Of a stretch of DNA of 64,000 nucleotides, positions 1 to 64,000 are shown one piece after another. The position numbers and the translations under genes were made by a program. The notes under the pieces are model-generated. The model had not been told where the DNA came from. It searched no databases and saw only the letters and a list, made by a program, of their open reading frames with translations. How positions within the stretch are numbered: the stretch's first letter is position 1; the number at the start of each line of letters is the position of its first letter. Location: the NCBI RefSeq assembly GCF_011397635.1, contig NC_064755.1, forward strand, positions 19,947,282 through 20,011,281, in the 5' to 3' direction. Source of the stretch: Epinephelus fuscoguttatus. Its lineage: Eukaryota; Chordata; Actinopteri; Perciformes; Serranidae.

Positions 1-19
1 AGTTTTGTTTGATTATTAC

Positions 20-3000
20 CTGGCACATTGTGTATGCGAATGGTCTGCTGAAAATGCTGGTAGTGTGCCACCACTTCCGAGAAGAGAGGCCCCTCCACAA
101 CTCGCACCACAGGTGGCTCTTTCTGGTTGTAGGGCTGAAAGCAGGATGTGAGAAAGTGTAATCATGAACAGAATTTGTGCTAAAAATGGGACAGGAAGGA
201 CGAGAAAAAGACAGAGGGGAGAAGCCAGAGGAGCAACCAACAGAATGTGTGACTAGATACAGTATGGCAGCTAAGCCCTTATGCTCTTGTTGTCTTTAAA
301 TCAAGGAGAGATGAAGCAGCACCCAGTCTGCCTACATTCCTGCCCTGAGCACCCCAGCATGGTACAATGACACAATACCCAAGAGAGACTCTATCAAAGC
401 CTTCTGAGAGGCAAGGAAACATCTGAGATACAACAACTGAGAGAATACCTTTGCTTTTCCATCAGGCAGGAAGAGGTAAGCTCCACTTTTGTCTTTAGAG
501 GGACGGGTGCCGTAGACCATGAACTGCATCTGAACCTTCACTTCCTGGGGATCATCCTTGCGCTTGATGCTCTGCGGATGGAAAAAAACGCCACAAAGAG
601 GAAGAGAGCACAGAATAATAAAACAGAATTAGAAAAGAGATGAAAGGATGTTTGAGTAGCAACAAGACATGCCCTGTTCACTTTGATCAAACAGCCAGGG
701 TTTATTGGGAAATCAAGCTCATGGCCTTTTTTTTTTCTCCAAAAAGATCAAAGTTAAAAAAAAAAAACAGATGAGCAAATCCTTGATTCAGATATAAAGT
801 CAACTTGTGTAAGAGCTGATAAAACACACACCTCCAGCAGGCCGGTGGTCCCAGAGAAGCCCAGGGTGAGAGACTGGCTGCTGATGTAGAACGTCTGAGG
901 GTCGGACTGCTGAGAGCGGACGGGAAGGGGATCCGCGGCTCGAGCAGTCGCACCCCGACCTGACAGCCTCAGCAGGGTGTCAGAGCGGAGCGTCATGGGC
1001 GAGTCAGGTGAGTCGTAGAGATGGAACACAGCCAGGCCCAGCGGCGGCACACGGACCATGAACGTTGCCTGGATGAAGGTGGATATAAAGACATAAAGCA
1101 TTCACACACACAAAGAATTGAACAAACACACAAAAGCCTGAGTTTTACAGTGCTGGCTTGATTTTCTTATTATTCTGTGCAGCGAGTGTTGACCATAAGC
1201 CATTCATTAAAAGTTAAAAGCATTTCGACATTAGCAACAGTGTGCTATAATTAAAATGTGATGAGAGGTGGTGTTAATGAGTCTCTTTGTGTTTCTCTGC
1301 TACATTTAAATTCACTGCTTACTGTGGGTGGAAAATGTATTTGGGCACAATAAATGAATCTACAGAGATGTGCTGAAGCAAAGGGGAAGGATTTTTTTTT
1401 TTCTTACTACTGCAGATTCAGTACGCATTATGAGCTGATTCAATGGGTGTGTTTGTTTTGTTTTGAGAACTGAAATTAAACACATCTGTTCCAGTGATTG
1501 CAGGTAGAGATCAACAAGAAAGATGAAAACTACACACCCAGAGATCTGAGGCCCTTTTTATACAAAAATCTCTGTTTTGAAGCGTTTTAATTTTATTTCT
1601 ACATCACATTACAAACATTATCTTGGCTTCTGTCAAAGTAAAATTTCTCATTTCTATCCAGACACACACAGGCTCTATCTTTTTTCCTTGCTTTCTCTCT
1701 CTGGGAGTAATTTAGGCTACTTAATTCATTAGGCAAGATGCATAATGGTACATGGAGACAGCTAAAAAAGTACTCCTCTGATTTAGCATTGCTCTCCTAT
1801 TACATTGTTTTGCTCACAATGGATACGATTGATGCAACACTACCAGAGATGCCATCCTTTTAATATAGGCGTTCTTCCTCCTTGTCAAAAAACTAATGCC
1901 TACACTTACGGATCGGATCGGGACATCCCTCGGATCGGTATCGGCCGCCGATATTAGCAAAAAACGTGCATCGGCATCGAATCGGACTGCATGGAAAAAT
2001 GCCGATCCAAGAACTCCGATCCAGTTTTTCACGCAGTCCATTCCAGTGATCCGCTCCAGCACTTACTATCAATCCACCAGGCAGACACACATGGAGGGAA
2101 GGGTGGGAAGAGTAGCGGTCAACTTAGTTAACTGACTATTTATTTTCTGCTCTGGTTTTTTTGAGAGTGATATTTTTATTTGGTTTACACTCTTACTGTT
2201 TAAGTAAAGAGCACTGATGGCATTGTTTTGAGCACAATTAGTGAAACTGGAGCCATGGATGGACTATTGCTTGTTTAAACAGTTGTACAATATTGTGTGC
2301 CTGTGCACCAGGCTGGCACTGACACTTGTTAAATGTCAACAATGTCTTGTGGTGTTAATCTTTTTTTTATTTATTAGGGGGCCAAAGCACAAGTGTGTGG
2401 AGTCTTGCTGCTATTTTAATTTCAATGTCAGACATTTTAAAGATTTCTTGTGTTGATTTATTTTCTATTTATTATGGGGCCAAAGCAGCCAAAGCAAACC
2501 AGCTATATTTTTTATTTAATGTTAATGTTCAAGTTTAAGGTTTGTTTATTTAACCCTGTTCACAATAAACAGGTCAGTTTCTCATACCAACTGTTGTGGA
2601 TCATTTTAACTAACCCGATTAAGTAGTTGTTCTTGTTAGAGTAATATTGCTTGATCAAACCTTTTCTAACATGACTGACAACAAAATAAGTGAATATGTA
2701 TAATACGCGCTTGGATCGGTATCGGTATCGGCCAAAACTGTAAGGCTGTAATATTGGTATCGGATCGGAAGTGAAAAAGCTGGATCGGGACATCCCTACC
2801 TACACTTCCCCCAGTGCAACTCAGCTGCTGACAGTTCGCACATTAAGTGTCTCTATAATCTATTTTCTATTAACTTAAAGGGGACCTATGATGCTTATGC
2901 TCAGCTTCACACCATAGATGTATAAATAGAAGTGGCTGAAGCATTGGAGGTGTTCCTATGAAAGTTGCTCAGTGGTGCATGAAGGCAAAAAAGTTCAACT

Positions 3001-6000
3001 GCTGCATATACAAAACTCAGATGATGGGCACTGCTTCCGCACTGTGTGGCCCATGGAGCAGGTGCACTACAGATTTCTGCCAGCTACTTCCAGTTTCCCT
3101 CTCCACTACCTTGAATGGAGATAAAATGATTCAATTATGTGGCTCTTCTAGACTTTCCCAATTTTATCAGACCGAATGGATCAAATAAAACAAGTTATTT
3201 TGCAAGAGTGATGCTCAAAATGCTACAATCAGTGATGTACAAACATCTCTTTTGTCTTGTAAGTCCAGGGGGAAAAGTCTTTTTGGGTACAGGACATCAC
3301 GTGACGGATATAATTACACTGTTTGGCCACTATAAAAACTGCCGTCAAAGCTAAGCATACTTCCTGGGGGCCTGGTTTGCAGCCATAGTTTGGGTATGTA
3401 CTAGACAAGTGGTTACCAACAGGTCCAGCCACAGAGTCCAGATTTCTCCTCGGTCATTAGTTCATGGTCCACACAGTTTAAAATCATTAGCGTCATACTT
3501 GTGTTTGGTGAAGTAGCTGTCCATTAGTCGATTACTCTACAGCAGAAAATGGCACGTCAAAATAAGAGCTATGCGAGAGAAATTCACTGTACTTCAAAAT
3601 AAGGTGTGTTTCTTACAAACATGCAGTCTATTCAGAATGGACCCACGACCCACTTTTGGACCACGACCCACCAGTTGGGAACCATTGTAATAGAACATGT
3701 TTACATGCTTTAATGTTCCAAAAACACTTTATATTACTCATACTGTCTATGCTGGAGCACCTGTTTTCACCCTCTGTCATAAACACTACATTTTTGTGCC
3801 CGTCTCTTTAAGACCCACCCAAAAAGCCCAGTCTGCTCTGACTGGTCAGCATCTTCAGGTCTCACTGTCTCTAGACTCTGTCACAGCAGCAAGAGATTTC
3901 ATGTAACAGAGTAGTAGGACTTTATGTTGTGAAAAATCACCAGTAAGAGCTTCTAAACAAAAATCTTCACAACCAGACATGTTCCAGCAGGAATAAGAAA
4001 AATTAACAAAAGAAATTAACAACATTAGCAACGCAGATTACAGGTTTCCCTGACGTTAGTATATAACTACATGTAGTAGTGTAGGTTACATGATGTAAAC
4101 ACTTGCAGTAGTGTGTCTGGAGCAAATGACCATATGAAGAAATCAGTCACAAGCTGGCGTTAGCTTGTCTTGAAAGCAGAAGAAAAACTGGAGACAAAGT
4201 ATTCAGAACACTCTGAAGCCTGAGGTTTTTGTTCACAGGGATTACTTTTACCTACATTTACTTTTTTATCTGAAAACTTTAGCCACATTTTATATAAACA
4301 CCCAACATTTTAACATTATATAAATGGCAGGAAATAAGTAGAGCATAATATGTCTCCTTTAAGCACATGGCTAAAACAGAGCCAGTGTAGACAATGATGG
4401 AGAGCTGTGCAGACACTGCTGCTGTGCTATGTTCCTGATATGCCAATTTGACTATGCAAAAAACCAGCCGTGTCAGATAAATTTAGTCTCTTACCTCAAA
4501 TACCTCTGCACTCATTTGACTGGCAGAGCTCCACTGAGCACTCAGCTGCACAGGGAGGGTCTGTCCATCCTCCGTAAGCACCCTCACCCTGACTGTGTTG
4601 ACCAACACGGTCACCACGTACAGACGCTCCTGCTCGATGGGGTTAAACAGAACCAGGTATCTGGTAGTGAGGAGGGAAAAAGCAATCATAAGCACAGGAT
4701 GAGCGAGGAGTGGTAGGTAGGAGGCAGCGGAGATGAAAGATTTCAGGGGATGCAGATAATACCTCGGCCCTGCTGGGTCCAGCTCGATTAAAGTGCGCTG
4801 AGGCAGAGAGTCTTGAGTAGCGCGCCTGTCATCCTACAAGATGAAGTATATGACACAGAAAACACACTGAGAAAAATGCATATTTTGTTCCTTCTGTTAT
4901 TTTTCAAACAGTTTATTATACAGTGGCGGGAGTGTCCCTCCGTGCTCCCTCTTACTGTCTCCAGGAAGGGCTCCGTCTGGTAAAAGCGATAAAACTCTTT
5001 GTTTTTCATCACCAGGAAATGAGCAGCATTGATGATTACTCTTTTCAGGCCGATGAGTGAACGCAGTAATCTAGGGAGGAGGAGGAAGAATCAATGGCTG
5101 ACTGCAGCAGTCACAGCAGATGGCTTGTTTTTTGCTTCAAAGTATTGAACGGGTGGGTATAAAATAGCCACAGAGACAGAGGATTAAAATGAAGTGGCAC
5201 AGTTTTTCTTTTTCATATAAACCCTGTTTTTTAAAAAAGAATTTAATCTACCCGATCCATATTGTCATTTCTCTCTAAACCCTCAGAACCTCACCTGGTG
5301 CCGTAGTCTGTGACAACATTCTCCTTCGCAGTGCCGGTGATGGCATCGTGATGTTGGAAGAGGCCAACAGAGCGCCTCGCGTCGACTAGCAGGGCATAAT
5401 CTGAGACTGGGTAGCGCCCTTCCATGCCCACGTGCCGAGCGTTTGCAACCGCCAGGCTGTAGAGGATCTCTGCCCCCCTGAGGGACATAGACAAAGAGTT
5501 AGCACTGAGGAGCCTCTTAGTGGCTTTGTGTAGTCAGCTCATATTAGTGGTGTCACAATGCTGGAATTTCCAACATCTATTTAATACCTTGAAAAATCCT
5601 GATATTTGATACCATTTTTCATATGGGAAAAAATGACACTGAGGGCATACTGTTTAAAAAATGTTATTAAAAAATAGATATAAGAAGGCTGTAACATGAC
5701 AACGACTTCTCTTTTCTTGATTAGCAGCAGAACAGCAGAATAATTGCAGGAAACATCAACAATAATTAACTAGTTTAAATCCATTCATTCCTTTTCTGTA
5801 ACCGCTTATCCTGTTGGGGGTCGCAGCTGACAACTGACATGGGGCGAGAAGCAGGGTACATCCATACTATCGCAAGGCAAACACATAGAGACAGACAACA
5901 ACCATTCACACTCACATTCACACCTAAGGCCAATTTAAAGTCACCAATTAACCTGTATGTCTTTGGATTGTGGGAGGAAGCTGGAGTACCTACAGAAAAC

Positions 6001-9000
6001 CCATGCTGACACAGGGAGAACATGCAGAATCCGCACGGAGGGGCTCCTCCACCCCAGAGTTCAACCCCCCCCCCACCCTAGATTTGAACCAGGAACCCTC
6101 TTGCTGTGAAGCAACGATGCTAACCACTGCACCACCATGCTGCCCATCACTTTTCTATTTTAAGACGACTTCTGATTCATGTGATGTAAACCACCTTGTT
6201 TACTTTATCCACTTCCGCAAACTGCTTGTTTCTTAATGTAACCCACATTGTTGTTTCATTTTGATTCTTCACAGTAGAGAGAAACTGGAGAGTTCAACAT
6301 TAAAGGCACATGATAAATACTTTTTATGACCATACAAACTAAATCTATGTCCCCACATCTTAATACAAAGTTCTGACATACAGTTTATATGAAAAAACAC
6401 AAGCATTTTGTGTTGCATTTTATAATATATGCCTGTTTTCTGGTGTGTCTAGAAATGTAGTATTAAAGAAAAAAACTTGTCTCTCCGTATGAGAGTGATA
6501 CCAGGTTTCAACAGGGCCGAACAATAAAGGCCAATTTCCACCAGATGCGTGTTGGTTGCGTCTGCGCTCCGGCACGGCAGCGGAGCCAATAGGATTCCAT
6601 TCTAGTCAATGTGTGTGTTTCCACCAGCTGCGGCTGGGCTGCGTTCCGGCTCCGTCTCAGCTCCGGCACTCCGGAGTCCTCCGCAACAGATACGCAGGAC
6701 TACTATTTTTGCCGGACACCATAGCACAACGCAGCAATTCAGCACAGAGCAGATCGTGCGGGTCAGGAAGTCGTGCACAGAAACACAATAAAACATCCGG
6801 TTAATTTTCAAAATAAAGTACACAGTGTTCACGGCGGATCATATTTCCCTGCACTACACCTTAAAAACTACATAATGGGCAGAGGCAGGCCTGAAGTCAA
6901 CAGGTCAGAGGTTTTCAGACGTCATTTCACCCCATGAACACCATGGACGAGGAGATATTAATCATGGCAGTGCACCGAGATGTCTTCCAGCGGAGCTGCA
7001 CCGCACTGCACAGCAAACGCAGCCGGTGGGTATTGACGGACGGCGGAGCATGCAGCGGATAACCAGCGTTGCCGTTCTGCAACAGACACGCATCCAGTGG
7101 AAATCCAGCGTAAGGATTACCTGACTGCCCGGGGCAAGTAAAATGCCACGTCAGGCTAGTAAATCTAGCAAATCACTTGTAAAAAATTAGTAAAAAAGAA
7201 TTATACACATCATTTTTTTTTAGAGCTGATGATGGGGGTGAGCCATCTCGCTTCCTTCTTATCTCTGTTGAGAGTTGCACATGTGCAGTACCAATTAGTC
7301 TTTGTTATTTGGTAAATGCCAATGAATAAAATAATTTCTATGGGAGCACGTATCAACTAACTTCAGGCAAGTAGATTATTGACCAACTTGCCCAACCAGG
7401 CAAGTGAGAAAAAAAACATTATTGTTGGACCGTGTCCTATGCTGTATTTTGATTTGGATGGTGCCTTTAATTTGTAACCAGGATCATGCAGGTACATGTC
7501 CGCACCTGAACCCAGTATGTCAGACCAATGCACACCTTGTTTGCAATGCAAAGAAGAAGAAACAAAGTGTCTATTGTTGTATTCACTCACACAAACAGCT
7601 CCAGTGTCATAAATATGCCTCAGGTTATGGGTGTCAGGTATCAGTGATGTGTGGTTAAATCCGCCTCACCTGAGATGTGACTCTATGACACGGTCCAGGC
7701 TCTTGTAAAATGGCCGAGAGGTGAAATAACCGGTCCAGTAGTGGTCCTCCCGGTCCGCATAGGCAAAGAAATCTCCACTAAGCACTGGGAAGTCTGCGGG
7801 TCTGGATCCCTGGGCCACTCCGTTCGCTTTGTATACAGCGTTGAAGTAGTCTGTGAGAGTCCCAAACTGAGCCTGGAGGATCAGCCAGACAGATGACAGA
7901 CATTGTTCAAAAGAAAATTTACTCAAACACAGCTGTACGGGGAAGAAAAGGAAGTTTCTCATTATAAACCACGCGCCTTTCATCTTACATGGCATCTTCT
8001 GAACCAAACATTGAGTCGTGACAGATTCTTTGTTCTGTCAGCAAGTTAAAATACCACTGCATGATTCATTATTACAAGAAAGGCTGTACAGAGCGATACA
8101 CCACACGCTGCAACGCACAAAAACAATAAAAAAAAAAAAGATGCAAAAGAACAAATATTTGGCAACAATGTTTGTGACAGTTGACAAATCATTTTCTCAC
8201 TTGTACGTGCATCTCTGGGTGAGAATTCATGTAGTCAAACAGCTTCTGATAGTTGATATACTGCTGATCCCATTCCAGTGCCTTGTCGTAGCGGAAGTCA
8301 TCTCCCAGGGGAACGAGAAGCACCTTGCTGCGGTACAGTTTGGACTTTTTACGGTATTGATCCAGGAGCAGCTGTGCCCTGATTGAGGAAGAGGAGAGAG
8401 AAAAAAAAATGGGGACACATTTTTTGGCATCCAAACTGCCCTGCTTTGCATCAGCCAGATTTGTCGGGAAATCGCTATAACCTTGGAAAGAGGAGGATCA
8501 AATTAACCCTGGGGGTGTTTTCCATTAGCCACATGTCCTCTGGAAAGTTCTGAAAAGACTATCTGCAGTCCGGGTCGGTCTCCCACCGTTCAGCCACCCT
8601 CTCTGGCTGTTGTCGCTGGCGCAAGTTCAAGTTTGGTTTATTTGTAAGGGACCATTAGAGATAACACAGAGAGTTTTGCAACAGCAGTGACCAATCTGCT
8701 GCGCATGTGTGTATTCTACATCCACGTAAAACAAACAAACAGTGTTGACAAGCTCAGCTTTGGTTATATAAAGGACAGACCCAAGAGCAGAACATTTTTA
8801 CAGTTTGGTGGACAAACAGGGTAATGGAAACACTGTCTGTAAATAGCAAACATAAAAACAGATGTTTTGCATTTTTGTATTGTATTTGCTGTTTCTAAAG
8901 GGCCAACATACACACCACAGCTGTAATCATTTTCGTTATGGATTAATCTGCCCATTATTTTCTCATTTAATCCATTGGTCTGTACAATGTCAGAAAATAG

Positions 9001-12000
9001 TGAACCATAGCCCAATCTGATGACCTCAAATGTCTCGTCATGTCATTACTATCACATAAAACAAAGGAAAACAGCAACTGCTTACCGTTAAGCTGTAACT
9101 ACAGAACATTTGGCATTTTTACTCAATGAATAACTTAAACGATCAATCAATTATCAAATTACAGATGCAGATACGTCCTCTGAGAATTAACTTAGCAACT
9201 AATCAGCTCTACTTTCAACTCTATTATACCCTTTTTCCACCAAAATTAGTGCACAGATGCTGGTTTTTCAAACGCAGGATAATCCGCTAAAAATAGCCAA
9301 TAGACTCCTTTCCAATGCCAGTAGATGAGTATGAGGTTTTTTTTTAACTTTGTCACATTCCACATCACAAATATGCCTCAAACAAAATTCTTTTTTTTTT
9401 AATATCTTCTCCCAGTAATGAATGCCCATTCTAACCTTTCCCACTAAAGATAAAATCAGACGTTAGTGGGGTTTTTGTCCAGTTGGAAAAGAACTCTATA
9501 CGCCAATAACTATATATCCGCAATAATTAAATTTCAGCTGATGTATCAGCCCAGCCAATGTATCGACCTAGCTCTAATAGGCATCTGAAAATCTGTCTCA
9601 CCTCTCTGCTACATTGGCTTCCACCACAGTCTTTGGCGGCACTTTCCAGGGACAGTTTATCCGACCACCTGGTAACCTCTTGAAATCGAACTGGCAGCAT
9701 ATCTTCGGGTCGGGCCCACACGTGTGTGGCACGTCATAACTGTAGAATGGCATCATGTGGCAAAACATGTCTGTGCTCGATCCCGTGTCTGTGAAAGCAG
9801 TAACGTGGAAGTCAAAACACTGGCTTGTTGTTCTGTTGCTGTTGACAGCAGCCTCAAAAGACCAGGATCGAAAACACTGATAAGTTCTGCTCTGAGTAAA
9901 GGTGGTATTTGTGATGATACACAACAGTGCTCATAAAAAAGTCAAAAGTCCTTCTGTAGAAAACAGCAAAAATTACATCCTAAAAAGAACCGAGTAGCAC
10001 AAATTGATAATATCTAACAGTGTAATATCAGAGGATTTCACCGTGAAGAACAAACGGACAGTAAATCTTCAACAGATGTCCAATTCATTAAGAAATAATA
10101 GCGAAGATAGCGCTTCTGAGGATATTACACAGTGGTAGTTCTTCTAAAACGTCCCTCTCTTTCAAAGGCCATGAGAGGTGGCATGACTCATTCTGCAATA
10201 AGCTTAACAAAGATAAGCACATGAATCAGATGACATAGTTGGCAAAGGTCCACTCACCCCAGGCCTGCCTCCACATAAACTCCAGGCTGCGGGTGGAGGC
10301 AAAGTGTTTTTTGATTGAGTAGTGGACCCTCTGGATGAGCATGCTGGTCAGGTTAGCCCTCTTCAGCAGGTAGGGCATGGTGGCACTGTGACCGAAAGGG
10401 TCTACCGCCCACCCGCTGCGGGGAGTTACACCTATGACGGTGAGCAGGGAGCAAGTAGTTCAGGTTTATGCTCAGATAAAGGAAGCAATGCATCTTTTAG
10501 AAAATCATTCTCCCCAGCAGGGAGCAGGGAAAGTGGCACAAAGTATTTTATCACCCACTGAGTGAGAGGCTACACCTGCTGCATGTGGGATGACAAGCTT
10601 AGATTCCACCATCAATCCCTGAGGGAACGAGGATCATTTTGACTTTTAAATGTAGTGAGAAGAATTGGAATGATGGCAAAAGGCCTAGAATTTCACAGAG
10701 AGAATAAGAGCATCTTTCACATTTAAGCCTCATTCGTCAAAATACACAGAGAAACACTCCAGTAAGGAATTGTTTCTGATTATGTACCTAGATTTCTCTC
10801 CAGCCATTGATGTCCTTCGATGAGCTGATCTATCATGGCAAAGTAGTGAACATTGGCTTCATCCGTCATAACCCAGCCTCCTGTGACAATCTCAAGCTGC
10901 CCTCCAAGGATCAACCTGTTGAACAGAGAGGATTAAGATAGCGAGGTGAGGATAATCTGATCCTTAAAAGAGGAGAGTCACATTAACCAGATAACAAGCT
11001 ATTTTTAAGAGCAAGCACAATCTGCCAGCAGATACTATCCACCACATTAAATACTGGAACGTAAGGCCAGCTGGCATCAAAGAAATCTCAACTAATTTTC
11101 AGTGAGGTGTTTAAATTAAAGGCAAAACTGTGTTCTTCTCTGAGCTGTGACTCACTTGCGCATTGCCTCCTGCTTGTGTACGTCTGCGGTTTCCCACCAC
11201 TTGGAGAAGAATGAAATCTCAGACCAGATGAACTTCCTGCGAGGATCCTCGGCCAGCTTTACCACCATGTTGTTTAAAATATGTTGCGTCTGGTCTGTGA
11301 AGTACTTGTCAAAAGTCTTGATCCAACCTAACAAGACAAGAGGATAAAAAAAATGAGCAACTTACACAACAGTTGGCAAACAGACTGCCCGCTACAAATT
11401 GGACTGTCTCTGAAACAACACACCCCTACCAACACCACCGCCCCCACCACCACCACCACCACCACCACCAACACCCCTTAATGTAGCTGGCTGATACAAA
11501 AGGCAAGAAGACAAGGCAGGTACGAGGCTAAATGCTGTGGGAAAAAAAAGTGCTGCAGCAGATCAAAAATAAAACTCATATTTTATTCAAGTTGAGCTGT
11601 TCCCCCTCAGAAAGCTATTTAGCAGAGTGGTTTCAAAGAAAATGACTAAAAAGCACTTTCTGTGCACTTCTTGTGTGCACCAGTGTAGAATACCAAAGTC
11701 TATAAATATCCCGTCAAATATTTATCTCGCATATGGAAGTCTAATATATTTCACAGAGATCAAAGTTCCACATCATTCTGCAGTTGAGCAGAATCATAAG
11801 TAATTAATGCAACTGAAATGGTGATAGTTAAGTGCTCGTAGTCAGCTGTGAGGGATGGGACTATTTCCTGACATCTTTTAAACACTATGTTACTTATTGT
11901 TGCAAGTGCTTACCTGCAGTTGACTAAAACCCTTAAACCCTTCTTTGCATTTAATGAAATGAGCCTATTACCATTAAACCTGCTTTCACGTGCCCTCGCT

Positions 12001-13916
12001 GTGAGCTGGCAATATGCTTTCTATTTACAAAACTCCCACAACATCTATAAATCCTCGACACTGATTGCTGCATACAAAAGACACTAAGAGAAAGAGCAGA
12101 GTTAAATCAAATGCAGCTCCAAATGAAGCCCATTCCCATTATTGATGGACAGAATTTGCAGGTCCCTGCAGCCTGTCAACATATCAATAACTGTCAAGTT
12201 AGCAAGCATGTGGCAGGCTGGTAAACAAGTTTAATGGAAATGTCAGTCCAAAATAAAATCTCAGCCAATTCAACCTATAAATAGTCGGAGCTTTCCGATG
12301 CCAATAGCTTTCTAATTCCATTGTTTGTGGCTAAGCCCTCAATCGTGTCAGCATTATGCTAATAACAATGAGAATAAATGAATCAAATTTTGAATGATTT
12401 CTGCGTCCCCATCATACCTCCCACTCAGGTAAGGCCTCACAGTAGCTCACAGTTTTAAACTGTTGTGTTAAGACATGCTTAAGGCTGCACAGACTTAAAG
12501 ACAAGCACTGAGACATTTACAACTTTCAACAAAGTTTTTCTGTGTGTGTTACGCCTTGTCAACTCACCTGGATCATTGTGAGAGTGGGGGACCACGAACA
12601 CTTGCAGCGGTTCATTGTCCCACTCATCAGCCTCATATGTAATATCAAAGCCCTGTTTCCATACACCGCCATCAGGGTTGTCAAACTTGAGGATGGAGTA
12701 CACATCCAGCATCTAAAATGAAATACAAGCTCGTCATTTGCTCACTAGACACACCCAAAAATAAGTATGCCAAAACATCTAGAATACAGCTGTTCTGGCC
12801 AATCAATTGCTTAGAATTTCATCTAGAGGGAAAAACTGTCAGCAAGCTCACCTGAACGTCTGCTTGACCGTGGCTGCCTAAAGCAGGTTGGCAATCTTGG
12901 GGCTTGACAGCGAGGAAAGTGGGACGGCCATCGAAGGGTAGGACCCAGGAACCATTGGCACTTCTGAATGGCAGATGGCCGCTGGGAGACACAGCTCCTG
13001 TGTCTGTGAGCTCCATCACAGAGTCCTTTATGTGGCTGATGATTTGGTGGTTTTCCTCCAGGAGCTGCTCCAGCTGCTCTATCCGGTTCTGCAGGACTGA
13101 GATTTGGCTCTAAAACACACACAAAAAAATCATAAATCACACAGATGTATAAAATCATAAAACATCTGTTGACCAAACCCACATTCCTCCTCTCTTTTAC
13201 AGAGAACAAACTTTGGCTTTAATTCTAAATATAAGACCATATGTAATGAAGAATCTGCTGATTCAGACGATGTAGCAAACAGCAGTATGAGATCAATCAG
13301 CACTGAAGGTATCTATACAACAAGCACATGATTGGACATGTAAATTTGAATATTTAGAATGTATTAAGCCTTATGTAACAGGATGAAACATTTTAAAATA
13401 ATGTTTTCATGTTAGTATCTTTCTTCTGGTTAGGGCTGGGCAATATATCACATCGATATAGGAATATGAGACTAGACATCATCTTAGCTTTTAGATATTG
13501 TAATATTGTGTGTTGTCTTTTCCTGGTATTAAAGGGTGATGATTATTTATCAACAATTTAAGTGTGTAAATATTTTGTAAAAGCACCACTCGTTAACCGA
13601 ACAATGTCGCAGCAATACCTGTATTGAGGTATTTTGTCAAAAATATTGAGATATTTCATTTTCTCCATATTGCCCAGCCCCGCTTTTGGTGAATCACAAC
13701 ATGCAAGAAGAAGTGCAACAAAACTAACAGCACAAAGAGGTTTTCACAGATAATATGCACCACCACAACAGCAATTATTCTTACCCGTGGAAAGTTCCCG
13801 CCATTCTGTCGCCTTGCAGGGTCATGCTGGACTCGATCCAACATCAGATACAGTGAGAACACAGCCACACAGAATATGGCCCCTCCACACACTGTCACCT
13901 GCTTCCTCAACTTCAT
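20..13916 (-). CDS. man2a2: alpha-mannosidase 2x (Golgi alpha-mannosidase II family), 3' end off the window
   Basis: Type II Golgi enzyme that trims alpha-1,3 and alpha-1,6 mannose from GlcNAcMan5GlcNAc2 during complex N-glycan maturation (family knowledge). Sixteen coding exons read on the minus strand: 13785-13916, 12852-13109, 12568-12712, 11156-11327, 10788-10915, 10258-10431, 9602-9788, 8201-8378, 7670-7872, 5295-5477, 4956-5070, 4763-4833, 4495-4660, 832-1068, 449-571, 20-134. All junctions are GT-AG and phases agree, giving about 862 codons of an expected ~1150, so roughly 290 residues lie beyond the left edge. Seen: short cytoplasmic tail MKLRKQ, a membrane anchor at about residues 7-26, then the zinc/catalytic motifs [11 protein letters not shown] (about 170-180), [10 protein letters not shown] (nucleophile Asp near 289) and [14 protein letters not shown] (near 565). 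The N-terminus and the [10 protein letters not shown] stretch match MAN2A2 better than MAN2A1. No inactivating change is seen. Confidence 0.96.
1908..2798. mobile_element. hAT-like non-autonomous DNA transposon in a man2a2 intron
   Basis: A block rich in GATCGG and ATCGGTATCGG motifs, with the motif GGATCGGGACATCCCT near both ends (in the same orientation). It is flanked on both sides by CCTACACTT (1899-1907 and 2799-2807), which reads as an 8-9 bp target-site duplication typical of hAT elements. No transposase reading frame. The right end fits the common teleost terminus; the left end looks rearranged, so the family name is tentative. Confidence 0.7.
2875..4362. mobile_element. TTAA-flanked DNA transposon, piggyBac-like, non-autonomous
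   Basis: Terminal inverted repeats TTAAAGGGGACCTATGATGC (left) and the complement of GCATAATATGTCTCCTTTAA (right) match at about 16 of 20 positions and begin with TTAA, the target used by piggyBac-type elements. About 1.49 kb, no credible transposase. An internal stretch at 3640-3690 carries a repeated 'acccacgacccac..ggaccacgaccca' motif seen in other fish repeats. Confidence 0.65.
5780..6147 (+). repeat. common teleost interspersed repeat, about 370 bp
   Basis: Begins with 'ccgcttatcctgttggggg' and runs through the landmark 'attcacactcacattcacac', 'gtctttggattgtgggagg' and 'gctaaccactgcaccaccat'. This is a high-copy interspersed family of fish genomes. A second, shorter copy in reverse orientation lies at 35846-35955. 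It lies in the man2a2 intron between exons at 5477 and 7670. Confidence 0.75.
6530..7115. mobile_element. non-autonomous DNA transposon with imperfect inverted ends
   Basis: Left end AATTTCCACCAGATGCGTGT and right end, reverse complemented, ATTTCCACTGGATGCGTGT form imperfect inverted repeats. The 585-bp interior is unusually GC-rich for this intron (runs such as gctccggcacggcagcgg) and has no coding potential. Superfamily not assigned. Confidence 0.55.
7130..7430. other. intron stretch, unclassified
   Basis: Contains a pair of related segments, 'tgcccggggcaagt' near 7128 and 'cttgcccaaccaggcaagt' near 7389, that could be the worn ends of another small repeat. No gene seen. Confidence 0.2.
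11443..11470. repeat. (ACC)n microsatellite
   Basis: About nine uninterrupted CAC/ACC units in the man2a2 intron between the exons at 11327 and 12568. Confidence 0.9.
13434..13682. mobile_element. hAT-type MITE with GGGCTGGGCAATAT ends
   Basis: Left end AGGGCTGGGCAATATATC and right end CCATATTGCCCAGCCC are inverted repeats of each other over about 14 bp. The interior is rich in degraded 'atattg/tatcg' motifs. This matches a very common teleost family. Lies in the intron just downstream of the first man2a2 coding exon. Confidence 0.75.
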
Positions 13917-15900
13917 CCTCCTGTGGAGCAATCTTCTTTCCAGGGGCTTAGATTAAAAAAATGACCTTGGCTGTGTTTTTTCCAGGACAGAGAAAAGAAG
14001 TCCTTGAAAAGCGGAATTTAATTTTTCACAGTGTAGGAAAGAAATGATGGGAAGTAACCAGCTACACCAGTGTTAATGGTTCACTTCCACTCCGGCAATG
14101 CCTCCAGCCTCCACTCACCATACTGGAGACCACAACCAAGGGGGCTACAGCAGTGGCAGCAGTGGACAAGGGTACTAAATCAGCAATAGCTGGCAAGCAG
14201 TCTGTCAGCTTTGGCCAAACCACAGCCACCGGTGGGCTCCTTCAAAGTAGCCCTTGTGTTCAACCATCCAAACCGATGAGACTGCAGGAAAAAGAAAAAA
14301 AAAAACAAACACCACACACAAGGGGCTCAAACAGGGAGCCTAGTGTCCCCGCAGCATGATGTGTGTCACTGTGGGCCTGCTCTCCTTGTCCAGTCCCCAC
14401 TCCCACAGCAAAGTTTAATTCTCCAGTAAAGCCAGAGTCCCCTTTTGCTCAGTTGGCCTCCGGTGCCATAACAGTTTGCACTCTAGGCTGTGGCAGTGCA
14501 AAGAAATAGGCTGAGAAAAAGACCAACTTGGCTTGGAGCAGCTTTTTAATCAAGCCTCAACTCTGCCTGAGGCAGCTCCAAGAATTAAAATGAGACAAAT
14601 GTCATTCTTCTCTCAGTGGCATAGTGACGGCGTATCTACTGTGGCAGCATGGGCAGTGTGTCTGTCCTCGATCACAAGTGCCAAGTCACATCAGAGGGTC
14701 TTCTTCAGCTGTTAGGAAAATTTTAGATTAATGGAACATGCGGAAATATGTATTCGACTTCCAGAGACAAACTGTCACTGACAAGAAGCACAAGTGAAAG
14801 GAACTGTGTGGGAGAGTGAGAGATACTTTTTTGATCTGACAAGTAAAAGTCAACAGGGAAAAATCTCAAGCTGAGCACAGTGGCCTGCATTTCCTCACCA
14901 CGCTAATAGGTGTTCTTGTTTCCCTCTCTGTGCAAATCCAACGCGATCATAATCCGCTCGCTTCTCAGGCTGGGACTATCTAAGCATTACCACAGTGAGT
15001 GGGGGATAATAACCTGGCACTTACATTTGCTCTGACTGACTGAAAAACAGCCTCACTGTCAGCGTGGGGAGGAATATTTCTTAGATCAGCTGTGCCACAT
15101 GATGAATATATCCAACAAGAAAGGCTTTGTTACATGGGGTGCCTGACAGGGATAATAACACTGCAGCTCTAAATTTATGTGACAAAATGTAAACCACATA
15201 TCTCAAGCTGCTCATATGATGCCACATTAGCACCAAGGGAATTTTTAGTATTCAAAACCCCCTGTGTACACTATCAAATGCCCTTTGGTGTATTGACTCA
15301 GTAGGCGGCACCTCTGTTAAGGTTTAACTTGGTTGACTTTTAATCAGCTATCACTGGGAAGCTAGCCAGCAACATTGCGTTGCTTCAAACTTGAGAGCAC
15401 TAACATACCTGCATTTGGATATTACCCTGTGTAAGCTCAGCTACACGGCAGCTAGTTAATACACGCAGCTCGTTAACCCATTAACCACATTAACCAAACT
15501 TTAACAACCCCCTTACCATTAACGACATATCAGGAATATGCAGCGAGACAAGCTAGCGCTAGCCACCAGATGTTCCATTATTAAGTTACCACATCAGCTC
15601 GGCTGCTTTGCCAGCTAGCTTCGACAGTCGGACAACGTTAGTGTTGTAGGGGTTGTAATTGCCTGGTAAATGTAGGTGAACAGCAGTCACAGCTGTCCTT
15701 CTGCCTCCGCGACAAGCCTGTGCTGCTCGGCAGATTAATGTCTAACCATACGGACGGTAGCAAGTATTGGCATGATAACATTAAGACAATACGTGGCTGA
15801 TATTTCCTGGCTAACCGCTCACTTTGAATCTAAACCTCGGCTAACAGTCGTGAACGACCTTGGGATCCTGTCTCTTTGTGAACAAAATAAAGAAATCTGA
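13917..15900. other. 5' leader intron of man2a2 (inferred), no other gene
   Basis: Between the man2a2 start codon and a CpG-bearing promoter near 15.9-16.06 kb. A usable 3' splice site lies immediately upstream of the ATG (CACAG at 13921-13925 read on the minus strand) and another at about 13947. Neither is proven. Short open frames inside are unconvincing. Confidence 0.4.
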
Positions 15901-16060
15901 CGTTACCCATCAAAGGAGAGTAATCCGGAAGAGTGTAGAGCCCAGCAGTGTGTGTGTGTGTGCATTTAGCTCCGGGCTGACAGATTACCAACTGAAGCAG
16001 TTAGCCTAGCAGCTAGCACCACTGAGCTGCCGCAAAGGCTTCTGGGTAGAGAGGAGCTGC
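15901..16060 (-). promoter_or_regulatory. candidate man2a2 promoter and non-coding first exon
   Basis: On the minus strand a good 5' splice site (ATGG/GTAACG, donor at 15901-15906) could end a 5' UTR exon running from about 16040 to 15907. An ETS-like CCGGAA motif sits at 15925-15930 and a TTCTGGGTA motif at about 16040-16048. There is no TATA box, as in many housekeeping genes. The position, head-on to the coding exons, is the main argument. Confidence 0.4.
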
Positions 16061-16239
16061 GCATCAGTCGGTGATTGGCCAACAGCTTCAGCAGATTGTA
16101 TAATAAATGCACCAACCTTTGTACAGTGTGTGAAGGTCTGCAATGCAACATGAGTTTAGAACTTTAGAAATGTCTGAATTATTATTATTATTATTATTAT
16201 CTTTAGAAGTAGTAGTAGTATGAATATGGGCTAGCTAAA

Positions 16240-16316
16240 TAAGTGACATGTTTTAAATCACTTCTTAAAAACTTATCTGTTCAAAAAAAGCCTTTTATTA
16301 ATTTCCACACACTGTG

Positions 16317-16383
<67 letters not shown>

Positions 16384-16585
16384 CAACTTTTCTTATCTAC
16401 TTCAGTGGTGTTATTTTATCTTAAATTTTTTTTTTTTTATTGTTCTTTCTATTTTCTTAAAATTGCCTCTTTTTATTTGCCCTGATCCTGCATTTTAAAT
16501 CTGGGATCAACCATGTAAAGCACTTTGTATCTTTGTTTTGAAAAATGCTTCGTAAATAAAGTTTATTATTATTATTATTTGTATT
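16240..16585 (+). repeat. LINE/SINE-type 3' tail with microsatellite interior
   Basis: Ends with 'catgtaaagcactttgtatc ... aaatgcttcgtaaataaag' followed by (TTA)n, the usual end of a teleost L2-like non-LTR element. The interior has been expanded by the TA/TG microsatellite at 16322-16382. A related TTA run precedes it at 16179-16200. Confidence 0.55.
16322..16382. repeat. compound (TA)n(TG)n microsatellite
   Basis: About 18 TA units followed by about 13 TG units, uninterrupted. Confidence 0.95.
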
Positions 16586-16704
16586 ATGAATGTAACAATG
16601 TAACGCTCAAGCTGATTACAGAGCTAAAGTATCCACCATGTAATGAATTATGAAATACATGACAGCATAATTACAATAACACAGTTAATTTAAAAAAAAT
16701 GGTC

Positions 16705-17181
16705 TAGAACACAGTGGGTGAGGAAGAGTTCATATCCTTTACTTAAGTAAAAGTACTAAAATCACACTGTAAAAATCAGGAAAATGTATTTCAGTATGCC
16801 TTTTAAAAGTGAAAGTACTCAGTGCAGAAAAAAATCAAATCAGTTTAATGGAATAAAATGATATATCTCAGAATATGATTTAAACAATTATCAAAATAGT
16901 TGCCAATGAATTTTCAAATCATTCAACTAATCGTTCTAGCTGCACTTGTGTATTTTAATATGGTTTGTGTGCAAAACATATCAATTTCTGAAGTAACTGG
17001 TACCAAAAATTATCCAAAAAAATGCAGCGGAGTCAAAAGTACAAGATTTCTGTCTGAAGTGTGGTGGAGTAGAAGTAGAAAGAAGCCCTGAAGAAAAAAA
17101 TGTGAAGTGAAACAAACATACCTCAAATTTGTACTTCAGTGCAGTATTTGAGTAAATGTACTTAGTTACATTCCACCACTG
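16705..17181. mobile_element. MITE with 'tttacttaagtaaaagta' ends, copy 1
   Basis: Left end cagtgggtgaggaagagttc...cctttacttaagtaaaagta. Right end gagtaaatgtacttagttac then attccaccactg. The two ends are inverted versions of one another (CAGTGG/CCACTG). Related copies or fragments lie at 30700-31805, 45888-46035 and 47003-47290, which helps delimit the family. Confidence 0.65.
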
Positions 17182-17199
17182 AGGGTAACCAAGTAGATT

Positions 17200-19710
17200 C
17201 AAGCATTATAGTCACACAAGACATGTACATAGCGAGAGTGGACGCAATCTTTGCAAAGCTCCAAGTTCAACCCATTTACAAAACCTTGGGACCCAGTTAC
17301 ATTGAGCATAGTGTTAGTTCCGGCAGAACTTGATGTCAAGCTCAGCTCACGTCCCAGCTACATCAGCTGATCTCAAACAGTCAATCAACTGATGGAGCAG
17401 CTGACTAATGAAAGGTAGTCAGCTAATAGATCACATGATTCATTTCTATGCAACCACCTGGCAAAGAGCCATACTGCCAAATATAATACTGCAAATGGAC
17501 ACAAAGTGTTCTTTGACTAAAGTGTTCCTGACTAAACTATAATCGTTACTACTAAAAAAAAAAAAAAAAAGGTGTTATACTTAGAACAATCCACTCAGTA
17601 GCTCAGAGACAAAACAGTGTCAGGCTGTTATCATATGTATCGATGTTGACAAAAGGGCCATGTTTCTGCAAGACAAATACAACTGTTAATAGAGAGGTCT
17701 GTAAGTTTTCCTGAATAACTGGTACATCTTGTTTGGAAAGGCACGCTGAAAACTTTCATCACTGACTAAAACACTGCATGTAGGTGGCTGCTGTTGTTCC
17801 CAGTGCAGAAATATTAGTGTAAGAGCAAGAAAAAAAAACACACAGTCCATTACTGTGTAGGCTGTGCCTGTGATAATAGGCCACAACTGCATCTGGTTGG
17901 ATCGTTTTCTCTGATACACCAGAGAGCGTCCAAAATACAGAAGCCAGAAAGTTACATAACGTGAAGTATAACAAAACATATGTCCTGGTAAAGGCCCATG
18001 CATTACTCTACTTTATTTTCTTGGCAAAAACAAGAAACAGATTTGAAATTAAGTAATCTGTGAGTTTGGCTACCCTAAAAAGCAGATGGCTGTGAAAAAA
18101 CAACATATATATACACGTAGCTTTTGAAGTGAAGAACTTTTTGTTATTTGTGTTTTTATGTTTGGAGTGTGTAGGAGCCAGAAGAGTCCAGAAAATAATA
18201 CATAATTTCTCACATCTTGTGTGCAGTGGCAGCATTTGAGTAAAAAACACGCTGTAATTCAGGGGGAATGTGGCTAACAGTTTGTGCCCTTGTGCATGAT
18301 ATACTGATGATGTCCAATAGTCAAAGAGGAGTAGGATAATAACTTGTTTGATTAATGAGTGTTTGGTACAGTACTTTAAGAACTGGGAGTGGCTTCTTTA
18401 GATGAATGTCAGTATGCAGCTTTTATATTGTTGTTGGACTGCTGTGACCCCTGGAATGGCGACCTCCATGTCTGAGATATTTGCCTTTAGACAAAGAGGC
18501 TCAAGCAGTGCTGCCTAGTCTGTCATTATATCGCCAAAAGTGAAGATCAGCCTGACTGCCAATGAACGCCACTGTGCATGTAAATAACACCTGAGAAGCC
18601 CCGTGTGGAAAATATAATGATGCTTTGCATGCGAGTCACATTGTTGCGCTCTTTTGATGGATCGTTCGGGAACTCTTTATGCGATTATGGAAACAGGAGC
18701 TTAACTGAATAAATAATTAATTAACAGACTGTGTGGGACATGACAGGAACAGATGGCATTGTTTTGGTTTTGCTCTAGTCACAAGAGACTGATAACTTTT
18801 CATGGGGTCTACAAAATGTTAAAAATTATGTGCATGATTTTGGTGTATGAGAGTTTTATTTTAATAAAAATTAGGTTTGGTACCAGAAAGCACACCAGCA
18901 ATGACAGAATCTCGTTCTGAAAGCATGATCTCTCATAAAACAAAGACCTGATAAGGAGCAAATGTTTACACAGCTGGTTTTGATTGTGATTTCACAGCCT
19001 TCTCTTTGGTTCCCTGGTGCTGTCGCTGAGCCTCGTGGATATCCTGTGGATCTGGTATGTATGAGGTCTCACAACAAGCCCAGCCCTGAGGAGGAAATAT
19101 ATACCAACAGCCCATGCTGGATCTTGTTGTAAAGTCACAAAGCTGCCACAGTAATATGAGAGCCTTCACAGGTGTACCTGAGCACAAAGCTAAAAGGTAA
19201 CTACCTGTCTCCACAGCAACAGAGGGAGAACAACAATGGTGCTTGACTGTCCTGGTAAATGAGAGTCCCCAGGTGAGTAATGAAGGAAATACCATACCAG
19301 GGCATTTCCTTTTGTGGTTTTCATCTGAAAAGACACTGTTGCAAACACACTTTTAAAACTCACAGGTGAAGACTCAAAATGCCTTAATTCCAAAGTGACA
19401 GAAGTCACTTTTCACCATGTATAAAATGGAATCCAGCCCCCTACAAATGTACAATTTTGATGTACCGGTATAAGCACTTCACTGGAGCTTTTCCATCTTA
19501 TGCCACTTTACATCCACTATATTTGTCAGACAGTTGTAGCTACTAGTTAGTGATTAGTTATGTAAGATGTTCTGAATCAGTCCACATCAGTTAATTCCGG
19601 CACTGAATTCAGTGCCAGACCCAGAACATTTGGTGCCCTACACATGACATTATCATGATGCCCCTCCTCCAGGTGGCACCCACTGCAGTTTCCTATGTAC
19701 CCTGTAAGGT
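17200..19710. other. intergenic, no gene recognised
   Basis: AT-rich DNA with a poly-A run near 17553-17570. Open frames on both strands are short, lack splice-compatible neighbours and resemble no family I know. The stretch 17220-17420 may be a worn repeat. Confidence 0.4.
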
Positions 19711-19714
19711 AGAT

Positions 19715-19966
19715 TGGTTTGTGTTTACTTTAAGTCCAGGCTCAAAACCTACTTCTATTCATTAGCGCTTGAGTCCCACTGAGGTGGTTTTCCCTGATGC
19801 GTGCCTGTGTGTGTGTGTCTCTAAATGTGTGAGCTGTGTACCTGACAGTTATGTCACCTCTTATGTATGTGTTTTTAGCATTTTATACCTTTTGTACAGC
19901 ACCTTGGTCAACGTGAGTTGTTTCTAATGTTCTTCATAAATACATTTGAGTTGAGTTGAGTTGAGT
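19715..19966 (+). repeat. L2/CR1-type LINE 3' end with (TTGAG)n tail
   Basis: The sequence 'ttttgtacagcaccttggtc' followed by 'ttcttcataaatacatttga' and four copies of GTTGA is the characteristic 3' UTR end of a teleost L2-like LINE. Only the tail is present, a 5'-truncated insertion. Confidence 0.65.
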
Positions 19967-20043
19967 ACTGGCATTGTATGTTTGTAGAACTGTATGACTG
20001 TATGTTTTATCCAGTGTAACCTTGTGTAGCCCTGTCCAGTGTA

Positions 20044-20670
20044 CAGTGCCTTGCAGAAGTATTCATACCCCTTGAACTTTTCCACATTTTGTCACATCAC
20101 AAGTACAATCTTGAATGTATTTTGTTGGGATTTTATGTGATAGACCAACACAAAGTAGTGCATTATTGTGAAGTGGAAAGAAAATGATACATGGTGTACT
20201 ATATACATACTATCCTATGAGTTTTTTCCGTGATTTTTGACAACATACATACTACAACGTTTTTTCGCAATTTTGACGTCATACTTTACCATAACCTTTT
20301 TTCGCTATTTTTGACGATTAAACTATGACGTTTTTTCGCGTTTATTGACAACATACTATACTGTGACAGGTTTTTTTTTGTTTTGCGATTTTTGACAACA
20401 TACCATTCTATGACTTTTCATAGACACACTATGACTTTTTTCATAATTTTTGATGAAATACTATACAATGACATGTTTATGTGATTTTTAAAGACATACT
20501 AAACTATGAAGTTTTTTGCAAGTCTTTGGTGAAGCTGCAAGTCTTTTGGGGTATGTCTCTACCAGCTCTGCGCAGCTAGAGTCTCCAATCTTTTCATTCC
20601 ACTTCACAATTATAGGCTACTTTGTGTGGGTCTATCACATAAGGGGTATGAACACTTTTGCAAGGCACCG
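20044..20670. mobile_element. Tc1/mariner-type non-autonomous element, TA-flanked
   Basis: Left end CAGTGCCTTGCAGAAGTATT and right end, reverse complemented, CGGTGCCTTGCAAAAGTGTT are inverted repeats, bounded by TA on both sides (20042-20043 and 20671-20672). The arms stay complementary further in: 'ttttatgtgatagaccaaca' on the left pairs with 'gggtctatcacataag' on the right. There is no transposase. The centre has been replaced or expanded by the minisatellite at 20200-20515. Confidence 0.8.
20200..20515. repeat. minisatellite, unit about 35-38 bp, inside the Tc1-like element
   Basis: Degenerate repeats of the form 'gttttttcgcgatttttgac' plus 'aacatactatactatgac'. Unit starts are visible at about 20221, 20259, 20296, 20330 and 20368, with more divergent units to about 20515. 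The same unit type is widespread in fish genomes. Confidence 0.75.
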
Positions 20671-20689
20671 TATCTAGTCTTTTGGTTTC

Positions 20690-21340
20690 CTAAACTATAA
20701 ATTTAAACTATAATGATACCACATGTTTATGAGTCACCCATTACATAAGGTTTTCAAGGGCTTTATGGTTAACAAATAATGTCATAATCCTTTGTAAACC
20801 ATTAGAAACCAGCAGAGCTACTGTTGGGTAGCTATGTTGTTAAAAAAAAATCCCTCAGACTAGTGTTTAGTCTGTTTCTTAACAGCACAGATACAAATGT
20901 TGGTAATCCATCAGTAGATACTCATGAGTTTCTCACTTTATAATGAGCCATCAAGTCTGCAGCTATAAATTCCAATATGTCATTAGTAAAGTGTTTTTAA
21001 TCCATCAAGTCTGCAGTTTTAAATGTTAAATAGGTTGTTAATGAATGGATTTGGCCCCGAGTAAGTGGTCAATGGTCCAACCAGCCAAAGTGATTTTTCA
21101 CAATTTGGCAAGCAGAAAGTTGTTGTCAGATGCTGGCCTGTCAAACCTCACTAATGATTCATGAAGTGTTAATAAAGCAATTTATTACACCTTGAAAGTA
21201 TTTAGAAAGAATGGCTCATTAGAAAGTGTTACCAGAGACGTACATGAGATATGCTTGTATAAGTATTCTAGTATTCTTAAGTACTCTTTGCTGAGGTTTA
21301 ACCATCTAACAGTGAGCCAACAACATTAAAATGCTTGACA
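20690..21340. other. intergenic, no gene recognised
   Basis: Two near-identical phrases 'ccatcaagtctgcag' at about 20948 and 21002 suggest a short local duplication. Otherwise nothing assignable. Confidence 0.35.
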
Positions 21341-21344
21341 AAAG

Positions 21345-21346
<2 letters not shown>

Positions 21347-21412
<66 letters not shown>
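21347..21412. repeat. (TG)n microsatellite
   Basis: About 33 uninterrupted TG units, 270 bp upstream of the unc45a start exon. Confidence 0.97.
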
Positions 21413-21415
<3 letters not shown>

Positions 21416-21524
21416 AGAGCCACAGGATGAAAATGTAGCCAAATAAAGCAGAGATGGAGACTGACATGCTCTGACTCCTCTCTTCCTTATATGGCAATGG
21501 AGCACCAGGGGAAGGGCGGGGCTG

Positions 21525-21680
21525 GCGCGTAAACGTCATCAACGTGCTGCGGACACCCGGAAGCGTAGCAAGATGAAACATGTTTGGCTGAAGTTAGCGG
21601 TGTTTGTGACCAAGTAGAGTAAAATTTAACTACATATTCTCCATACTAAGTAACGCCGTTTAGTCTATCACGCCTTGAAG
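21525..21680 (+). promoter_or_regulatory. unc45a promoter and 5' UTR (candidate)
   Basis: Just upstream of the start codon. An ACGTCA half-CRE lies at about 21533 and an ETS-type CCGGAAG at about 21558, in a locally CpG-rich stretch. No TATA box. Confidence 0.4.
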
Positions 21681-24600
21681 ATGAGTGAGAGTGAAAAAGA
21701 AAAGGTAAGGCAACAGCAGTTAGCTACGTAGCATCTTTAGCTTAGCAGATTTCATTAGAAAAGCATTAACTCTTAGCATTTCTGTCATTCTGAGCCCCTG
21801 TCACCTACCTTTCTCTTTAACCCAGGACCCTGCAGCATTGAAGGAGGAGGGGAACACGCTTTTCAAGGCAGGAGACATACAGGGAGCTATCTGCTGTTAC
21901 ACCAAAGCATTAAAGCTGAGTGACAACCAAGAAGAGAGTGCTGTGCTTTATCGCAACCGCTCTGCATGCTACCTGAAACAGGAGGAGTACAGCAAAGCAG
22001 AGGCTGATGCCTCTAAAGGTGGGATATAGCACAGTCTAGATTATTGTAGGGTTTATACATCACTGAGCCCAAAGACACGTTTTAATCTTAGTTTAAATTA
22101 AGGGGCATTTAATATAAATACACACTGAAGCTTACTTTTACCTGGATTGCAATCTGTCCATATATTTACTGGTTTAAATCTATAGAGTGTAACTTACACC
22201 TTACCAGGATCCTGAATGACATGCGATTAGGGATGCTGTAAGTGTTTCATTTAAAATGCTCAGCAGCAGCTATTTTCCATTGACAGAGACACTCATGATG
22301 ATCTATAGACCCTTGGGTTAATAATTTAACTGAGAAACCCTTTCAACACACAACACACACCCACCAACTGTCTTATCTTAAAGGAAAGAAACTATTTACA
22401 GCTGAGGTAAAAACAAAAACTATTTAGTGTATTGAAACATGAACTGTCACTCTGACTGGATTAAAGGAATACTTCACCCACAAAATAACCACTTATATAT
22501 CAATTATTAATGCTTTGTTACATTGAATTTGTGAAGAAAATTTTTTTCTTGCATGCACCCGGTAAATGAAGGATCCAAAAATGGCAAACATTACTTAATT
22601 GTCGTCAAGGGGAACCAGGTTTAACAACAGCAAAACTAGCCAAAATCAAAACATCTAATACAACATATAAACCCAGTTTCATGTATGCAGTCGCATGCTC
22701 AGTGCTTCCAAAGCAAATGCCTTGCCTTGTCTTCAGCCCTTTCTGAAAGGGACGAAAAGTGAAGGCACAGACAAGTTTCACTTTTAGTCCCAGTCAGAAA
22801 GGGCTGAAGATAAGGCAATGCAATGTGTTTTGGAAGAACTGAGCACGCAACTGGATAAATGACACTTGGATGATGCTGCGTGAGTTGTGTTAGAGTTTGT
22901 GAACAGATGTTTTGATAAAGTTTTGGTGTTGTTAAAAGTTTAATTAACTCATCAACAATGTATGCATGGCATGCAAGAAAAATGTCTTGGTTTCAAGGTA
23001 ACACAGCGCGACTAACTATAATATAAATGGTCGTTCTGTGGGTGAAAACTTCCTTAAAGAGTTATGGATGTGTGTGCACAGTTATATTAAACGCCATGTC
23101 TGTCACTCTTCAGCTCTCGATACAGACCCAGGTGATGTTAAAGCCAGGTTCCGGAGAGCTCAGGCTTACCAGAAACTCGGTCGGCTTGATCAGGCATTTC
23201 TGGATACTCAGAGGTGTGCACAGCTGGAACCCAAAAACAAAGCCTTCCAGGATCTGCTTAGACAACTGGGAGCACAGATCCAACACAAGGTGATGTGTTT
23301 TTGTTTTATTTTTTTTTTAATAAAGTAAATGAAAGGTCACGGAGATTTGTCTTGTATTTTAAACAGTGCCCTGAAAAAACTCTTGCTAATTAACATCTTC
23401 TCTCTTAACCACGTAGTCGGCGCAATTAAACTCCACAGATGCTCGTGTGCAGCAGATGTTTTCCCTTCTCTTAGATGCATCTGCAAAAGACTCAGATCGA
23501 CAAAAAGTAAGGGTCACTCAAAAGGCAGGAACATATCAAACTGCTGGAATCTGTTCTTTTATTATGTGTTTGACTTGTGTTCATTGTATCTTGATCTATC
23601 TGCAAAATTGTAATACACCAAAATTATATGATCCATAATTAATTTCAGGCTGCTCAGAATCTAGTGGTGTTATCTCGAGAGGACGCAGGAGCTGAGCAGA
23701 TCTTCCGTAACGATGGAGTGAAGCTGATTCAGAAACTTCTTCAGTCAAAGCAGGAGGATATTGTCCTCTCTGCCCTGAGGACCCTGGTAGGGCTGTGCAC
23801 AGGACACCAGTCCAGAGTAAGTGTGACATTCATTACACCATCTTTAAAATCCCTTTTCTCACTGATATGCAAACTTGCATTCACTTTTTTGGGAAAACCT
23901 AGGTAAAACAGTGAGTGCATCCATAGTGATGGCATCCGTATTTGTATTTTAATTTCTATGCATTTCAGTTTCCATTTATTGTTAAGTCTGCTGTAGTACA
24001 CTTCATCAACAGCCATGTCTGTCAGAGGCGTCATTCACCCTGCTCGTAAAACTTGCAAATGGCTTTGTTGCTTTTTATTGCTAACATCCACTGTCCTGTT
24101 CCCAGACTATGGCTATCGTGAATGAGTTGGGGATGGAGCAGCTGTGTGCCGTAATGGGATCAGGAGCCTCCGCTGTGTCTCTGGCTGCCTGCCACCTGCT
24201 GCAAGTGATGTTTGAGGCTCTGACGGAGGGCATGAAAAAAGAGATCAGAGGGAAAGATGAAGCCATACTTCCTGGTGAGTCTGGACTCTTGATCATGTTT
24301 GTGTTTGGACTTGGCCACACATGAAAGTTTAGCAATAAAAAATGCTTTTTTGTGTGTGTATCAGCTCTCTGTCCTTTGCTTTGAATGACAATTGACTTTC
24401 TGAATCTATCACAGAACCTTCCAAGGAGCTACGCTCAATGTTACGCCACCTCTTGGAAATGATGCAAGCATCTAATGTGTCGGGGCCGGGCAGAGACAGT
24501 GCCATCAACCTCCTGGTCAAACAAGTTCCCCGCAAGTCCTTCAAAAACCCAGATAACTCCCTCACGTTATGGGTGATAGACCAGGGTATGAAACACACCT

Positions 24601-27600
24601 GCACATAATGAAACAGACATAGACCTGCTGCCAAACACACCCAGTTCAGTTTTTAGTACAGTTGCACTACTATAGAAAGGAGAAGGAAGTGTTCATTCTA
24701 GGCCTCAGCTATTTCTAGCCCATTTCAGACATTCTGGCACCAGTTTTATTTGTTGTTTACTCCAGCCAGATTAATGAATGATTAATGCTCTCCTGTAGGC
24801 CTGAAGAAAATCCTTGAGGTAGCCGGGACAGTCCCTGAGCTTTTAGAGGGACCACCTCTCACAGACAACTCCCACATGAGCTGCTCTGTCCTGCTTAGCA
24901 AACTCTACGACGACCTAAAGAGCGACAAAGAGAGGGACAACTTCGTCAAGCTGTGTGAAGAATATGTACAGTGAGTTTCTGTTACATGAGCATCTTCACA
25001 CTGCAATAACTTAAGTACACACAAAAAAAAATACTTATCACAGGCCATAAGATGAAGAATGGTGTTCTTTTACAAACTTTTTTATCTGACGTTTTTCTGA
25101 TTAGGCAACATTTTAACCGACAAGGCCTAGATAGCAAGCTACGAGCCATCCAGACAGTATCAGTGCTCCTCCAAGGACCGAGCGACGTGGGTAACAGAAC
25201 TCTGGAGATGTCAGGGATGATGGATGCTGTGATCTCTCTGTGTGCCTCCGAAGATGTAATTCACCAGCAGGTAGCGGTTGAGACTCTCATCCATGCTGCA
25301 GGCAAGGCCAAGAGAGCCTCCTTCATCACAGCCAACGGCGTCGCTCTCCTGAAGGATCTCTACAAGAAGAGCGAGAATGACAGGATACGTGTGAGAGCCC
25401 TGGTGGTGAGTGCTGCAGCGAAGCACGTATATTTATCTCAGACAGGTGGAGGAGTGAACATCTATAAATAAAGATAAATGAACTATGGTTTCTGATGATA
25501 ATTATACAGGGTCTGTGCAAGCTTGGATCAGCAGGAGGGACAGACTTCAGCATGAAGCAGTTTGCCGAAGGATCCACGCTAAAGCTTGCCAAGCAGTGCA
25601 GGAAGTATGTTTGCCCGTATTAAATCTTTGGCATGAGGTAGATTAAGAGAAATGTGTCATGCCTGATCCACATTGTTGCATAACCAGATTGGTTCCTTGG
25701 ATTCAAAATAAGAAGCAAGCCGTTTCTCTTTCTCTTTTAGGTGGCTGTGTAATGAGTCTCTGCCGGCAACCTCCCGCCGGTGGTCTGTGGAGGGCCTCGC
25801 CTACCTCACTTTTGATGCTGATGTGAAGGAGGACTTAGTGGAAGACAAGAATGCTCTCCTCGCCATGTTTGAGCTGGCAAAGGTTTGACTGATGTTTGTA
25901 ATTAGAGGTTTTAATACTTGTGACAAGGGGACACTACAGAGCAATCATGAAGCCAGATTCCTCCCAGAAGAGCATCTCAGTGGTTTTGATGTTTGCTTTT
26001 GTGTAGTATTTGAAACCACGACACAAACACTTTTATGGTTTTGACAGTGTTGTTTTACTTTGTGTTTCCTGCAGTCTGAGGATAAAACAGTGCTCTTTGC
26101 TGTGGGCTCCACCTTAGTAAATTGCACCAACAGCTATGATGTGGAGAAGCCAGACCCTCAGATGGTAGAGCTGGCCAAGTATGCAAAGCAGCATGTGCCC
26201 GAGGAGCATCCCAAGGTACTATTTTAATTTTTGTGTATTCATGCTGAGCAATATTTGCTGCATACTAGGCTTGGATGGCATCCATTTTTTCATACCCTCA
26301 TGCCTTCCTAAAACATTTCACCGGGGTAGACACTTTGACTCCCTGTGTAAAACTAAAAAAAAAAAAAAGTTAAAGCATAGTTTTCTACATGCCACAAACT
26401 TATGAAAGGAAATATTCTTACACCTATTTTTCTTGCTAAACAGAAAATACAGCTGTACACTTCCTGAATTCAAGTTTCTTTCTTTTACCGAACTAAGACT
26501 CATTTAATTCACAGTCAGATCTGAAAATATGCAGCCTTTACAGGCTGTTTCTCCCCACTGTCTCTTTCTGCTGTTGCTGTTTTTATTAGTCCGGTAATGT
26601 TATCGGCACCACTCATAGTTGCAGCCATTCTCAGCTGAGACTGACCTCTGGTGGCGCATGTTGTGCACTACATCATCTCTGTACAGCATCTCCTTGTCAG
26701 TTTAATAAAAAGAGCAGTCCCTGTATTTGTTTCGGTGTTAAAAATCATACCTTCAGGATTTTTAAATACCCTGATAATACCTTGATACCGCCCAAGTCTA
26801 CTGCACACCACATTACTTCAATGCTGAACAGAGACTTTACTACTTTTACATGCATTTTTTTTCTTTAGCGATTGTTTGACATGAACTTGTCTGTCTTGTC
26901 ATGTGTCAGGATGCACAGTCCTACGTGGAGAAGCGTCTTGTGAAGCTGCTGGAGGCTGGTGTGGTGTCTGCGTTGGTGTGTATGGTCAAACAGGAGAGTC
27001 CTGCCCTCACCGAGGCTTGCAGAGAATGTATTGCCAGGTAGGACAACAGCAGTGACTCTTTTTCACTCAGCGTTCTCTCTGTAGATTCTGTGTTAATTGC
27101 ATTCCTCATGGCAGGGTCTTCTTGGCTTTGGTGGAACGACAGGAAGACAGAGGCACGGTGGTGGCACAGGGTGGAGGAAAGGTAGAGCACCCTGATAACT
27201 ATACTTATTTTAGCCTGTACACCATTTAGCCTAAGCACTTTGCTTTAATGGCTTAAATGATTCATGATGACTGTTTTCCTCCGCAGGCTCTGATCCCACT
27301 GGCATCTGACAACACAGACATAGGTAAAATCAAAGCAGCACAAGCCCTCGCAAAAATCGCCATCACATCAAACCCAGAGATTGCCTTCCCAGGAGAAAGG
27401 GTGAGATTTGCATGCTGGTAAAAGCCGCTTCGGTTTAAAAAGAAAAGTGCTTTTACTATTTAACCTTGTCTCACTTTTTGTTGTCAGATCTATGAGATGG
27501 TGCGCCCCCTTGTCAGTCTTCTGAGTCTTGAATGCACCCTGCTGCAGAACTTCGAGGCACTCATGGCTCTTACCAACCTGGCCGGCATCAGTGATAGACT

Positions 27601-28727
27601 AAGGTTGGCCACTAGGGGGAGTCTTTCCTAAGAATACATGTACAGTGCTGTTTTTAGGACTTTGAGGATGCAAGTATTTTAAGTCTGAATGATGACCTCA
27701 AAAGCATGTTAATAGTTTGACAGTGTTAATACTGTTTTTTTTAACATAGCTGAGGTCATGTCCTGTCAGTGTGCAGGCATTTAAACCTTTTAAGATGTAC
27801 AACAATGCCTTCCTGATTTTGTCTTTATTGATCATAGATTTTATCAGGTCAAAGCTTCACACTTGAATGAAAGTCTACAGTTTTCCTTTCATGATTTATC
27901 TTTCATCATGACATTCCAGTTTTGTATCTGTGTTCAGAGTATCTGAAGTGTGTTGTCTTACAGACAAAAGATCATAAAAGAGAAGGCAGTCCCAAAAATT
28001 GAAGGCTACATGTTTGAGGAGCACGACCTGGTCCGAGCTTCTGCCACAGAGTGCATGTGTAATCTGGTTTTAAGCACAGAGGTACGGCACATATTAATAC
28101 ATGACTGTATGGCACAAATACTATGAAAAGTAGACGTAAACATGTGTGTGTTTGGTGTGTCCTCAGGTGCAGAAGCTGTACCTGGCCACAGGAAATGATC
28201 GCCTGAAGCTGCTTGTGCTCTACAGTGGAGAGGAGGACGAGAGGCTGCGGAGAGCTGCTGCAGGAACTCTGGCCATGCTGACCGCGGAGCAGCCTGAGCT
28301 CTGCGCCCGCATACCTGGAACAGTAAGCAGACCACTGCAGCAGCTCGCTGTCCCCACACATTCATCAACTCTGTGGCACACTAAAATAATTTTTTATTCG
28401 TTTTAGCTCACATTACATCTTGTTGTCCTCTTTTCTCAGACGACCCACTGGCTAGAGATCATACAGTCGCTATTGCTCTGTGACATACCCGACCTGCGCC
28501 ACCGTGGAGTGGTCATAGTGCGGAACATGATGGAGGCAGAGAAGAGTCTGGCCGAGACGCTCATGGAGAGCGAGGCTCTGGAGATTCTTTCTGTCTTGGC
28601 AAAGGGAGGAGAGGGCACGCCGGAGCCTGTTTCTAAGATAGCTCAGAGCTGTCTGGACAAGGCGGTGGAGTACAGCATCATCATGAGCAGGGAAGGGACG
28701 GAGAAGGGCAAAGGAACTGAACCCTGA
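21681..28727 (+). CDS. unc45a: protein unc-45 homolog A, complete (942 aa, 19 exons)
   Basis: Co-chaperone that binds Hsp90 through an N-terminal TPR domain and folds myosin heads through its C-terminal UCS domain; UNC45A is the broadly expressed (non-muscle) paralog. Exons: 21681-21704, 21826-22018, 23114-23289, 23417-23506, 23649-23816, 24106-24274, 24415-24585, 24799-24970, 25105-25405, 25510-25604, 25741-25882, 26075-26215, 26910-27037, 27115-27181, 27287-27400, 27488-27603, 27964-28081, 28167-28322, 28440-28727. All GT-AG, phases agree, sum 2829 nt. The human protein is ~944 aa. TPR repeats at about residues 9-115 ([29 protein letters not shown]). The armadillo/UCS part contains [20 protein letters not shown] and [32 protein letters not shown] and the synteny with man2a2 and rccd1 favour unc45a over unc45b. 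The start lies in a short first exon (MSESEKEK). Confidence 0.97.
22461..23057. mobile_element. TTAA-flanked foldback element in unc45a intron 2
   Basis: Ends TTAAAGGAATACTTCACCCAC and, reverse complemented, TTAAGGAAGTTTTCACCCAC. TTAA at 22461-22464 and 23054-23057 is the likely target site. Inside, GCCTTGTCTTCAGCCCTTTC near 22723 is repeated in inverted orientation near 22795 (GAAAGGGCTGAAGATAAGGC), so the transcript could fold into a long hairpin. No coding capacity. Confidence 0.65.
26266..26800. mobile_element. hAT-type MITE with 8-bp target-site duplication
   Basis: Left end TAGGCTTGGATGGCATC and right end (reverse complement) TAGACTTGGGCGGTATC are inverted repeats. They are flanked by CTGCATAC (26258-26265) and CTGCACAC (26801-26808), an 8-bp duplication with one change. 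Lies in the unc45a intron between exons ending at 26215 and starting at 26910. Confidence 0.75.
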
Positions 28728-28894
28728 AAAGACAGCTGCAGCGTGTGGATTTGCCCTCTGGCAATGTTAAAGTGCTTTGAGTATTAAGTGGGACCAGTGA
28801 AGTCATTTCACTCTTGCAGGAAAATCAGTTTTGGTCTGGATGGATATGAGCTGGTCCTGACATGCTTGTGTCTTAACCAAAAACTGTGAGAAGC

Positions 28895-28900
28895 AATAAA
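28895..28900 (+). terminator. unc45a polyadenylation signal
   Basis: AATAAA, the first of overlapping copies (AATAAATAAATAAATG), 168 bp after the unc45a stop codon. Confidence 0.7.
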
Positions 28901-28929
28901 TAAATAAATGAATGAAGAAAAGTAGTAAA

Positions 28930-29550
28930 TGAAAACCAGTGGATCCTCACAGAAGTGGTTTGCTGTTTCACATTGCTTTTCCACTGATTGTATTTATCTC
29001 AATTATACTGTATCTCCCTCTACTGAAAGTGTTTGTTTGACTTGGAGATCAGTAAGGCTACTTTACACAAGTATCGCTATTTCCTCATATTTGCAAATAT
29101 TTTGTTTCGTATCCTTTGTTTATTCCCCAAAATACACTGTCTTTATTTTTCATTTTGTACACTACTATACTCAGTGTGAATTCTAATTCAGCAGCTTTCA
29201 GCGTGTGCACACATTTTCTGCAGGTAACTCATTTTCTAGTAATTGTTTTTATAAAATTTTCCCATTTCATACACATAATTGTGTGCTTTTTGTTTTTAAT
29301 GTCAATTATTATCACCACTCCACTACATTTCCAGTGTCTTACTTGTATGGTTTGTCATGTTTTGACTAAACACATGGGAAATAAATAAAATCTCAGACTT
29401 TCCCTGAATTATATTGTCATGTCCGAGTTCACCCATCTTCACTGTCAAGTCATTTTGTAACAATACTATAGTTCTCGGGTTCTTTATTTGTGCATACGAT
29501 AAAATAAAACAAAGAGAGAAAATTAAAAAGACAGCTGTAGACTTGTATTG
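28930..29550. other. unc45a-rccd1 intergenic spacer
   Basis: AT-rich with no assignable gene. A further AATAAA at about 29381-29386 could serve a longer unc45a 3' UTR. Confidence 0.3.
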
Positions 29551-29554
29551 CCAA

Positions 29555-29860
29555 TTTACAACCAGACATATTTTAAAAATAATATTTTAATTTAACTTTA
29601 ATTAAATAATAATTTTATTTTAATAATACATCTTTTTTTAAAATAGAGAAAATATTCAAAAGAACTAAAACTAAATTGAAAAAAAAACATGGAGGAAAGA
29701 AATAAAAGAATTTACAACAGGACAAATATTTTTAAAATAATATTTTTAATTCATTTTAATTAAATACTAATAATTTTATTATTTCTTTTAAATAGAGAAA
29801 ATATTCCAAAGAAGTCAAACTAAATTAAAAAACACCATGGAGGAAAAAATAAAATATAAT
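29555..29860. repeat. two-copy imperfect tandem duplication, unit about 155 bp, extremely AT-rich
   Basis: Copy one runs from 'caatttacaaccagacatat' to 'aacatggaggaaagaaataa'. Copy two starts near 29711 with 'aatttacaacaggacaaata' and ends 'aacaccatggaggaaaaaat'. Each holds a core of ttttaaaataatattttaat type and the phrase 'aatagagaaaatattc'. It lies directly upstream of the rccd1 promoter. Confidence 0.7.
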
Positions 29861-30019
29861 TCCCCAAAAGGAAATACCAGAGAGCAAAAAAATAAAATAA
29901 AACAAGAACAAGATTCACAATTTTATATATATATGTATATTCATGTATCATAACTCATTTGCGTGGTACTTAAAATCTTTTTTGAAAATCAGAAATGAGG
30001 AATGACTGCGCGATACTGC

Positions 30020-30031
30020 TGCGCATGTGCA
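30020..30031 (+). promoter_or_regulatory. NRF1-like site in the rccd1 promoter
   Basis: TGCGCATGTGCA closely fits the NRF1 consensus YGCGCAYGCGCR (one deviation). It sits about 95 bp upstream of the chosen rccd1 start codon in a locally CpG-containing stretch that contrasts with the AT-rich DNA just before it. TATA-less. Confidence 0.5.
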
Positions 30032-30123
30032 GTACACCCCGGTGCTCCATACACCAGTGTTCAAACTGTGCGAACAACTGCGTCGCCCGGTTCAGCAGCG
30101 TAAACAGAGGTTCAGCGTTTCCA

Positions 30124-33100
30124 ATGCGGTGGTTCGGATTTGGCTTCAACGCTTTTGGACAGATATTCGTCCCCGATAAATTAATTAAAGGAGAGTGCAG
30201 CGACCCTGTAAAGGAGGTTAAAGTGAGTAGTCCAACAGAGCTTAATGGTCAGGTGGACAGAAGTGGAGGCTGCTTTGATACTGATTTTCAAATTAGAGCA
30301 AGTTGGAGTCGAAGAGCATCTGTGTATTTGGATGGTGAGTCTGTCCAAGATAAAAGAGCTCTGGTTGAACACTTAGCAGAAATAGAAAGCGTCTTTCATG
30401 CCACACTCATGACATAAATATTAACTGGTTTATTCATCATGTTCTCTTTCTGTGTCTGTCTGTCTGTCTGTAGGTGACAGCTGTGTGTGCCTGGCAGGTT
30501 TCGTCTCCACTGAGTCATGTGGCACTCCTCTGAAAGAGAGCCGGGGCTGTAAGGATGCCATCATCAGTGAGTCCTTCCTGACCCTCGCTTTCTCAGACAG
30601 AGTTGAGTCCTGGGATCTGCAGAAGGAAGAGAAGACTCTAACATGGAGCATGGAAATAAAAACACACTCAGACAGCTCAGGTAATGTATATCCTAATACA
30701 GCGGTGGAGGATAATTAAGTACATTTACTTAAGTACAATTTTGAGGTACTTGTACTTTGCCTGAGTATTTCCATTTGTTGCTACTTTATATTTCTACGTC
30801 ACTACATCACAGAGGGAAATATTGTACTTTTTACTGCACTACATACACCGATCAGCCGAAACGTCAAAACCACTGTCAGGTGAAGTGAATAACATTGATC
30901 ACTTTGTTACAATGGAGTGTTCTGCTGGGAAACCTTTGGTCTTGGCATTCATATGGATGCCTCTTGACACGCTCTACCTGCCCAAACACGGTTGCAGATC
31001 AAGTACCCCGCCTCATGGCTACAGCACTGTAGATGGCAGACTACTCAACAATGGCTCAAGGAACATAACAAAGAGCTCTAGGCGTTCACCTGGCCTCAAA
31101 TTCCCCAGATCCCAGTCTCATTGAGCATCCGTGGGACCTGCCAGTACCCCACCTCACAACCCACAAAACATATAGGATCTGCCGCCAATTCCCTGGTGCC
31201 AGACTCCACAAGACACTCCTCAGAGGTCTGTGTCCATGCCTCAGCAGGTCAGAGCCAAGTTTGATCCAAGGAGGCCCCAACAGGGTTTGGGGGTGCGGTG
31301 CTTGGTCTTAAACTGTGTTTAGGTGGGTGGAGTGCATCAAGTTGCATCCATGAATGCCAGGACTAAACGTTTCCCAACAGAACATTGCATTGTGACAAGA
31401 TGATCAATGTTTTTCACTTCACCTGGTTTTGGTTAATCAGTACATACTCCACTACACCACAGGGGGGAATATTGTACTTGCAACTGCATTAGCCTACATA
31501 TATTTTACAGCTATAGTTTCTCTGAATCATTATGTATTGTTATAGACTAAAGGCCGACATCCCTTGGAGAGACCCTGAAGTCACACCTATAGAAAGCTCC
31601 ATAATTAAACACTCTGAAAGGGGTCATTTTGCATTGTGAGGAATTTCACTTTTGCTACTTTTAGTACATTTTGCAGGTAATACTTGAGTACTCAAGTAGA
31701 ATTTTTAACACGGGCTTTTACTTGTAGAAGAGTACTTTTACAGTGTGCTATCAGTAGTCTTACTTGAGAACCAAATCTGAGTACTTTGAGTATTTCCACT
31801 ACTATCCTAACTTCTTTGACAGCTTCTAGAAGTTGAATGTGTTAATTGAATAAACCATACTCTTCTTGTTGCCTTGCAGGACCCCCTTTGAATCTCCCAT
31901 TGGTCCCTGGTGGTTACATAGCCACAACACCGCCCCTCTACCGCTCCTTATCACCACACCTGAGAGCCAAGAGTCTGGCACTGAGTGCAGAGCATGCCAT
32001 CCTTCTCAGTGCCTCTGGAGCTGTGTACACCTGGGGACTGGGCAGGTAGACCTCGCACATCTGTCTTTACTGGGAATCAGAGAAGTAACACCCACATGCA
32101 TATCTTGATCTTATGTGTGTGCATGTGTTTATTTGTCAGCCATGGTCAGTTGGGGCACGGAGGCCTCACCTCTGAGGACGAGCCCAGGGCAGTGGAGGCA
32201 CTCTGGGGGATGCCCATGAGCTGTATCGCCACAGGAAGCTGGCACTCTGTCTGTATTAGTGGTAAGTGTCACACAAGGTGTTGGCAGTGGAAAGAGTTGT
32301 ACCCTCACTGTGAGGATTAAATGACCTTTTTCTTCAGACGGGGGTGACCTTTATGTGTGGGGCTGGAATGAAAGTGGGCAGCTTGGACTTCCATCACGAG
32401 GTCTGAGGAAGGCAGCAGAGCAGCAGAGTAGCCAACAAGCAGGTAAATCTGTTTCCCTATAACACTTCACCTTAAAACACAAAGTCAGTTCTTTTTACCC
32501 ACCGTGCTATCTATCGACCCAGATACTTTATTGTACTTAGCTGCATTGTTTTTTTATGGCATGTATGATTGTTACAATATTCCCACTCTTAAGTATCAGC
32601 ATTTCCACAGCATCTATAAAGGATGCTGATTAACTCTTAATATCAGAGATACTGTGGATTCACTCTCTTTATATCTTTTTCAAATGTGTGTTTGGCACTT
32701 GAAGCACCATAAACTCATTGCCGTCAAGCTCCATTGTACCTCAAAAAACAAATTTAAAAACTACTTAAATGTACAGACATAACTTGGAGTAAAGCATTAT
32801 ATCGTCATGAATGAACCACCCCTTGAACTGTTATATAATTTCATACATGTTGCCAAGTATGCTTCTCATGGTAGCCACTTAAAGTAATGACTTGAGTTGT
32901 AGTAAGTAACAACATTAACTGTGCTGAACAGGAGAACCACGCCAAGATGCCCGCACATCTCTCGCTGAAGAGCAGCAGGAGGGAGAGAAACATGAGGAGG
33001 TATTCATATCGATCCAGGCATTCCCGGCTCTGCTGGATATCACTCCATCATGTGAAATCAAGACGGTCAGCTGTGGCTGCAGACACACAGCTGTAGTAAC

Positions 33101-33567
33101 AAGTAAGAAACCACATCTGACAAAAGCTGTGTATTGATCATTGTTATTGAATGAGTGCACATTTTCTTGGCAAACCTATGTCATTGTCTTTATCTTATAT
33201 TCTTTAATTCCAGCCACAGGTGACCTCTACACGTGGGGCTGGGGTAAGTTTGAATTCGGAGCCAATAAGACCCAAACAGGGTGTCACTGGCTCTGTTGCA
33301 AAGATGTTAAATCTGTGTAGCATGTTCCCAGTATGAGTTTAATTAATCAGTACGCTTAGAGCAAAATCTAGTTATATGTTGAACTCACCCTGTCCTTTTT
33401 TCCCCATCATTTCAGGGGACTATGGCCAACTTGGACACCAGAATTTAATCAGTTCGGATGAGCCCCAGCGTGTGGAGTTCTTCAGGGAGCACCATATGTG
33501 TGTGGAGGATGTAGTGTGTGGGGCGTGGAATACTTTTGCTGCTGTCACCAAGGAGGAAGTAGCTTGA
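30124..33567 (+). CDS. rccd1: RCC1 domain-containing protein 1, complete (387 aa, 8 exons)
   Basis: RCC1-like beta-propeller protein. In mammals RCCD1 is the partner of the histone H3K36 demethylase KDM8/JMJD5 (family knowledge). Exons: 30124-30334, 30474-30680, 31880-32045, 32150-32271, 32338-32442, 32932-33102, 33214-33243, 33416-33567, all GT-AG and in phase (1164 nt with stop; human 376 aa). Seen: N-terminal [11 protein letters not shown] matching the human WFGFGFCGFGQ; propeller blades with [49 protein letters not shown]-terminal GAWNTFAAV. The ATG at 30124 is chosen because the conserved block starts two residues later. The frame stays open upstream to at least 29995, so a longer cysteine-rich N-terminus is possible but unsupported. 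Intron 2 (1.2 kb) is filled by a MITE carrying a mariner relic. Confidence 0.95.
30700..31805. mobile_element. MITE of the 'tacttaagtac' family, split by a mariner relic, copy 2
   Basis: Left end GCGGTGGAGGATAATTAAGT followed by acatttacttaagtacaatt; right end gagtactttgagtatttccactac. The two halves (30700-30845 and about 31443-31805) belong together. Left 'cactacatcacagagggaaa' and right 'cactacaccacaggggggaa' share a duplicated internal phrase around the insertion point. Same family as 16705-17181. Confidence 0.6.
30846..31442 (+). mobile_element. Tc1/mariner-type relic nested in the rccd1 intron 2 MITE
   Basis: Starts CACCGATCAGCCGAAACG and ends GGTTTTGGTTAATCAGTA, an imperfect inverted pair. 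Interior phrases 'ttccccagatcccagtctca' and 'gagcatccgtgggacct' (Pro-Asp-Leu-Asn-Pro-like and Glu-His-Leu-Trp-Asp-like in conceptual translation) are the conserved C-terminal transposase region of Tc1/mariner elements. Internally deleted to about 600 bp and dead. Confidence 0.7.
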
Positions 33568-33661
33568 CATAAAAATACTTTGAATTACCTTGAGAGACGT
33601 GGACACTGAACTTTGGACAATGTACAAGGAAGTGTAAATTTTCACAACAAAAAGACTTTAA

Positions 33662-33780
33662 ATTAAATATATTTTGTAACAAATATAAGTCTGTCTCATT
33701 TGTCTTAAAAAAAAAAAAACAAGAAAATTTGTAAATGTATAGTTTTTGGAAATATTTTTAATTTTCTGTATAGTAATAAA
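33662..33780 (+). terminator. rccd1 polyadenylation signals (two candidates)
   Basis: ATTAAA at 33662-33667, 95 bp after the stop, and AATAAA at 33775-33780. On the opposite strand ATTAAA (33757-33762) could serve cib1, so the 3' ends of the two convergent genes may overlap. Confidence 0.4.
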
Positions 33781-33944
33781 AAATCACAGGTTTTATATTT
33801 GACAAACGTTGCATAAAATAGTTAAGGCAGTAAAATCCACAGCTTATATTAATTTAAGGCAAATGTCTAAAATAGTTCTAACTGAAAATTAAACACCATG
33901 TGAGAGTTATAGGTTGGTGCATTTCCACAGTCCGTTAGATGTCT

Positions 33945-34889
33945 TCACAGCACAATCTTGAAAGAACTGCAGACAAAACAAAAATATAACAGGCGGTTAA
34001 GACTGAACAAAACTGTGTGAAGTGTCAGTGACAACAGCGGTTAGTTTTTCACTCACCTGACAAAATCCGGCGACCTTGAAATGACGTGCTGAAACTCCGA
34101 GAGGTTCACGGTTCCATCCTTGTCGATGTCTGACTCTTCAAGAATCTGAAGAACATACAAAGGAAACAACTATTGAGCCCACTTACACATCCTTGTACCA
34201 CTCTATTTTAACCATCTAGTGTGCCTCTCACATCGTCAGAGGAGAAGCCTCAGCAAACTTACATTGCTGATGAGCTGCCTCATTTCATCAGGGTTTAGTC
34301 TTGTGTCATCTGTCTCACCGGTCAGGCAGTTTACCAGCTTCTCCAGATCACCACTATCAAGAGTTCCGTCATCGTCAAAGTCTGAAAGTATCAACATGCT
34401 TATTACAGACTGATAGCCCACATGTATCAATAATAACCAGCTCGCTTTTTTTTTTTTTTTAATCAACTTCTTTACCAAAAATACGGAATGCATAGTGGGA
34501 TTTGATTTCCAGAGTAGCAGAGTCGCTGAAGGCACTCAAGAGATCCAGAAAGTCCTCGAATGTGAGGCTTCCATCTTTGTGTTCAGATGTGGAGAATACA
34601 TGGCAGATTCTTTTCCTGAAAGGGTTGGACTGTGACAGGAACAAGTACAAGGGTCAGCACAGATTATCAGCGCTTGAAGCACTTCCCCGAGACCATACAA
34701 AGTACAGGACAATCCTAGCCATGCCAGAACTAAGTACTCCACATAACACCACATTTCCACTGCTTTACTATCAAACAGTTTCTCACCTTGAGCTCTGGCA
34801 GAGTGAGAATCCTCTCCATGGGCACTCTGGTGTTTGGGAGGTCTTTCTCATCTTTTGTGAGCAGTTCAGTGAATCTCTTGTGAGCGCTG

Positions 34890-34937
<48 letters not shown>

Positions 34938-35555
34938 GCTTAATCATGGATCACAATAAGCGGTGCTAGATTGATTACAGTGCGTTTGTAAACTGGTAAC
35001 GTGTAATGTGATATGCAGCTGATCACTTACAGAAGAATTTCTTGTTTTGTCAAGAATGTCAGTTCCTACAAGTAAAAGTGAGCATTATTAAAGTAAGTAG
35101 TCAAAGATTAAACGGGAACAATACAAATAAACAACACTGGAATACATTTATGAGTTTCATTTATTTTAAAACATCAATAGTCTGACTAACTGTAGTGATA
35201 TTGGCAACATTAGCTTTTATAATGCTAATAAGCTTCATGACAAGTGGTAGTTCATTATAGATGCCATTAGCGTTATGTTTAGTTTAACGTTGTAGGAAAG
35301 ACAGACCGTAAATAAACCAAACTTTACTCCTAATGACAAGGCTGTAATAGTTTTATTTTACCTGAAAACATTAGGCTAAGATAGCTACGTCACGACATGT
35401 TATTACGGTACGCAAAAACAACTGCTGTCAAAATTAGCCGCTCGGTTAACACTAACACCCATTACGATACAAAATTTGCTTTTGAAGACATTATGGGCAC
35501 TTACTTGATATTCCGAGAGCAAGTCCTTCCCAAGTTGACTTGCCGTGGTGCCCAT
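33945..35555 (-). CDS. cib1: calcium and integrin-binding protein 1, complete (189 aa, 7 exons)
   Basis: EF-hand protein that binds the integrin alpha-IIb cytoplasmic tail and several kinases, including PAK1 (family knowledge). Exons on the minus strand: 35505-35555, 35031-35065, 34787-34886, 34476-34629, 34263-34381, 34057-34145, 33945-33966, in phase with a total of 570 nt including stop. The human protein is 191 aa. Seen: N-terminal MGTTAS, an N-myristoylation motif like human MGGSGS; LTFLTKQEILLAH; CHVFSTSEHKDGSLTFEDFL; EF-hand loop DFDDDGTLDSGDLE; EF-hand loop DIDKDGTVNLSEFQ; C-terminal SSFKIVL. Both calcium loops have the acidic coordinating residues. Only the C-terminal 'DFVSSFKIVL' differs slightly from human DFASSFKIVL. 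It is convergent with rccd1 with 378 bp between stop codons. Confidence 0.97.
34890..34935. repeat. (AC)n microsatellite in a cib1 intron
   Basis: About 23 AC units ending 4 bp upstream of the splice acceptor of the cib1 exon at 34787-34886. On the transcribed strand it reads (GT)n and forms the tract upstream of that acceptor. Confidence 0.95.
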
Positions 35556-35639
35556 TTTCAAAACTTTGACTCGAAGGTATACTTTTGTTGTTGTAAAAAG
35601 TTATACACCGAACTATTAGTCAACAACTTTACATCGCTT

Positions 35640-35648
35640 ACTTCCGGT
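35640..35648 (-). promoter_or_regulatory. ETS/GABP-type site, cib1 promoter
   Basis: ACCGGAAGT on the minus strand, a perfect ETS core, about 85 bp upstream of the cib1 start codon. No TATA box is visible. Confidence 0.5.
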
Positions 35649-35845
35649 ATCTGGCTGGATTTCCTGTGAGCTACGTAATGGTTTCCATAGTGACGTACTT
35701 GCAAACAGCTGCCATCATGACAAAAGGACGGCAACAGGTCACAGCTAGGACTAACCTGTGGAGTTAGGACTTTTTAATCCAATTTTGACACCGTTTATAT
35801 GTTAGTTGAATAAAATAAAAAAAAAGCTTAAAAGTTAAGCGTGAA

Positions 35846-35955
35846 TGGTTGTCTGTCTCTATGTGTCAGCCCTGCGACAGTCTGGCGACCTGTCCAGGGT
35901 GTACCCTGCCCCCCCCCCCGCGATCCTCAAGAGGATGAAGCGGTTAGAAGATTAA
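35846..35955 (-). repeat. fragment of the same interspersed repeat as 5780-6147
   Basis: Reverse complement reads 'cttctaaccgcttcatcctc', 'cagggtacaccctggacagg' and 'agagacagacaaccattc', the first ~110 bp of the family at 5780-6147. It is followed by a ~22-bp poly-A run at 35980-36001. Confidence 0.7.
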
Positions 35956-36172
35956 TGAATGAATGAAGCTTAAAAGTTAAAAAAAAAAAAAAAAAAAAAA
36001 AGCTCGTTAAATACTGTACATTTTTATTTCCAATTGATGTGAAATAAAAATGTACAGTAAAAAATATTTTCGTGGCATGTTTGCTTCTTTGCTTTTATTT
36101 GAGAGTAACAGCTGATAGGAGACAGGAAACAAGGAGATAGAAACAGGGGAAATGACCACCCAGTCCACATCA

Positions 36173-36885
36173 GGGGTGTCAAACTCATTTTAATTCATAA
36201 TCCAAATACAGTCCAATATGATCTCAAGTGGGCCAGACTGGTAAAACATTTGCAGAATATCCTATAAATAACAACACCTGTGAATGTTTCCCTTTCTTTC
36301 AGTGTAAGAAGTAAGAAGTAGAAGTACTCTGAAAACGGTCATCCATTTACAAAACACATGATGAAGAGCCTGAGATTTCTTTAGAAAAATATGTCAGTTT
36401 TCCCAGATGCAGTCAGTCTGCTACTCACATGTGCATACATTTGTGTAGTGCTGGCATGACAAACCAAACTAAAGTGGAAGCTATTGAGGAAGCAGTTTTA
36501 TTCATCTCCCTGTCTTACAAACCATTCATAAATCAAAGGTTTTGGTAGTGCTTTAAAAATTGTGTTCCACAAGTACAGTTTAAGATAAAAGTCTGAAGCA
36601 GATTGTTTTGCACTTTTGAACAGTGTTCACTATCTTTAAATATGACCACAATAAGTATTTACTGTTATTTCAGATAACCATATTCTGGTTCAGTGAAAAG
36701 CATTTGAAGCAGCATTTTACATGAAGTAGGATACTCACTGCTAAACTGTGCTCCTGAAACCTGGCACCGCTAAGCCTTGACAAGTGCAATATAAGACAAC
36801 ATTAGGTATGCAAAGTCATCCAGTGGGCTAGATTGGATCCTTTTGCCGGCCACTTCTGGTCCACAGGACATATGTTTGATGAACC
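36173..36885. mobile_element. hAT (Charlie-like) non-autonomous transposon
   Basis: Left end CAGGGGTGTCAAACTCATTT; right end, reverse complemented, begins CAGGTTCATCAAACATATG. Interior near the ends has 'aagtgggccagactggtaaaa' and 'cagtgggctagattggatcc', the 'gggcc' motifs typical of this large hAT family. No transposase frame. Confidence 0.7.
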
Positions 36886-36889
36886 TGGT

Positions 36890-37760
36890 TTAAGGGAATG
36901 ACCCTGGATGGCAAAAGTGCCACCACCCCATCATTTAACTTGCCTACTATGCTTCAGTATACCAAAAAACATTCTAGCAAAAGTAAAGATACTGCATTTA
37001 GAAAATGTATCTAAAAGTAAATCTTAGCTATAATTGGCAGTTAGTTGTAAAAAACAAAGGAAACCAAACCAAACCAAAAAACAAACAAAAAAAACACCAA
37101 AAAGTCTCAGAAGTAACCCATCATAATGTTGATTTTAAAACTTTATTTTAACAGGGTTATTTTGTTTAATTTTTGCAGAAGATCCAGTTAGTGTGTTATG
37201 TCTCTAAATAGAAATGAATTGTGCCTCTTAGCCTGTACTACATACAAAATGAAAATACATAAGGGAAGTTCCAGCCTTCTACCTTAAATTTACAGCAGGC
37301 CTACAACAGTAATTCTTTCTATATATGTTGTCTCATTTGTTTTCTTTGCAATGTCTTGATGCCATCCGGAGTTAATAATATATAACTTGCAAAATTAAAA
37401 CAAATGTGTTTCTATTTTGCTAGATATTTTTTAATAGTATGTCATTTCCCTTAACAAATACAAAGTCAAACTCTAACAACTATTACAAACATCTTCATTT
37501 TATAATAGATCATGTTTTTGTTGTTATAACCATAACCAAACAAAATCAGGACTTTGATGCATGTTAATAAAATCTACTGTTAAAAAGGCTTACTAGTATA
37601 CAAACATATAAAAAAAGATATGTGATCATATATCTACAAAGCCACAGCTTCTGGTAATGCATTAATTCACAGAGTATTTGCTAACTGATTTTTCTGAACA
37701 ACACTGGATGAAGAAGAGGATCTTGACAGGATGATCAGGAGAAGTTTACTTCAGTCCTGG
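36890..37760. other. 3' flank of the titin-like gene
   Basis: No gene. Likely holds the 3' UTR of the minus-strand gene that ends at 37761. An AATAAA on the minus strand lies at about 37142-37147. The stretch 37060-37090 is a low-complexity (CCAAA)n run. Confidence 0.3.
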
Positions 37761-40700
37761 CTAAGCTCCTTGATTTGTCTCCCAGTCTGTTGTATCTGAA
37801 AAATATCAAATAATAATAATTTTTAAAAAACTCTTATTGCAAGAAATAGAATCATACAAAACTGAAAGAATTGTACCTATCATTTTTGTTCCCTCCTTGG
37901 TCTCAGCTGGAACACCGGTCCCGTACTCATTCACACCAGTGATTCTAAAGAAGTAAATTCCTCCCTCCTCCAGGTCAGACACCTTGTAGGACAGTCGGCG
38001 GCATTTGTCTGTGAGTCTCGTCCACCCCTTCCTGCTGAGGTCCCGTATATCTACAAGGTAGCTCTTGACAGGGCCTCCTCCCTCATTCTCAGGGATGTCC
38101 CAGGTAACGGTGGCAGAGCTCTTGGTCACATCTTTCACTCTGATCTGTGCTGGCGGACCAGGTGAATCCAAAACCCTCACACTCAGTGTCAAAGAGGCAG
38201 ATCCAGCAACGTTTTGAAATTTGACAATGTATTTGCCAGAGTCATCACGAGTTGCCCCTTCCACTGTGATAGAGGTGACAGAGCTGCTGGTGTTGATCAG
38301 TCCTCTGATCCTCAGATCTACATCTGCTTTTTCCCATGTCACATTAGGAACAGGTTTGCCTGTGAAAGGCACAGTCAAAGTGAAGGAGCTGCCATCTTTA
38401 ACAAGCAGGGTCTTCCTCATATCTGGGCTAATATCAAACCTGGGCTCCTCCTCTCTATCCACAGCCACTTCAGGATCTGTCTCAGGACTTGGCTCGCTGA
38501 TGCCAATCTTGTTTATGGATCTGACAGTAAAAACATATGCCGTCCCTGATGTGAGGCCAGTTACTGTAAACTCTGTTCTGTCTGTGTTATGAACACCAAC
38601 AGTCCACTCTTCTTCTGCTGGTGTTTTGTATTCAACCTTGTATCCTGTAACTGCTGCTCCACCATCAAACAGCGGCTTGTTCCATGACAGTGTGATGGCA
38701 GTCCTGGATGAATCGATGACGGTTGGTTTTGCAGGAGGGGAAGGGAGAAACTTTGGATCCTCAGCCAGAGTGAGTGGGCAGGGGAGACTGGGTTCACTTA
38801 GCCCAGCAGCGTTCTCAGCAAAGACTCTGAATTCATACTCACACCCCACATGCAGCCCGCTAGCTTTGAATCGTAGGTCATAGACAGGCTTCTTGTTAAT
38901 ACAAACCCATCGGACACCCAGCTTCTCCCTTCTCTCAACGATGTAACCACTGATTCGGCTGCCACCATCAGAGGCAGGTCTCTTCCAGCAGATAGTCATG
39001 GCCTCGCTGGTTGCACTTGTGACCTCAACATCAGTCGGGGGGGATGGGATAGTAAAGGGATCGACGGCCTTGATGGGCTCACTTTCCAAAGTCTCACCTT
39101 CCCCATATTTGTTTACTGCCTTCACCCTAAACAGGTATTCGTTTCCTTTGAGTAGCTTTGTAATTTTGCAGGTAGTTGCCATCATGTCACCGTACATAAG
39201 GGTCCAGGCTACACGGCTGGTTTCACACTTTTCAACAATGTAGTGCATGATCTCGGCACCGCCAGTCTCATGAGGGGGTCCCCATGACAGGGTGCATTTC
39301 TCTGCTGAGAGTCCAGACACTTCCAGAGGTCCAGCAGGTGGGCCTGGCCTGTCCAGGACCTTGCAGGTGATAGTCCTGGATGTCACACCCCCTGTACTCT
39401 GTAGGGTCAGAGTATACTGTCCAGAGTCTTTCCTAACACTTTCTCTGATAAGAAGAGAGGTATGCGTCTTTGTTGCAGTTACCTCAACCCTTCCCTTGCT
39501 TCCGATATTTCTACCATTCTTCAACCAAAACACTGTGGGGTTAGGGCGGCCAGAGATGTCAGCATCTATTCTTAGGAGGTCTCCTGCTTTGACAACCACC
39601 GCCTGTCTAAATTTGTCCTCCAAGATAATTTTGGGTGGCTCCACATCATGCTGCACTGTAACAGGTCCGGTGGTTTCAGAGGGCGCACTGAAGTTCTCGG
39701 CTGCATTCTTTGCAGTCACACGAAAATCATACTGTTCTCCCTCTGTGAGGCCAGTCACTTCCAAGAAGGTGTCCAATAAGTTGGTGAAGTTGCACTTAAG
39801 CCAGCAACTCTCTGGCAGCTCCTTACGCTCAACAATGTACCCAGTTATTTTAGCCCCGCCATCATATTCTGGTTTGTCCCAGGACAGGGAAACTGAGCTG
39901 TTAGTTATATTGGTGACTGTGAGGTTGTGTGGGGGATCGCACTGGTCTCTTGCTGCCACAGGCTCAGATGCCTTACTGCATGGTCCAACACCGGCTATAT
40001 TCTCAGCACACACCCGAAACTCATATATCAGACCTTCTTCAACACTTGTTACCTTAAACTGGTTCTCAGTCACTGGGCTTCTGTTTAACTTTGTCCACAA
40101 AATACTGCTCTGATCTTTGCATTCAATATGATAACCAATGACAGGGCTGCCACCATCACTGTCTGGCTTGCTCCATGCAACCACCACAACGGACTTTGAG
40201 GCACTGACAACATGGAGATTAGTTGGTGGACCAGGGGGCTTAAAGGGATACTGGGCAACGACATGCTCAGACTCAACAAACTGGCTTTTGCCGTAGCGAT
40301 TTTCTGCAGCAACACGAAACTGATATTCAGTGCCCTGTGTCAGACGGGAAATCTTGATTGATGTCCTGGCAACTGTAGCTGACACAGTCTGCCATATTGT
40401 GCTGCCTGTATCTCTCTTCTCAACAACGTAATTACTGATTTGACAGCCGCCAGTGTAGTGAGGGGGCTGCCATGACAATGACATAAAGTCAGCACTCACT
40501 TCATCCACTCTGAGCTCACTTGGTGGTCCAGGTCTTTCAAATACATTAACAAAGATTTCAGCGGATGTAGTTCCAGATGAGTTGGCCAGGGTCACCTCAT
40601 ACATGCCAACATCTGATCTGGTTGCATCTTTGATAATGATCTGAGACGATGTGTCAGATGTGTGCACATTTACTCTGCTTGTCTCTTTCAGCAAGTTACC

Positions 40701-43700
40701 ATCTTTCTTCCAGGCTGCTGTTGGCGGTGGCACACCCTTGAATGGAACGTCGATCTTTAAATCATTTCCTGCCTTTACAGTGAATGTGTTGGACAGCAAA
40801 TTAATAACAGGCTCAGCGTTGGTATCCTTTACTGTAACAGGTGTCAAAAGGGACTTTGGTTCACTTTTTCCCTTTTCGTTCACAGCAGTAACTCTAAAGA
40901 AATACTCCTGTCCTTTTTCCAGCCCATTAATAGTCACTTCCGGTGCTTTACTCTGTGAACACAATGCCCACGTATCATCTCCCTTGGCCTGCATTTCTAC
41001 CATATAACAAGTGATTTTGCTCCCTCCATCATGGCCAGGCTTCTCCCAAAAGAGTCTTGCACTATTGGAAGTAACATCACTGACTGTGATTTTGCCAGGA
41101 GGCAGAGGAGCCTCCGACACTTTAACAGGCTCAGAGATCTCTGCTGGCAGTCCAGTGCCAAACTCATTCACGGCAAGGACACGGAAATAATAGAAGCTCC
41201 CTTCCTGGAGATTGTCAATCTTGTATGAGTTTCTCACACAGTTGCTACAGACACTTGTGAATGCTTTTCTGGCCTCCTCTCGCTTTTCTACAATGTAGTG
41301 GGAAATCTTTGCTCCCCCGTCGATGAGAGGTGCCTCCCAAGTGATGGACACAGAGTCCCTCTTCACATCCTTTACCTCTAAGTTGGTTGGTGCACTGGGA
41401 GAGTCCAACACTCTGACATTAATGAATGCTGATTTAGTGCCTCTGCAGTTCTCAGCAGTCAACACATACTTTCCTGTGTGACTTCTATTGACATTCTCGA
41501 TCACTAACTCTGTATGGGAGCTTGTTACTTCAATTTGAGCACGCTCACTGACAGCGCCGCCTTCCTTTGACCATTTAACCTCAGGCTTTGGCCTTCCTCT
41601 GATGGTGACAAGGAGACGTAACGTGGAGCAGGCCCGAACACTGACAATCTTCCTCAAGGTAGAGTCCAACTCGATCTCAGGTGCCTCCAGTTTTTCAGCA
41701 GCTACCACAGTCTCAGGTAGATCCACATGCTCTCCAACTCCAGCAACGTTCATCGCACGGATACGAAAATTGTACTTTGCATTTTCTCTCAGTCTCTTCA
41801 CAGTGTAGCTTGTGTCCTCTACACCTGTGCTTGGTGTACATGCAGTCCACTCGTCTTCTGCTTCTTCTTTCATCTCAACTACAAATCCACTGATGCCTGC
41901 TCCTCCATCATAGATGGGCCTTGACCAGGTCAGAGACACAGTACTGCCAGAATAGTCTGTCACTTTGGGGTTGGTGGGGGGACCAGGTGGGTAAGTAGCT
42001 TCACATATTTTTATAAATTCACTTGGCTCACTGGGTGCACCCACACCACCAGCATTCTCTGCCATTACTCTAAACTGATAGTAATGTCCCTCAGTGAGCC
42101 CTGTGCATCGGAATCGCAAGTCATTTAGTCTTCTCTTGTTGCATTTGGTCCACCTGACACCCTCTTTGTCACATTTCTCCAGGATGTAGCCTTCAATCTC
42201 TGAGCCTCCATCACTCTCGGGTCTTTCCCATGATAGCACGACAGAGTCACCAGTCACAGCGCTGGCTGTAGGGGTTGAAGGTGCACTAGGTGTTTTAAAA
42301 GGGTTCTGTGCAATGAATGGGTCTGATTCCAGGAATTCACCAACACCAAATTTATTCACAGCAGCTATTCTGAATATATACTCTTTCCCCTGCACCAGTT
42401 TTGTCACTTTGTAGCTGACAGCTTCAACTTGAGACTCAACCCCTGTCCATGTAACACGGCTGGTCTCCCTTTTTTCAACGATGTAGTGAGTAACACTGGC
42501 ACCACCATCATTTAAAGGAGGGTTCCAGTGAAGATTACACTTCTCTGCACTGACAGCTTTCACCTTCAAAGGTCCGTCTGGAGGACCAGGTCGATCCAGG
42601 ACCTTCACATTAGCTGAGACAGATGTAGTTCCACCAACGTTACTGAGGTTCAAGACAAAGCGCCCCCCATCCACTCGAGCACAGTCCCTGACGGTAAGAG
42701 TCGTATGAGTGAGGGTGTTTTTGATCTCCATTCTTGGCGTAGCTTTGTCAATTTCTTTTCCATCCTTCAGCCATATTATTGCAGGAAGGGGCTTCCCAGA
42801 GTAATCAGCATCAATAACGAATGTCTCACCAGCCTGAACAATGGTAGCACTCTTGAATTTAGGATCCATGAACGCTTTGGGTCCTTCAATGACATCCTGA
42901 GCGATGATGATTACGCTTTCTGAGGGTGTGCTCCAGACGCCAGCACCGTTCTTAGCAGTTACTCTAAACTCGTAACCTTGACCTCCTGTCAGACCTGTGA
43001 CTGTGAACTCAGTCTCAATAACATTGGTGAAGTTTGCCTTCATCCATCTGCCATCTGGGAGCTCCTTCTTTTCAACAACGTAGCCTGTAATTGTGCTTCC
43101 TCCGTCATACTTAGGTTTTGCCCACTGAAGTGTGATGTTGTCTCTAGTGATGACAACAGCTTCAGGTTTACCAGGTGGATCACAGCGGTCTCGTGCCACA
43201 TAGCTTTCAGATATCTTGCTAGGTGGGCTGAGTCCTGCAATATTCTCAGCAATGACTCTGAATTCATACTCAATGCCTTCCTCCAGTCCACTTGCTTTGA
43301 AGCGAGCATCAGGTAGGACAAGTTTGTTCAGCTTGGTCCATAAAATGCTGTTCTTCTCTTTGCGCTCAAGGTGATAGCCAGTGATGGGGCTGCCTCCATC
43401 TTTAGCTGGAGGCTCCCATTCAACCACCATGCTGTACTTTGTCACTGAGGACACGAAGGGGGTGCCAGGAGCTGTTGGCACACTGAAAGGATATTGTGCA
43501 ACCACAATAGGAGAGGTGATTGCAGTACTCTTTCCATACCTATTTTCTGCAAACACTCTGAATTGATATTCATTTCCTGTCTTCAGTTTGGTGACTTTGA
43601 TTGTGGTTCTTACTGTCGTTGCCGACACAGTCTGCCAGTCTGTACTTAAAACGTCCCGTTTCTCTACTACATAGTTGTCTAGCTGACAGCCTCCTGTGTA

Positions 43701-45432
43701 TTCTGGCGCCCCCCAGGAGATGGTAACATAGTCAGAACTGATCTCATCAATCTTCACAGGCCCTGTGGGTGGGTCGGGCTTTTCGAGAACAACCACAGTG
43801 ATTTCTCCTGTATATTTTCCAGCGCTGTTGCTTGCCGTGATGGAGTATTGACCAGAGTGCTCCCTGGCAGCATGTCTGATATGAAGAACTGTTAATGGTG
43901 ATGTATTTGACACTTCTAACCTTGATGTCTCTTTGACTGGCTGAGCATCTTTTTTCCATTCAATCTTTGGTGCTGGGTGTCCAGTCACTGGGATCTCTAC
44001 TTTCAGATCTTCCCCATTCTTGACAGTAAATGTGCCAAAAGTTATCTGGAGCTCTGGCTTAATAGCCTTTTCCTTATCTGTGACAGGGCCAGGCTGGACC
44101 CCAGGGTGGTGTTCTGCGCTCTCTGCAGCAGGAGCAGCCTGACCTGGTGTGAGGAAAAACAGCATCAAATAAGGAAAACATTAGCTGGTATCACTGTGCA
44201 GACTGGTTATACAAAATTAGTCTATGCGACTTTTAAATGCATTCGAGTAAACGCATTAAACTGTTGAGTGAATGTTAAAACTTCCAACTTTATCTTACAT
44301 AGATAACACCGTCAAGAAGTGAAGGTTAGATAATTGCCAGAAGTATGTTTTTTGCATTTATCTGTGATTGTTAATTTAATCATTATGAAATTGAATTCTT
44401 AAGAAAAGTATAACTTTTTATTATCTAGACCACACAATGATGGGATGAATGCATGACATACCGTGGACATTGGCTGTGAGGGGTGGCTGGGTATTGTTTG
44501 CTGTGAGCTCTGCGTGAGGTGTCACATTTATATTTAGAGTGTGAGATGTGTCTTCTGCTTTCTTCCCCGCCTACAAAAGAAAATAGTCTGTCAGAGAGTA
44601 TAAAGATAAACACCAGCTTAAACAATCAGCGTGACGTGTTTCTTTTTTCCCTTTTTTTAGTAAGACTGTTATGTTGTTTGGTGAAAAAAACATTTTAAAA
44701 TTGCTATACATCTAAAATCTTTAGACATATTTTCAAAGCAGCATAAACGGTCCATGTTTCCTTTATCAGTTTCTGTATAATAGGCTATGTAGTGCTTGAG
44801 CTATTCTTTATTTTGTTATGTTTATCTTCTAAACCCTCATCTCATGAAACTACACATAATCTCTCACAAATTATTTATTTGTTTATTTCTTAAGTTTTAT
44901 TTTATGTTCTTTTTTTCTTTACTATTTACATTTATATTGTCTGTTTTTCTCACCTTGTATACGTAGCCTATATGTCTTAGTATAAATGAGCTCTTTCTCT
45001 TTTCTATATGTCGAGAAGATCAACAACAGTTCAAGTGACAAAAACACACATTTTGCTATACATACTCAATCATAATAGAATTTTGACAAAACTAACTTTA
45101 GTAATCAAGCTAGCACGTAGGTTATCATAGTGAGTGTGATATGTTGGTAACAGAAACTGTTGATGGAGTTAAAAATAACTAGAGGCATGGCGGACCAGGC
45201 TGCCATCTGCTCAACTGAACAGATACACCTCTATTATTATCTAACCCTTAAAGCTCTCATAATGTTTAAACCTTTTCACTTTAGAAAGAACCGCAATAAA
45301 GACAAATCATTACTCAAAAAGTAGCTGCCAGATAGTTCAATAACGATCAAGATATGATATAAGATATAAGATTGTTACAAGTATTATAGTTTCAGACACA
45401 ACTGTACTTACTTTGTTGTTGCTGGCCTCCAT
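37761..45432 (-). CDS. titin A-band (C-zone)-like protein of 6 Ig and 15 fibronectin-III domains, about 2143 aa
   Basis: Exons read on the minus strand: 45412-45432 (MEASNNK), 44462-44570, 37877-44143 (6267 nt, uninterrupted), 37761-37795 (ends ..DWETNQGA, stop). All GT-AG; the introns bounding the large exon are phase 1, as is usual between Ig/Fn3 modules. After a low-complexity Pro/Ala/Thr-rich N-terminus (about residues 1-72) come 21 modules in the order I-F-F-F-I-F-F-F-I-F-F, then I-F-F-F-I-F-F-F-I-F. This is a rotation of the 11-domain titin C-zone super-repeat. Fn3 modules carry PPGPP linkers, W..P..DGG and Y.FRV.A.N; Ig modules carry K..W.K.G and a D.G.Y motif. No kinase, PEVK, Z-disc or M-line regions. 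Titin C-zone modules bind myosin tails and MyBP-C (family knowledge), so thick-filament association is plausible but inferred. No gene of this kind is known to me between CIB1 and GDPGP1. The large exon is certain; exons 1, 2 and the last are predicted. Confidence 0.85.
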
Positions 45433-45740
45433 TGTTCCTCTCACTTGTCTTTATTTATGTATAAGAAATGAGATGAAAATTCAAAATCCAGCTAGTTCAG
45501 GTAATCAGTAGCATCGACTGTGATGAGCCCCCAAACTGTGTGGCAGAGATTCACGACTCTGCCAATCACTGCCTGCTTTATCTCTAAAAGCATGCAGGGA
45601 CTAAAATAACTATGTTGCCTGATTGGCCAGCTGCTCATTCTTTCAAAGTTAGCTGAGCCATCGTGGGTCAGCGAGGGAAAACTTAGACACTTGCTCAACA
45701 GTAAAATATTGCGCACACACTCTTCCAGATATAAGGGGGA
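45433..45740 (-). promoter_or_regulatory. candidate promoter of the titin-like gene
   Basis: Upstream of the first predicted coding exon on the minus strand: an inverted CCAAT (CCAATC at about 45621-45626), an E-box CAGCTG at about 45628-45633, and CCCTTATATC near 45728, close to a CArG box. E-box and CArG-like sites would suit a muscle gene, but these motifs are short and no transcription start is shown. Confidence 0.25.
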
Positions 45741-45887
45741 TTACCATATTACTTTACAGTTTAGATATCATCTAAATAGCTTTGTGTATGTGTGTTCATT
45801 GGGGGTTGGTTGAGTTATGTGAGCACATTAGTGAGCAGCCTTCCTAAACAAATGCTCAGTCACTGCAACACTATGAGTGGGTGAGGG

Positions 45888-46035
45888 CAGTGGTGGAATA
45901 TAAGGAAGTACATTAACTCAAATACTGTACTTGTACTTAGAATTTTCAGGCACTTTTACTTTACTTGAATATTTTCCATTTTCTGCTACTTTATACTTGT
46001 AATAAACTACATTTCAGAGGCAAATACTGTCACCT
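45888..46035 (+). mobile_element. fragment of the 'tacttaagtac' MITE family, copy 3
   Basis: Begins cagtggtggaatataagg and continues with 'gtacttgtacttagaatttt' and 'actttacttgaatattttcc'. Matches the left half of 30700-31805. The right half is absent. Confidence 0.55.
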
Positions 46036-46049
46036 AATTTGCACTCTGT

Positions 46050-46385
46050 TCATGGGCAGATTTTGAGACATTGGGCACAGATTTACTTAGGGCCCCACCA
46101 CTTCCTCAAAATAGGAGCAGGACACACAGTCGTTGTGGTGGTTTTGAGTCTCTTTGCAATCGTTATGCATCTTTTTGTGTCACTTTGTGGTAATTTTGTG
46201 TCTCCTTGTGGTGATACTGTGTCTTCTTGGTTTAATTTATGTGTATCTTTAAGTAAATTTGTGTCCTTGTCAGATTCTATCCTTTTTTATTTCTACATGA
46301 TTATGCACTGTTCTGAGGAAGCTGCTACAATTTCGTCATGCACCGGTATGATGACAATAAAGGAAATTCTGATTCTGATTCTGAT
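46050..46385 (+). repeat. non-LTR element 3' tail with (TTCTGA)n end and internal 'gtgtct' periodicity
   Basis: Ends 'atgacaataaaggaaattct' followed by repeats of GATTCT, a known teleost LINE/SINE terminus. Between 46140 and 46265 the sequence repeats 'tttgtgtctctttgtggt'-like units of about 20-25 bp. Confidence 0.5.
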
Positions 46386-46679
46386 GTAGGCTATAGGATG
46401 TAAAATTGTTCTTTTTTTATGTTATGAAAAAGTAAAAAGTAAGTTTAAAAAGTATATGTTAGACTGCCCCCTGATTTTAATTGATATGTATCTAAGGAAT
46501 AATTTTTCTGCTATTTCTTCTGCTGTTATCAAATACCAACCTTTTATAATATTAAAATGTAAAAATATTAAACATTAAACTTGTAATTACACTGATATTA
46601 ACATACATTTATACAGTTTTAATGTGGAAACTACGAGATCATTCAAGTACCATTTCTAGAAACAATTATTCTGAAAACC

Positions 46680-46933
46680 TGAACCGGAAATACACCAATA
46701 AACACCGACGAAGAAGAACACGTGTAACCAAGGAAGTCGGATGAATGAAGCTCATGATGAAGCTAGCTGAGTTAAGCTAACACACCGGTGCTAAGAAAAA
46801 ACAGGATATAAAACAAATTATGCGAATGTGAATAAGAGTTTGTTGTGTGTTTTAAAAAAGGCCTTTAATCTGCTGTTTGTTCCAGGACACTGGCTTTGAC
46901 ACGGTGATATTACGCGACTGTCAAAATAAAAAG
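46680..46933 (+). promoter_or_regulatory. gdpgp1 promoter and 5' UTR exon (predicted)
   Basis: An ETS-type ACCGGAA at about 46683 and a CACGTG E-box at about 46720 lie upstream of a good splice donor (AAAAAG/GTGAGTA at 46934). The donor can join the acceptor TTCTTTGCAG at 47805-47814 just before the coding exon. In-frame translation upstream is closed by a stop, so this exon is non-coding for the main frame. Confidence 0.5.
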
Positions 46934-47002
46934 GTGAGTACCTGGTTGTGTTATGGACAAACAACCAGTAGCTATTAGTTTCTGTCACAGACATTATCAT
47001 TG

Positions 47003-47290
47003 TCAGTGGTGGAATTCACTCAAATAACCTTACTGCAGTTTAGTACTAATTTGAGGTATGTTTATTTTACTGCAACTTCACTACTGAATTCATTTCGGGG
47101 ATATGCTGCATTTTTTTTACTTTACTATCTTACACTTGTCTAAACAATGCATCGCGTTTTATAAATTCATAATATATTTTGTACATAAAAAAGATTATGA
47201 TTAATATATTGATTTATCTGTAATAATGATCGATTGGGTCACATAATAACAACAGAAATCACTGTTTAGGGTTTCTGTCCTCCACTGATG
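47003..47290. mobile_element. 'tacttaagtac' family MITE, copy 4, degenerate
   Basis: Starts cagtggtggaattcactcaa and ends 'tttctgtcctccactgatg'. The interior keeps 'tttgaggta' and 'actttactatcttacac'. Lies in the gdpgp1 5' UTR intron. Confidence 0.45.
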
Positions 47291-47816
47291 TTAACAACCC
47301 TGGTTGTAGAGTTGTAGTACACTAAATTAAATGTCATGCCAGTTTAATAACTGATAAAATGAACTGGCAACAATTTAGATAATTGATTAATTTATAGTTT
47401 AGTTTATTTATTTGCACATACATGTGTGTAGAAAAGATAGTATGATGTTAAAAGTTTAAACATTGTGCAGGAGAGGTTAGAAGCCAAGAAATGTCTTACG
47501 AAGATGCCTACCTTATTAAATATCAGCAATCATACATAAAGAAAAAGATGAAAACAAACATTGCATAATTGATCAAAGTTACAAGACTAAGGAGTAATAT
47601 AAAACTGATAGAAATGTACAAATTACAGAAAAAGTTTGTTTATAAGTTAAAATGCATCACATATGTATTAATGAAGTGTTATGAGTCTTTGCAAATTAGT
47701 CCCTTTAGATGTTTTTAAATAATGATAATTTAGATTTTGATTGCATAGTTGATTGATTGATGTTGATTAGTAGTTGATTTAGTAGGCAGACTAATCAATA
47801 ATTGTTCTTTGCAGCC

Positions 47817-47870
47817 ATGTTCACAGGCTACTCATGTGACCCAGCGCTCTGTCAGCAAAATGACATCTAA
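47817..47870 (+). promoter_or_regulatory. upstream ORF overlapping the gdpgp1 start codon
   Basis: Three bases into the coding exon (after the CAG acceptor) an ATG in GCCATG context opens a 17-codon frame, MFTGYSCDPALCQQNDI, that stops at TAA 47868-47870, past the main ATG at 47860. Translation from it would be expected to lower initiation at gdpgp1. This is inferred and depends on the acceptor at 47814 being used. Confidence 0.5.
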
Positions 47871-49032
47871 AAGATCTGCTATAGTGAACCCCATTGTCAA
47901 ACCTCATGCCTCTGTGCCTCACTGTTCATCAGCAGATCCAACCATGCCACTCCAGTTTGTGTATAGCAACCGGGACTTTGTCACAGATGTGCATCGGAGC
48001 AGCGAAAGCAGACTTGGGGTTGAATCACCGCCAACCAAGTTTGACACGACCATCCAGTCCGGCTGGACAGACAGGATGAACAGGGGGCTCTTCCGCTACC
48101 ATCTGGGTGATTTACAAACCCGTATCCTGCCGGGTCCGCATGGCTATGTTGCCCAGCTGAATATTCAAAGAGGAATAGAGAGAAGAAAGCCTCAGGAGAT
48201 ACTCAGCATTCAGCAGGAGTTCAGTGCCAAGCAGTTTAATTTTAACAAAATCAATCCAGAGGAAATCATATTTGAGATGATTAAGGACGCTGAGGGAGGA
48301 CATGAAAAAGGACAGGTGCATCAACCCTGCAGGATGGTTGTGCTGGTCAATGTCAGCCCTTTGGAGTTTGGACATTGTCTCTTTGTTCCAGATCCTTCAC
48401 GCTGTTTACCACAGGTCGTGACGAGGTTCGCCCTCCAGGGTGGTATTGAATCTGTGCTCCTGAGTTCCGATCCTGGCTTCCGTGTGGGGTTCAACAGTCT
48501 CGGAGCGTTTGCGTCTGTCAATCATTTGCACCTACACGGGTACTACCTGGATCATGAGCTCAAGTTAGAATCGATGCCAGTCAAACCACTGGTCCCGGAA
48601 AAGGGGTTTTATCGCTTGTTGGACTTTCCTGCAGGCTTTTTGTTTTACACAGAATCAGAGGGGGTGGAGAAAGTTGCAGGAGCAATCTGTCAAGTCACAG
48701 ACTTTCTTGTGGACCGTAATATTGCTCACAACCTGTTCTTGACTAGAGGATGTCCGCCCTGTGATCGCATGCAGAACGAAAAGGATCACAGTTCGAGAAA
48801 GGGTGTTCGTATCGCTGTATGGCCCAGAGCATCGTGCTTCGGTGCCAAGGAGGAGTCTGCCTTCAATGTTGCACTCTGTGAGCTGGCTGGACATTTACCA
48901 TTTAAGAACAAGAAGGACTACGAGCTCACTTCTGAGAGAGATGTAATAGGTATCATCCAGCAGTATCTGTTGCCTGACGCAGAGTTTCACACGCTGGAAC
49001 AGCAGCTTACTCGTCATTTGTTGGATTTATAG
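47860..49032 (+). CDS. gdpgp1: GDP-D-glucose phosphorylase 1 (390 aa, single coding exon)
   Basis: Cytosolic HIT-superfamily enzyme that cleaves GDP-D-glucose by phosphorolysis to GDP and glucose 1-phosphate, removing a mis-made sugar nucleotide (family knowledge). The human protein is 385 aa and also has one coding exon. Seen: GLFRYHLGDLQTRILPG, AQLNIQRGIERRKPQ, QFNFNKINPEEIIFEM, VNVSPLEFGHCLFVPDP, GFRVGFNSLGAFASVNHLHL followed by HGYY, where HLHLH is the HIT-type catalytic histidine motif, IAHNLFLTRG and AFNVALCELAGHLP. The start ATG at 47860 (MTSKRSAI) is the first in-frame ATG after the splice acceptor. The frame is open further upstream but without an ATG. Possible poly-A signals are ATTAAA at about 49041 and AATAAA at 49267-49272. 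Confidence 0.96.
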   Translation: MTSKRSAIVNPIVKPHASVPHCSSADPTMPLQFVYSNRDFVTDVHRSSESRLGVESPPTKFDTTIQSGWTDRMNRGLFRYHLGDLQTRILPGPHGYVAQLNIQRGIERRKPQEILSIQQEFSAKQFNFNKINPEEIIFEMIKDAEGGHEKGQVHQPCRMVVLVNVSPLEFGHCLFVPDPSRCLPQVVTRFALQGGIESVLLSSDPGFRVGFNSLGAFASVNHLHLHGYYLDHELKLESMPVKPLVPEKGFYRLLDFPAGFLFYTESEGVEKVAGAICQVTDFLVDRNIAHNLFLTRGCPPCDRMQNEKDHSSRKGVRIAVWPRASCFGAKEESAFNVALCELAGHLPFKNKKDYELTSERDVIGIIQQYLLPDAEFHTLEQQLTRHLLDL

Positions 49033-49266
49033 TGTGTAGACATTAAAGACTTTTTAAATCCTGTGCTGGGTGTTCAAATCAACCAGAAGCTACACATTCT
49101 TCACAAATTCTGTAATATGTTCAGGCTTTTGTTGACATCAATAAGTAAAAGGAGTATCTTTACACTTGATTATACTTTGCGAACTATAAATCTTCTGTCC
49201 TGTATCTGGCCTAAACAAATCACTGGATGAGCACAAAATATCTTCTTATACAAATATACCAGTCAG

Positions 49267-49272
49267 AATAAA
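49267..49272 (+). terminator. gdpgp1 polyadenylation signal (candidate)
   Basis: AATAAA 235 bp after the stop. A closer ATTAAA at about 49041 is an alternative. Confidence 0.45.
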
Positions 49273-49359
49273 CTGTATTTAATGGAGGACTTGATGTGCT
49301 GTATTAAAACTTGTGTCAAATAAACTGCCAAAAGCACTTTATCCTAAGATATTTAAGTC

Positions 49360-49800
49360 ACTTTTGTATTTATTTAGGGAGTGTGCATGTGAAGCATAGT
49401 GACACACATTTCGGTTATTTAAGTCACAATACAATTTTGTGGCGATTTTAAATATGTTGCGATATGCTGAGTATTGCAATAAAATATATTACAATATTTT
49501 ACGATTTATTACATTTTTTTTAAGTGTAAATTATGTCCCCAAAAATGTTGTCTTCTGTTTTATCCAGTAAGATAAATTTTTCAGTCCATTCGTCTCACCT
49601 CAGCCATTTTATCACAGCAGCAAAATGTACCTAGTGGGCTGAAAAAGCAATTTATTATATTATTCCAGTAAGCTACCTAAAATTTAATTTGTATTTGTAA
49701 TATTTTTAATTCATATAATAAAAAATAGATATTTGCATGACGATATGATAATGCCACACAAAAATATCGGGATACTGTGCTGTATCGTTTTTTTTTTCCC
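49360..49800. repeat. interspersed repeat with 'gcgatatgctgagtattgc' motifs
   Basis: Degenerate 'cgatat/atattgc/atcgggatac' motifs over about 440 bp of AT-rich DNA, resembling the interior of the hAT-type MITE at 13434-13682 but without recognisable ends. Confidence 0.4.
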
Positions 49801-49807
49801 ACGCTCC

Positions 49808-50330
49808 AACTGTTTAGCTGTAAAATGAGAAAGTTTGTGACATGGCCACCATGTTGGATACATTTAACCGAAGTAATAAGCACAGCCCACAAGCCAGACC
49901 AACTTTCTCATGTTACAGCTAAACAGTGCACTAAAATATGTGTCTGAAAACATTTGAGGTGAGAAATAGGCAATGCAGTAACAGAATCTTGATTCATATT
50001 AGATCAGCGCGGCCTAGTTTGACAGTCACAGTTAACGAGCAGTGATTGACAGCTGTGTCAGAGACTCCTCAGCTCTGATTGGCTGTTGCTGCCGAAATGC
50101 GGTCTGATTCTAGTGAATGCCACTGGAGGCGGCAGGAAGAGGAAGAGGGACATAATTTTTTCACAGATTATCTTTCTCATGTATTTCTTTCAGAATATAG
50201 TGACAGTTTTAGCAAATATGACAAAGTTATTTTCAAAGAAATTACCGACTGTGGCTTTAAGGGATTTGGTTGTTCATGCTGGCTCACTGACATTGTTTAG
50301 GATATTTGTTACACCTGTGCTTTTCCTGTG
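49808..50330. repeat. interspersed repeat with a 27-bp inverted pair
   Basis: CTGTTTAGCTGTAAAATGAG at about 49809 is answered by the inverted copy ending CAGCTAAACAG at about 49925, with a ~62 bp loop. The DNA after it ('ctctgattggctgttgctg', 'ggaggcggcaggaagaggaa') resembles a fish-wide repeat. Local open frames here are not genes. Confidence 0.5.
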
Positions 50331-50339
50331 AAGACATCA

Positions 50340-51170
50340 GATAATCAGTTGTGAAAAAGCCCAGGGTGTTATGTCTATTGATTAAGTAATAAAAGTAATA
50401 TGGAGATACATTTTTCCAAGGCATTGATTTGATGAGTTTAAATCAGTGGTCAATTATAGGACAACACACAGAACAGCATGAGGCTGAGATGAGAGGATTA
50501 AACATAATTAAATGTATGTAAAACATACTTGTGTTGCTCTCAGGCTCTCGGGTTTTCCTTTTGTAGCAAAGGGAAACAGCCACAAGAGAGTGAGCATGCA
50601 ACAGAAGAGTTGTGTAAACTGAAAATTGCTGATGATGCTGACAACAGTGTGTGAGTGTGTGTGTATTTGAGATTGACCAGGACACCTTGGAGCAAAAAGA
50701 GAGGGGGGAAACAAGGTATTTGAGTGTATTTTGCACTCTCTCTCTTTAATCTCCAGCTTTTTATTTGTGTCAGAATTCTCAGTCCATGATATGTAAAATA
50801 CTTTTGCGAAGCAAGACGTTCCAGAAGTTGGCTAAAGCCATAATAGATTTCTCTCATGGAAAACATTTCGACATGTCACATTAGGAATAGCAAAGGCGTA
50901 AATAATACTACTAATGATGGCTGTTTTCCATTTAGCTACTTTAGTTTCAGGTTCCTGGTATTGAGCATGCTGGCTCCCTGTCACACTGTTATCACTAGGA
51001 ACACCGGCACTATGAAAAAGGCCCAGGCTGTTTAGACTGAGTACATCACCTGAATCGCTGTATACACATTATGGGAATTTGCTGGTAGTTCCTGTTGGGA
51101 TGTGTGAGGGTAGTCTCCACATTTCTTTACCATTCGGCACTTCCTGTCTCACACATTGTGCAGCCAGCAG
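50340..51170. other. intergenic, no gene recognised
   Basis: No coding exon with flanking splice sites and no clear repeat ends. A short (AC)n-like stretch lies near 50650-50665. Confidence 0.35.
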
Positions 51171-51174
51171 TTGA

Positions 51175-51424
51175 ACTGACAGTGGAGTGGTGGCCCAAAG
51201 GTTAGAGAGGTGAGCCTGTGACTGACAGGTAATGGATTTGATCCCTTACAGGATAACTCAAGTGTGGAAAGCACACTTGCCCCTTCCTCATTACCACCAC
51301 TTAGCTGTCCTCGGGCAAGACCCTTAACCCCAACGGTTGTAGTTAAGCTGCTCAAAGGCCGCGACAGATGTGACGCTCTGTTAATGCTCACGGTAAAACT
51401 TCACTACATAAATAAAGGTTTAGA
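51175..51424 (+). mobile_element. tRNA-derived SINE
   Basis: The head 'gtggtggcccaaaggttaga' carries an A-box-like segment and 'ggatttgatccc' a B-box-like segment (GGTTCGANTCC-related). The body contains the teleost SINE phrase 'gggcaagacccttaacccca', and the tail ends 'actacataaataaaggttta'. About 250 bp; the promoter boxes are degraded. Confidence 0.65.
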
Positions 51425-51479
51425 AAAACGAAAAGAAAGCTGCAGTCAGACACAGTTTACACACATATATATGCTACAC

Positions 51480-52080
51480 AAATAAATGTATAATGTTTTA
51501 TTTGTTTAACCTACTTGGAAAAAATGACCCTTCACATCTTTCTCTTACTCTAAAAGAAATACAAGGCACACAAGCTGCTTCAACACGCCTAACAGCAGCA
51601 ATGCTCAGATCAAGGGAGATGCCACACATCCTCCCCGAAGAGCAAATCATGTGCCAGAATGACATCACCAAGGTAGCAGTGCTAAGCCGAGCAGTAAGAT
51701 CAATGAGCGTAGATACCCGCTCACTTGTTTTAATGAAGTTCCTCATTGCTGAGCACACAATGATCTATATGTTGAGCTGCTGACAGGCTGACAGTCTTGA
51801 ATCGGTATCAGTATCTAGGAAATTTGACTGGTGCAGCACAAAAATACATTCTCTAGTTTCTGATACATGTTCTCTGTAGCACTTATTTATCATTTTGCAC
51901 AAACATAATGGAGCAATAAAAGCTGAAAAAAAGATTTAAGACTTTTAAGGTTATGTCTTCACACTTATTTGTGCAGTTTAATTAGTTGCTGCATCTTTTT
52001 ACTTATGAAATGACACCTACTCTATGCTATTGTAAGTCCTGGGTCTTTGACAAGGGGTCCTTAGAGTTACTGCCAGGGAG
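51480..52080. other. intergenic with one 96-codon open frame of unknown nature
   Basis: A frame at 51493-51783 (plus) is the longest here. It lacks a known domain or splice-site support and is probably chance or a worn repeat. Confidence 0.25.
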
Positions 52081-52084
52081 GTGC

Positions 52085-52260
52085 TAAATTATTGTTTGAT
52101 AGTTTTTTTGAAAATGAAAATATGCCCGAAATCTAAACAGCTTACTTTGCAACAAGGAGATTTTCCTCCTTCGTCTACCTGAAAAGCAAATACAGGTTGA
52201 GACTGCAGCCTGGAGCTGAAACAGCTCTCTGCTTGACAACCCACATTCACCCTATTCACT
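52085..52260 (-). repeat. unclassified repeat A, inverted copy of 54535-54720
   Basis: Read on the minus strand it contains 'caggctgcagtctcaacctg' and 'caggtagacgaaggaggaaa', which parallel the plus-strand sequence at 54550-54605. Conceptual peptides LQSQPVFAFQVDEGGKS and LQSVLALQVAEGGKS line up. Confidence 0.5.
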
Positions 52261-52319
52261 TTTTTCAAAAAAGAATGGTTGTTTTTGAATAAGGTAAGGG
52301 ACATTTTAAATATTATAAT

Positions 52320-53680
52320 TAGGCATAATTAGACTGTGCATTAAAATACACACATTAATAGAGATGAAAATGTCCTGTAACAGGGTGGACATTTGGTGTC
52401 AGGATATCCTGAGCTGGACTGATACATTTCTCTTAAACAAATGTTTTAATACATTTGATTTATTTTGGTGGTACTGGGATAAGTAAGACAAGTACACCAG
52501 TTACAAATCAGAGTTGTCGATTTAATTCTCAATCAATAGCAGTTTTATTGGCCTTATAGTATGTAACACAGAATAAGCAGTGACATAGCTTTTTCCTGTT
52601 ATTGGTTTAAGGCAGTGATCTTGACTCTGAAGCACACTTTTTAAACATGACACTTGAGCTGAGAGGCAAGTGCAAGACAGGACCGGATAGGTAGGTCTGG
52701 ATCATATTTACTATTTACATTTGGGAGTCTGTGTTTAAACATTCACCCTTTTCCCACTGTGGATGTTACGTAGTGCAAACTGAAGTGACAAAGTTAACTC
52801 TAACTCGTACGTCACCATGGTTGAATACTGAGAAAGTGACAAAACCATCAAAACAGTTTTTGCCTGTCTGGCAGGAACTTCTGAGAAGACATATGGCAGC
52901 CAGTATATGAACAAAGAGATTATTTACACAGAGGCATCACTGTTTGACATTTTGGGAAGTACACTTTTTTGCTGCCTTGCTGACAGATGAGCTGCTTATT
53001 TTGGCATAAAAATTAGAAATGGGTAAATAGCTCGCCAAACTCTGTTAAAAAGTAACGCAAACTGCCTACCTGCACCTCTCATGCTCCCTAATTAAGATGT
53101 TATCGTGAGCAAAGTCACCTCTAGTTGCCTGGCAACTGGAAAATAGTCCAGCAAATAACCCTTTTCAAAACAGTGAATTGTTGTTTTTGCACTTTGGTTG
53201 TTGGTATGTGTTAATAAGTGAGCTTTGGAGATGCTGGTGGGAGGGTATTGTTTTAGGCAGATTTTTCTGTGTCCTTGTTTCTAGTTTGTATGCAAAGATG
53301 AGCTTACGGGCTCAATTGACAAACAGACCAAACAGACATGAGAGTGATATCAACATGTCATCTTTCAGCAAAAAAGCTAAAATGTTAAAGTATTCTATTA
53401 AAGGTGACTACAACCTACCAAAGCAATAGCTCTCTGTGGATGAAACACTGGTTTTACATGATTTTAACATCCTCATACAGCCCAAAACATTGAATTTGCT
53501 GAGTTGCAGTTACAAAAGCAAGGCCCCTCAACAACTTCCAGTCATAATGTGAATGCGTAGTGTGTTTTCTGAGGAAGACGTAGGTCTATAATGTCGGCTG
53601 GGCAGTGAGGGATGCAAGGGGTAAACTCACACATTACAAGATTGTACATAGCTACTCTTTGACTCCACACAAACTCTATA
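52320..53680. other. intergenic, no gene recognised
   Basis: Only short unsupported frames on either strand. No tRNA, rRNA or clear repeat boundaries seen. Confidence 0.35.
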
Positions 53681-53689
53681 AAATGAGTC

Positions 53690-54430
53690 TCAAATGTTTT
53701 TCAGTCCAAGGACCCCTTAGCTGAAAGAGAAACGGAGCAGGGACCCTCTACCGCATATATGGTATAAAAATGAGTTGCATGTTACACTGTGCCTACAATA
53801 AGGTGTAGGGCAGCCTAATGTGCCATGTATAAACATGACTTTTTATGGTGCATATAATACAAAGTTATTAAAATGATAGTGACAGATTCATATATTTACA
53901 CATCATATTTTAACGACACAAAGAAAGCATTAACTACAGCAAACAGCAGAGCATCAGTACAATATAATTACACAACAACAACAACAACAACAAACAGCAT
54001 GTTAGCACAGACAGACATGAAAAACCTACACACAGATCAGCATTACATTCAGACGTGCAGCGCAGCAATAGAGAGTAAACATAGATAAAACTCAATAGTC
54101 ATTATGTATGGTCATATGCACTAACACATAAGCCATGCTACTGAAAGTTAGCAGCATGTAAACTAGAAAGACAACAACAGCGTTTCGGTGAGCAATGTAC
54201 TGAGTTGATTAGTAATGTTCACATGTCTGATTGTCCAAAAACCAGTTCTTGAGCCTTTGTTAAAAGTTGTGATAGATGTTACAGTGTCTTATCTCAGATG
54301 GGAGATCGTTCCATAGTGTAGAAGCTCTGACAGAAAAGCGTGACTGGCTGACCGAGCTCGACCTGTGAGGGATTGCACAATCCTCTCTCAGCCTTGCCAT
54401 TTCATATTTTAAACATCAGGCAGATGTCAG
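53690..54430. repeat. interspersed repeat ('ccaaggaccccttagctgaa') plus (CAA)n
   Basis: Opens with 'cagtccaaggaccccttag', 'aacggagcagggaccctcta' and 'tggtataaaaatgagttgca', a phrase set common to fish repeats. It contains a (CAA)n microsatellite at about 53970-53993. The part near 54290-54370 ('agatgggagatcgttccata') is another recurrent fish repeat segment. Confidence 0.45.
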
Positions 54431-54534
54431 CATATTTCAGTAGATTTTCCCAACTGACCGGCTACCTGAGACACCTGACGCTGGTTGGTGGCTCATGGTT
54501 TGTCTATAGGTCAGATGGAGGTTGTTACGCAGAG

Positions 54535-54720
54535 GACCGCATCAGCCTCAGGCTACAGTCTTTACAGTCTGTACTTGCTCTGCAGGTAGCTGAGGGAGGA
54601 AAATCCACTTTTACAAAGTTGTTGCAGAGGGCAAAGTATGTTGGATTTGTGTTAGTGTGGATTTTCAGACACATACAGAAAACTTTCAAGAAACCATCAA
54701 ACAATAATTTGGCAACCTCC
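54535..54720 (+). repeat. unclassified repeat A, direct copy
   Basis: Pairs with 52085-52260 in inverted orientation across a 2.3 kb spacer. See that entry. Confidence 0.5.
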
Positions 54721-55177
54721 CTGTAGTGATTCTGAGGAGCTCCAAGGGGTTGTGAATTTGAAGACCTTATTTGTTTATACAATTTAAAACTCAGTTTTCC
54801 TTTCTAAATAATATCATGTACATTTTCATGTCACCACTGTGGGAATGTTATGTGATGGAAACAAAAATTTAAATGAGAAAGAAAAGAACCACAGAGTTTT
54901 AATCACTTTTTTATTTGACACAAATGTCATGTTTCCTGAATTCTTTAAGCACTTAAACTCAAAAAAGACTTAAATGTCCAATTAAAATGTATAATTTCAC
55001 AATTTTCACATACAGAAGTGTGGAAAGAATTAGCCTTTAGTCAATAAATAACTGGCCCCTTGTCTCGACTTTGAACTGTGCATGTGTCATGGTTGACTGA
55101 GTCAAACCTGTCGTGCATCTTTCTAACGGGGCCCAGCATGAATACGCATTATTTACAGTTAATGCTTCACAGGATCA

Positions 55178-55209
55178 GAGGAGAGGAGAGGAGAGGAGAG
55201 GAGAGGAGA
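55178..55209. repeat. (GGAGA)n microsatellite
   Basis: Six near-perfect GAGGA units about 430 bp upstream of rhcg. Confidence 0.9.
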
Positions 55210-55629
55210 ACGCCCTCACCCTCTCACTAGTCTTAAAAATAGGGAAAACTGTTAGGGCCATAGAAGCCTGTTTTTGTGTTTACTTTAGACATAAGCTTCG
55301 TATGAACAAAAATGCCTGTTTGTCTTTCTTGAACATGCAAAGAGTGTTAAGGGAGGACGGGCAAGTTCAACTGACACAATCTGTTGACAGAATGTCCCAG
55401 TAAATATCATTTTCACAAGTGCAGAGGTGGGGAGTGACGGTGGGTGTGTCTGTATATGGAAGCAAACACCCATCTTCACTTATGCTTAAGATGCTCGGGG
55501 CTTTTTAAGTGTCTCATACTTTTCCAGAGGACAACTCACTTTAATATTTAGGCTGTTTAGCAGCTGTTATGTCTTTTTAAAAAAATAATAATAATAATAA
55601 TACAAAAAGATCTAAACTAACCAGAAACA

Positions 55630-58600
55630 ATGGGCTGCATCCAAAGCTTCAGGGAGCTGTGTGACCGTCCAAAGAATACTAATGTTCGTATCAGTCTTCC
55701 AGCAGTTTGCATTGTGTGGCAAACAGCCATGATCATCTTGTTCGGAGTTTTTATTCGCTACAATGAAGAATCGGATACACACTGGATAGAGCACAGGAAA
55801 GCAAAAAATATATCAAGTGACATTGAGAACGACTTCTACTTCAGATATCCAAGTAAGTGACTTTTTTATTTCTTCTTCCTCTAAATGACTCTCTTTTCCA
55901 ACTGTCTAATCTAGCATCCATCTGTCCTCATACTATAAATATCTCTACATTTATGCATCTACATTTTTATACATTTAGCTTTTTGTTTGATCATTTTATG
56001 AACATTTGTCTGTAGCTCTCAGATTGTGTTGATCTATCTAATCATTCCTGCTTTGCTGACAAGGCTCTGACACCCACAGGTGCATGTTTCTGACTCCTGT
56101 GAGGCTTTTCTTTCCAGTTTAATAGCTGATATGTCAACGCTCTCCTTTTTGTACAGATAAAAACATATTTTTATCATTTGAGAGTGTGAATGTATTGCAT
56201 GGGTGTGGCTGTAGTCTACACGTCCCCAAAAACCCACGGTGTCGGTGTGAGGCTATTATGAATCCATCTCAGATACGGTGTTGGATGTCCGATGATAGAT
56301 GTACATCTTGACACAGTTTGTTGTCAGGAGGCCTCATCTTAGGTCATGGGACCTTTTTTCCAACACTTGGGGGGTGCCAGTGTCAACATGAGGACAGTGT
56401 GAAATGCCTGTAGCATTTGTTGTTTGTTAGAATGTAAAAATAATCACACATCCAATCAGATGTGATGTAGAATTTGGGTTATACGGACGATAATGTTTCA
56501 CAGTCCAGTGGGAACCCATTGTGCCCTGAGGTGTGTCTGCTGTAAATGATACCGGCTGGTTATAGCAGACATGAGATGTCTTACAAAGAAGTGCCACCTG
56601 CTCCACAAAAGGTTCAAACATTTTAATGTACAACAACAGACGAAACTCTTTGTTACCACTCTATCTGGTGTGTGTGTGTCTGTTTATGATGGCTATTGTT
56701 GTTGTAATGGAGCTTGCAGGTTCATTCTTGGCCTTGGAAACAGCAGATTCACCAAAAAATTCTCAGTATGAGCTCAGTCACTTTGTTTCTAAGGCTTTCA
56801 ACCACATTTAATGGACTTCCTCAGTCTTTTCTTTTCCTTCTATTATTTATTAACAGTGTACACCACTGGATACAATTATGATTTCATAATATATAACACA
56901 ATTACCTTATTATGTTTAATTATTTGGGGAAACAGCCTTTTGCAGAGAGCAGAGCGATATAGCTGCAATAAGCTGAGAATGTAGGACGATATTGGTGTTT
57001 TAATAAATAAAAACAACTCTCAACAGGACTGAGGAATACGAGGATGATTGCAAACATTACTCACCCTGATACCTAACTGTCTGCAGCTTATCTCAAAAAC
57101 TACTAGAATAATCAGGCATATACTTTGTATGCACGTTAATAACTGTATAGTCAACATTCTCTTTTATGAGGTGATTCATAATTCTTGAGAAACCTGTTTT
57201 ACTGACTGTTCTATAAAGTCATTGACTGCTGACTCCTCACTCTCCTTAAGCAGCCACTATAAGCTGTACGTTTTCTGGAAAATGGCTCAGCGAAAAGCAA
57301 CAGGCCTAATGGTCTGTTGCAGGCCACATTTTGGCTTTCGATGTGGCACAAAAACTGATCAATTGCAGAGTTTAGTCTAAACCAAAACCAGAGCAAATCC
57401 TTACCTGATATGTTATTACCTACTAAAGTTAGGCGTGATATATTTGCCAATATCTTGACCGTAACGGAGCCAGGAGGGACAATTTCTCTGGGCACAGCCC
57501 TCCACGGTCCGCCTGCAATCCAGCCTTGCTCTGTCTGTCGCATGGCACCATACCACATTTGGTGCATTTAGGAAGCGAAGCGTTTGCCTGACTGTTAGGT
57601 TGTTTCTTTTCTGGCCCATTGTAATTGTCTTTATTGTTTTTATTTATCACTTTATTATGCTGTAGCCTACACACAAAGTTGTACTGTTAAAAGCCCAGTT
57701 ATATGAATGACATGGATCTAAGATTTGTAGCTGTGTTTTACTTATGAAAAATACATTCATCCTCATAATTACAGTGAATCTAGATGAGGTGCATATTTTT
57801 CTTAGCTTCTAGGATTCTGCTAGACTTACGAGATTAGCTCGGGCAGTTGCCTGGAGGAGATCTGTACTCTCTACTTTTGATAATGCATTGCCTCCAGTTT
57901 AATTTGGATGTGGAATTCCTTACCCTCTCCTCCACTTTTCTACTCATTGTGCCAGTTCTTATCATCATCATTTTGTCTGTGCCCCAGGTTTTCAGGATGT
58001 CCATGTGATGATCTTTGTTGGATTTGGCTTCCTGATGACATTTCTTAAGCGCTACAGCTTCGGCGCGGTGGGTTTCAACTTCCTCATTGCAGCCTTCGGC
58101 CTCCAGTGGGCGCTGCTGATGCAAGGCTGGTTCCACTCCCTGGATTACTCTGATGGAAAGATCAAAATTGGAGTTGAAAAGTAATTGTTGCTGTAAAAGC
58201 ACCCCTTATATTTATTGTATTTAATTTTGAATAATGCATACAACTAACGACAGAAACTTGTGGCTCACAATGTTATATAAAAGGCCGCAATCGTGACCAT
58301 CTGAAGTAAGTTATAATATTTAGCTCTGGAAATGTGTCTTATAGTTTCCACTTGCAGGAGACATGCCCCCCTCAATATTTAGAACATTTTTACCCTTCAT
58401 TTTAAAAAGATTACAAAATATCTCCATCCACACTAGAACACAAAGATGACCCCAAACACTGTCTCTAGCAGTCTCCCCTTGTTGCAAAGGTGGTGAAGTG
58501 TACTAGCTGATATCACCTTTTTCAAAACACCTGTCGGAGATCACATCACCGCAACAATTCCCATTGTATATGAGAATGAAGGAGATCACTCAAACATACG

Positions 58601-61600
58601 AGTGATGCTCTGCATACACTTCACATAATTTTGGCGGATTTTAAATCACACGCTGAGGTGGAACAAAAACATTTGGTGCAGCAGATGCCTTTGTTCGTCA
58701 GTGAAGTGTTGCAACGATACCAAGTTTAAGCGTAAAGACGTCATTACACCAAGCAGTGCTGACAAAATGTTAGCAAACAGGTAGTCCGCCATTGTGGTTG
58801 TTGTTTCTAGCATATGCTCATTACACAAAGCAACAATGAGCGTGCACGATTATATCATCATTTTCCAAATGTTCCATTTTACATGTCAACGGTTTTTAAA
58901 AAAATCTCTGTTTTAGTGACCTATAACTCGTGTTTGCGTGTAGACGAGAGGCCAAACGTTGCGGAAAATATCCATTTTCAAAAATAGTTGTACATGTGTA
59001 GACGGGGTCCAAGTGCAAATGACCCCCCCACCACTACTGAGGCGAAACCAGTCTGACTGAGGAAATTTCCAGGCGTTAGATTTACTGTTTGTGGACTCCG
59101 TAGCTGGGAGGTAAACAGAAACTCAGACTGCTGAGGAGATGAAACTATGGAAATTCAGCCAAGTCATTGTGTGTCGACAGATATGATGGGTGTTTATCTG
59201 CAAAGAAAGAGAAAGAGCAGAGTCACTAGATCAGTTTATGATGCTTCACTGCTCAAAACAATGTTCTTTGATGTTTGTACTCTTTATTTGGCTTATTGCT
59301 ACTAAATAGGTGCATCCTTAACCAATATAGACACTGTCTAATATCTGGCCAGTACACATATTGCCTTATTTGTCCACAACATGTTTACTTCTTTCCTCTC
59401 CTCAGCCTGATCAATGCTGACTTCTGTGTGGCGGGCTGCTTAATAGCCTACGGGGCGGTGCTGGGTAAAGTCAGTGCAGTCCAGCTGATGGTTATGACGC
59501 TGTTTGGGATCACGTTGTTCGCCGTTGAGGAATTTATCATCCTGAGTCTCATTCATGTAAGCTGAAACAATAATGTCTCTTTGTTTTGATATGATTCGGC
59601 TATTTCAATAAAGCTCTCTGATTTGTGTATTTATCCTCTAAACACCACACATGCAGTGCACCTGAGTCCCAATTTAACTGTTAAAAGCACATTCTGGGCT
59701 TTGTAGACATTTTTTTAAGTCGTTGTGATGTGTTTATTTCCTGATTGTTGATCTTGAAGAAGGCCTGAGGGCTTGTGAAAGGAAAGTGAAATGCACATGG
59801 AGCCAGAGTGTGTGACACGTGTTTCCTACTGTCAGGTCTACTGCCAGGGATCAGCACCTAACTGCACCCCTTGGTGTGCATTACTATAATATTTGATATG
59901 TTTCTTACATCCTTGTTACTTAAATTTTTTTATGGGTCTGAGGAGTTCGGTTGTCCTCTGCTTCTAAAACTGAGCATACATCCAAATCTCATGACCAACA
60001 GATGTGTACATTGTTCTGTTTGCTTATGTTTTGTAATCTCCGCCACCTTCCAGTTGCGAAATGACAACTTGGTAAAACACCTCACAGCATTCTGCCACTG
60101 CCACTAATGCTGGTATTTTATTTACTGAAGGCCAGAGATGCCGGAGGCTCCATGGTGATCCACACATTTGGAGGTTATTACGGTCTTTCCATCTCGTGGA
60201 TGCTCTATCGGCCAAACCTGAACCAGAGCAGTAACCTGCAGGGCTCCGTCTACCACTCAGATGTCTTTGCCATGATTGGTGGGCCTGATTTGATTACATG
60301 CTGATATTTATTAACTCTCACAATACTCACCTTTATTCTGGAGGTACGTTGGATCTGCAGGATTTTTAAGGTCCACCCTGCTCTCTGCGTAGGTACCCTC
60401 TTCCTGTGGATGTTCTGGCCCAGCTTCAACTCAGCCATCACAGACCACGGGGATGGGCAGCACAGAGCAGCCATCAACACCTACCTGGCTTTGGCTTCCA
60501 CTGTGCTCACAACCGTGGCCATCTCGAGCGTCTTCCAGAAGCATGGAAAACTTGACATGGTAACACTGTGTTTTTTTATGTCGCACAGGAACATTATGTA
60601 CATAACAATAGGTGTATATATTTGTCAAGCTGACAGCACCTAAGGTATGCTGAAATGTCAAACACGACTTGCATGACTTGTGCCGCACCTGAACAAACTC
60701 AAACTTCATTTTGCCCTGAAGTGATTGGATGCATGCTTTGATTCAGCTGAAACGCACCACAAACTGATAAACAGTTCCCTCTGTGGCTAACAGATTTTTT
60801 TTCTGCACATTTTCAGGTTCACATCCAGAACTCAACTCTTGCTGGAGGCGTTGCAGTGGGAACTGCAGCAGAGTTCATGCTGATGCCGTACGGGTCTCTG
60901 ATCGTAGGATTCTGCTGCGGTGTTATCTCCACGCTGGGATATATCTTCCTCTCAGTATGCCATTTATCTGGGTTACTGTGTTGTAGCTATTATGAGATAA
61001 GCCTAAGTTTGTTTTTGAAAGAAGAGTTTTGGAAGAGTTCATTAACCAGTCCAGGCAATTAGCCAGAGAAATGCAAATTATTTCCTTTTTTATTTGCTTT
61101 TTTTTCTATGTTGGCTTAGAGTTAAGTAGATGTAGCATCTTTATCACAGAGGGTGTTTTCCTAAATGTGCCACTCATTACTTTTACTGTTTTTACTGCCC
61201 TTAAGTCAGCTGTCAGTGTCAAGCCAAGTCAGACAGAGCTGTTGAGTAAACTCAGCTAATCCTGATTTACACATCTCTTTCAGCCATTCATGGAAAAGCA
61301 CCTGAAGATCCAGGACACATGTGGAATCCATAACCTGCACGCAATGCCAGGAGTCATAGGTGGCATTGTGGGAGCCATTACTGCCGCAGCTGCATCAGAG
61401 TCTGTTTATGGCGCTGAAGGGTGAGTGGTCCAACCTTACAAAAAGCAGCCAGAAGCCATGGAAACTCTAACATTGTCATGAACGTTGCACAGAAAAGGTA
61501 GGACTCAAATGCACGACTCAGACCGGTTCAAGCAGCAAAACAAGGTTTATTCCAGGCAGGTGAATGAACACAGGGAAGCAGTACAAACCAGGCAAAGGTA

Positions 61601-62421
61601 TCCACGACGTGAAGCAAAAAGGCAAGGTCCAAAAACAGGCAAGGATCAAACACACTATAACTATGACTGAGGCTGTGAAAAAAATGCTGGAACTTGAGCT
61701 GTAAACATCAACGAACTGGCAACAAGACAAGACACAAGGGGAAATATATGCAGGACTGATGGGGAGTGATTAGACACAGGTGTGGAGACACAATCAGGGA
61801 TCAGGTGCACACAGACGGGGAGGGGGCAGGGCCGACAGGAACCTGGAACAGAGACAGTGGTGAGTGATCACAAAATAAAACAGGAAGACATGAAACATGA
61901 CGGAGAAAAATAAAATACTTAACAAACAGTGGAACGTGACAAACATAAAATTAAATGGATAGAAGATTATCAGCCAGAGGAATATTTGTATTCTTGTGGC
62001 CAAATTTGTCTGAAAGACCAACATTATGAGTTCTTCTTTTTCTTTGTATTAAAGGCTCATCAACACCTTTGACTTTGAGGGTAATTTCAAAAACATGACA
62101 CCCTCACGGCAGGGTGGTCATCAGGCTGCAGGCCTCTGTGTGGCTATCCTCTTTGGTGTGGGTGGAGGCATCCTTGTCGGTAAGGAATAACCACTGCGAC
62201 CACCCGTCAGCCTGACCACATAATCAGAAATATACAGTATGTAAACAGCTGTGATATAACCGAGTTTGAATAAGATGGGTGTGTTTGCATGCAGTGGGTG
62301 ACAAATTGTGTGCGTTGGGATAATGACTTTATTTGTATTCTTCTCAGGTTGCATCCTAAGATTACCTATCTGGGGAGATCCTGCAGATGACAATTGTTTT
62401 GATGATGAGCCCTACTGGGAG
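55630..62421 (+). CDS. rhcg: Rh family ammonia/ammonium channel (Rhcg), last exon off the window
   Basis: Plasma-membrane NH3/NH4+ channel of the Amt/Mep/Rh family; in fish gills and kidney Rhcg proteins mediate ammonia excretion (family knowledge). Exons: 55630-55852, 57988-58180, 59406-59556, 60131-60278, 60393-60559, 60817-60954, 61284-61420, 62055-62179, 62348-62421, in phase for 452 codons. Human RHCG has 479, so one short C-terminal exon should lie right of the window. Seen: first membrane span after [11 protein letters not shown], glycosylation site KNIS at residue 60, [29 protein letters not shown], the first pore histidine in [23 protein letters not shown], and the second in [39 protein letters not shown] ends the membrane part. 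The N-terminus MGCIQS differs from human MAWNTN. Weak acceptors (CTGAAG at 60130, TTAAAG at 62054) are worth noting. Teleosts have several rhcg paralogs; which one this is cannot be told here. Confidence 0.94.
55860..57980. other. rhcg intron 1
   Basis: No internal gene. The frames between 57211 and 57674 on the minus strand are unsupported and the stretch may contain an old repeat. Confidence 0.35.
58400..59010. repeat. interspersed repeat in rhcg intron 2, hAT MITE-like
   Basis: Opening 'atctccatccacactagaac' and closing 'cattttcaaaaatagttgta' then 'catgtgtagacggggtc' resemble a fish MITE whose ends encode 'tttcaaaaat...cgtgtagacg'. Phrases tgtgtagacg and cgtgtagacg occur near the right end. 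Ends not resolved. Confidence 0.4.
61485..61960. repeat. unclassified interspersed repeat in an rhcg intron
   Basis: A purine-rich, low-complexity 475-bp block: 'aaggtaggactcaaatgcac', 'acaaggtttattccaggcag', 'gacacaatcagggatcaggt', 'gaaacatgacggag'. The phrases recur in fish genomes. No coding capacity and no clear ends. Confidence 0.4.
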
Positions 62422-62429
62422 GTGAGGGA

Positions 62430-62860
62430 GTTTGATTTACTACCATAAAGAGGTTTTTGCAGTTTGAAACAGGGATGTCAATATCAAAAATCAAAATTCA
62501 GTCAGGAGTTCATTGCACAGAAATTCTGAAGTTGCCTAGAATAAACACCAGATATCATACGTTTCAATTATTTTTGTTCGAGTGGTGTTTTTCTAATATT
62601 TGACAAATGCAGTTCCGTTAAAGGGCAGTTTTTTTAGGCAGTGAGTTTGGAGACACATCCTTTTTCAGTCACACTGAACCCTGATTGGTCGGCAGCACCA
62701 ATCGGCTGCTGTGATTCAGACCTGCTGATTGGAGGCTTTTCAGTTTATCTGATCTGACTGGAAGAATTTCAATAATAAATAAAGAAAAACGCTTCCTCCC
62801 AGCCCACTGCAGTGCAACAAGAAAGGATAAAAAATACATATTTAAAATTTCTTTCAAAAC
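62430..62860. other. rhcg intron, no feature recognised
   Basis: No splice-compatible final rhcg exon was found here or further right. Confidence 0.35.
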
Positions 62861-62865
62861 AATAC

Positions 62866-63745
62866 AACCGTCCATCCATCTACTTCCATCCGCTTATCCG
62901 GGGCCAGGTCGCAGGGGCAGCAGGCCAAGTCAAGCACCCCAGACACCCTCTCCCCAGCAACTCTTTCCAGCTCCTCCTGGGGGACCCCAAAGTGTTCCCA
63001 GGCCAGATGAAATATGTGATCCCTCCAGCATGTTCTGGGTCTGCCCCGGGGCCTCCTACCAGTGGGACTTGCCCGTACCACCTCAAACAGGAGGTGCCCA
63101 GGAGGCATCCTTACCAGATGCCCAAACCACTCAACTGACCCCTCTTGATGCAAAGGAGCAGCGGCTCTACCCCGAACTCCTTACCCTATCTCTAAGGCTG
63201 AGCCCAGCCACCCCATGGAGGAAACTCATTTCGGCCGCTTATATCACAATCTCATTCTTTCAGTCATTACCCAGAGCTCACGACCATAGATGAGGGTTGG
63301 GACGTATTGACCAGTGAATCAAAAGCTTCGCCTTCTGGCTCAGCTCCGTCTTCACCACGACAGTCCAGCATAGTGCCCACATCACTGTAGAAGCCTTACC
63401 AAACTGCTGATCCATCTCACGCTCCATTCTACCCTCATTCGTAAACAAGACTCCAAGATACTTGAGCTTCCTCGCTTGAGGCAGTAACTCTCTCCTAACC
63501 CAGAGGGGGCAATTCACCGGTTTCCGGCGGAGAACCATGGCCTCAGACTTGGAGGTGCTGACTCTCATGCCGACCGCTTCACACTCGCCTACAAAACACC
63601 CCAGTGCATGCTGGAGGTCACGGTGTGATGACGCCAACAGAACCACATCATATGCGAAAAGCAGAGATGCAATTCTAAGGTCCCCAAACTGGACTCCTTC
63701 CTCCTCCCGGCTGCACCTTAAGATCCTGTCCATGAACATCAAAAA
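62866..63745 (-). mobile_element. 5'-truncated LINE (non-LTR retrotransposon), reverse-transcriptase C-terminal part
   Basis: Minus strand. Conceptual translation shows FGDLRIASLLFAYDVVLLAS (the catalytic FADD box reads FAYD), GMRVSTSKSEAMVLRRK, LKYLGVLFTNEGRMEREMD, and in another frame VEWFGHLVRMPPGHLLFEVV, RPRGRPRTCWRDH and LAWEHFGVPQEELERVAGER. These are the thumb and C-terminal region of an abundant teleost LINE family. The 3' end has the usual 'ccggataagcggatggaagt' plus (GATG)n termination. At least one frame change and the altered active site make it inactive. The clade (L2/Rex1-like) is not certain. Confidence 0.75.
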
Positions 63746-63749
63746 CATA

Positions 63750-64000
63750 TTGTATATTGATATATACAATACAACTAAAACATATAAACACAGGAAAAAA
63801 GAAAAAAGCACAGTGCATCATAGTGCATTTAGAGAAAAAGTGCAGGTTTGAGTTCAGCACGACCGAGTCCAGTTCTGACACATTACAAGAGATGCGCAAA
63901 AATGCTTGAATGAACACACTTTAAATGTATCAATTCAAACTGCATTAGATTGTAACAAAGTTTACATAACACACCACTGATCACATTTTACTGTTTTGTG
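63750..64000. other. right edge, rhcg intron, nothing recognised
   Basis: AT-rich sequence with no splice-supported exon. Confidence 0.3.

Follow-up and report, generated by a model that had tools for sequence, protein, structure and literature searches.

Short, free-standing relatives of a giant filament ruler exist in the nebulin family, nebulette among them. Cronos titin, reportedly described by Zou et al. in 2015, is said to be an internal-promoter product of the titin gene itself that runs to the M-band. Teleost titins have been published as two neighbouring copies on one chromosome, and the same paper describes titin as a single vertebrate gene with no retained ohnologue (PMC12198301). 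In the thick filaments of cardiac muscle, strands of titin run along the myosin tails with a super-repeat spacing of 43 nm, and the sixth domain of a C repeat touches a myosin free head; MyBP-C, a protein characterized by thick-filament binding, is located at the super-repeat junctions and was not seen to contact titin directly in the relaxed state (PMC10665186). A surface motif at position 7 of the titin super-repeat has been reported (PMC10665226), and deletion of two C-zone repeats in the mouse leads to shorter thick filaments (PMC5648799).

The locus considered here lies in a window of 64,000 nucleotides (the whole stretch of DNA analysed) of Epinephelus fuscoguttatus and represents a predicted free-standing titin C-zone gene. 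With titin C6-C8 (fish ttn2; PDB chains 8g4l_bm and 8q6t_I, the latter of which we take to be mouse titin) it has in common all 21 modules with their order and register, the exon end, and a similar constraint on shared columns. In contrast to titin, the gene has its own locus, predicted start, tails and stop, lacks the rest of titin, and is about 30% diverged from ttn2. Like Cronos titin, its product would be a titin without the front part, but the fish gene is separate from titin and comprises part of the C-zone only. MyBP-C is also an A-band Ig/Fn3 protein; however, the best MyBP-C chain scores 272.6 bits as against 1593.1 bits for titin, and domain order and tree position are those of titin, so that MyBP-C was rejected as the closest relative. 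Nebulette offers an analogy as a short free-standing relative of a giant ruler, and differs in filament, modules and family.

Gene model and genomic surroundings

The gene occupies positions 45432-37761 on the minus strand. Four exons are predicted, all three introns have GT-AG borders, and the CDS of 6432 nt would encode a protein of 2143 aa plus the stop (234.3 kDa, pI 5.96).

45412..45432, minus strand: predicted exon 1; start codon, residues 1-7; ATG with A at -3 and G at +4; donor GTAAGT
44462..44570, minus strand: predicted exon 2 (109 nt); residues 8-43 and the first base of codon 44; non-titin N-terminal tail; consensus acceptor and donor
37877..44143, minus strand: exon 3 (6267 nt); 21 Ig/Fn3 modules corresponding to titin C6(4-11), C7(1-11), C8(1-2)
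37761..37795, minus strand: predicted exon 4 (35 nt); short non-titin C-terminal tail and in-frame stop; acceptor present
37125..37760, minus strand: putative 3' untranslated region; poly(A)-signal words at 37435, 37170 and 37147, by word search only

The splice positions proposed in the first-pass annotation proved correct for all four exons, and so did the phase-1 borders on both sides of the 6267-nt exon; the border between exons 1 and 2 is in phase 0. If the last intron were left unspliced, the exon 3 frame would end in a stop 23 residues further on. The N-terminal tail, searched as DNA over exons 1-2 and as a 70-residue protein query, has no relative elsewhere in the genome, the other matches of the DNA query being three short ones to intron 1. 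In the 1 kb upstream, muscle motifs show no excess, as judged by the expectation from 200 shuffles (given in brackets): MEF2 was seen 0 times (0.43), the E-box 2 times (1.79), CArG 0 times (0.15) and MCAT 0 times (0.33), with TATA likewise at 0 (0.48).

Around the gene, a minus-strand EF-hand exon resembles CIB1 structures along 43 residues (E 6e-13 for the best match), and further exons belong to the RCC1, TPR, UNC45-central, GH38 and ammonium-transporter families. These families presumably correspond to CIB1, RCCD1, UNC45A, MAN2A2 and an Rh protein of human 15q26.1. The 15q26-type synteny suggested at first pass is in part supported, by the CIB1-like EF-hand, UNC45, RCC1, GH38 and ammonium-transporter exons, but not by gdpgp1: the frame so named (47809-49032) has no Pfam match, and its name is taken over from that annotation.

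Module content and collinearity with ttn2

Exon 3 encodes modules in the order I-FFF-I-FFF-I-FF-I-FFF-I-FFF-I-F (I, Ig; F, Fn3), and Pfam identifies 15 fn3 and 6 I-set stretches; both agree with the 6 Ig and 15 Fn3 modules counted earlier. Also in line with the earlier reading, no kinase is found in exon 3 among the best 25 of 26 Pfam families. Apart from overhangs of up to 17 bases beyond the end of exon 3, a tblastn search with the giant-exon frames of both titins (E up to 0.05) revealed no further match in the window. With an exon 3 that consists of Ig and Fn3 modules only, and with exons 1, 2 and 4 of 21, 109 and 35 nt, the gene does not encode a full titin (connectin). It does show the 11-domain order Ig-FF-Ig-FFF-Ig-FFF of the titin C-zone, and its super-repeat content amounts to one whole repeat, eight domains of the preceding repeat and two of the following one. 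The predicted protein contains two position-6 domains and two super-repeat junctions one repeat apart, and no titin ends. Repeat numbers (C1-C11) were counted by eye along the ttn2 domain string, and the limits of the following domains were converted by hand.

42933..43184, minus strand: Fn3, super-repeat position 7, C6 copy; residues 364-447; keeps the position-7 motif of PMC10665226
41406..41648, minus strand: Ig, super-repeat position 1, C7 copy; residues 876-956
39696..39941, minus strand: Fn3, super-repeat position 7, C7 copy; residues 1445-1526; motif altered in its first half
38169..38411, minus strand: Ig, super-repeat position 1, C8 copy; residues 1955-2035

The hexapeptide AVNKYG is present once in the predicted protein.

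The genome searched comprises 1.047 Gb in 26 contigs, with the gene on contig C4 and the titins on contig C13. Many of 150 I-set matches (150 of 2305 candidates were scored) cluster on contig C13 at 36.37-37.04 Mb, where the domain strings identify two adjoining titin genes in tandem, ttn1 and ttn2. Their giant open frames, measured from stop to stop, have 5777 and 5740 codons, respectively, each with 58 modules in the same order. The ttn2 string includes eleven C repeats, and the giant exon contains C3-C7 together with the final domain of C2 and domains 1 and 2 of C8. Residues 51-2134 of the predicted protein can be aligned over their whole length to residues 3655-5738 of the ttn2 frame, with 69.5% identity over 2084 residues; identity is 53.0% to ttn1 at the same place and at most 50.9% in other super-repeat registers. 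Because the alignment is collinear with the 3' end of the ttn2 giant exon, exon 3 is assigned to C6(4-11)-C7-C8(1-2), and collinearity with a titin exon over such a length places the likeness far beyond chance. Furthermore, the end of exon 3 and its splice donor coincide with those of the ttn2 giant exon. Identity to ttn2 by domain ranges from 50.6 to 80.7% and is spread over all 21 domains, and the longest DNA run identical between the two is 24 nt; recent gene conversion is therefore unlikely.

The 45 matches of a genome search with exon 3 are the gene itself and 44 places in ttn1 and ttn2. No second copy of the gene was found among the scored candidates (23 of 452 first-look candidates; weaker relatives may exist), and a scan of viral contigs yielded seven pattern matches and no relative of the gene. 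The best PDB matches are the titin chains of 8q6t and 8g4l (8q6t_I, 8g4l_bm).

Constraint and possible role of the product

Selection was estimated with a three-branch codon model of the gene, ttn2 and ttn1, based on 2067 codons complete in all three (gapped columns were dropped). Branch omega is 0.131 for the gene, 0.094 for ttn2 and 0.154 for ttn1, at a branch dS of 1.00, 0.69 and 1.57, respectively. On the gene branch, omega=1 is worse by 27.2 lnL, and equality with ttn2 costs 0.6 lnL. The gene has no stop, as compared with 20 to 81 on average (lowest single run 8) under neutral simulation with 0.1 to 1.0 changes per site and 50 runs each; gaps are limited to one single-residue run each way over 2070 residues. 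From these estimates we conclude that the gene is kept by purifying selection of about titin-like strength. Neither neutral evolution nor disabling changes were found, although the case is weaker at the most variable columns, and the first-pass view that this is not a decayed pseudogene holds.

At the 1414 columns that are variable among super-repeats, omega is 0.202 for the gene versus 0.081 for ttn2 (equality costs 2.4 lnL), and at the 398 most variable columns omega=1 is just 1.5 lnL worse for the gene. With ttn1 as guide, the gene has 38 changes of its own and ttn2 26 at 653 invariant columns; at 1410 variable columns the numbers are 190 and 95. The columns invariant at each position in other repeats show departures at 63/488 in the gene, 55/488 in ttn2 and 54/488 in ttn1. 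For position 1 these are 5/31 in each of the three, and for position 7 they are 9/56, 9/56 and 6/56 in the same order. A second alignment gives 30/85, 28/85 and 26/85 for position-specific columns (the gene departs alone at six, ttn2 alone at four), 10/262, 14/262 and 9/262 for fold-wide columns, and 10/75, 7/75 and 10/75 for those in between. The C6 copy has the whole position-7 motif of PMC10665226; the C7 copy differs from it in the first half. Judged by these alignments, residues conserved at each super-repeat position are retained: the gene holds the super-repeat invariants about as well as titin does, and its variable columns are less constrained than those of ttn2. Since the Ig/Fn3 fold also depends on many of the conserved columns, and many departures were inherited in common with ttn2, this retention is no proof of myosin binding.

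The gene is an independent, open one: its big exon was copied from the 3' part of the ttn2 giant A-band exon on contig C13 to contig C4 and has been selectively kept since, and it is predicted to have gained first exons, a short tail and a stop of its own. The reading we prefer, and to which we give an even chance, is that the product of this gene would be an unanchored accessory C-zone strand on thick filaments. It would be a rod of 234 kDa without anchorage, spanning about two 43-nm periods, and may run along the thick-filament myosin tails in register with the C-zone. Such a strand could add to, or locally compete with, the strands of titin and, in some fish muscle, affect the myosin heads and where MyBP-C is placed. 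Lacking titin ends, the rod could not bridge the half-sarcomere and determine filament length in the way titin does. The 'mini-ruler' or 'decoy' roles proposed at first pass stay hypothetical. Against an accessory strand speak the absence of direct MyBP-C-titin contact in the relaxed state (PMC10665186), the lack of an upstream excess of MEF2, CArG, MCAT or E-box motifs, the weaker constraint at variable columns, and the larger number of changes of its own than in ttn2.

The missing titin ends and the new N- and C-terminal tails would also suit a functional gene that acts off the sarcomere, for instance as a myosin-associated rod of the cytoskeleton or centrosome, or one whose product is a soluble competitor, such as a decoy limiting titin or MyBP-C assembly. 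We regard this as rather unlikely, even though the lower constraint than in ttn2 at variable columns and the upstream motif counts are compatible with it, and a C-zone Fn3 epitope, the AVNKYG found once in the protein, is reported to stain non-muscle centrioles including those of zebrafish (PMC3541999). The super-repeat-specific columns are kept as in titin, which argues against it. We know of no such free-standing gene in human or mouse. Human and mouse cells give the same centriole staining (PMC3541999), which also speaks against an off-sarcomere function.

More doubtful is a copy of titin descent whose role in muscle does not depend on docking to the thick filament, e.g. as a Z-disc or membrane linker; the N-terminal tail without relative in the genome could redirect the rod, but the position-specific titin columns are kept. 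Still less probable is a relic left by a titin duplication, with a frame that is still open but has no function or hardly any use. As noted, the most variable columns give no clear rejection of omega=1; however, the overall omega of 0.13 at a branch dS of about 1.0, the stop-free frame and the single gap run each way contradict this explanation.

If a gene limited to C6(4)-C8(2) is indeed selectively kept, it would show that part of the C-zone is selectable on its own. As an accessory strand, its product would provide a natural test of what C-zone super-repeats do alone: both the effect of a 43-nm super-repeat on myosin and MyBP-C without tethered titin and that of extra strands on the thick-filament state would become testable.

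Tree position, origin and age

In the tree of domains 4-11 (12 rows), the C6 and C7 parts of the gene pair with C6 and C7 of ttn2, both with support of 100/100, and ttn1 comes next. The gene's C7 pairs with ttn2 C7 in the tree of domains 1-3 (11 rows; 97/93), and the tree of domains 1-2 (14 rows) supports the pairing of gene and ttn2 with 98/94 for C7 and 100/97 for C8. The mouse chain 8q6t_I is most similar to ttn2 C6-C7 (67.1% identity), followed by the gene (63.5%) and ttn1 (60.2%). In a 10-row tree it is placed outside the gene-ttn2 pair (100/100), the order of mouse and ttn1 being unresolved there. Collinear homology and a tree position inside titin characterize the gene as titin-derived, i.e. 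paralogous to titin, and the C-zone-type identity assigned at first pass is supported. Because ttn1 and the mouse chain both fall outside the gene-ttn2 pair, we conclude from the trees that the gene is a fish-lineage copy of part of ttn2, younger than the fish-tetrapod split; by the same topology, the copying is placed in the fish line after the separation of ttn1 and ttn2.

An ancient vertebrate gene that predates the fish-tetrapod split and was lost in human would fit the 15q26.1-type neighbours, but the pairing with ttn2 to the exclusion of ttn1 and the mouse titin C6-C7 chain (100/100) makes this very improbable. An assembly artefact or a misplaced exon of the titin locus, conceivable for a titin-like sequence from a single assembly, is hardly credible: the nearest titin is 69.9% identical and shares no identical DNA stretch of more than 24 nt, each titin has an open giant exon of its own on contig C13, and the window contains no N. 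The first two figures rule out a misassembled titin fragment, and the free-standing gene annotated earlier stands, at about 70% identity to its parent ttn2.

With regard to the mode of copying, the sequence past the homologous exon end reads GTAC as in the ttn2 intron and not as in the next exon of ttn2; being a few bases only, this mildly favours a DNA-level copy over a retrocopy of titin mRNA.

Node depths, derived by hand from the codon model, are 0.85 (mean) for gene and ttn2 and about 1.21 for ttn1 and ttn2, a ratio of 0.70. The teleost genome duplication is dated to 267-286 million years (PMC12862963). If the titin pair is about as old as this duplication, the copy would be roughly 190 million years old, a value that saturation, the assumed date and unequal rates reduce to a guide only. 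From this rough age, intact orthologues are predicted in many teleosts. We tentatively suggest, at somewhat less than an even chance, that the gene is a third teleost titin-family gene of about 190 million years whose product, as an unanchored strand decorating thick filaments, would act independently of full titin to tune the myosin heads or the spacing of MyBP-C.

A third titin gene is named in no title or abstract start among the literature matches listed, and the 'titin-like' proteins of fish proteomics are not assignable to the present gene. An unnamed 'titin-like' locus may already be contained in the sequence databases. Antibodies and probes for fish A-band titin, as well as read mapping, may pick up two kinds of gene product.

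Tandem titin genes and a shared epitope

Contig C13 of the searched genome (G000) carries two tandem titin genes, ttn1 and ttn2 (the latter the source of the titin-like gene's large exon), each with one uninterrupted giant frame:

G000:C13:36513349-36530679, strand not given, giant open titin frame
G000:C13:36994335-37011554, strand not given, giant open titin frame

Both frames are open over more than 17 kb and possess an identical set of 58 modules. For the part comprising super-repeats C6-C8, the ttn1 branch is the longer of the two: dN is 0.24 there, a figure that takes in the stem preceding the copy's origin, versus 0.07 on the ttn2 branch.

The motif AVNKYG is present in the C7 position-9 Fn3 domain of the titin-like protein (residues ~1643-1726). 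One study describes it as the epitope of an A-band antibody which also stains centrioles of non-muscle cells (PMC3541999); a C-zone-only gene with this motif could mislead such staining in fish.

Neighboring genes

Window 47809-49032, + strand, 407-codon open frame
Window 21724-25468, + strand, UNC45-type gene (TPR and UNC45-central exons)

The 407-codon frame, called gdpgp1 in the first-pass annotation, matched no family in a Pfam search; it lies head to head with the titin-like gene, the two starts being ~2.4 kb apart. UNC45 proteins are myosin chaperones, and the UNC45-type gene sits within 13 kb of the titin-like one. Presumably it is the UNC45A of the 15q26.1 block, and this proximity may therefore be due to chance.

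Repeat-like sequences

Window 44716-45050, section of the titin-like gene's intron 1
Window 63281-63817, - strand, open frame

The intron section, with short matches at 68-74% on contigs C4 (which carries the gene), C6 and C24, is perhaps a dispersed repeat. Judged by eye, the open frame resembles part of a reverse transcriptase of the LINE type.
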